Part shown: one piece after another, positions 1-25,164 of the stretch
Position numbering within the stretch: position 1 is the first letter of the stretch
Layout: each line of letters begins with the position of its first letter
IMG/VR virus record: IMGVR_UViG_3300048790_000171
Span: 1-25,164 of that record
DNA length: 25,164 nt
Reading direction: 5' to 3' (one strand)
Source of the DNA: a virus
Translations under genes and position numbers: made by a program
Notes under the pieces: model-generated
What the model was told of the DNA's origin: nothing
The model's input: the letters and a program-made list of their open reading frames with translations, nothing else
The model's database searches: none

Positions 1-90
1 CTACATTTCTTTTTGCCCTATAGGATAAATCTCACTCATGTCATAATCCTCTCAGCGACTTGTAAAAACTACTTATTAATACGGGCGCAA

Positions 91-112
91 GGGGCTAAGG
101 AGACTTAGCCCC
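91..112 (-). terminator. Hairpin at the end of the leftward early operon
   Basis: Bases 91-99 (GGGGCTAAG) and 104-112 (CTTAGCCCC) form a perfect 9-bp stem closed by a four-base loop, covering the stop codon of the gene ending at 95. No T-run follows on the leftward strand (the next bases are TTGCGCCCG), so this is a transcript-end or stability hairpin rather than a textbook intrinsic terminator. Confidence 0.4.
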
Positions 113-337
113 GATTTCTCTTCCAGTAATTGAAATAAAAAGTTCTTTGAGCATTTTCTCGCTCTGTTCATCTTTATAAATAGCAATAGTAAATTTCTGC
201 GAAAGAAAATCTACCACATGTTGCTCGGTGATCCCAGTAAAATGTAAACCACGAATGCCTGGCTTAACTGCCTGGATAAACCATTCATTTGCCGCATTTT
301 TAATTGCTTCACCTAAACTACGAGGGGTGTCGTTCAT
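95..337 (-). CDS. Small phage protein of unknown function (80 aa)
   Basis: An 80-residue protein that I do not recognise. It has a mixed polar/hydrophobic composition, no signal peptide, no membrane span and no cysteine pair, so it is probably a small soluble cytoplasmic protein. The ATG start is supported by AAGGAG about nine bases upstream, inside the end of the preceding gene. Its start overlaps the stop of that gene by four bases (ATGA), which suggests translational coupling and one leftward transcript. The stop codon lies inside a perfect 9-bp hairpin at 91-112. It is the last clear gene of the leftward early operon in this window. Confidence 0.7.
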   Translation of the reverse strand: MNDTPRSLGEAIKNAANEWFIQAVKPGIRGLHFTGITEQHVVDFLSQKFTIAIYKDEQSEKMLKELFISITGREIGAKSP

Positions 338-573
338 ATTTCAAATCTCCTTAAGTCATATGCACCTTCGCTAATCCCATCTTCGATGATTTTAATTTGT
401 TGAAAGTAAAAAAATGTACGAGCTGCCCATCTGCCATAATTAGCAATCATGTTGGAGTCGTAGCTTGATAATTTAAAAGAAGAGCAGCCTGTATCAAAAG
501 CAAAAGGCAATTTGATGATTGTGCCATCTTGATTTTCGTAGGTGTAAACCACTACGTGCATTTGCTTTGTCAT
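334..573 (-). CDS. Small phage protein of unknown function (79 aa)
   Basis: A 79-residue protein with no family I recognise. The N-terminal half alternates hydrophobic and polar residues (VVVYTY, KLPFAF) as in a beta sheet, and the C-terminal half has an aromatic run (TFFYFQQI). No zinc motif or membrane span is seen. The start is uncertain. The ATG at 573 has AAGG almost touching it, while an in-frame ATG four codons later (561) has the same AAGG at a workable distance. It overlaps the next gene by ATGA at 334-337, so the two are probably coupled. Confidence 0.65.
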   Translation of the reverse strand: MTKQMHVVVYTYENQDGTIIKLPFAFDTGCSSFKLSSYDSNMIANYGRWAARTFFYFQQIKIIEDGISEGAYDLRRFEI

Positions 574-604
574 ACCTTAATAGTATAACAACGTATAACT
601 TATG

Positions 605-988
605 TCAATAGGCGTCACAAAAGGATTTTTTCTTCCTCTTAGCTTTTAATGCAGCACGTTCTTCTTTGGTCTTTTGCTTGTGGCACTCATGGCACCAACC
701 TTGCAATAACTTAGACGGGCGGAACATACGCTCGATGAACCCAGAATCAACCTCGCCCACCGCTTCGATGTGATCGATTTTAAGGGCCGGGGTGGGCTTA
801 TGGCAGCGTTCGCAGATTGGGAAGCCATCTGGCCCTGTACAACGCTTCACAACGAGGCTACGGGCGTAGGAGCGATGCCATACAAGGCGTAAAGCCGACC
901 TGATCTTTTTTATCTCGTGGGGGCCAAGGCCGTCTGTTTTGGCGAGTTTCGCTTTTCGAGGCACTTTGGGTTTCTCCAATACTTCCAA
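605..988 (-). CDS. HNH-type endonuclease-like protein
   Basis: The protein has the zinc framework and core of an HNH endonuclease. CERC lies at residues 59-62, then IDHIEAVG with D72-H73, then WCHECH at 98-103 followed by a basic tail. In the family the DH pair binds metal and polarises water, and the two Cys pairs hold a structural zinc. The Asn usual before the second Cys pair is not obvious (LLQGWC), so activity is uncertain. At 127 residues it has room for one HNH fold and little else. A role in packaging, recombination or homing cannot be told apart here. The frame opens at TTG 988 with GGGGAT upstream; a GTG at 964 preceded by GGAG is a good alternative and would shorten the 79-bp overlap with the upstream 2H gene. 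Confidence 0.7.
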   Translation of the reverse strand: MEVLEKPKVPRKAKLAKTDGLGPHEIKKIRSALRLVWHRSYARSLVVKRCTGPDGFPICERCHKPTPALKIDHIEAVGEVDSGFIERMFRPSKLLQGWCHECHKQKTKEERAALKAKRKKKSFCDAY

Positions 989-1404
989 ATTTTATCCCCA
1001 GACATTAGCGCGTAGCATAAAAACGTCCCCATGATCGTGTCACCATCTTTGACCTGATCACTCTTCAAACCCTTAAGCGTAATGTGTGGCGTGAATTCGA
1101 AATCAGCATCATCCGCTCGAAACTGAACAAGCATTTCTCTTAGGTCTAAAAAGAAATTGTTCGTATGGATAAACGATTTCAAAACCACTTCGTCACCAAA
1201 CATATCTTTTTGATTAAAGATGGCGAGCGGAAATATTTTGGGCTGTTCAAAATAGTTTGAACAAATATTGTCCACCTCTTTCAATTGGCCGACGTTGAGT
1301 GCACCAAGAAATTTATGCGTGCAATGAAACAACACCACTCGCCGCTTGTCTCTTCGGTCACCCATCACAATCACAAAACCCGTATAAAACTTTTCATTCT
1401 CCAT
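910..1404 (-). CDS. 2H phosphoesterase superfamily protein (LigT/CPDase-like)
   Basis: Two H-x-T signatures mark this as a 2H phosphoesterase. FHCTHKFLG puts H27 and T29 (numbered from the ATG at 1404) in the pattern of the LigT-type HxTxxFLG motif, and TPHITLKG puts H107 and T109 about 80 residues later. Both catalytic dyads are intact and the length (164 aa) fits the family. Known members open 2',3'-cyclic phosphates, ligate or cleave 2'-5' RNA bonds, or in phages (Acb1, T4-type enzymes) destroy the cyclic-oligonucleotide signals of defence systems. Which of these applies cannot be read from sequence. Starts at TTG 1428, ATG 1413 and ATG 1404 are in frame; 1404 has GGAT nine bases upstream. 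It overlaps the upstream gene by 11 bp and the HNH gene by up to 79 bp. Confidence 0.72.
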   Translation of the reverse strand: MENEKFYTGFVIVMGDRRDKRRVVLFHCTHKFLGALNVGQLKEVDNICSNYFEQPKIFPLAIFNQKDMFGDEVVLKSFIHTNNFFLDLREMLVQFRADDADFEFTPHITLKGLKSDQVKDGDTIMGTFLCYALMSGDKIWKYWRNPKCLEKRNSPKQTALAPTR

Positions 1405-1597
1405 TTTCTTCATCCAAACACATATCAACTAAACTCTCTGCATCCACAACTGCTTCAATCATTACTTCTTCAATACCGACACCTTCGCTTTTACCTTTCA
1501 AACTATTCAATCGCATTTCCATATCCTGCAAATAAATCCCAATTGCGGCTTGAACTACTAATTTTTGTCTTTCTGTCGGTTCTTTCAGTTTTTTCAT
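1394..1597 (-). CDS. Small acidic helical protein of unknown function (67 aa)
   Basis: A 67-residue protein predicted to be almost wholly helical, with a basic N-terminus (MKKLKE) and a strongly acidic C-terminus (MCLDEENGE). No recognised motif. The ATG is preceded by AAAGGAAAAGA, a clear ribosome binding site. Its end overlaps the start region of the 2H phosphoesterase gene, so the two are probably translated from one message. It may be an accessory factor, but nothing in the sequence shows its function. Confidence 0.65.
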   Translation of the reverse strand: MKKLKEPTERQKLVVQAAIGIYLQDMEMRLNSLKGKSEGVGIEEVMIEAVVDAESLVDMCLDEENGE

Positions 1598-1871
1598 CTT
1601 TTCTTTTCCTTTTGTTGTTTTTACCTAGTCCCACCCCTTTCGCCCCTTCCGCCCCTTTTTTCCTATACACCTACGCGTGGGTGTACGCGGGTGTGTATAC
1701 GTGTGCGTCTGTTCTCCTATTTCATAGGTATTATCCTTGTTATAAGAAAAAGGGGTGTAAGAGGTGTAAGTGAATAAAAATCAGCAAAAACTAATCGCGT
1801 TTTGGTGTTTTGTACCCACACCCCTCCTATACAAAAAAGGGGCGTGGGAGGGGTGTAGAGGGGCGTGGATT
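1598..1871. repeat. Gene-free gap with GGTGTA repeats and palindromes
   Basis: About 270 bp without a convincing gene. It holds GGTGTA at 1680-1685, 1754-1759, 1763-1768 and 1852-1857, and its complement TACACC at 1666-1671. Bases 1666-1685 form a near-perfect 20-bp palindrome with ACGCGT at its centre. Bases 1818-1827 and 1847-1856 are perfect 10-bp inverted repeats (ACACCCCTCC/GGAGGGGTGT) around a 19-base loop. The sequence is pyrimidine-rich on the plus strand up to about 1665. It follows the 3' end of the primase-helicase gene, so an iteron-like origin or a regulatory site is possible. The hairpin could also end the primase message. Function not shown. Confidence 0.45.
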
Positions 1872-4001
1872 TCACTTTTTCACCCAACATTTGCCCCGAA
1901 CGCCATCAATCACTCTATCTGCCTTTACGAAACCTAACCGTCTCATTATCTTCCCAATGCGAAATTTGTCGCTCATAGAGGGGTGGGAATTGCCTAAAGA
2001 GGTGTGAATGGAGCGGAAAATCTCAGTAGTTAAAAAAGGTGTTTTATTGACCAAAACATACTTTTTTATCATCATTTCCCATTCATCCACTTCAAATCGT
2101 TTTTCCTGTTCATTTTTGGCAAGAGATTCGATATCTTTTGTGAGATATAAATCCTCCCCTAATTCATACCGCAGAAACGCTTCAGCCCAGAGCTGATCAC
2201 GATTGGTGGTAAGCCATTCACGATTAGCCTCACCCACCTTTATTGGCCAATAACGACGGTTGCCTGTTTCATCATTTAGATATTCTGAAGCGTTTGTGGA
2301 CCCAATGAAAATTGATTGGCGTGGGTAGTCTTCGCTGCGTCTGCCATATGACATGCGCACGCGGTCTACTTGGCGCGAAAAAAAACTTTTAATAAATTCA
2401 TTTTCTTTTCCTCTAACCGCAGCAAGCTCACCTAGTTCCACAATCCATTTACCCGTCATCTGGTCAACTACGTCTTTGTTATGAATGTCCCCCAGACCAT
2501 CAGTGAACCAAGGCTGTGAAGCAAGTATACCGAGCGACATAGACTTTCCTTCGCCCTGGTTACCTTCCAAGATAAGCACATGGTCAAACTTGCATCCTGG
2601 GTTCATGACACGAGACACCGCAGCCACCAACACCTTACGACCTATCGCATTTAAATAATTTGGGTTACCAGACGCTTGAAACGCCTGTTTAAGCCAAGAA
2701 TCTAATCTAGGTACTTCATCCCAAACTAAGCCTTGCAAATACTGTCTGACAGGGTGTGAGGCATATTTGCGAGCCACATAGGCGTGTGCTTTAAAGCAAA
2801 GATCTTGTGATGGCTCAAATCGATAATGACACGCGATATAATACATTAGGTTTAGATCGTGATGGTCTGAGATTTCCTGCCCCTTCTTTCCACCATAGGG
2901 TGTGTCTTTTAAGAAATAGGCACGCATCGAGAATTCATTGAAGCCAACAAGCCCCCCACCCATAAAATGCTCAAGGACGTGAACTACGTTTCTTAGTGTG
3001 TTTTTTGGCTGATTACCCTTACCGATATCTGGTAGGACTTTTGTTGCAATCTCATTCAATTCACCCTCCAGTGTCTCCACCTCTTTAGTGTGTAGCGGCT
3101 CTTTCTTACCTGGGGGGTTATCAAACCTCCTCATGATGTCCGTGTTGTAACGCGCCTTATCCAATGCATACTGCCTTAGCCAATCGATCGCACCACGCTT
3201 GTCACCTCGGCGCGCGTAAGCAGCCTCACTGATGCCGTGGTTCTCGTCTGCAAGTACTGAGAGGATCTCGTCATCCGTCAACCCAGCACGACACAAGGAC
3301 ATCGCGCATGACAATATTGCCTCAGAGCGCTCGCCTTGGGGGGCACCCTCTCGAATGAGATCAATAGTCTGAGACGGCACTGATGTCTTTTCAAGATCGA
3401 CATCCACTACCCTAAATGGGGTATGCTCTACCCTATTTAGGGTATGTTCCAAACCAGCCACAGCTTCACGTTTTGTGGTAGTTAATTTACTCACATCAAA
3501 TAACGGCGCCTTAGCTACATCAATGCCCCCCACCCATTGGTACCTAAAACCGGTATCCGGATGAATCGATGGCGGCAGCACCATTTGGCGCCCTGTTGAA
3601 TAGATGCATATCTCCCACCCCTGCTCTTTAGCGACAGTCACCATCTTAAATGGTGCCGATGTGACGCAGTACAGATGCCGTGACCCATTGCCGGAACCGG
3701 AACGCACCTCAGGGAATTTAAGTGTGCCTACAAGCTCTCCGAGCCTGGCTAATGTTATTTTCCTGCACGCGGGATCTTTTATGTCGACATCGATGCACGC
3801 AAGATAGTTAGTCCCAATCTTTGAGGCTTCACCGAGTCTGACACCTAAATTATAATTTTTTTCAAAACTATCTCGAAGCTCATCCCAATGTTTCCGCTTG
3901 CCAGATGTCCACTTATTTTCTAATGGCGCTTTGGATTTTGGTTTTAAATAATGCAGAGCAAGACCCTGCTCGTATAACGCGCGAACGTCTCCTAATTTCA
4001 T
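1872..4001 (-). CDS. Primase-polymerase / VirE-type helicase
   Basis: A 709-residue replication protein that should make primers and unwind DNA at the fork. The N-terminal prim-pol (AEP) domain spans about residues 1-170 and shows the metal-binding D71-V-D73, a conserved H109 in GSRHLY, and the PPS...Y.W element at 143-156. Residues about 217-283 look like a PriCT-type primase C-terminal segment. The rest is a virulence-associated-E (PF05272) superfamily 3-type ATPase: Walker A GNQGEGKS at 480-487, Walker B WIVELGEL at 519-526, sensor GSTN at 567-570, and a conserved TGNRRYWP at 579-586. A winged-helix-like tail follows. The ATG has AAGGAA eight bases upstream and overlaps the stop of the regulator gene (ATGA), so it is the second gene of the leftward operon. 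Residues 184-197 contain a small tandem repeat. Confidence 0.93.
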   Translation of the reverse strand: MKLGDVRALYEQGLALHYLKPKSKAPLENKWTSGKRKHWDELRDSFEKNYNLGVRLGEASKIGTNYLACIDVDIKDPACRKITLARLGELVGTLKFPEVRSGSGNGSRHLYCVTSAPFKMVTVAKEQGWEICIYSTGRQMVLPPSIHPDTGFRYQWVGGIDVAKAPLFDVSKLTTTKREAVAGLEHTLNRVEHTPFRVVDVDLEKTSVPSQTIDLIREGAPQGERSEAILSCAMSLCRAGLTDDEILSVLADENHGISEAAYARRGDKRGAIDWLRQYALDKARYNTDIMRRFDNPPGKKEPLHTKEVETLEGELNEIATKVLPDIGKGNQPKNTLRNVVHVLEHFMGGGLVGFNEFSMRAYFLKDTPYGGKKGQEISDHHDLNLMYYIACHYRFEPSQDLCFKAHAYVARKYASHPVRQYLQGLVWDEVPRLDSWLKQAFQASGNPNYLNAIGRKVLVAAVSRVMNPGCKFDHVLILEGNQGEGKSMSLGILASQPWFTDGLGDIHNKDVVDQMTGKWIVELGELAAVRGKENEFIKSFFSRQVDRVRMSYGRRSEDYPRQSIFIGSTNASEYLNDETGNRRYWPIKVGEANREWLTTNRDQLWAEAFLRYELGEDLYLTKDIESLAKNEQEKRFEVDEWEMMIKKYVLVNKTPFLTTEIFRSIHTSLGNSHPSMSDKFRIGKIMRRLGFVKADRVIDGVRGKCWVKK
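3408..3449 (-). repeat. 21-bp tandem duplication inside the primase-helicase gene
   Basis: Two adjacent 21-bp units (3408-3428 and 3429-3449) match at 17 of 21 positions. The copy at 3429-3449 contains palindromic arms ACCCTA/TAGGGT. On the coding strand each unit encodes seven residues of the form EHT-x-x-RV, in the linker between the prim-pol and PriCT-like segments. It keeps the frame. Confidence 0.6.
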
Positions 4002-4249
4002 TGTTCGTTCCTTGAATATCCCAGTTCAGATTTTTTTAAGTAGCCCGCTAAAATAAATAATTCGGTGATTGAAATATTTAAAATCTGTGAAAGCACTCGA
4101 AGTTTCATCGGATGCGGTGATCGATCGATCCCCCGCTCAAGTAGGCTCACGTAGGGATTTGAGATTTTTCCTTTCGATAAATTCTCAACATCACGAAGCG
4201 TGAGATTTTTTTTAATTCGAGCTCTTCTAAGTCTTGTCGATAGTTCCAT
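3998..4249 (-). CDS. XRE-family helix-turn-helix regulator
   Basis: A small DNA-binding regulator of the Cro/CI (XRE) type. The helix-turn-helix covers roughly residues 6-40: RRARIKKNLTLRDVENLS gives helices 1-2, and NPYVSLLERG is a typical recognition-helix end. The remaining helices carry LSQILNISITELFILAG, also typical of the family. The frame is open from an ATG at 4285, but that codon has no ribosome site, whereas ATG 4249 is preceded by AAAAGG, giving 83 residues. It heads the leftward primase operon and its stop overlaps the primase start. A 28-bp inverted repeat over its own promoter (4293-4320) is the obvious place for autorepression. As the only regulator seen, it may also act on the divergent rightward operon. 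Confidence 0.85.
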   Translation of the reverse strand: MELSTRLRRARIKKNLTLRDVENLSKGKISNPYVSLLERGIDRSPHPMKLRVLSQILNISITELFILAGYLKKSELGYSRNEQ

Positions 4250-4292
4250 GACGCGCCTTTTCGTTTTTTGATTATTATGGGGCATAGTGCCA

Positions 4293-4320
4293 CACGTTTA
4301 TTTAATCTATTAATAACGTG
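4293..4320. promoter_or_regulatory. Inverted-repeat operator candidate over the leftward promoter
   Basis: CACGTT at 4293-4298 and AACGTG at 4315-4320 are a perfect 6-bp inverted pair, extended by imperfect AT-rich arms. The repeat covers the -10 element and expected start site of the leftward promoter. This is the expected position for binding by the dimeric XRE-type regulator encoded just downstream. Binding is inferred. Confidence 0.45.
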
Positions 4321-4338
4321 CTAATTTTTTTAAGTAAA
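4310..4338 (-). promoter_or_regulatory. Leftward sigma70-type promoter for the regulator/primase operon
   Basis: Reading leftward, TTTACT (4338-4333) is followed after exactly 17 bases by TATTAA (4315-4310). Both are reasonable -35 and -10 matches, with an A-rich spacer. A start near 4303 would give a leader of about 50 bases before ATG 4249. No other promoter-like pair is as good in this gap. Confidence 0.5.
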
Positions 4339-4343
4339 GGCAC

Positions 4344-4388
4344 GGGGCAAAAATTAATTTGACAAGGATAGCTTGCCCCATTTAGCTT
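4344..4388 (+). promoter_or_regulatory. Rightward promoter candidate with GGGGCAA/TTGCCCC repeat
   Basis: A consensus -35 TTGACA lies at 4359-4364. The best -10 is TAGCTT at 4383-4388 after an 18-base spacer, which matches only at the first, second and last positions. The 7-bp inverted repeat GGGGCAA (4344-4350) and TTGCCCC (4373-4379) brackets the -35 and could be an operator. An A/T-only stretch with a run of ten A at about 4422-4431 follows before the SNF2 gene. Confidence 0.35.
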
Positions 4389-4456
4389 CACTCGTACAAG
4401 TCATGAGCAAATTATTTTTCTAAAAAAAAAATTTTTATTTTCAAGCCACGAGCGAC

Positions 4457-5959
4457 TTGCAGTACCAAACGGCGCTCGATGCGGGCTTTGTGATTCGTAG
4501 CAAAGGAGAATGCTTACAAACAAAGAAGGCCATGAAGGCCCAACGACTCAGGCGGTTTGCGGATCAAAGTGCAGAAAGAGAATTAAAAAAATATTTCATC
4601 ACAGATTATGCGCCGCCTGAGTTTATTAAATACCCAAAAACTCTCACACCAAAATCTTTTCAATTAGAATCCGCTCGCCATGCACTTACAAGAACACCAG
4701 CGTACATCGCCGATGAAGCAGGCTGTGGTAAAACCATCACCTCAGCTCTATGCATGAACACTGTATTTGGATTCACTCTCGTCATCTGCCCCCCATTTCT
4801 AAAATACAATTGGGCAAAAGAGATTGAGAAATGGAGCACACACGGGGCCACCATTGGTGTTGTGGAGGACGGCAAGACGAACGTAAAAGGGATGAATCAC
4901 CTTATCATTATATGTCCCGATTCTCTGCTGACTAATAAAGCCATCCACGCTGCTTTATTAACTAAGCGCTTTACTTGGCTTTTTGTCGATGAAGCACACC
5001 GGTATAAAACAGCAAATGCGCAGCGGACAAAAGCTCTTTTAGGAGATGAGAAACATGTCGGGATTTCAGGGCAGGCAGAGCGTGTCGTTTTATTGTCAGG
5101 AACACCCATCCCGAATGGACGACCAATCGAGCTGTATCCTTTGCTATCTAAGCTTGCTCCTGAATCGTACGGGCACCTCGATTACCTATCATTTGGAAAA
5201 CAATATTGTGCGGGAAAACAAGTGGTTCGATATGAGGGACGGCGAGCGATTAGGAATTGGGATTTCAGCGGTCGGTCGCATCTTAAAGAGCTCAGAGATA
5301 AATTACGAAATAAATTGATGATACGGCATTTAAAAAAAGATGTCTTAAAAGAGCTTGGGCCAAAGACCAGACAGATAATATTTTTAGACACACCAAAAAA
5401 GATTGAGACATATGAACGAACAAACTTACGAGATGTTGGAATTGATAGATTTATCGGTGAGGATCAAAACCTCGGAGATATTGCTAAATATAGACGGTTG
5501 GTGGGCAAGGAGAAAATTATCCCTTCTTCTTTATTTATACGAGAACACCTTGAGTCTACGAATCAAAAATTGGTCGTATTCGCTCATCACGTTGATGTGG
5601 TTGAAACTCTCACTCGGTTATTAAAGGACTTCAACCCGCTCATGGTTCGCGGTGGTTTGAGTGCAAAAGAAAAATCAGCTCGTGTGTCGGAATTCCAAAC
5701 CAATAAAAAATGCCGCGTGGTCATTGGCAACATGGATGCGATGGGTGTTGGGAACACCCTGACTAAAGCCCCGACCGTCATTGTAGTTGAACCATCTTGG
5801 GTGCCTGGTGTGAACGAACAGGCTGAGGACCGTGTACACCGCATGACACAAGAGCAGAATGTATATATCAAATATTTAGTTTTAAGAGGGTCAATGGATG
5901 AGCGTGTGCTCATGGCCGTCTTAGATAAACAACGCGCCATCGATCAGGTGATGGACTAA
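4457..5959 (+). CDS. SNF2-type DEAH helicase/ATPase
   Basis: A superfamily 2 ATPase of the SNF2 type, about 500 residues and so a compact phage form. Motifs in order are Walker A DEAGCGKT (86-93), PPFLKYNW (112-119, motif Ia region), DEAH at 178-181, SGTP at 214-217, then a C-terminal helicase lobe with VVFAHHVDVV and the motif VI block EQAEDRVHRMTQ. Such proteins are standard members of phage replication modules beside DUF2800, DUF2815 and PolA. They probably remodel DNA or protein-DNA complexes at forks. The start is unclear. TTG 4457 is the first start codon after an in-frame stop at 4421, and GTG 4490 and ATG 4532 are alternatives. None has a strong ribosome site, and the DEAD-box core begins only around residue 60. 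First gene of the rightward operon. Confidence 0.92.
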   Translation: MQYQTALDAGFVIRSKGECLQTKKAMKAQRLRRFADQSAERELKKYFITDYAPPEFIKYPKTLTPKSFQLESARHALTRTPAYIADEAGCGKTITSALCMNTVFGFTLVICPPFLKYNWAKEIEKWSTHGATIGVVEDGKTNVKGMNHLIIICPDSLLTNKAIHAALLTKRFTWLFVDEAHRYKTANAQRTKALLGDEKHVGISGQAERVVLLSGTPIPNGRPIELYPLLSKLAPESYGHLDYLSFGKQYCAGKQVVRYEGRRAIRNWDFSGRSHLKELRDKLRNKLMIRHLKKDVLKELGPKTRQIIFLDTPKKIETYERTNLRDVGIDRFIGEDQNLGDIAKYRRLVGKEKIIPSSLFIREHLESTNQKLVVFAHHVDVVETLTRLLKDFNPLMVRGGLSAKEKSARVSEFQTNKKCRVVIGNMDAMGVGNTLTKAPTVIVVEPSWVPGVNEQAEDRVHRMTQEQNVYIKYLVLRGSMDERVLMAVLDKQRAIDQVMD

Positions 5960-5976
5960 TCAAAGGAGAAAACAAG

Positions 5977-6375
5977 ATGACAACACAAGCAGTTACTCAT
6001 GTAATTACAATTCACAATCCAACTGTAGGGCAATTAGATGCAATCACAAAGATCTTAGGTGCCACTCAAGATACTGGATCCGCTACCACGGTTCGCACCC
6101 GCAAGACCACCGCTCCTACTCCCACAGTGTCTGATGATGAGGACGAGGATTTTGGAAAGGCTGCTATGTCCAAAGACGACATTGAAGAAGAAAATACGGT
6201 TGATTGGGACGATCTTAAGATGGCTATCAACACTTACGGAGAGGTGAAACCTGAAGCGATGAAAGCTATTCTTTTAAGCTTCAATGTAAAGAACACCAAA
6301 GAGCTTCAAACAGTGCCAAATAAATGGGGCGCAGTTTACGCAAAAGTGTTGTCTAAAATCAAATCATCGAAATGA
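5977..6375 (+). CDS. Phage protein with acidic linker, function unknown (132 aa)
   Basis: A 132-residue protein that starts 18 bases after the helicase stop with a strong AAAGGAG site. Three parts can be seen: a short N-terminal beta-like segment (HVITIHNPT), a Thr/Pro-rich then very acidic linker (residues about 40-75, including SDDEDEDFG), and a C-terminal helical module of about 55 residues (MAINTYGEVKPEAMKAILLS, then KWGAVYAKVL). The layout resembles a small adaptor with a flexible tether. The position right after the SNF2 gene suggests a replication-associated role, which is inference. Confidence 0.8.
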   Translation: MTTQAVTHVITIHNPTVGQLDAITKILGATQDTGSATTVRTRKTTAPTPTVSDDEDEDFGKAAMSKDDIEEENTVDWDDLKMAINTYGEVKPEAMKAILLSFNVKNTKELQTVPNKWGAVYAKVLSKIKSSK

Positions 6376-6435
6376 AAGAATGAGACACCAGGTAGCGGAA
6401 CAAATTATTCTTGGTTTGGACCGATCTAGTGTCAC

Positions 6436-6472
6436 GGAGAGCCCAAGTCACATGCAAGGGCTTGGGCTCTCC
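6436..6472 (+). promoter_or_regulatory. 12-bp perfect hairpin around a start codon
   Basis: GGAGAGCCCAAG (6436-6447) and CTTGGGCTCTCC (6461-6472) form a perfect 12-bp stem with a 13-base loop. The loop contains an in-frame ATG (6452), and the left arm begins with GGAG, the only plausible ribosome site nearby. No T-run follows, so it is not a standard terminator. If folded, it would hide the ribosome site of the zinc-finger gene and act as a translational switch; this is inferred from position only. Confidence 0.5.
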
Positions 6473-6748
6473 TCTCCTTACGAGATGTATTGGGATTGCA
6501 GGCAGTGTGGATATCGAAACAAAATCTATTGGCTCATCTGTTATGGATGTCAGCGGCCAAAACCAAAGGAAGCAGAAAGGGAATATTTCATGCCGAAGTG
6601 GGCGGTTTATAACGGGGAAGAAGAGATTGCAATTGTTCATGCTGATTCTGAAGTGGCAGCTCTATTACTTGTGCGCGCTGATGGAAGAACGTGTGAGCAC
6701 GCTGTTGAAATATCAGAGAGCGATTACGTGGAGCATGAATCAAGATGA
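6452..6748 (+). CDS. Protein with RanBP2-type zinc finger
   Basis: Near the N-terminus is YWDCRQCGYRNKIYWLICYG followed by Cys. This fits W-x-C-x2-C-x3-N-x6-C-x2-C exactly, the signature of RanBP2-type zinc fingers, which bind single-stranded RNA or ubiquitin in eukaryotes. About 50 more residues form a small domain with a strand pair (AVYNGEEEIAIVHA) and a helix (SEVAALLLVRA), common in small phage proteins. The reading frame is open from an ATG at 6380, which has no good ribosome site. ATG 6452 has GGAG upstream, but that site lies in a hairpin stem. The finger begins about 11 residues after Met 6452. Nucleic-acid binding is the likely activity given the neighbours; the target is unknown. 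Confidence 0.7.
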   Translation: MQGLGLSSPYEMYWDCRQCGYRNKIYWLICYGCQRPKPKEAEREYFMPKWAVYNGEEEIAIVHADSEVAALLLVRADGRTCEHAVEISESDYVEHESR

Positions 6749-6781
6749 CAGTTGTAACAGGCGAGGAGAAAGGAATTAAGC

Positions 6782-6863
6782 ATGATGTTTCGGGATTGGA
6801 GCAAGTCCAATAACACACCTTACGTGTGAACGGTGTAAAGGAACGGGGGAAGTAAATGATTGA
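6782..6863 (+). pseudogene. Small CxxCxGxG protein, apparently frameshifted
   Basis: A well-placed start (ATG ATG at 6782, with AAAGGA upstream) opens a frame that stops after 15 codons at 6829. The frame one base ahead then reads THLTCERCKGTGEVND to a stop at 6863, overlapping the next gene by eight bases. CERCKGTG is a DnaJ-type CxxCxGxG zinc motif, and this frame has no normal start codon of its own. The simplest reading is one small zinc protein broken by an indel, a sequencing error or a +1 shift. Low confidence. Confidence 0.3.
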
Positions 6864-6987
6864 GTACATGGAAGCAGTACAGAGTGTGAAAGAGATGGAA
6901 AGGAAACTAAAACGCCGTGAACGGTTCAAGGCGATTTTATTTTTCAGTATAGGTTTTGCAGCAGGGATGTTTACCATGGTGCACTGA
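6856..6987 (+). CDS. Small single-span membrane protein (43 aa)
   Basis: A 43-residue protein. An N-terminal charged helix (MERKLKRRERFK) is followed by one hydrophobic span of about 17 residues (AILFFSIGFAAGMFTMV), so it should sit in the inner membrane with the basic end in the cytoplasm. GGGGGA lies five bases before the ATG, a strong ribosome site. It shares an A with the next gene's start (TGATG). Function unknown; similar tiny membrane proteins in phage early regions often modify host envelope or defence functions. Confidence 0.6.
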   Translation: MIEYMEAVQSVKEMERKLKRRERFKAILFFSIGFAAGMFTMVH

Positions 6988-7148
6988 TGGCCAGAACTCA
7001 TTGTAAGAATGGCCATGAGCTAAAACCGGATACGATGATAATCAGCAATAAAGGATTTGTTGTCTGCCGCATCTGTAAACGGGAATCTCAAAAGAGATCC
7101 CGTGATCTAGAAAAGATCAGAAATGCAAAAGCTGTGGTGTGCAAATGA
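6987..7148 (+). CDS. Small zinc-binding protein (53 aa)
   Basis: A 53-residue basic protein with a probable zinc site: HCKNGHEL near the N-terminus supplies Cys and His, and VVCRICKRE about 20 residues later supplies a CxxC pair. This arrangement is common in small phage proteins annotated as HNH-like or zinc-finger. It is too short for a complete HNH nuclease and has no catalytic DH. The C-terminus is helical and lysine/arginine-rich, fitting nucleic-acid contact. Start and stop overlap both neighbours (TGATG upstream, ATGA downstream), which supports it as a real translated gene. Confidence 0.65.
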   Translation: MARTHCKNGHELKPDTMIISNKGFVVCRICKRESQKRSRDLEKIRNAKAVVCK

Positions 7149-7294
7149 GTGAGCTTAAGCGTTTGACTGATAAAGAGTTTGAAATCGAAGATGAGAACGG
7201 CTTACACACTATTACTGCCTTTGTTCCAAATCTTGTGCCCACTCCTTTCGTAAAATCTTTAAAGGAAATTTGGGTTAAAGTCGGTGAGTTATAG
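7145..7294 (+). CDS. Small protein of unknown function (49 aa)
   Basis: A 49-residue protein starting in an ATGA overlap with the zinc protein before it. The sequence begins MSELKRLTDKEFEIEDENG and continues with a short strand segment (HTITAFVPNLVP) and a helix. No cysteines, no membrane span and no recognised motif. Supported by the tight overlap and by reading through to the next gene's leader without a large gap. Confidence 0.55.
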   Translation: MSELKRLTDKEFEIEDENGLHTITAFVPNLVPTPFVKSLKEIWVKVGEL

Positions 7295-7330
7295 CCACAC
7301 CTGCAGGGTTTTTATTTGGAAAGGAAAATT

Positions 7331-8065
7331 ATGCAAGCATTTTTAAATGATATTAAAGTAAAAGAAAAATATTTGAAGCGCGTTCGGATGCATCAGAAGG
7401 CTGATAATCTTGTCAAAGGCGCAACTGGGCATGATGGTAAGGGTTGTGCTGTATGGTGTACACTTGAAAAATATGAACACGCATCTTATGAAACTGAGCT
7501 TGGTATTCCTGAATGGCTTGCAAGAGTTGAAGACACTTTATTTGAAGGAATGTCTTTAAAGAAATCCAAGACTTGGCCCGAAGAATTTTTAAAAGCAATA
7601 CCAATTGGTGTTAATCTTGAACAGATAAAATCAAAATTTGCAATCGTAATTTTGAAACATTCACTTGTTTCAATGGCAAATACAAAGTTTGATGCTGATA
7701 AATTTCCAGATGTAAAGAAAGCATTAGAACAAAGTGCTTCCGCTGTTACACAAATGATCCAAGCCCATGACACCAATGATGCTGAATTATTAAGGTCAAC
7801 GTGGTCGGCGGCGAAGTCGGCGGCGAAGTCGGCGGAGTCGGCGGCGTGGTCGGCGGCGAAGTCGGCGGAGTCGGCGGCGGAGTCGGCGGCGTGGTCGGCG
7901 GCGAAGTCGGCGAAGTCGGCGGCGGAGTCGGCGGAGTCGGCGGCGTGGTCGGCGGCGGAGTCGGCGGCGGAGTCGGCGGCGTGGTCGGCGGCGTGGTCGG
8001 CGTGGTCGGCGGCTTATGACTATTATGCAGATGAGCTTATTAGACTCCTTAAGGATGTAAAATGA
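7331..8065 (+). CDS. Phage protein with C-terminal Ser-Ala-Ala repeat array
   Basis: A 244-residue protein. Residues 1-150 form a compact domain with blocks I recall from phage and bacterial hypothetical proteins: KEKYLKRVRMHQKAD, GKGCAVWCTLE, ELGIPEWLARVEDTLFEG and WPEEFLKAIP. Its biochemical role is not known to me. Residues 158-228 are 19 units of the form xSA or xSAA (x = W, K or E), followed by a 16-residue amphipathic end. The array averages about 3.7 residues per unit, close to a helical turn, so it probably forms a long helix with a Ser/Ala stripe. ATG 7331 has GGAAAGGA upstream; a TTG at 7316 in the same frame is less likely. Confidence 0.85.
   Translation: MQAFLNDIKVKEKYLKRVRMHQKADNLVKGATGHDGKGCAVWCTLEKYEHASYETELGIPEWLARVEDTLFEGMSLKKSKTWPEEFLKAIPIGVNLEQIKSKFAIVILKHSLVSMANTKFDADKFPDVKKALEQSASAVTQMIQAHDTNDAELLRSTWSAAKSAAKSAESAAWSAAKSAESAAESAAWSAAKSAKSAAESAESAAWSAAESAAESAAWSAAWSAWSAAYDYYADELIRLLKDVK
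7802..8014 (+). repeat. Codon-uniform TCGGCG repeat array
   Basis: Nineteen tandem units of TGG/AAG/GAG-TCG-GCG(-GCG), 9 or 12 bp each. Ser is always TCG and Ala always GCG in this stretch, very unlike the mixed codon use just outside. This indicates recent expansion by slippage or unequal recombination. The GC-rich array also creates spurious long open frames on both strands. Confidence 0.9.
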
Positions 8066-8111
8066 CACCCCCCTATCAAGCTTTCAGATCAACTGTAGCT
8101 GGAGTGGATTA

Positions 8112-8216
8112 ATGAAGAAAATATGCCAGTTATGTGGGAGAGACGGAGTCCAGTGCTATGCCTTTAAGGGCTGGATATTGTGCGAGCGATGTATCAAGAG
8201 AAAATCAAAAGAATAG
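8112..8216 (+). CDS. Small zinc-ribbon protein (34 aa)
   Basis: A 34-residue protein made of little more than a zinc ribbon: CQLCGRDG near the start and LCERCIKR near the end, so two CxxC pairs about 16 residues apart, with a basic tail. GGAG lies seven bases before the ATG. Such minimal ribbons usually bind nucleic acid or another protein. This is one of several CxxC proteins clustered between the helicase and the nuclease. Confidence 0.65.
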   Translation: MKKICQLCGRDGVQCYAFKGWILCERCIKRKSKE

Positions 8217-8220
8217 GCGC

Positions 8221-8349
8221 ATGGTTGATTTAAAAAACCTCATCATTAAAATTACTGACGAAGACTGGGACAGAAGAACCAGAGGAATTTGTGGCGGTGG
8301 CGTCGCTCGAAAACTCCTCTCACCCAAAGACACGCAGGGGGATAAATGA
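8221..8349 (+). CDS. Small protein of unknown function (42 aa)
   Basis: A 42-residue protein from ATG 8221: an N-terminal amphipathic stretch (MVDLKNLIIKITDEDWDRR) followed by a Gly-rich turn (GICGGGVARKLL). The ribosome site is weak. Its stop overlaps the start of the next gene by ATGA and its last codons supply that gene's GGGGGA site, which supports translation through it. No function can be assigned. Confidence 0.5.
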   Translation: MVDLKNLIIKITDEDWDRRTRGICGGGVARKLLSPKDTQGDK

Positions 8350-8567
8350 GCGCTAAAAAATTCGACAGAAGGAATATTCCAGTTTGGGTGAGGTGGCTTT
8401 GTAAGAAAGAAGGCATCGATATATCTCAAACTCTTGAAATCCGTTTTGAAGACTTGGGTATGCAGTATTTCCCTTTCACAGGGATTGCCCAAAAAGTTAG
8501 GTATCATGACCGATATATGATTAGTGATGGCAAAAAATCAGTAGTAATTGAAATCAGGAGATTCTAG
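8346..8567 (+). CDS. Small basic protein of unknown function (73 aa)
   Basis: A 73-residue basic protein starting in an ATGA overlap with a GGGGGA ribosome site. The middle reads like a small alpha/beta domain: helix PVWVRWLCKKEGI, strand TLEIRFEDL, then two more strands ending in SVVIEIRRF. A single Cys and no zinc pairs. Nothing identifies its function. It is followed directly by the next gene, with that gene's AGGAG site lying in its final codons. Confidence 0.65.
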   Translation: MSAKKFDRRNIPVWVRWLCKKEGIDISQTLEIRFEDLGMQYFPFTGIAQKVRYHDRYMISDGKKSVVIEIRRF

Positions 8568-8723
8568 GTGAATAAGCCCAAAGGATTGAGCGCGGAGAGA
8601 TTGCAAAAGATTGATAAGCAGTGGGGATATTGCTCCCACTTCGGATGGAGTAGAGAACTCCTCTCCCACATCGACTACCAAGCCGCACGCATTTCGGAAT
8701 TGGAAGCGGCGCTTGGGAAATGA
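8568..8723 (+). CDS. Small protein of unknown function (51 aa), GTG start
   Basis: A 51-residue protein starting at GTG directly after the preceding stop, with a strong AGGAG seven bases upstream. It contains LSAERLQKIDKQWG and ends in a helical segment ARISELEAALGK, so it may form a short coiled coil. Its stop overlaps the nuclease start (ATGA), giving translational coupling. No recognised family. Confidence 0.6.
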   Translation: MNKPKGLSAERLQKIDKQWGYCSHFGWSRELLSHIDYQAARISELEAALGK

Positions 8724-9535
8724 CTAACATCTTCAAAAAATACATGAAGGTAAAAGACCCGAATAAAGCTCATGCTGAGTTATCAGCATCGGGGGCCGAA
8801 AGGTGGCTGGGCTGCCCAAAATCAGTCGCTTTATCTCGTGGACTACCTTCCATTGATAACCCTGCATCTATTATCGGCACCAATGCCCACACCCTTTTAC
8901 AATTCATTTTAGAGAACCCAAACTATGAAGCTCTCCTCAAAACCAAAGAAGCAAAAGAATTTAAAGAGTTTATATCCTATTCCGAAGACCAGCTTAGATC
9001 CGTCGAAGTGGCATCAGACTTCGTCTTTGCTGAATATGGACGCTTACATGAAAAAAATAATGTTGAGCCAACGCTCCTCATCGAAGAGAAAGTAGAACTA
9101 GAAGGCGTAGGTTTTGGCACCGCTGACATCATCCTTTATCAACCCTTTGGTGTCTTACATGTTATGGATTATAAAAATGGCAAATATAAAGTCGAAGCAG
9201 AAAATAACATCCAGCTACTCTATTATAGTCATGCGATTGCAGATAAACTCGGATGGGATTTCAGTGAACTTTGGGTCACCATCATTCAGCCCAATGCTAA
9301 TCACAGAGGAGGTCCAATCCGGACGTGGAAAACTATCCCTGATACCCTTGCGCGGGCGGGGGAGCGATTACGTATTGGTGCTAAAAGGACGAAGGCAAAA
9401 GACGCGCCGTTAAAGGTTGATTCAAAATATTGTTGGTTTTGCGCCTGCCGTGCTATATGTCCTGAGCAATTGAAAATCAAGGGGGAGAATATTATGGGCA
9501 GGTTTGAGAGACGAGAATTTTGTGAGCAATTTTAG
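8720..9535 (+). CDS. DUF2800 family PD-(D/E)XK nuclease (Cas4/RecB-like)
   Basis: A 271-residue member of the DUF2800 group of RecB/Cas4-like nucleases. The nuclease core shows G53-T-x-x-H57, acidic E122/E123, GTAD with D136, then MDYKNGK with D150-x-K152 and Q165: the full PD-(D/E)XK set for metal-dependent DNA cleavage. One Cys near the N-terminus (C32, WLGCPK) and three near the C-terminus (C238, C241, C247) have the spacing of the iron-sulphur cluster that locks Cas4/AddB-type nucleases. It probably processes DNA ends during replication or recombination. Family genes lie next to DUF2815 and PolA in many phages, as here. It starts in an ATGA overlap. Confidence 0.9.
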   Translation: MTNIFKKYMKVKDPNKAHAELSASGAERWLGCPKSVALSRGLPSIDNPASIIGTNAHTLLQFILENPNYEALLKTKEAKEFKEFISYSEDQLRSVEVASDFVFAEYGRLHEKNNVEPTLLIEEKVELEGVGFGTADIILYQPFGVLHVMDYKNGKYKVEAENNIQLLYYSHAIADKLGWDFSELWVTIIQPNANHRGGPIRTWKTIPDTLARAGERLRIGAKRTKAKDAPLKVDSKYCWFCACRAICPEQLKIKGENIMGRFERREFCEQF

Positions 9536-9536
9536 T

Positions 9537-9896
9537 ATGGAGATTTGTGTTAGGCAAAGTAGAAAGAGCTTAATCAAGGCTGCTATCTCGGTAAAACATT
9601 CTTCGTTCATCACCACAGTGCGGTGGAAGGGTTTTGGGGTGTTTGCAATTCACAGGCTTATTAATGTGTTTGAAATGCTTCTGAGTACTGGGATTGAAGA
9701 AGCTCTAGTTGTTAGGACAGACTCGCGTGTCGTCATCCGCTGGGCACGAGGTGAGTATAATTTAATATGCGGAGTAGATAGCTACTATGCATTGCCTTGG
9801 GAGGCAGTGTGTACGAAAGGAACGAACGATGATAAAGAAAAAAGGACCAAAGAAAAAACCGCAGAAAGAGCTGACGCTATGGGATGTGGTGCTTAG
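9537..9896 (+). CDS. Possible small protein overlapping the SSB-type gene
   Basis: An open frame of 119 codons fills the otherwise empty 290 bp between the nuclease and the SSB-type gene. It reads as a plausible mixed protein (GFGVFAIHRLINVFEMLLST, then EEALVVRTDSRVVIRWARGE) with no recognised family. Points against it are a weak ribosome site at ATG 9537 and a C-terminal 22 codons that overlap the next gene in another frame and look like a shadow of its lysine-rich start. A real, perhaps shorter or frameshifted, gene is likely here; its exact limits are doubtful. Confidence 0.5.
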   Translation: MEICVRQSRKSLIKAAISVKHSSFITTVRWKGFGVFAIHRLINVFEMLLSTGIEEALVVRTDSRVVIRWARGEYNLICGVDSYYALPWEAVCTKGTNDDKEKRTKEKTAERADAMGCGA

Positions 9897-10464
9897 CTAT
9901 CCCGATTTACATGATCCAAAACCCTACAAGGGTAAAGTGTATTATAGCGTGGATGCCATCCTTGAGAGGAACGATCCCCAAGTTAAAGAATTAAAAGACG
10001 CGATAAACGAAGTATGTGTTGAAGCGTTTGGTGATGATGAATCTGAATGGCCTAAAAGTATTGTTTCGGTTCAAGACGGCAATGAGCGTGAAGATCAGCA
10101 AGGGTATGCTGGTAAAAGATTCATTAAAGCAAAGACCCAGGGGGCTGTACCGGTTGTGGATCTTTCAGGCAAAGCCTTCAATCCCCAATCAGTTAAGGGT
10201 GGAATGTACGGCAATGTCGCTATCAATATATCTACCTGGGAATATGATGGTGATCAAGGTGTGAGCATCTATCTTCAAGGTGTTCAAATCGACACCAAGA
10301 AAAAAGGGCTAAACTTCGGTGGTGGTAGAACCCCTGAACAGATGTTTAATCACAGTTCTAAGAAAAGTGCCCAGGTCGATGCTGGGGATGAAGACGACCA
10401 AGATGATGAGCCTCGTGGTAAGAAATCAAAGAAATCAAAGAAATCTTTTGATGAAGAAGAGTAG
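9829..10464 (+). CDS. DUF2815 family, single-strand DNA-binding-type protein
   Basis: A 211-residue protein matching DUF2815, the likely SSB of this type of phage replication module. The N-terminus is lysine-rich. The core holds the family block GGMYGNVAINISTWEYD then GVSIYLQGVQI and GGGRTPEQMF, consistent with an OB-like beta barrel. The tail is strongly acidic then Lys/Ser-rich and ends SFDEEE. SSB proteins, including T7 gp2.5, use such acidic ends to contact polymerase and helicase. ATG 9829 has AAAGGA seven bases upstream; an in-frame ATG at 9787 lacks one. Its neighbours are the nuclease and polymerase. Confidence 0.85.
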   Translation: MIKKKGPKKKPQKELTLWDVVLSYPDLHDPKPYKGKVYYSVDAILERNDPQVKELKDAINEVCVEAFGDDESEWPKSIVSVQDGNEREDQQGYAGKRFIKAKTQGAVPVVDLSGKAFNPQSVKGGMYGNVAINISTWEYDGDQGVSIYLQGVQIDTKKKGLNFGGGRTPEQMFNHSSKKSAQVDAGDEDDQDDEPRGKKSKKSKKSFDEEE

Positions 10465-10536
10465 ATAGTGTTGGCTTTTTGTGTCTTCGGTGTCGCCAAC
10501 ATGGTTGCGACTTAATCAATGCTATGCCTATAGAAC

Positions 10537-10620
10537 ATGGCCGTCTTGACACATTACCACTTTGATTTTAACAATGCGTTGGCTAGCGCACACTTAGAAG
10601 GAATGTATTGGAGGAGTTAA
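10537..10620 (+). CDS. Possible 27-aa peptide in the SSB-repeat protein gap
   Basis: ATG 10537 opens a 27-codon frame (MAVLTHYHFDFNNALASAHL continuing to MYWRS) that ends at 10620, with the next gene's GGAGGAG site inside its last codons. Composition is protein-like and the placement fits a leader or small gene, but the ribosome site is weak. A TTGACA at 10546-10551 in the same stretch could instead mark a promoter with a poor -10 (TAACAA, 17 bases on). Confidence 0.25.
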   Translation: MAVLTHYHFDFNNALASAHLEGMYWRS

Positions 10621-10623
10621 ATA

Positions 10624-11280
10624 ATGTTGAATCAGGAAAAATGGGAAGAAGTTAAAAACAAAAAGCTACATACTGGATCGGGTAAAAACCTAGATACTGC
10701 GTGTATCATGCAAATGGTCTCCTATGTGGCAGGCGAAAAGTGGACCGATCACCCAGAATGTGCGTGCCCAATTTTAACGGAGTATGCAATCCGGTTGAAC
10801 GACCGATTCAATGACGAACACAGACAGAGACTTAAAGATTTTATTCCCCTTCTAGTTGGCACGAGAGCGGGCGATGAAATTAGAATAGCCCGCAAACGAT
10901 TGCTTTATTGGAGAAATGTTACAGCGACCTATCCTTTAATTTTGGATTTGATCAAGTTGCCAGAACTCGCAGAAAAATTAAGAACATTTCAAAATAATGT
11001 TGACGACATGAAGTCGGCGGCAAGTTTTTTAAACGAAAATAAAGAGGTTATTAAGAAGGCCACCTACGCCTACGCCAACATCTACGCCTACGCCTACGCC
11101 AACACCTACGCCTACGCCTACGCCGACGCCGACGCCTACGCCTACACCAACATCTACGCCTACGCCTACGCCAACACCTACGCCGACGCCGACGCCTACG
11201 CCTACGCCGACGCCTTGCGAGAAAAAATTGCAGATACCGCGATTGAAACATTGAAAATGTTAATCGCGATACAGACGTAA
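10624..11280 (+). CDS. Phage protein with C-terminal Tyr-Ala repeat array
   Basis: A 218-residue protein. Residues 25-100 resemble a domain common in actinobacterial and phage hypothetical proteins: [20 protein letters not shown], then RLND, then [17 protein letters not shown]. Its biochemical role is unknown to me. Residues 148-197 are a run of two-residue units (YA, with NI, NT and DA variants) built from TACGCC hexamers. The last 20 residues form an amphipathic helix. The layout (globular head, uniform repeat, short helix) mirrors the Ser-Ala-Ala repeat protein at 7331, though the heads are unrelated. GGAGGAG precedes the ATG. It sits between the SSB-type gene and the polymerase gene. Confidence 0.85.
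11065..11214 (+). repeat. Codon-uniform TACGCC hexamer array
   Basis: Fifty codons in which nearly every pair is TACGCC, AACATC, AACACC or GACGCC. A larger block ([12 protein letters not shown]...DADAYAY) occurs twice, the second copy lacking 12 bp. Tyr is always TAC and Ala always GCC here, unlike the flanks. This points to recent slippage expansion. The reverse strand reads as an arginine-rich artefact. Confidence 0.9.
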
Positions 11281-11309
11281 CCGGGGTCATTCATGGTCAA
11301 TAGTGTCAT

Positions 11310-11504
11310 ATGAAACCCCAGAAGCTCACGGTGGAAGCCTTAGAAAATTATTATTTCTATGTCCCAAAACAACCCGATTCGGTTGAAAGAAAGAATACGC
11401 TTGGGCTGCTATCCCACATCGCCGCGCTCGATTCAGAAATAGAAGAACTAAAAAATAAACTTAAAGAGGCAGTAATTGAGACCGTGCTGGAGTCGGCTAA
11501 ATGA
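11310..11504 (+). CDS. Small protein with coiled-coil end (64 aa)
   Basis: A 64-residue protein directly before the polymerase gene and overlapping it by ATGA. The first half (KLTVEALENYYFYVPKQPDS) has no recognised motif. The second half is a regular helix (IAALDSEIEELKNKLKEAVI) with heptad-spaced Leu/Ile, likely to form a coiled coil. The ribosome site is weak. Coupled translation with the polymerase suggests a replication accessory role, but nothing shows it directly. Confidence 0.65.
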   Translation: MKPQKLTVEALENYYFYVPKQPDSVERKNTLGLLSHIAALDSEIEELKNKLKEAVIETVLESAK

Positions 11505-13489
11505 TCCAAGCGGTCATTGATTATGAGAGTCGCAGCGAGATTGAATTAAAAGGCACATCTGCAATCGAATACGCAAAGCACCCATCAACCTCGGTGATGT
11601 GTTTAGGGTATAAAATAAACGATGGCCCCCCAATGCTTTGGTTACCCGAGCGCTCTCCCATGCCAGATGATCTATGGGATGTGTTTAAAAATGGAACACT
11701 TGTGGCGCACAATGCAGGCTTTGAAAGGGCAATTACAAGACACACCCTAACCAGGTATAAGACATTGACCGATGAACAGGTTCGCCACATACAGCAACTA
11801 ACACCAGATAGGTGGCGTTGTTCCGCAGCTAAGGCTGCGGCAAGCTCATTGCCCCGAGATCTCAAAACAGTTTGCAAAGTGTTAGGTTTGAAAGCGCAAA
11901 AAGATACTATTGGCCACAAGCTCATGCTTAAGTATTCAAAGCCAAGGCGCCCTTCTAAAAAGAATCCCGATCTTTATTGGGATGATAAAAAAGAGATTAG
12001 AGCAATCTACCGCTACTGTTTAATGGATGTGGAAGCCGAATTCGAAGTGGATCAAGCCCTCCCTGATCTCACCAAAGACGAACAAAAAGTGTGGGAGCTT
12101 GATCAGATAGTGAACGACCGTGGTGTTATGATTGACATCCCCACAGTCAAAACTATTTTAGAAATGATCAAAGAGGAGATGGATAACATCACAGATAAGG
12201 TTGTGGAGCTGTCTTCCGGCACCTTATATGCTGCCACACAGACTGCAAAAGTATTAAATTGGCTTAATAAGCGCGGCGCTAATATCCAAAATCTTCAAGC
12301 TCAAACTATTCGGGATAAATTATTAGAGGAGAATCTTCACCCCTATGTCAGGCAAATGCTTGAATATCGGCAATGGTCATCAAAGACATCAACGGCAAAA
12401 TACGCATCGATGATCAAAGCTGTTGGTGAGGATGATCGTGCAAGGGAGCTTCTTTTATACCATGCTGCCATTCCCACAGGGCGCGCGGGCGGAAAACGTG
12501 TCCAACCGCAGAATTTCCCGCGCCCTACAATTAAAAATTTTAATTCTGATGAAGCGATTGAACTGATTAAGTCGGGTGGCCTACCTGCTATCAGGCGCAA
12601 ATATGGTGATAATAAAGTCATGGATGTACTCGCATCCGCTATAAGAGGGATGTTGATTGCGTCGCCTGGTAAAGAGCTATTTTGCGCTGATTTCGCGTCG
12701 GTAGAAGCGCGTCTTGCTTTTTGGGTAGCAGAACACGAAGACGGGCTACAAGCATACCGTGATAATAGAAAACTCTATGAAGAGATGGCATCTGCAATTT
12801 TTAACATGCCGATTGAAAATGTCACCAAAGATAGCTTAGAGCGGTTTGTAGCAAAGGAATCGGTGCTTGGTTGTCAATATGGTCTCGGTCCTAAGAAATT
12901 TCTATTTCATTGCCACAAAAAAGGAATGAAATCTGTGACAGAAGAGATTGCTGAAAAAGCTGTTTATAGTTATAGACGTGTTCACCATCCGGTACCCACA
13001 CTGTGGAAGAATCTTGAGCTATCAGTGATTGAAGCTGTCCTTCAACCTGGTGTTAAGCTCAACCACAATAAAGTGGTAATCTATGTAAAAGGCGATTGGC
13101 TTAATATCAAGCTCCCATCAGGCCGTCGTCTAAGGTATTATAAGCCACGAATTTCAAACAAGCAGTTAGCGCGAGGAAGACTCGTGCCGCAGATTAATTA
13201 TTGGACCATCGAATTACACCAGTGGGTGGAAGTGGTGGCATGGGGTGGCGTTTTCACCAACCACATCGTGCAGGGTATTGCACGTGATCTCATGATGAAT
13301 GGGGCTATGAATATTGAAAATGCAGGCTATGAGTTTCTACTTTCTGTTCACGACGAAGCACTTTCAGAAAGAAAAATAGGTGAAGGTAATCTTAAAGAAT
13401 ATATTTCTCTCATGACTAAGCTCCCCCCATGGGCAGAGGGAGCACCCATTACTGCAGAAGGCTGGGTGGGAAAACGATATCGCAAATAA
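11501..13489 (+). CDS. Family A DNA polymerase with 3'-5' exonuclease
   Basis: The phage replicative polymerase, 662 residues, of the PolA superfamily. The 3'-5' proofreading domain has ExoI D7-x-E9, ExoII AHNAGFE (69-75) and ExoIII with Y172 and D176. The polymerase domain has PQNFPR (336-341), motif A DFASVEAR (397-404; D397 binds metal), motif B K452...Y460-G461 (finger helix, nucleotide contact) and motif C H617-D618-E619. No 5'-3' flap-nuclease domain is present, as is usual for phage enzymes. The ATG overlaps the preceding stop by ATGA. The gene ends one base before the converging metallophosphoesterase gene, with no terminator between. Confidence 0.96.
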   Translation: MIQAVIDYESRSEIELKGTSAIEYAKHPSTSVMCLGYKINDGPPMLWLPERSPMPDDLWDVFKNGTLVAHNAGFERAITRHTLTRYKTLTDEQVRHIQQLTPDRWRCSAAKAAASSLPRDLKTVCKVLGLKAQKDTIGHKLMLKYSKPRRPSKKNPDLYWDDKKEIRAIYRYCLMDVEAEFEVDQALPDLTKDEQKVWELDQIVNDRGVMIDIPTVKTILEMIKEEMDNITDKVVELSSGTLYAATQTAKVLNWLNKRGANIQNLQAQTIRDKLLEENLHPYVRQMLEYRQWSSKTSTAKYASMIKAVGEDDRARELLLYHAAIPTGRAGGKRVQPQNFPRPTIKNFNSDEAIELIKSGGLPAIRRKYGDNKVMDVLASAIRGMLIASPGKELFCADFASVEARLAFWVAEHEDGLQAYRDNRKLYEEMASAIFNMPIENVTKDSLERFVAKESVLGCQYGLGPKKFLFHCHKKGMKSVTEEIAEKAVYSYRRVHHPVPTLWKNLELSVIEAVLQPGVKLNHNKVVIYVKGDWLNIKLPSGRRLRYYKPRISNKQLARGRLVPQINYWTIELHQWVEVVAWGGVFTNHIVQGIARDLMMNGAMNIENAGYEFLLSVHDEALSERKIGEGNLKEYISLMTKLPPWAEGAPITAEGWVGKRYRK

Positions 13490-14452
13490 TCAGTAAGGCG
13501 ATGGGATAAACCTTGGGCCATACTCGTCTAAATAACCGAACCCACGTGTCCAATTGGTGATCCTTTGTGGGGTATAAGTTAAGCCCTTTGCTTCAGGATC
13601 CGCCACAAATCCGCCATTCAATTCCCAGCGAATACCATGACGATGGAGATTGCGATAGACCACCGATCCTAAATGGGTATGAAAATTTACGCTGTTCATT
13701 AAACTAAAATTCATATGATCACCTGGCTTTGATCTATGGCCATGAATGACTTGGATGTTACCAGGAAGAAATAGTTCTTCACGATAGCTTGCCATTGTAT
13801 GAACGCCTGGAAAGCTCATCATCTGAGTCAGCATCTGTGTAACCCAATCTTCAGCACTTGGATACACCTCTAAGATTCTTTTAAGTGGGCGAGCGTCGTG
13901 ATTACCCCACAATTGAGTGCAGATTGCATCAGGAGATGCATTCTTTAATTCAGCCCACATCTTTTCTGCATGGTGACGTGACATTTCGTGTTCTTCTTTT
14001 GGCATGAAGACGTTGTGAGAGCGTGGGAATTTGGTGTGTGAATACATATCATAAAGATCACCACCTTGAATGATTCGCTTTGGTTTATGGAGAGCGGCAA
14101 ATCTATAAGCTGCCTCTAAAGTTTTTTGATGTGCAAAGGGGTGATGAACGTCACCAATGAAAAGAGTTTTTTCCCAAGGCTCTTGCTTAGGTAATTCTTT
14201 TGCTTGGTACTGCTCAAGGTGGTGTTCAATTGAAGTGTTGAAAACTGAGTTGTCAATCTTTACATTTCTTTTTACGGGTGTGAGCCCTGCGGCTGACACC
14301 ATGGTGGCGTAATTTGCGAAATATTTATTGATTAACACTTTACCATTTCGAACTGTTTTGATAAATTCGTCGCGCAAAGGTGTGCGCCCAAGTTCGCTTG
14401 CTAATGCTTGAAGTGCTGAAACCATCTGATGCTGGTCTATTTTATCCCCCAC
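13490..14452 (-). CDS. Calcineurin-like metallophosphoesterase with N-terminal HNH-repeat-type domain
   Basis: A 320-residue two-domain protein. Residues about 8-58 (LASELGRTPLRDEF, KYFANYATMVSAAGLTP) match the homing-endonuclease-associated repeat (PF18780-like), usually a DNA-binding accessory to nucleases. Residues 95-300 form a calcineurin-type phosphoesterase with the metal motifs GDVHH (100-104), GGDLYD (130-135), GNHD (183-186) and HGH (237-239). The enzyme should hydrolyse phosphodiesters or phosphomonoesters using two metal ions; the substrate is unknown. GTG 14452 is the first start codon after an in-frame stop and has GGGGG upstream; ATG 14425 is an alternative. It is the last gene of the right-hand leftward block, converging with the polymerase gene. 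Confidence 0.88.
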   Translation of the reverse strand: MGDKIDQHQMVSALQALASELGRTPLRDEFIKTVRNGKVLINKYFANYATMVSAAGLTPVKRNVKIDNSVFNTSIEHHLEQYQAKELPKQEPWEKTLFIGDVHHPFAHQKTLEAAYRFAALHKPKRIIQGGDLYDMYSHTKFPRSHNVFMPKEEHEMSRHHAEKMWAELKNASPDAICTQLWGNHDARPLKRILEVYPSAEDWVTQMLTQMMSFPGVHTMASYREELFLPGNIQVIHGHRSKPGDHMNFSLMNSVNFHTHLGSVVYRNLHRHGIRWELNGGFVADPEAKGLTYTPQRITNWTRGFGYLDEYGPRFIPSPY

Positions 14453-14474
14453 GTGAAATTACCCCCATAAAAAG

Positions 14475-14556
14475 CGCCCGTGGTGAGACTCGAACTCACC
14501 CACACCTCGGTTGTTTACAATCACGCGGTAGCTCTACCCCTGAGCTTTACACGGGC
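14475..14556 (-). tRNA. tRNA-like gene with abnormal anticodon arm
   Basis: Leftward, bases 14556-14550 (GCCCGTG) pair perfectly with 14482-14476 (CACGGGC) as a 7-bp acceptor. A D-arm GCTC-AGGGGTA-GAGC and a T-arm GTGAG-TTCGAGT-CTCAC are both canonical. The anticodon arm is not. No 5-bp stem with a 7-base loop and T33 can be drawn. The best stem (ACCGCG with CGAGGT, one mismatch) leaves a 14-base loop containing TTGTAAA. Total length is 82, about nine more than normal, including two extra bases before the D-arm. No CCA is encoded. The anticodon (Tyr GTA or Thr TGT by loop context) cannot be assigned. It may be a degenerate or atypical phage tRNA. It starts five bases after the lipoprotein stop. 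Confidence 0.6.
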
Positions 14557-14560
14557 ATCC

Positions 14561-14965
14561 TTATTTCAAACCCAATATTTGTTGAGTTTGATACGAGCAG
14601 AGCGACTTAAGTTCCCGACAAGCCACCTGCAATTCGGTCTTCATCGTTCCCCAATCTTGATCGCTCATTATGATTGCAGCACCACGCGCAGGCAGATTGA
14701 CTGGTGTTCCAGTCGTCTGATCATCCGCACAAACAGGCATTCCGGTGACTGGTACACAGGTGCGCGCCTGTTGCGGCGAAACGAAATCAAGCATTTCAGA
14801 TTCTGACAATTTAAATGTATTTGGTGAGATGAGATGTGAACAACCCCCACCCTCAGTGAGTGGGTAAAAGAAATTACATGTCGTTGCCTCTTGAACGGTT
14901 ACACATCCACTAGCCAATGATAGAAGTAAACTTACTGAGATTTGCAAGCTCTTGTGCTTCAGCAT
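14561..14965 (-). CDS. Lipoprotein, possible outer-membrane spanin
   Basis: A 134-residue protein with a lipoprotein signal: a basic start (MLKHK), a hydrophobic stretch (ISVSLLLSLA) and a lipobox ending ASGC21. The mature chain begins at Cys, carries several further cysteines, and should be anchored in a membrane facing the periplasm. ATG 14965 is preceded by AGGAG eight bases upstream; the longer open frame to 15004 lacks this. It overlaps the end of the upstream gene by 56 bp, and overlapping lipoprotein genes in phage lysis regions are often outer-membrane spanins (Rz1-like). It is longer than most of them and not proline-rich, so that role is a guess. Confidence 0.7.
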   Translation of the reverse strand: MLKHKSLQISVSLLLSLASGCVTVQEATTCNFFYPLTEGGGCSHLISPNTFKLSESEMLDFVSPQQARTCVPVTGMPVCADDQTTGTPVNLPARGAAIIMSDQDWGTMKTELQVACRELKSLCSYQTQQILGLK

Positions 14966-15284
14966 CTTGGTACTCCTGTGAATTGACACCATTTGCCTGG
15001 GCAACGGTGATCAGATTAACGGACGCCTGTTCATAGGCAGATTGGTGTGCTTGGTTCTGTAATTTTATCGTGGTCACGTCGATGTACATGACAAATTGTG
15101 CGTAAAGCCAGCTTGATAATTGATCAAGCACCACGTCTTCAATTTGATGGACTACAGGGAGATTGAGCGCAGGGACCGCAACATCAAGCGCAAGCACGCC
15201 TGCCGTAACACCTGGTTGCCATACGAGAGTATAAAAAAGCTGTTCAATGAGAGAGAGTGTTTTATTTCCGGTGGAAGTGGTCAA
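14910..15284 (-). CDS. Phage protein of unknown function in lysis region (124 aa)
   Basis: A 124-residue protein with a hydrophobic first half (LFYTLVWQPGVTAGVLALDV, then a second apolar segment SSWLYAQFVMYIDV) and a polar helical C-terminus (QNQAHQSAYEQASVNLITVA). It could associate with the membrane, but neither segment is a clean span. I do not recognise the family. The frame opens at TTG 15284 with AAAGGTGA just upstream, immediately after the T-run of a terminator-like hairpin. The end overlaps the lipoprotein gene by 56 bp. Confidence 0.65.
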   Translation of the reverse strand: MTTSTGNKTLSLIEQLFYTLVWQPGVTAGVLALDVAVPALNLPVVHQIEDVVLDQLSSWLYAQFVMYIDVTTIKLQNQAHQSAYEQASVNLITVAQANGVNSQEYQDAEAQELANLSKFTSIIG

Positions 15285-15295
15285 ATATCACCTTT

Positions 15296-15370
15296 AAAAA
15301 ATGGCCAGCGACGTGGCCGATCAGATAAAATTTTATTTCTATCCAATTGGTGTGTAGCCACGTCGCCAGC
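15296..15370 (-). terminator. Long hairpin with T6 run and alternative short hairpin
   Basis: Reading leftward, GCTGGCGACGTGGC (15370-15357) can pair with GCCACGTCGCTGGC (15317-15304), a 14-bp stem with two G-T pairs and a 39-base AT-rich loop that itself contains the palindrome ATAAAATTTTAT. TTTTTT follows at 15301-15296. A second, shorter hairpin, GGCCA (15318-15314) with TGGCC (15307-15303), uses part of the same arm and also abuts the T-run. Either fold resembles an intrinsic terminator, placed between the gene ending at 15379 and the ribosome site of the gene starting at 15284. Confidence 0.6.
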
Positions 15371-15378
15371 ATTATAGA

Positions 15379-15648
15379 TTACAGACTGCCGACTTCAGCG
15401 TTCACAATGCCTTCGACCGCTTCTGCGACAGGCAAAACTGCGGCAGGCAGATGAGAATTCAAAAGAGCTTCGCCAAGCACCAGGGCTTGAGCGCCCGACA
15501 ATACGACAGTCCCTGCACCCTGCACTTTGAGAATGCCAGCTGCAGCCCCACCACCAACCGTAAGGCTTGCATCAAACACGAGCGTAAACACGCCAGCTTG
15601 TTCTTGCAGTTGAATCGCTCCACCATCGAGACTGAGTAATACTTTCAT
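15379..15648 (-). CDS. Small phage protein of unknown function (89 aa)
   Basis: An 89-residue protein rich in Ala, Gly and Val with no cysteines or charged clusters. It begins MKVLLSLDGGAIQLQEQAGV and reads like a small beta domain (FTLVFDASLTVGGG, VQGAGTVVLSG) followed by a helix. It resembles small conserved proteins seen near fibre and lysis genes of phages, but I cannot name a function. It is not an obvious holin, because the apolar stretches contain turns and are too short. TAAGGAG precedes the ATG. Confidence 0.7.
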   Translation of the reverse strand: MKVLLSLDGGAIQLQEQAGVFTLVFDASLTVGGGAAAGILKVQGAGTVVLSGAQALVLGEALLNSHLPAAVLPVAEAVEGIVNAEVGSL

Positions 15649-15659
15649 TTTATTTCTCC

Positions 15660-16046
15660 TTAGCTAATTGTGAGTTGAAAAGAGTCAACCCCGCTCATTA
15701 GAGCCATGAATTTTTCAAAAGTCATGCGGCTCAAAGTTATCATGTCGCCCATTCGGTTTTGTCCTAAGAGGATACAACCGTCTGAGTCTTCATTAAAATT
15801 TCCGATGTGTATTAAAATCCCATCAACCAGCTCACCTTGAAACGGCGGAACATTATCCAGCATAAAGGTTTCATATGGCAGGTGGTTTGGTGCATGCCTA
15901 AAACAGGTGTAAGTGCCCGAAGCCACTTTAGGTAGATTATTAAACGAGTGTTCAAGTGTGCAGGCTAGTCTTTCACCAGCCTCATTCATCATGACACCAA
16001 AAATACCATACGCTTCAAATGATGTCCTATTTATACTCAGATTCAT
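15660..16046 (-). CDS. DUF5675 family protein, possible peptidoglycan-active enzyme
   Basis: A 128-residue protein matching DUF5675 (pattern YGIFGVMMNEAGE, TLEH, SGTYTCFR, then ILIHIGN...DSDGCILLG). H80 in IHIGN and C91 in SDGC are spaced like the catalytic His and Cys of YkuD-type L,D-transpeptidases (HG...SxGC). This comparison is mine; the family's activity is not established to my knowledge. It lies among lysis-type genes, and no muramidase, amidase or endopeptidase is otherwise recognisable nearby, so an envelope-cutting role is attractive. The ATG overlaps the upstream stop and has GGACGA upstream. Confidence 0.82.
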   Translation of the reverse strand: MNLSINRTSFEAYGIFGVMMNEAGERLACTLEHSFNNLPKVASGTYTCFRHAPNHLPYETFMLDNVPPFQGELVDGILIHIGNFNEDSDGCILLGQNRMGDMITLSRMTFEKFMALMSGVDSFQLTIS

Positions 16047-16318
16047 TTCTTCGTCCGTTGTAAAAGTAAATCTATTTTACCCTCAAGGCGGTCGAGCTTT
16101 TCTTCTGTTTGTTCTTGGTGAATTTGCAAATCTTTAGTTGATTGGCTCTGTTCCTCCCAGCGCTTGTCATTCAAGGATCTTGCAAAATCCCGCTCTATTC
16201 TCGGAACAAAGTTGGCGTAAGCCCAAGTGATTATTTGTGAGCTCCCCCCAATGATAAGACCTAAAGCGGCGATTACTCCTATGAACCAACCTGGTACTTT
16301 AAATCCTTTCGTTTCCAT
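16043..16318 (-). CDS. Membrane protein with coiled coil (i-spanin-like)
   Basis: A 91-residue protein with a single membrane span near the N-terminus (WFIGVIAALGLIIGG, about residues 11-25) and a long charged C-terminal helix (RIERDFARSLNDKRWEEQSQ, later TEEKLDRLEGKIDLLLQR) likely to be a coiled coil. This is the plan of an inner-membrane spanin (Rz-like), although the topology needs the C-terminus outside. A holin accessory is another option. GGGGGA lies just before the ATG. The stop overlaps the DUF5675 start. Confidence 0.7.
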   Translation of the reverse strand: METKGFKVPGWFIGVIAALGLIIGGSSQIITWAYANFVPRIERDFARSLNDKRWEEQSQSTKDLQIHQEQTEEKLDRLEGKIDLLLQRTKK

Positions 16319-16507
16319 TTATCCCCCGTGTTGAACCCAAAATAAATGCCCCATTAAAACACCAAGTGCGAAAGCGATGACTGGATAACTTTGAGACGCG
16401 GTGTAAAGCTGCCAGCTAATCGTCTGTGAGGACCCTTTTGAGAATCCAATCCAGATATCGAACACAATCAAAAGGAATGCGACGACAGCAATTGCAATAA
16501 GTGCCAC
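16319..16507 (-). CDS. Small two-span membrane protein (holin-like)
   Basis: A 62-residue membrane protein with an N-terminal span (ALIAIAVVAFLLIVFDIWIG) and a second span (YPVIAFALGVLMGHLFWVQ), separated by a polar segment containing TISWQLYTASQ. This pattern occurs in small phage membrane proteins near lysis genes and would suit a class II-type holin, though similar proteins are also called simply membrane proteins. The frame is open from TTG 16546, but GTG 16507 has GGGGGA six bases upstream and starts just after the preceding stop, so it is preferred. Confidence 0.65.
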   Translation of the reverse strand: MALIAIAVVAFLLIVFDIWIGFSKGSSQTISWQLYTASQSYPVIAFALGVLMGHLFWVQHGG

Positions 16508-16508
16508 G

Positions 16509-16994
16509 TTAATCCCCCGCCAGGTACGCTTGGATTGCGCCTTCAAATTGAGTAAGCATTGTTTGAGTTACAATTACCCCATCTGGAGTTACATTCTGAA
16601 GAGCAGTTAAGGCGGTTTCTAAAGCCCCGTCTTGAAGGCAATCCCGAATCGCAGCAAACTCCGTTTCCATGATGAGCACTTGTGATGGGGTTAATCCGTT
16701 TGCCACATTCTGCGCCGATAATTGATCTATAAGAAACTGCCCATAATCAGTCGGTGCAAATTGCTGGTTAAGTGGTCTTTGCGAGGGAAGTGGTGCGGGA
16801 TAAAAAATAGCCCCATCGTAAGTGCAAGAAACCCCTACAGCGGTCCCGTCATTGCATTTTATATTTTGAACATCAACCCAAGTGAAATTTGGATCTTGAT
16901 TATCGCCTGAGTTCATCTCTTGCACATTAACTACCGTGCCGATATTCGAAGGTGACGGGTTTAGGACATTAATTTTTGCATAAACGTCAGCCAT
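16509..16994 (-). CDS. Phage protein of unknown function downstream of fibre genes (161 aa)
   Basis: A 161-residue protein of even composition. The N-terminal 60 residues look like beta structure (MADVYAKINVLNPSPSNIGT, NFTWVDVQNI) and the C-terminal 80 like helices (QFLIDQLSAQ, LETALTALQNVT). It contains two Cys in KCNDGTAVGVSC and no signal peptide. Lying immediately after two fibre genes, it may be a fibre-assembly factor or a minor tail protein. I do not recognise the family. AGAGG precedes the ATG. Confidence 0.7.
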   Translation of the reverse strand: MADVYAKINVLNPSPSNIGTVVNVQEMNSGDNQDPNFTWVDVQNIKCNDGTAVGVSCTYDGAIFYPAPLPSQRPLNQQFAPTDYGQFLIDQLSAQNVANGLTPSQVLIMETEFAAIRDCLQDGALETALTALQNVTPDGVIVTQTMLTQFEGAIQAYLAGD

Positions 16995-17003
16995 ATAAAC
17001 CTC

Positions 17004-17867
17004 TTAGTTAAAAGATTCTTCCAAAATTGCACCTGCACTACCATTGCCGCCGACTCCGACCGCTCCACCCGAACCGGCAAAAGCTCCGCCACCACCACCG
17101 CCGAAACCAGTAGCTGGGTTACCAGGGGATGTCCCGATTGTATTTTCAACCGCTGCACCTCCTGGTCCGTACATTCCAGAACCCCCCGCGCCGTCAAGAG
17201 AGGTTGTGGCTGTTGCTAAAACCGCACCCCCTTGCTGACCAGTAATCCCGATTGTGCAGTTAGACGTAGTCCCGCCAGCGCCGCCTTGCACGCTTGGCCC
17301 AATAGCACCGTGAACGCCGCCGTTTGCGGTGTAGGTCGTAGCACCAACCGTTAAAGTTGTATTCCCACCGGACGTTCCGGTAGCCCCGCTTGAACCTGCG
17401 CCCGCTGAACCAATAGCGATAGTGTACCCAGTACTCGCTGTAAGCCCGTTTAAATAAACGATGCAAACGCCACCTGCACCGCCACCTGATCCTTTTAAAT
17501 TTGCAGTAGCAGTAACCCCTGCGCCTGCGCCTCCCCCACCAATGAGTGTGAATTTTATAACCGAATTTGCCGAGATAGTGGAAGGCGTCGTTAGCGTTGC
17601 GCCGGATGTAATGAAGTTGTACGCAAAAGTAGGTGTCGCGTTCCAAACTCCAGTTGTGATCGTGCCTACTGTAACTAGACCTGATAAAGCAGTCGGTAGA
17701 CCAAGAGTGAAACTCGTACCGGAATGCGTACCTGGATAGTTTGTAAAATTATAATTGAACGTTGTTATGTTCGATGTATCTGTAGAGTCTTTCGATGTTG
17801 TAGGCGGTAAGCCTCCATATGCGATTGTAGAAAGAATTAGGATTAAGCTAAATAGTTTTTTAATCAT
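17004..17867 (-). CDS. Glycine-rich adhesin with signal peptide
   Basis: A 287-residue protein. It begins with a typical signal peptide (MIKKLFSLILILSTIAYGG; basic start, about 12 apolar residues, small residues before a likely cleavage site). Then comes a Thr/Ser-rich segment, and from about residue 110 repeated glycine-rich motifs (GGGGAGAG, GSGGGAGG, GGAGG, GGGGGG, GGAVGVGGNGSAGA) separated by short variable strings. This pattern resembles the distal adhesins of T2/S16-type phages, whose glycine motifs form polyglycine-II helices and whose variable loops bind receptors. The start overlaps the upstream fibre gene's stop by ATGA. A signal peptide on a phage adhesin is unusual. Confidence 0.78.
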   Translation of the reverse strand: MIKKLFSLILILSTIAYGGLPPTTSKDSTDTSNITTFNYNFTNYPGTHSGTSFTLGLPTALSGLVTVGTITTGVWNATPTFAYNFITSGATLTTPSTISANSVIKFTLIGGGGAGAGVTATANLKGSGGGAGGVCIVYLNGLTASTGYTIAIGSAGAGSSGATGTSGGNTTLTVGATTYTANGGVHGAIGPSVQGGAGGTTSNCTIGITGQQGGAVLATATTSLDGAGGSGMYGPGGAAVENTIGTSPGNPATGFGGGGGGAFAGSGGAVGVGGNGSAGAILEESFN

Positions 17868-20026
17868 TTGCTAAGTACCCACATTACATCCGCGTAGTCG
17901 GACCCTACTGCCGCTACACCTATTAAGTGCAAATAGTTACCTGCGCTTATTGGTAGGTAACCGCTATCCCTGCCAGGCTCGCAGAGCATACCAAGCGTAG
18001 TGCTTAAGATTGTGGCTGTAGAGTTTGAAAATCCCCATCTCAAGTTATCCACGTTGACTGATTCGCATTCTAGAATTACCCCAACCGCATTGGTGGGTGC
18101 CGCCAAATTTGATTCAGTAGTAGTTACGGTTTGACGAGCGGATAAAGAGGTATTTGCATTAACCGGTGATAACGTAGAAACCGCATCGCGATTTACCACA
18201 ACTAATGCGGTGTCTGTAGACAGCGGTGCAGTAGACGCCGCTTTAATTGTATTTGCGATAGATTGTGTGACTGAGTCTCTAAGTGTAAGTGGGTTTGAAA
18301 TAATAATCGAAGTAGGGTTTACAGATAAAGAAACGCGAACGGTAGCCGTTCCAGTCATTGCAGCAATTGCCCGCACACGTACGTTTGTCATTCCAGCGAA
18401 ATTCATTCCGCCTTCAAAATTAGCGGTATATGAACTACCGACGTAAGAGCTACCCGTTTGCTTTACCCCGCGAGAAAACCAAGTCGTTCCACTATCCATA
18501 CTGACTTCAGCTTGAACGGTTCCTGTCCACGTACCCGTTACTTGAACCTCGACAGCTTCGTAAGAGGATAACGCAAAACTTGCAGCCGAATTCGTAGTCG
18601 GAGTTCCTGTTATAAAATTCTGGCCATTGGCATAGGCGGTAGTCGTCGACGCGGTATCTTGAACAGTAATGTTTTGAGTCGCTGGAGATAAATCCGCCTG
18701 AGTCACTACAGGTATAGAGCTCGTCGCCGCCGCTTGTCCTAATGCTAAGGACGCCCCGCCGATTTGAGTAATATTATTTGTCCAAGGCCCTGAGGCTTGC
18801 GTAACTGCACCAATTGTATTTGCCCCTGCGCTTAGCCCGACGCTGCCAGAAATAGGTTGAGTAACTCCCGAACCGTCGACCCTAAGACCACCTGAAACGT
18901 TTAAAGAGAGTGGCGACGTTGTAGCCGCCGCGTAAGTAGGGGCTGAAGCAGTTACAGCGCCCATGTCAATAGAACCTTTTTCACCCAATGTCGTAGAACC
19001 TTGAGCAACTTGAAGCGCTTGCACGCTCGTATTTGTACTTGATGTATTTGTCGCGATCGACGAAAGCGATGTATTCCCAGTTGTCTGAAGAGTGGTCGTG
19101 GCCGCATTAGTCGTATTCGTCGCAATTGTAGAAAGAGAAGTATTACCCGTCGTTTGGTTTCCAGATGTCGCAAGTGCCGCGCCTGATGGCCCCACCACCG
19201 TCGCATTTAGATTTGCTGCGGTGGCTTGCGCAGCTGTCACCACATCTGAGCTAGTAAGTGCTCTAATGGAGCGTGGGTCAACTTGTACGCCAGAAACATC
19301 AACGCCCACGTCAAGAGCACGCTGAGAACCATTTGTTTGAGATGTGATTGCATTACCGGAACCGTCCTGAGTTCTGGTACTCCAGGTACCCGATTGAGTT
19401 GCCGCGACTGTTCCCGTCACGGTAGTTGATGGTGCGGAATCGACATCAACATGAAGATTTGCGCCACTAGATTGAACCACGGTGGCATTTAAATTCGCGG
19501 CAGTAGCTTGAGTTGCCGCAAAGGAAGTATTTCCAATTGAACCGCCAGCCTGGAACGGAGTTCCGAGGGTAGAATTAATCGTGACAAGTTCTGCGTTGGT
19601 TGCTGCTCCGTTAAGTGTTCCAAGGTTAAATGTAGGAGTAGCTGCGAAAGCAGGTAGTGTACCTGAAATTCCGAAAGCTGTGTTTCCAATTGAACCCCCC
19701 GCCTGAAAAGGTGAGCCTAATGTTGTAATGGTGGAAGACTGTAGAGCAGAAGTTGCAGCACCAGCAGGTAGAGGCAAACTTGCCACACTGATTGGCAGTG
19801 GGTTTGGAACCGTAACACTGATACCAGTTTGAAGTTGAGCCAAGATTGAAGCGAGATTTCCACCCGTTTCTTTACATACGTTCGAATCAGAGTTCAAAAA
19901 TGTGAAAAGCTCATGGGAGGAATTCACATCCGCTTGGTTAACGCCTGCTGGGTCACTAATGATTGTAGAAGGTGAAAAAGAAGCCTGAGCAAACGTTGAG
20001 ATAAAAAGAGCCAATAAATATTTCAT
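17864..20026 (-). CDS. Large repeat-containing tail fibre-type protein with signal peptide
   Basis: A 720-residue Ser/Thr/Ala/Asn-rich protein, probably a trimeric fibre. Met 20026 starts a signal peptide-like sequence (MKYLLALFISTFAQASFS) and has AGGA about ten bases upstream; Met 20038 is possible but its ribosome site is too close. Internal repeats include TLGSPFQAGGSIGNTAF/TLGTPFQAGGSIGNTSF, ATAANLNATVV twice, and TTGNTSLSTIATNT twice, typical of beta-rich fibre shafts. The C-terminal about 250 residues (VEVQVTGTWTGTVQAEVSMD, VRVRAIAAMTGTATVRVSL) look like a beta-sandwich tip. It overlaps both neighbours by a few bases. Receptor binding is inferred. Confidence 0.82.
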   Translation of the reverse strand: MKYLLALFISTFAQASFSPSTIISDPAGVNQADVNSSHELFTFLNSDSNVCKETGGNLASILAQLQTGISVTVPNPLPISVASLPLPAGAATSALQSSTITTLGSPFQAGGSIGNTAFGISGTLPAFAATPTFNLGTLNGAATNAELVTINSTLGTPFQAGGSIGNTSFAATQATAANLNATVVQSSGANLHVDVDSAPSTTVTGTVAATQSGTWSTRTQDGSGNAITSQTNGSQRALDVGVDVSGVQVDPRSIRALTSSDVVTAAQATAANLNATVVGPSGAALATSGNQTTGNTSLSTIATNTTNAATTTLQTTGNTSLSSIATNTSSTNTSVQALQVAQGSTTLGEKGSIDMGAVTASAPTYAAATTSPLSLNVSGGLRVDGSGVTQPISGSVGLSAGANTIGAVTQASGPWTNNITQIGGASLALGQAAATSSIPVVTQADLSPATQNITVQDTASTTTAYANGQNFITGTPTTNSAASFALSSYEAVEVQVTGTWTGTVQAEVSMDSGTTWFSRGVKQTGSSYVGSSYTANFEGGMNFAGMTNVRVRAIAAMTGTATVRVSLSVNPTSIIISNPLTLRDSVTQSIANTIKAASTAPLSTDTALVVVNRDAVSTLSPVNANTSLSARQTVTTTESNLAAPTNAVGVILECESVNVDNLRWGFSNSTATILSTTLGMLCEPGRDSGYLPISAGNYLHLIGVAAVGSDYADVMWVLSK

Positions 20027-20454
20027 ACTATGATCCATCCTAATGGTGTTGCCACAAAGGTAAAAGACGAGTTAATAAACGGTTCTAATACAGGTGAACC
20101 AACCAATATTTCGTCAGAACCTGATGCTATGATTTCAACCGTGTGTGCAGTCACATTCGTGACAATAAAAGATCCAGTTAGATTCCCAATGATAACACCA
20201 GAAATAAGAGGCAATACTTGTGTGGTGGGTGCAGTCGCATTTACGATTGTATAGTTTTGATTAAGCGGAATATTACCGCTTGAAGTTACGACAGCGAACG
20301 TTTTTGCAGAATTGATACCTGGGGGGCCAGCAGCGCCTGGGGGGCCTGGCAGATATACTTCAATTGCACCTGTGTTTGGATTAAATACTTCAGCTTCACA
20401 ATTACTTGGATCAAAGATATCAATAGAAGAGTTTTGAAGTAAATAAACTATCAT
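20023..20454 (-). CDS. Tail-fibre-associated protein with collagen-like segment
   Basis: A 143-residue protein with a short collagen-like segment GPPGAAGPPG near residue 37, preceded by PNTGAIEVYLP and followed by a beta-rich domain (TFAVVTSSG, GSFIVTNVTAHTVEIIASGS, FTFVATPLGWIIV). Short G-x-y segments are frequent in phage fibre and collar proteins, where they promote trimerisation. It starts in an ATGA overlap with the upstream gene and ends inside the start region of the large fibre gene, so all three are probably co-translated. The exact place in the virion is unknown. Confidence 0.75.
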   Translation of the reverse strand: MIVYLLQNSSIDIFDPSNCEAEVFNPNTGAIEVYLPGPPGAAGPPGINSAKTFAVVTSSGNIPLNQNYTIVNATAPTTQVLPLISGVIIGNLTGSFIVTNVTAHTVEIIASGSDEILVGSPVLEPFINSSFTFVATPLGWIIV

Positions 20455-20855
20455 GAAAAACTCTCTTGAGTTGCTTCAGGCGATACGTAAACAACACCCT
20501 CCACAATTCTTGTGATCTTACTCGTCGTATCCATCATCTTTACGTCAAAAATGAATGGTGTTTTTTGACGAGGAAAAACAAGTGGTGTTGCAAATGATGT
20601 GGTTATATCCCCCTCAGCGCTATCTGCTGCTGGCAAAGACCAAAGTACTTGGCCTAGTGTCGCTTCCATCGTTTGATCTTGGATAGTGAAAACAAATTCA
20701 GCAACAACGGGCGATGATGGGTCGGTGGAAGCACGCATCTGGCCTTTAAATTGATAGCCGGTGATATCAATTGGGCCATCTTGATCCTTAATCAAAATGA
20801 CTAAAGAGAAATCTGTATTCTGATTAAGAACAATCCCAAGTTGAAGTGTATTCAT
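20451..20855 (-). CDS. Beta-sandwich tail protein (LtfC/BppU N-terminal-like)
   Basis: A 134-residue protein with the character of a small beta sandwich. The segments DFSLVILIKDQDGPIDITGY and QFKGQMRAST correspond to the pattern seen in LtfC/BppU-type N-terminal domains, in which a 'gpidLtGy.~~~ir' stretch is conserved. It continues with strands and ends SKITRIVEGVVYVSPEAT. Such domains attach fibres or adhesins to the baseplate. AAGGG lies eight bases before the ATG. This assignment is by pattern and is moderate. Confidence 0.7.
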   Translation of the reverse strand: MNTLQLGIVLNQNTDFSLVILIKDQDGPIDITGYQFKGQMRASTDPSSPVVAEFVFTIQDQTMEATLGQVLWSLPAADSAEGDITTSFATPLVFPRQKTPFIFDVKMMDTTSKITRIVEGVVYVSPEATQESFS

Positions 20856-20874
20856 TTAAAAACCCTTCATAAAA

Positions 20875-21561
20875 TTAAATACTAACTTGTGTCACCCTAA
20901 AACGTGTAAAAGCAGCTGAGCCTACCAATGTTGTTCCATCGCCCTGCACCCTCAAAATATCACCTTGCGCAAAACGTTGGGTCACGGACATCTCAAGTTC
21001 TTGGCCAGAAATACTTCCTTCGATCATCAAGATTTGGGCTGTTGCCAATGATTGAATAGAGGTAGATGTCGAAGATGCATTTTTACTAACACCTAAACTT
21101 GAGCTTGCGGAGGGCTGCACACAAGCACTTACACAATAGAGCCCAGCGGCGTTTACAGTAATCTTGTCACCATTCACTGCATCCGAAGTGTAGGATAGAT
21201 TTGAGCCGATGTTTTGTTCAACAGTCGTATATGTAATCACTTTGGTACCGGTGCTCCCATATCCACTTTGTGTGTTTACGATAATCTCCGATGTTGGTTG
21301 AAATGCAGCCGCGAGAGTAGCGAGAACCTCGCTCATGGTTGCATCATCAAGAACATTATTTCCGGTTGTATTGGCTAAAAATTGGGCTAAACACGCAGCA
21401 ATATACGTTGATTGTCTGAGAGCTTTATTAACTAATTGAGACCTAGCAACACCAGGTTGATTCCCAATCAAGAGTTGAGGGTCGGCAAGATAAGCTGCCT
21501 GTTCTTCAAGATTAGTTCCGGTATCTACCGAACAAAACGGGACAAAGTCATTTGTTGCCAT
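20875..21561 (-). CDS. Tail fibre/collar-type protein
   Basis: A 228-residue protein. The N-terminal about 95 residues (FCSVDTGTNLEEQAAYLADP, GVARSQLVNKALRQST, IAACLAQFLANTTGNNVLDD) match the attachment domain found at the start of many phage tail-fibre proteins next to gpI/DUF2612 genes. The C-terminal about 110 residues are beta-rich (GLYCVSACVQPS, QILMIEGSISGQELEMSVTQ, FAQGDILRVQGDGTTL, FTRFRVTQVSI) and resemble a C1q/TNF-like jelly-roll head. GAGG precedes the ATG. Likely role: links the fibre complex to the baseplate or binds the host surface. Confidence 0.82.
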   Translation of the reverse strand: MATNDFVPFCSVDTGTNLEEQAAYLADPQLLIGNQPGVARSQLVNKALRQSTYIAACLAQFLANTTGNNVLDDATMSEVLATLAAAFQPTSEIIVNTQSGYGSTGTKVITYTTVEQNIGSNLSYTSDAVNGDKITVNAAGLYCVSACVQPSASSSLGVSKNASSTSTSIQSLATAQILMIEGSISGQELEMSVTQRFAQGDILRVQGDGTTLVGSAAFTRFRVTQVSI

Positions 21562-21673
21562 AATTTCCTCTTTCTAAGACGTTCATAAATTTTAAAACCC
21601 CAATGATCTTCCTTGAACGATAAAGTAAATCACTGGGGCCGATCCCCAGTTTATAAGCTGGGAAAACTTTCAT
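21548..21673 (-). pseudogene. Small tail-module protein, apparently frameshifted
   Basis: A start at 21673 is well supported: GGAGG lies in the last codons of the upstream gene and the start overlaps its stop (ATGA). The direct frame gives a 41-codon product (MKVFPAYKLGIGPSDLLYRS continuing to GNYGNK). Reading one base ahead gives SQLINWGSAPVIYFIVQGRS then LGF and a stop, which looks far more like the short PV-Y-V-QGR-GF proteins found beside tail-fibre genes. Loss of one T from the TTTT run just after the start would join start and motif. Whether this is mutation, sequence error or +1 shifting is open. The region also contains a 7-bp hairpin ACTGGGG/CCCCAGT (21632-21650). Confidence 0.4.
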
Positions 21674-22338
21674 GATGCAGCTACCTCCATAGCCCAAGAC
21701 CCAGTACCCCAACCGCCTAATGACTCACTACTTGAGTCCCATGCGAACAAAGGATTTGAATCAACAGGTAAGAAGTAACTTACAATTTCCACGCCCTCAG
21801 GTCTTAGTGGAAGATAACCTTGTGTAATGAGCGCGATGGTGAGCGCATCGAGCGGCATACCCTCGACACCAAGGCTATAAGTCATATTTTGGTAGTCTTG
21901 GATGACAAAATTTAAATCAGGGAACAAAATTTTGAGAATTGAGTAAGCACCCTCAGTAGTGCCGTCCCATTGATTGGCAGCAATTCGCGCTCTGATTAAA
22001 AGCAAATAAGAAGCGTCATCTAAAGTGGTGATGCTGTCTGGATTAAGTGGGTTTGGCCAGACACCACTATCCCAACCGATTGCAGCAGTAGCGTCCCAAG
22101 AAAATAAAACACCTGTAATTGGCACTTCAAGATTTCTAGACACACCTACAATTTGCCCGATGATATCAAGCTGGTCCCCCACAGGCGGGGTGTCAAGATC
22201 AAAGAGCGCAATCATTGCTGTCATCAAAGCCTGAACCTGCACGCCTGCAGAAACACCCACACCGACCATCGCCATGAAATTTGGCTGATTTGTGTATTCT
22301 GATGTGATCAGATTTTGATAATCTAAAACGTCGGTCAT
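21670..22338 (-). CDS. DUF2612 tail/baseplate protein (P2 gpI-like)
   Basis: A 222-residue protein that follows the DUF2612 pattern closely: LITSEYTNQPNF, then DLDTPPVGDQLDIIGQIVG, FSWDATAAIGWDSGVWPNPL, LLIRARIAANQWDGTTEGAY, and finally GYLPLRPEGVEI. In phages with gpJ baseplates this protein occupies the gpI position, at the baseplate edge where tail fibres attach. The C-terminus repeats the aromatic motif of the centre (FAWDSSSESLGGWGTGSWAM), perhaps a second copy of one strand unit. It overlaps gpJ by ATGA and carries the ribosome site for the small gene after it. Confidence 0.9.
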   Translation of the reverse strand: MTDVLDYQNLITSEYTNQPNFMAMVGVGVSAGVQVQALMTAMIALFDLDTPPVGDQLDIIGQIVGVSRNLEVPITGVLFSWDATAAIGWDSGVWPNPLNPDSITTLDDASYLLLIRARIAANQWDGTTEGAYSILKILFPDLNFVIQDYQNMTYSLGVEGMPLDALTIALITQGYLPLRPEGVEIVSYFLPVDSNPLFAWDSSSESLGGWGTGSWAMEVAAS

Positions 22339-23537
22339 GTTAAAATAAAGCTCACATTCGCGGTTGGATCGCAGGCCGCAATCTCGTTAAATAAAAGTTG
22401 GATATCAGATGCAGCAAAAGAGCCTGAATTTTTCTTAAGCTCAATTGATTCAAGATTAAAAGTGGCTGCTGCTGTTGGGTTTGTCCCATTCAAATACCCT
22501 TGCACATAAAGTTTTGTGATCACGATATCCCCACCGATTGGAATGATGGTTGTATTGGTGATATAGGCTGCTATCGAATCAGCGATCAAAGTCTCATAAC
22601 TAATGTCCCATCCAGCTAAACGAGTGAGTGAAACCTGCACGCCGATCGTTGCGACAGTAGGGCGATAAAAATTAATTGTGATTGGCATACCCTGAGAGTC
22701 AGTCAAAGGAACACTTGTTGTCCCATAGGTGTCCGTGCCAGGGGTTTTTTTAATTTGGATTGCTGTTGCAACAGCCGTGTCATCTCCACCTTCAGCAACA
22801 ATAGAGATGCTGTGTGGTGGTAGGCCGTTTGCATCCGTTGAATTGGTGTAGTTTTCATACCCCTCAACCGCAGTAACACCGGCCGTATTCGCAACAGCTG
22901 CAATTGTGGCATCAAAAACAGTTTGAGCAGGAAGCGATGTCGAAACCGTTTGTCTTATTCGTAACGCTCCATCTGATTCAACACCAACACCAGCGGTTGC
23001 AGCCGCAGGATTGTTCACAGTCTGCCAGCCATTAGTTGGTGTGAAAATAGTTGTGATCGTATTGGGAAGAGCTTGGAGTGCCCCAACCTGAACGGCAGTT
23101 GCCGTCACGGTGATTGTGCCTGAATTTGGAATGGTAACTGAGGATGGGAGCGCCCATTGCTGCTGTAAAGAATCGGCTGCAACCCCATTTGCAATCACAG
23201 TTCCCGCGACACCCACGATCACAAGATCAACGGTTGAGTAGGTTGCGGTAATTCGAACCAATCCGTTAAATTTCACAATGCGAGAAAGTCCAACACCTTG
23301 AGCAGTGCTTGGTGCTAACGAACTATAGGTTGCAGCTCCTAATGCAAAAGTGTCATAAAAAGCTTGAGCTAAAACAGAAGTCCATTGGCCATCTTGGGAA
23401 TCAGCGCCCAGATAAACATCAGCACCATAAATCGATTGGAATGCACCTTGAACGGCTGCAAGTGTTGTTGGAAAATCTGCGTAGTGATAGCCTGTTGCAT
23501 CGATGTAACAGAGTGACGATATATCGATTAGGTCCAT
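22335..23537 (-). CDS. Baseplate assembly protein J-like
   Basis: A 400-residue baseplate J-type protein (PF04865). Recognisable features are the N-terminal YADFPTTLAAVQGAFQSIYG and DSQDGQWTSVLAQAFYD, the middle ATAVQVGALQALPNTITTI then GWQTVNNPAAATAGVGVESD followed by ALRIRQT, and the central NGLPPHSISIVAEGGDDTAV. GVESDGALR is the usual landmark of the family. J proteins form the baseplate wedges of P2- and Mu-like contractile tails. GGGGGATAG precedes the ATG. Upstream lies the gp25-like gene and downstream DUF2612: the standard order. Confidence 0.93.
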   Translation of the reverse strand: MDLIDISSLCYIDATGYHYADFPTTLAAVQGAFQSIYGADVYLGADSQDGQWTSVLAQAFYDTFALGAATYSSLAPSTAQGVGLSRIVKFNGLVRITATYSTVDLVIVGVAGTVIANGVAADSLQQQWALPSSVTIPNSGTITVTATAVQVGALQALPNTITTIFTPTNGWQTVNNPAAATAGVGVESDGALRIRQTVSTSLPAQTVFDATIAAVANTAGVTAVEGYENYTNSTDANGLPPHSISIVAEGGDDTAVATAIQIKKTPGTDTYGTTSVPLTDSQGMPITINFYRPTVATIGVQVSLTRLAGWDISYETLIADSIAAYITNTTIIPIGGDIVITKLYVQGYLNGTNPTAAATFNLESIELKKNSGSFAASDIQLLFNEIAACDPTANVSFILT

Positions 23538-23550
23538 TTGCTATCCCCCA

Positions 23551-23919
23551 TTAAAAATCCTGACTGTCTTGAAACTGAACTTCAGTCTCACCATAAATTG
23601 TGTTGAGTGTTCCGCTGATGACACTATATTTTCTTGTGACAGGGTCAATTTGGCTTTGGTAATTGCTGATGTTGATCATGCCTTGAACATTGTTGATCAC
23701 ATTTATGATCGCATTATCCGCAATCGCTTGTGAATGTGTACCAATGATTGCCTCAGGATAAGGTGTTCCTGCATTCACATTCAGATACCATTCACCAAGC
23801 CATAGAAGCAGTGTTGTTTGAACTGCTTGCGCAACCGCTGCAGGTGTATTGATTAAATAATTTAATTGCCCGCTTCCGAAAGTATAGTCGCCCGTAGGAC
23901 TTAATTGTCTATTTCTCAT
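23551..23919 (-). CDS. gp25/gpW-like baseplate wedge protein
   Basis: A 122-residue protein with the features of the gp25-like lysozyme-fold wedge family in its phage baseplate form: an N-terminal strand (MRNRQLSPTGDYTFGSGQLN), a helix (AAVAQAVQTTLLLWLGEWYL), a second segment with NAGTPYPEAIIG, then IINVINNVQGMINI and a closing strand TEVQFQD. LWLGEWYLNVNAGTPY is characteristic of the version found next to gpJ. It is a structural part of the sheath initiator/wedge; no catalytic function is expected. It overlaps the spike gene by ATGA. Confidence 0.88.
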   Translation of the reverse strand: MRNRQLSPTGDYTFGSGQLNYLINTPAAVAQAVQTTLLLWLGEWYLNVNAGTPYPEAIIGTHSQAIADNAIINVINNVQGMINISNYQSQIDPVTRKYSVISGTLNTIYGETEVQFQDSQDF

Positions 23920-24647
23920 ACAGGTGCCCCCGTATCGCCGCCACCAGTAGTGACCCCACTATGAACGTGGGATGTGAACGTAATACCGTCAATCACTGCT
24001 TCAGGAGCAGCTATCGCGCCACTAATTACATCAACACCACCAGAAATTGAGGCACCACCCCCAACAGTCATGGCGCCATCAATCACAACAGCCCCAGTAA
24101 AGGTTGCGGTTGGGGTGGTAAGCATAATGCCTGAGGGTGCCACGAGATTTATTTCTCCACTCGGTGTTATTTCTAAATATACAGTTCCAGCATCATTCCG
24201 AAGTTGTGCATTTGTCGAGCTGATATTTCCGATGACTCGCGGTTGGGAGCGAGGACCAGGGATGGCAAACCCATCTGATAAGTCATGCATTCTTGCTTCG
24301 ATGGGAATACCGATTCCACCAAGTTGCCACCATGAATCGATACAACGTGATGCGATCACAATAAGCACTTCGTCACCAATGGCGATCGGTAGTGTGAGAC
24401 TGAAGCCCCCCGCACTTGGGAAACAAATTGGCACATCTAATAAAAGCGGCATGTTCACGTACTGATCAATACCCGCTTGATTTGTGACCACACCCTGAAT
24501 GGTTGGTTGTGCTTCAATAGTCATCGCAGTCAAATCGACAGACGAAACGATAGCGGGCATCGCTGTCCAAAGTGTTGACTGTCTGCCATCTAAAGCCGCT
24601 CTGGTAGCCGTTTCTGGGTCGTTTAATAATTGGTCTCGATCAACCAT
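23916..24647 (-). CDS. Baseplate spike protein (gp138/gpV-like)
   Basis: A 243-residue central spike. The N-terminal part (IVSSVDLTAMTIEAQPTIQG, VPICFPSAGGFSLTLPIAIG, DEVLIVIASRCIDSWW) matches the Gp138 N-terminal/Mu gp45 OB-type domain, which sits under the hub. The C-terminal part is a repetitive beta helix (NLVAPSGIMLTTPTATFTGA) ending in FTSHVHSGVTTGGG. H227-x-H229 near the tip is the pattern that binds iron in the trimeric spike points of P2 gpV and phi92 gp138. It is expected to puncture the outer membrane. Its start overlaps the upstream stop (TAATG). Confidence 0.9.
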   Translation of the reverse strand: MVDRDQLLNDPETATRAALDGRQSTLWTAMPAIVSSVDLTAMTIEAQPTIQGVVTNQAGIDQYVNMPLLLDVPICFPSAGGFSLTLPIAIGDEVLIVIASRCIDSWWQLGGIGIPIEARMHDLSDGFAIPGPRSQPRVIGNISSTNAQLRNDAGTVYLEITPSGEINLVAPSGIMLTTPTATFTGAVVIDGAMTVGGGASISGGVDVISGAIAAPEAVIDGITFTSHVHSGVTTGGGDTGAPV

Positions 24648-25164
24648 TAGAAAGACCCCACAGATGCTAAAGGATTAGACGTCACACTCACATTGAGCAT
24701 GACCAAATTTGAGTACCATTCCTGCCCACGATTATCTCCTGAGTGCTCAACCACCAAGACATAATAAACACCATCAGCTGTAAGGGGGGCTGGGAGATTT
24801 GCTGGTGAGCCTGGGACAGCATAATTAATTTGGAGCTGTTGCACAGAAGCGTTGTCAATTTGAATTCTTCCAGCGCTTTTAATCTGGGGATTTAAAAGAC
24901 ACTTACAGTTCACCCCTTGATTGGTTTGTTGAGGGGTACCGATAAGACCAGTCTTACTAGTCAAAACAATGGTATTGCCTGGTAGAAAGGTCGTAAGTGG
25001 TAAGAATACAAGTTTTTCATCTTGAATCGACCAGCTCGAACTTGAGCTATCAGCAATGGTTCTTATCTGATCGCGTGAAGTTCCATACATGACTTTACCG
25101 CGAGGCAGCTGCGTCCCTGGTAATGCCCCAGTATAGCCCGCAGTAACACCTTGGGGGGCCATAG
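24647..25164 (-). CDS. Baseplate hub-type protein, partial (C-terminal part)
   Basis: The last 171 residues or so of a larger protein; the frame is open to the right edge, so the true start lies outside the window. Blocks such as DQIRTIADSSSSSWSIQDEK, KLVFLPLTTFLPGNTIVLTS, TGLIGTPQQTNQGVNCKCLL and VYYVLVVEHSGDNRGQEWYS match the C-terminal half of phage hub proteins found directly before gp138-type spikes. The methionine at 25162 is probably internal. It would form the trimer that carries the spike. Assignment is by pattern and gene order. Confidence 0.75.
   Translation of the reverse strand, partial: MAPQGVTAGYTGALPGTQLPRGKVMYGTSRDQIRTIADSSSSSWSIQDEKLVFLPLTTFLPGNTIVLTSKTGLIGTPQQTNQGVNCKCLLNPQIKSAGRIQIDNASVQQLQINYAVPGSPANLPAPLTADGVYYVLVVEHSGDNRGQEWYSNLVMLNVSVTSNPLASVGSF

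Follow-up and report, generated by a model that had tools for sequence, protein, structure and literature searches.

The aaTRs of Borgs are tandem repeats located within open reading frames that are recent, have arisen independently, keep the reading frame, and are uniform at the nucleotide level, and homologues often repeat the same residues (PMC9879509). They are mostly intrinsically disordered, are encoded by A-rich DNA, and are found in many proteins (PMC9879509). These are the nearest described phenomenon to the array considered here, which is encoded by a phage gene, P0001, and by its relatives. In both cases recent, independently arisen in-frame repeats occur in the ORFs of mobile elements, and in the P0001 family the codons are uniform within an array but switch between phages. 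The P0001 family differs in that it is a single family with repeats at one homologous site, and these are alanine-rich, are predicted to be helical, and have a period of 3.6 residues. Disorder is typical of the Borg repeats but is not absolute; for the P0001 array that period and a helical model argue for helix, although array pLDDT is only 45–84.

Coiled coils of the Alacoil type have a stable length and a heptad order. The antiparallel examples in Rop and in honeybee silk (PMC12284834) resemble the predicted P0001 array in that their helices are rich in Ala and have one face made up of small residues. An Alacoil-type pair consists of two antiparallel helices packed at short distance through small residues; for the window protein AlphaFold2 predicts two array helices with a break between them. 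Part of the model resembles Rop variants with low confidence, at a level expected of any helical hairpin. Unlike the Alacoil types, to which it has no sequence relation, the P0001 array is of variable length and has a 3.6-residue period. Single α-helix (ER/K) domains are helices in which Arg, Glu, and Lys abound (PMC5347031); with a composition of 33 Ala, 19 Ser, 7 Trp, 7 Glu, and 5 Lys in 71 residues, the array was rejected as a domain of this kind.

The window, by which is meant the whole 25,164-nucleotide stretch of virus record IMGVR_UViG_3300048790_000171, contains the features collected in Table 1. As the initial annotation had it, the array parses completely into 19 units of the form xSA or xSAA, where x is W, K, or E. 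Their order is WSAA KSAA KSA ESAA WSAA KSA ESAA ESAA WSAA KSA KSAA ESA ESAA WSAA ESAA ESAA WSAA WSA WSAA, with 14 units of four residues and five of three, and the mean of 3.74 residues agrees with the figure of about 3.7 given there. A stripe of Ser and Ala with W, K, and E varying in position had also been proposed. The former stands; because every unit starts with x, the W/K/E residues likewise lie on one stripe, and it is only their identity that varies.

Table 1. Features of the two array genes in the window.
Feature	Position	Strand	Basis and remarks
Array protein gene P0001, 244 aa	7331..8065	+	ATG at 7331, stop 8063-8065; ORF list, translation
Conserved all-helical N-terminal domain (N-domain), residues 1-125	7331..7705	+	Alignments A1-A3; AlphaFold2 prediction
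Predicted helix 126-148, final one ahead of array	7706..7774	+	AlphaFold2; counterpart 122-145 in short-array relative L057
Alanine-rich array, residues 158-228	7802..8014	+	Helix predicted either side of low-confidence break at about 198-203
Conserved C-terminal helix YDYYADELIRLLKDVK, residues 229-244	8015..8062	+	Relatives with arrays of any length; AlphaFold2
Second array protein P0002	10624..11280	+	Array 11063-11215; same phage

Codon usage within the array is almost completely uniform. All 19 Ser are encoded by TCG and 32 of the 33 Ala by GCG, while x is encoded solely by TGG, AAG, and GAG; the uniformity originally claimed for both Ser and Ala is therefore exact for Ser and broken for Ala by one residue, the last, which is GCT (8012–8014). 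That the codons are unlike those of the flanks was borne out by a codon count, which for residues 1–157 gave eight GCA, six GCT, one GCC, and no GCG among the Ala codons and no TCG among nine Ser. Across all coding regions of the window GCG accounts for 22% of Ala and TCG for 13% of Ser, values from which a naive probability of approximately 10^-36 is obtained for the uniformity of the array; this is a measure of recent duplication, not of function. The array has a GC content of 79%, as opposed to 35% for the remainder of the gene and 45% for the whole window, and TRF detects the array with periods of 12, 33, and 45 bp.

A search with the N-domain gave 12 close relatives, and a profile then recovered 353 in IMG/VR. 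Further relatives were found at 15 GTDB loci, mostly in MAGs but also in Lysobacter enzymogenes ATCC 29487, and in 11 Xanthomonas phage records at 28–32% identity. The family layout is an N-domain of the form GKGCAVGC ... FEG, followed by the array and the C-terminal helix, and the start of P0001 matches those of its relatives (alignment A1). Invariant or near-invariant positions of the N-domain are K11, H21, D25, G38-C39, C43, H50, P60, D68, F71, E72, and G93 (alignments A1–A3), of which H21, D25, G38-C39, C43, H50, D68, F71, and E72 mark P0001 as having the family domain (A1, A3). The Cys/His/Asp set among them looks like a putative metal site or active site.

The full P0001 protein matched no real family in Pfam, NCBIfam, or PADLOC, with no score above a curated Pfam or NCBIfam cut-off, and the N-domain likewise matched none in Pfam or PHROGs. 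Matches of the family to Pfam and NCBIfam were only scattered ones of low complexity (best 4e-4), with none to the window protein. A weak match to the profile of PHROG 3416 (3e-8), a family of unknown function whose 248-position profile has an array at a similar position, covers residues 123–225; the match is confined to the array region and the N-domains of 14 members gave none to phrog_3416, so that a relationship finds no support outside the low-complexity array. A profile search of the PDB, and Foldseek with both models described below, returned nothing above background, and neither a solved relative nor a partner or phenotype came to light. Rows from VIA-align (Z up to 7.6, mostly residues 119–202) would fit any long helical hairpin, and BFVD contained one unnamed phage relative, A0A6J5QCR4. 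No account of the array came up in literature searches, some of which used sequence words. As judged from these comparisons, this is an abundant phage protein family without a name in Pfam, NCBIfam, or PADLOC.

Every readable relative, amounting to nearly a hundred phage genes, has an alanine-rich array at the same site, between the conserved N-domain and a conserved C-terminal helix of the ADKLLELL type. Complete arrays range from 10 to 187 aa, with a median of 67. It is barely credible that the array is untranslated or artefactual, through a wrong gene call in an unused frame or through misassembly: other frames are open across the repeat too, one of them on the reverse strand, and contigs often end within such arrays, but in 75 of 77 complete genes the same frame is kept through the array into the hydrophobic C-terminal helix (L022 and L107, missed by the search pattern, carry this helix), and the same frame and helix are found in independently sequenced phage isolates. 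The two exceptions are L102, which has a run of N, and L068, which has a stop straight after an in-frame array. In the latter (L068:2501-3019) an in-frame TGA lies just past the array and ahead of an otherwise intact C-terminal helix, which may be a natural truncation or a sequencing error.

Among 80 virus contigs (L018–L097), 16 end inside the gene past residue 110, compared with six in the 2.5 kb upstream and 14 in the 2 kb downstream. Short-read assembly seems to fail at the arrays, and array lengths in public data are biased as a result. Two “complete genome” records, those of XapPhi1 (L017, PP391659) and XapPhi2 (L116, PP391660), end inside the array in CTGTCT(CTTAT); because this resembles Nextera adapter sequence, the record ends look like assembly artefacts. 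In XapPhi1, 2, 4, and 6 the array gene is without an annotated feature.

The dominant Ala codon has a median share of 100% in the array, compared with 42% in the rest of the gene, and it is GCG in 35 arrays, GCT in 26, GCC in 18, and GCA in 11; for Ser, TCG, TCA, TCT, TCC, AGC, and AGT are all in use. On an N-domain tree in which many forks are unresolved, at least 26 switches of Ala codon were counted over 76 labelled rows (shuffled mean 37) and at least 14 switches of residue class over 77 rows (shuffled 24). Uniform 12-, 33-, and 45-bp repeats inside a replication region might be taken for a binding, origin, packaging, or recombination site whose translation is incidental. However, relatives use different Ala and Ser codons, and so different repeat DNA, while the protein pattern is kept, which argues against a conserved function at the DNA level and largely refutes this very improbable reading. 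The occurrence of the same protein pattern in different DNA from phage to phage argues instead for arrays that would be repeatedly homogenized by duplication under protein-level selection. The proposal that the array expanded recently and is nevertheless kept in frame was exposed to refutation by relatives that lack it or have it out of frame; checked on this point, they speak in its favor, through codon uniformity within each phage and the retention of frame noted above.

We hold it to be probable, though by no means assured, that the array is a selected, length-variable α-helical arm of a phage replication-region protein that is rebuilt by tandem duplication. Units would be gained and lost by slippage or unequal exchange, such that each phage has a codon-uniform array, while selection on the protein would purge proline, bulky residues out of phase, and any break of the frame, and would keep acidic and aromatic residues.

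The pace of this turnover is apparent from L080 and L082: their N-domains share 95% and their C termini 86% identity, but the arrays, of 63 and 96 aa, respectively, share only 43%. Array length and sequence thus change far faster than the flanks, and codon uniformity denotes recent expansion, as would be expected of a repeat that is simply tolerated: a permissive loop between the last two helices in which in-frame GC-rich repeats grow and collapse, the sole demand being that the fold is undisturbed. We regard this as unlikely, in the first place because no readable member is without an array.

The 3.6-residue period also speaks against mere tolerance. For the non-Ala/Ser residues of 43 arrays with W, E, and R, the period peak is at 3.60 residues (power 3.57, compared with a shuffle maximum of 1.30), and for those of 31 arrays with Y and D it is again at 3.60 (2.27 compared with 1.42). 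The peak of the W/E/R class is broad (3.55–3.80) and the Y/D class is more irregular. In runs of three- and four-residue units, the mean unit is 3.599 residues, and adjacent pairs of three-residue units are seen 23 times compared with 47 expected from shuffled order, a test that is weakened because tandem duplication alone orders units non-randomly, so that unit order within one array is not independent. As units within an array are not independent, agreement across arrays and between the two alphabets is the stronger evidence. The helix-matched spacing claimed in the initial annotation is supported by the 3.6-residue period in both classes and by the helices of the AlphaFold2 model.

Composition is similarly constrained, in a manner not expected of a tolerated repeat: Asp and Glu recur far more often than Thr and Val, the transition products, and Pro is nearly excluded. 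Of 68 arrays, 65 contain Asp/Glu two or more times, compared with 10 for Val, 10 for Gly, seven for Thr, and one for Pro, all of them residues that a single point change can make from Ala, and Pro makes up 0.26% of arrays compared with 3.7% outside them. The bulky/acidic class follows the Ala codon, in that GCG/GCA arrays are of the W/E/R class in 33 cases and of the Y/D class in three, whereas GCC/GCT arrays are Y/D in 28 and W/E/R in five, counts for which phage relatedness inflates the Fisher value. The third base at x is mostly the same as the array's own third base. Acidic and aromatic residues may thus be needed as such, with the third base of the array deciding which of them lie a step or two away.

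XapPhi5 and XapPhi6 date from 1987 and XapPhi3 and XapPhi4 from 2012 (PMC13168109). The arrays of the two pairs differ by four synonymous and no amino acid changes; synonymous-only change over 25 years again disfavors a tolerated repeat, although it comprises only four events. The array proteins of KPhi1 (Serbia) and phiXaf18 (Mexico) are identical, and that of BsXeu269p/3 differs from them by one in-frame GCG and two amino acid changes in the array.

Rapid in-frame turnover between close relatives such as L080 and L082 would also suit a hypervariable recognition arm, with an exposed stripe that binds a varying target of the host or of a rival phage and turnover serving as an arms-race device, as in other diversifying phage proteins. 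Some phages have two to four tandem gene copies with different arrays (four in L097; two each in L064, L066, and L084), which is consistent with such a role. We nevertheless consider it rather improbable, since the alphabet at x is narrow and tied to the codon context of the array (33:3 compared with 5:28) rather than freely diversified, and since the array proteins of KPhi1 and phiXaf18 are the same. The four array genes of L097 (L097:356-3094) directly succeed one another, no two of them with the same array, and the contig common to L069 and L080 carries tandem or nearby paralogues of the array gene.

A second array protein of the same phage, P0002, has an N-terminal domain and a conserved C terminus unrelated to those of P0001; the two have only their layout in common, and P0002 lies outside the P0001 family. 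Its N-terminal domain matches phrog_13065, and 128 relatives were found in IMG/VR, of which 80 were fetched. The C terminus of this family is mostly of the LKPTxxxLQxSAxxLxxRM type. Like the P0001 family, it combines a phage-encoded N-terminal domain, an alanine-rich array, and a conserved C-terminal segment; it differs in its period, which is 4.0 or 2, and in its codon uniformity, for which the median is 61% compared with 100%. Most arrays are like WDAARAAA and have a strict 4.0-residue period with no peak at 3.6, so alanine-rich phage arrays do not automatically have a 3.6-residue period, and helix matching is not needed by all of them. Three members (L150, L170, and L197) have other dipeptide arrays at the array site (LDLALARD, DIDIDIDIAI). 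A search for the P0002 family in 29 contigs of P0001 relatives, run without a positive control, gave no match.

The AlphaFold2 model of the window protein (62 input sequences, from an alignment without the annotated Xanthomonas phage rows) has a pTM of 0.75 and an all-helical core. In the N-domain pLDDT is mostly 88–97, residues at about 21–40 excepted, and the core is followed by helix 126–148 and ends in a confident last helix (pLDDT 94–97). The tail, for which a structure prediction had been proposed as a check, is modelled as helices 151–197 and 204–241 with a low-confidence break between them; the array is thus helical in the model, at low confidence, its pLDDT falling from 84 to 45 along its length. 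For L057, which has a 10-aa array (55 sequences; pTM 0.81), the same core and last helix (pLDDT 94–95) were obtained, joined by a short low-confidence link. Comparison of the two models suggests that the insertion point of the array lies between the penultimate and the last helix of a compact domain. It probably projects as a hairpin, and, as read from pLDDT and pTM, the C-terminal helix probably docks back onto the N-terminal domain. In the reading that we favor, the arm would run out and back from the compact all-helical domain, the Ala/Ser faces of the hairpin packing closely and a stripe of aromatic and charged residues being exposed opposite. The putative contact of this stripe would most likely be a partner protein within the phage replication complex or, alternatively, another copy of the protein itself.

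This bears on the functions originally suggested. Array length has no shared value, as a ruler would require, and the range of 10–187 aa shows that little of the array is strictly required in some phages. A decoy found no support, the evidence pointing neither way. A membrane surface is not supported, given the absence of any hydrophobic stretch and a charged or aromatic residue at every three to four positions, whereas partner binding by the array is possible. A membrane helix, a DNA site, and an antisense gene were all considered and rejected.

Near P0001 are genes for a primase-polymerase/VapE protein, an SNF2 helicase, a DUF2800 protein (PD-(D/E)XK nuclease superfamily), an Enc34-type ssDNA-binding protein, and a family A DNA polymerase. 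In relatives the neighbors include ERF recombinase, AAA_24 ATPase, UvrD-type and DEAD-type helicases, DNA methylase, and S24 repressors, although metabolic or structural genes, among others, occur as exceptions. In phiXaf18 and KPhi1, which are Xanthomonas phages of the Kantovirinae, the array gene directly follows the VapE-like gene. These neighborhoods support the placement of P0001 as a replication-region protein; of the earlier designation as a phage early protein, the location is sustained and “early” is an extrapolation from it. Homology searches with the window's own genes recovered few neighbors in relatives, because the neighbors differ among phages. Elsewhere in the window, the gene at 13490–14452 (− strand) carries a homing-endonuclease-associated repeat (HNH_repeat) at its N terminus and weakly matches a metallophosphatase domain. 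A Pfam scan of selected window ORFs detected no reverse transcriptase, the enzyme expected near the target of a diversity-generating retroelement, whose variation is adenine-templated.

Taken together, the array is real and no isolated curiosity; it is probably a helical arm, under selection and quickly rebuilt, in a phage protein family without a name. More tentatively, and less likely than not, this widespread undescribed family may use its continuously rebuilt arm as a diversifying interaction surface, which duplication would rewrite while selection would hold only the helical phase and the acidic/aromatic stripe, the third base of each expansion setting Glu/Trp/Arg or Asp/Tyr. Across nearly a hundred phage genes, one homologous site combines the turnover of in-frame repeats with a constraint on helix phase, and the choice of codon naturally marks the independent rebuilding of arrays. 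The interplay of repeat expansion with selection on the protein can be studied cleanly in this system, which also brings out an abundant, unnamed phage family that may act in early replication or in host takeover.
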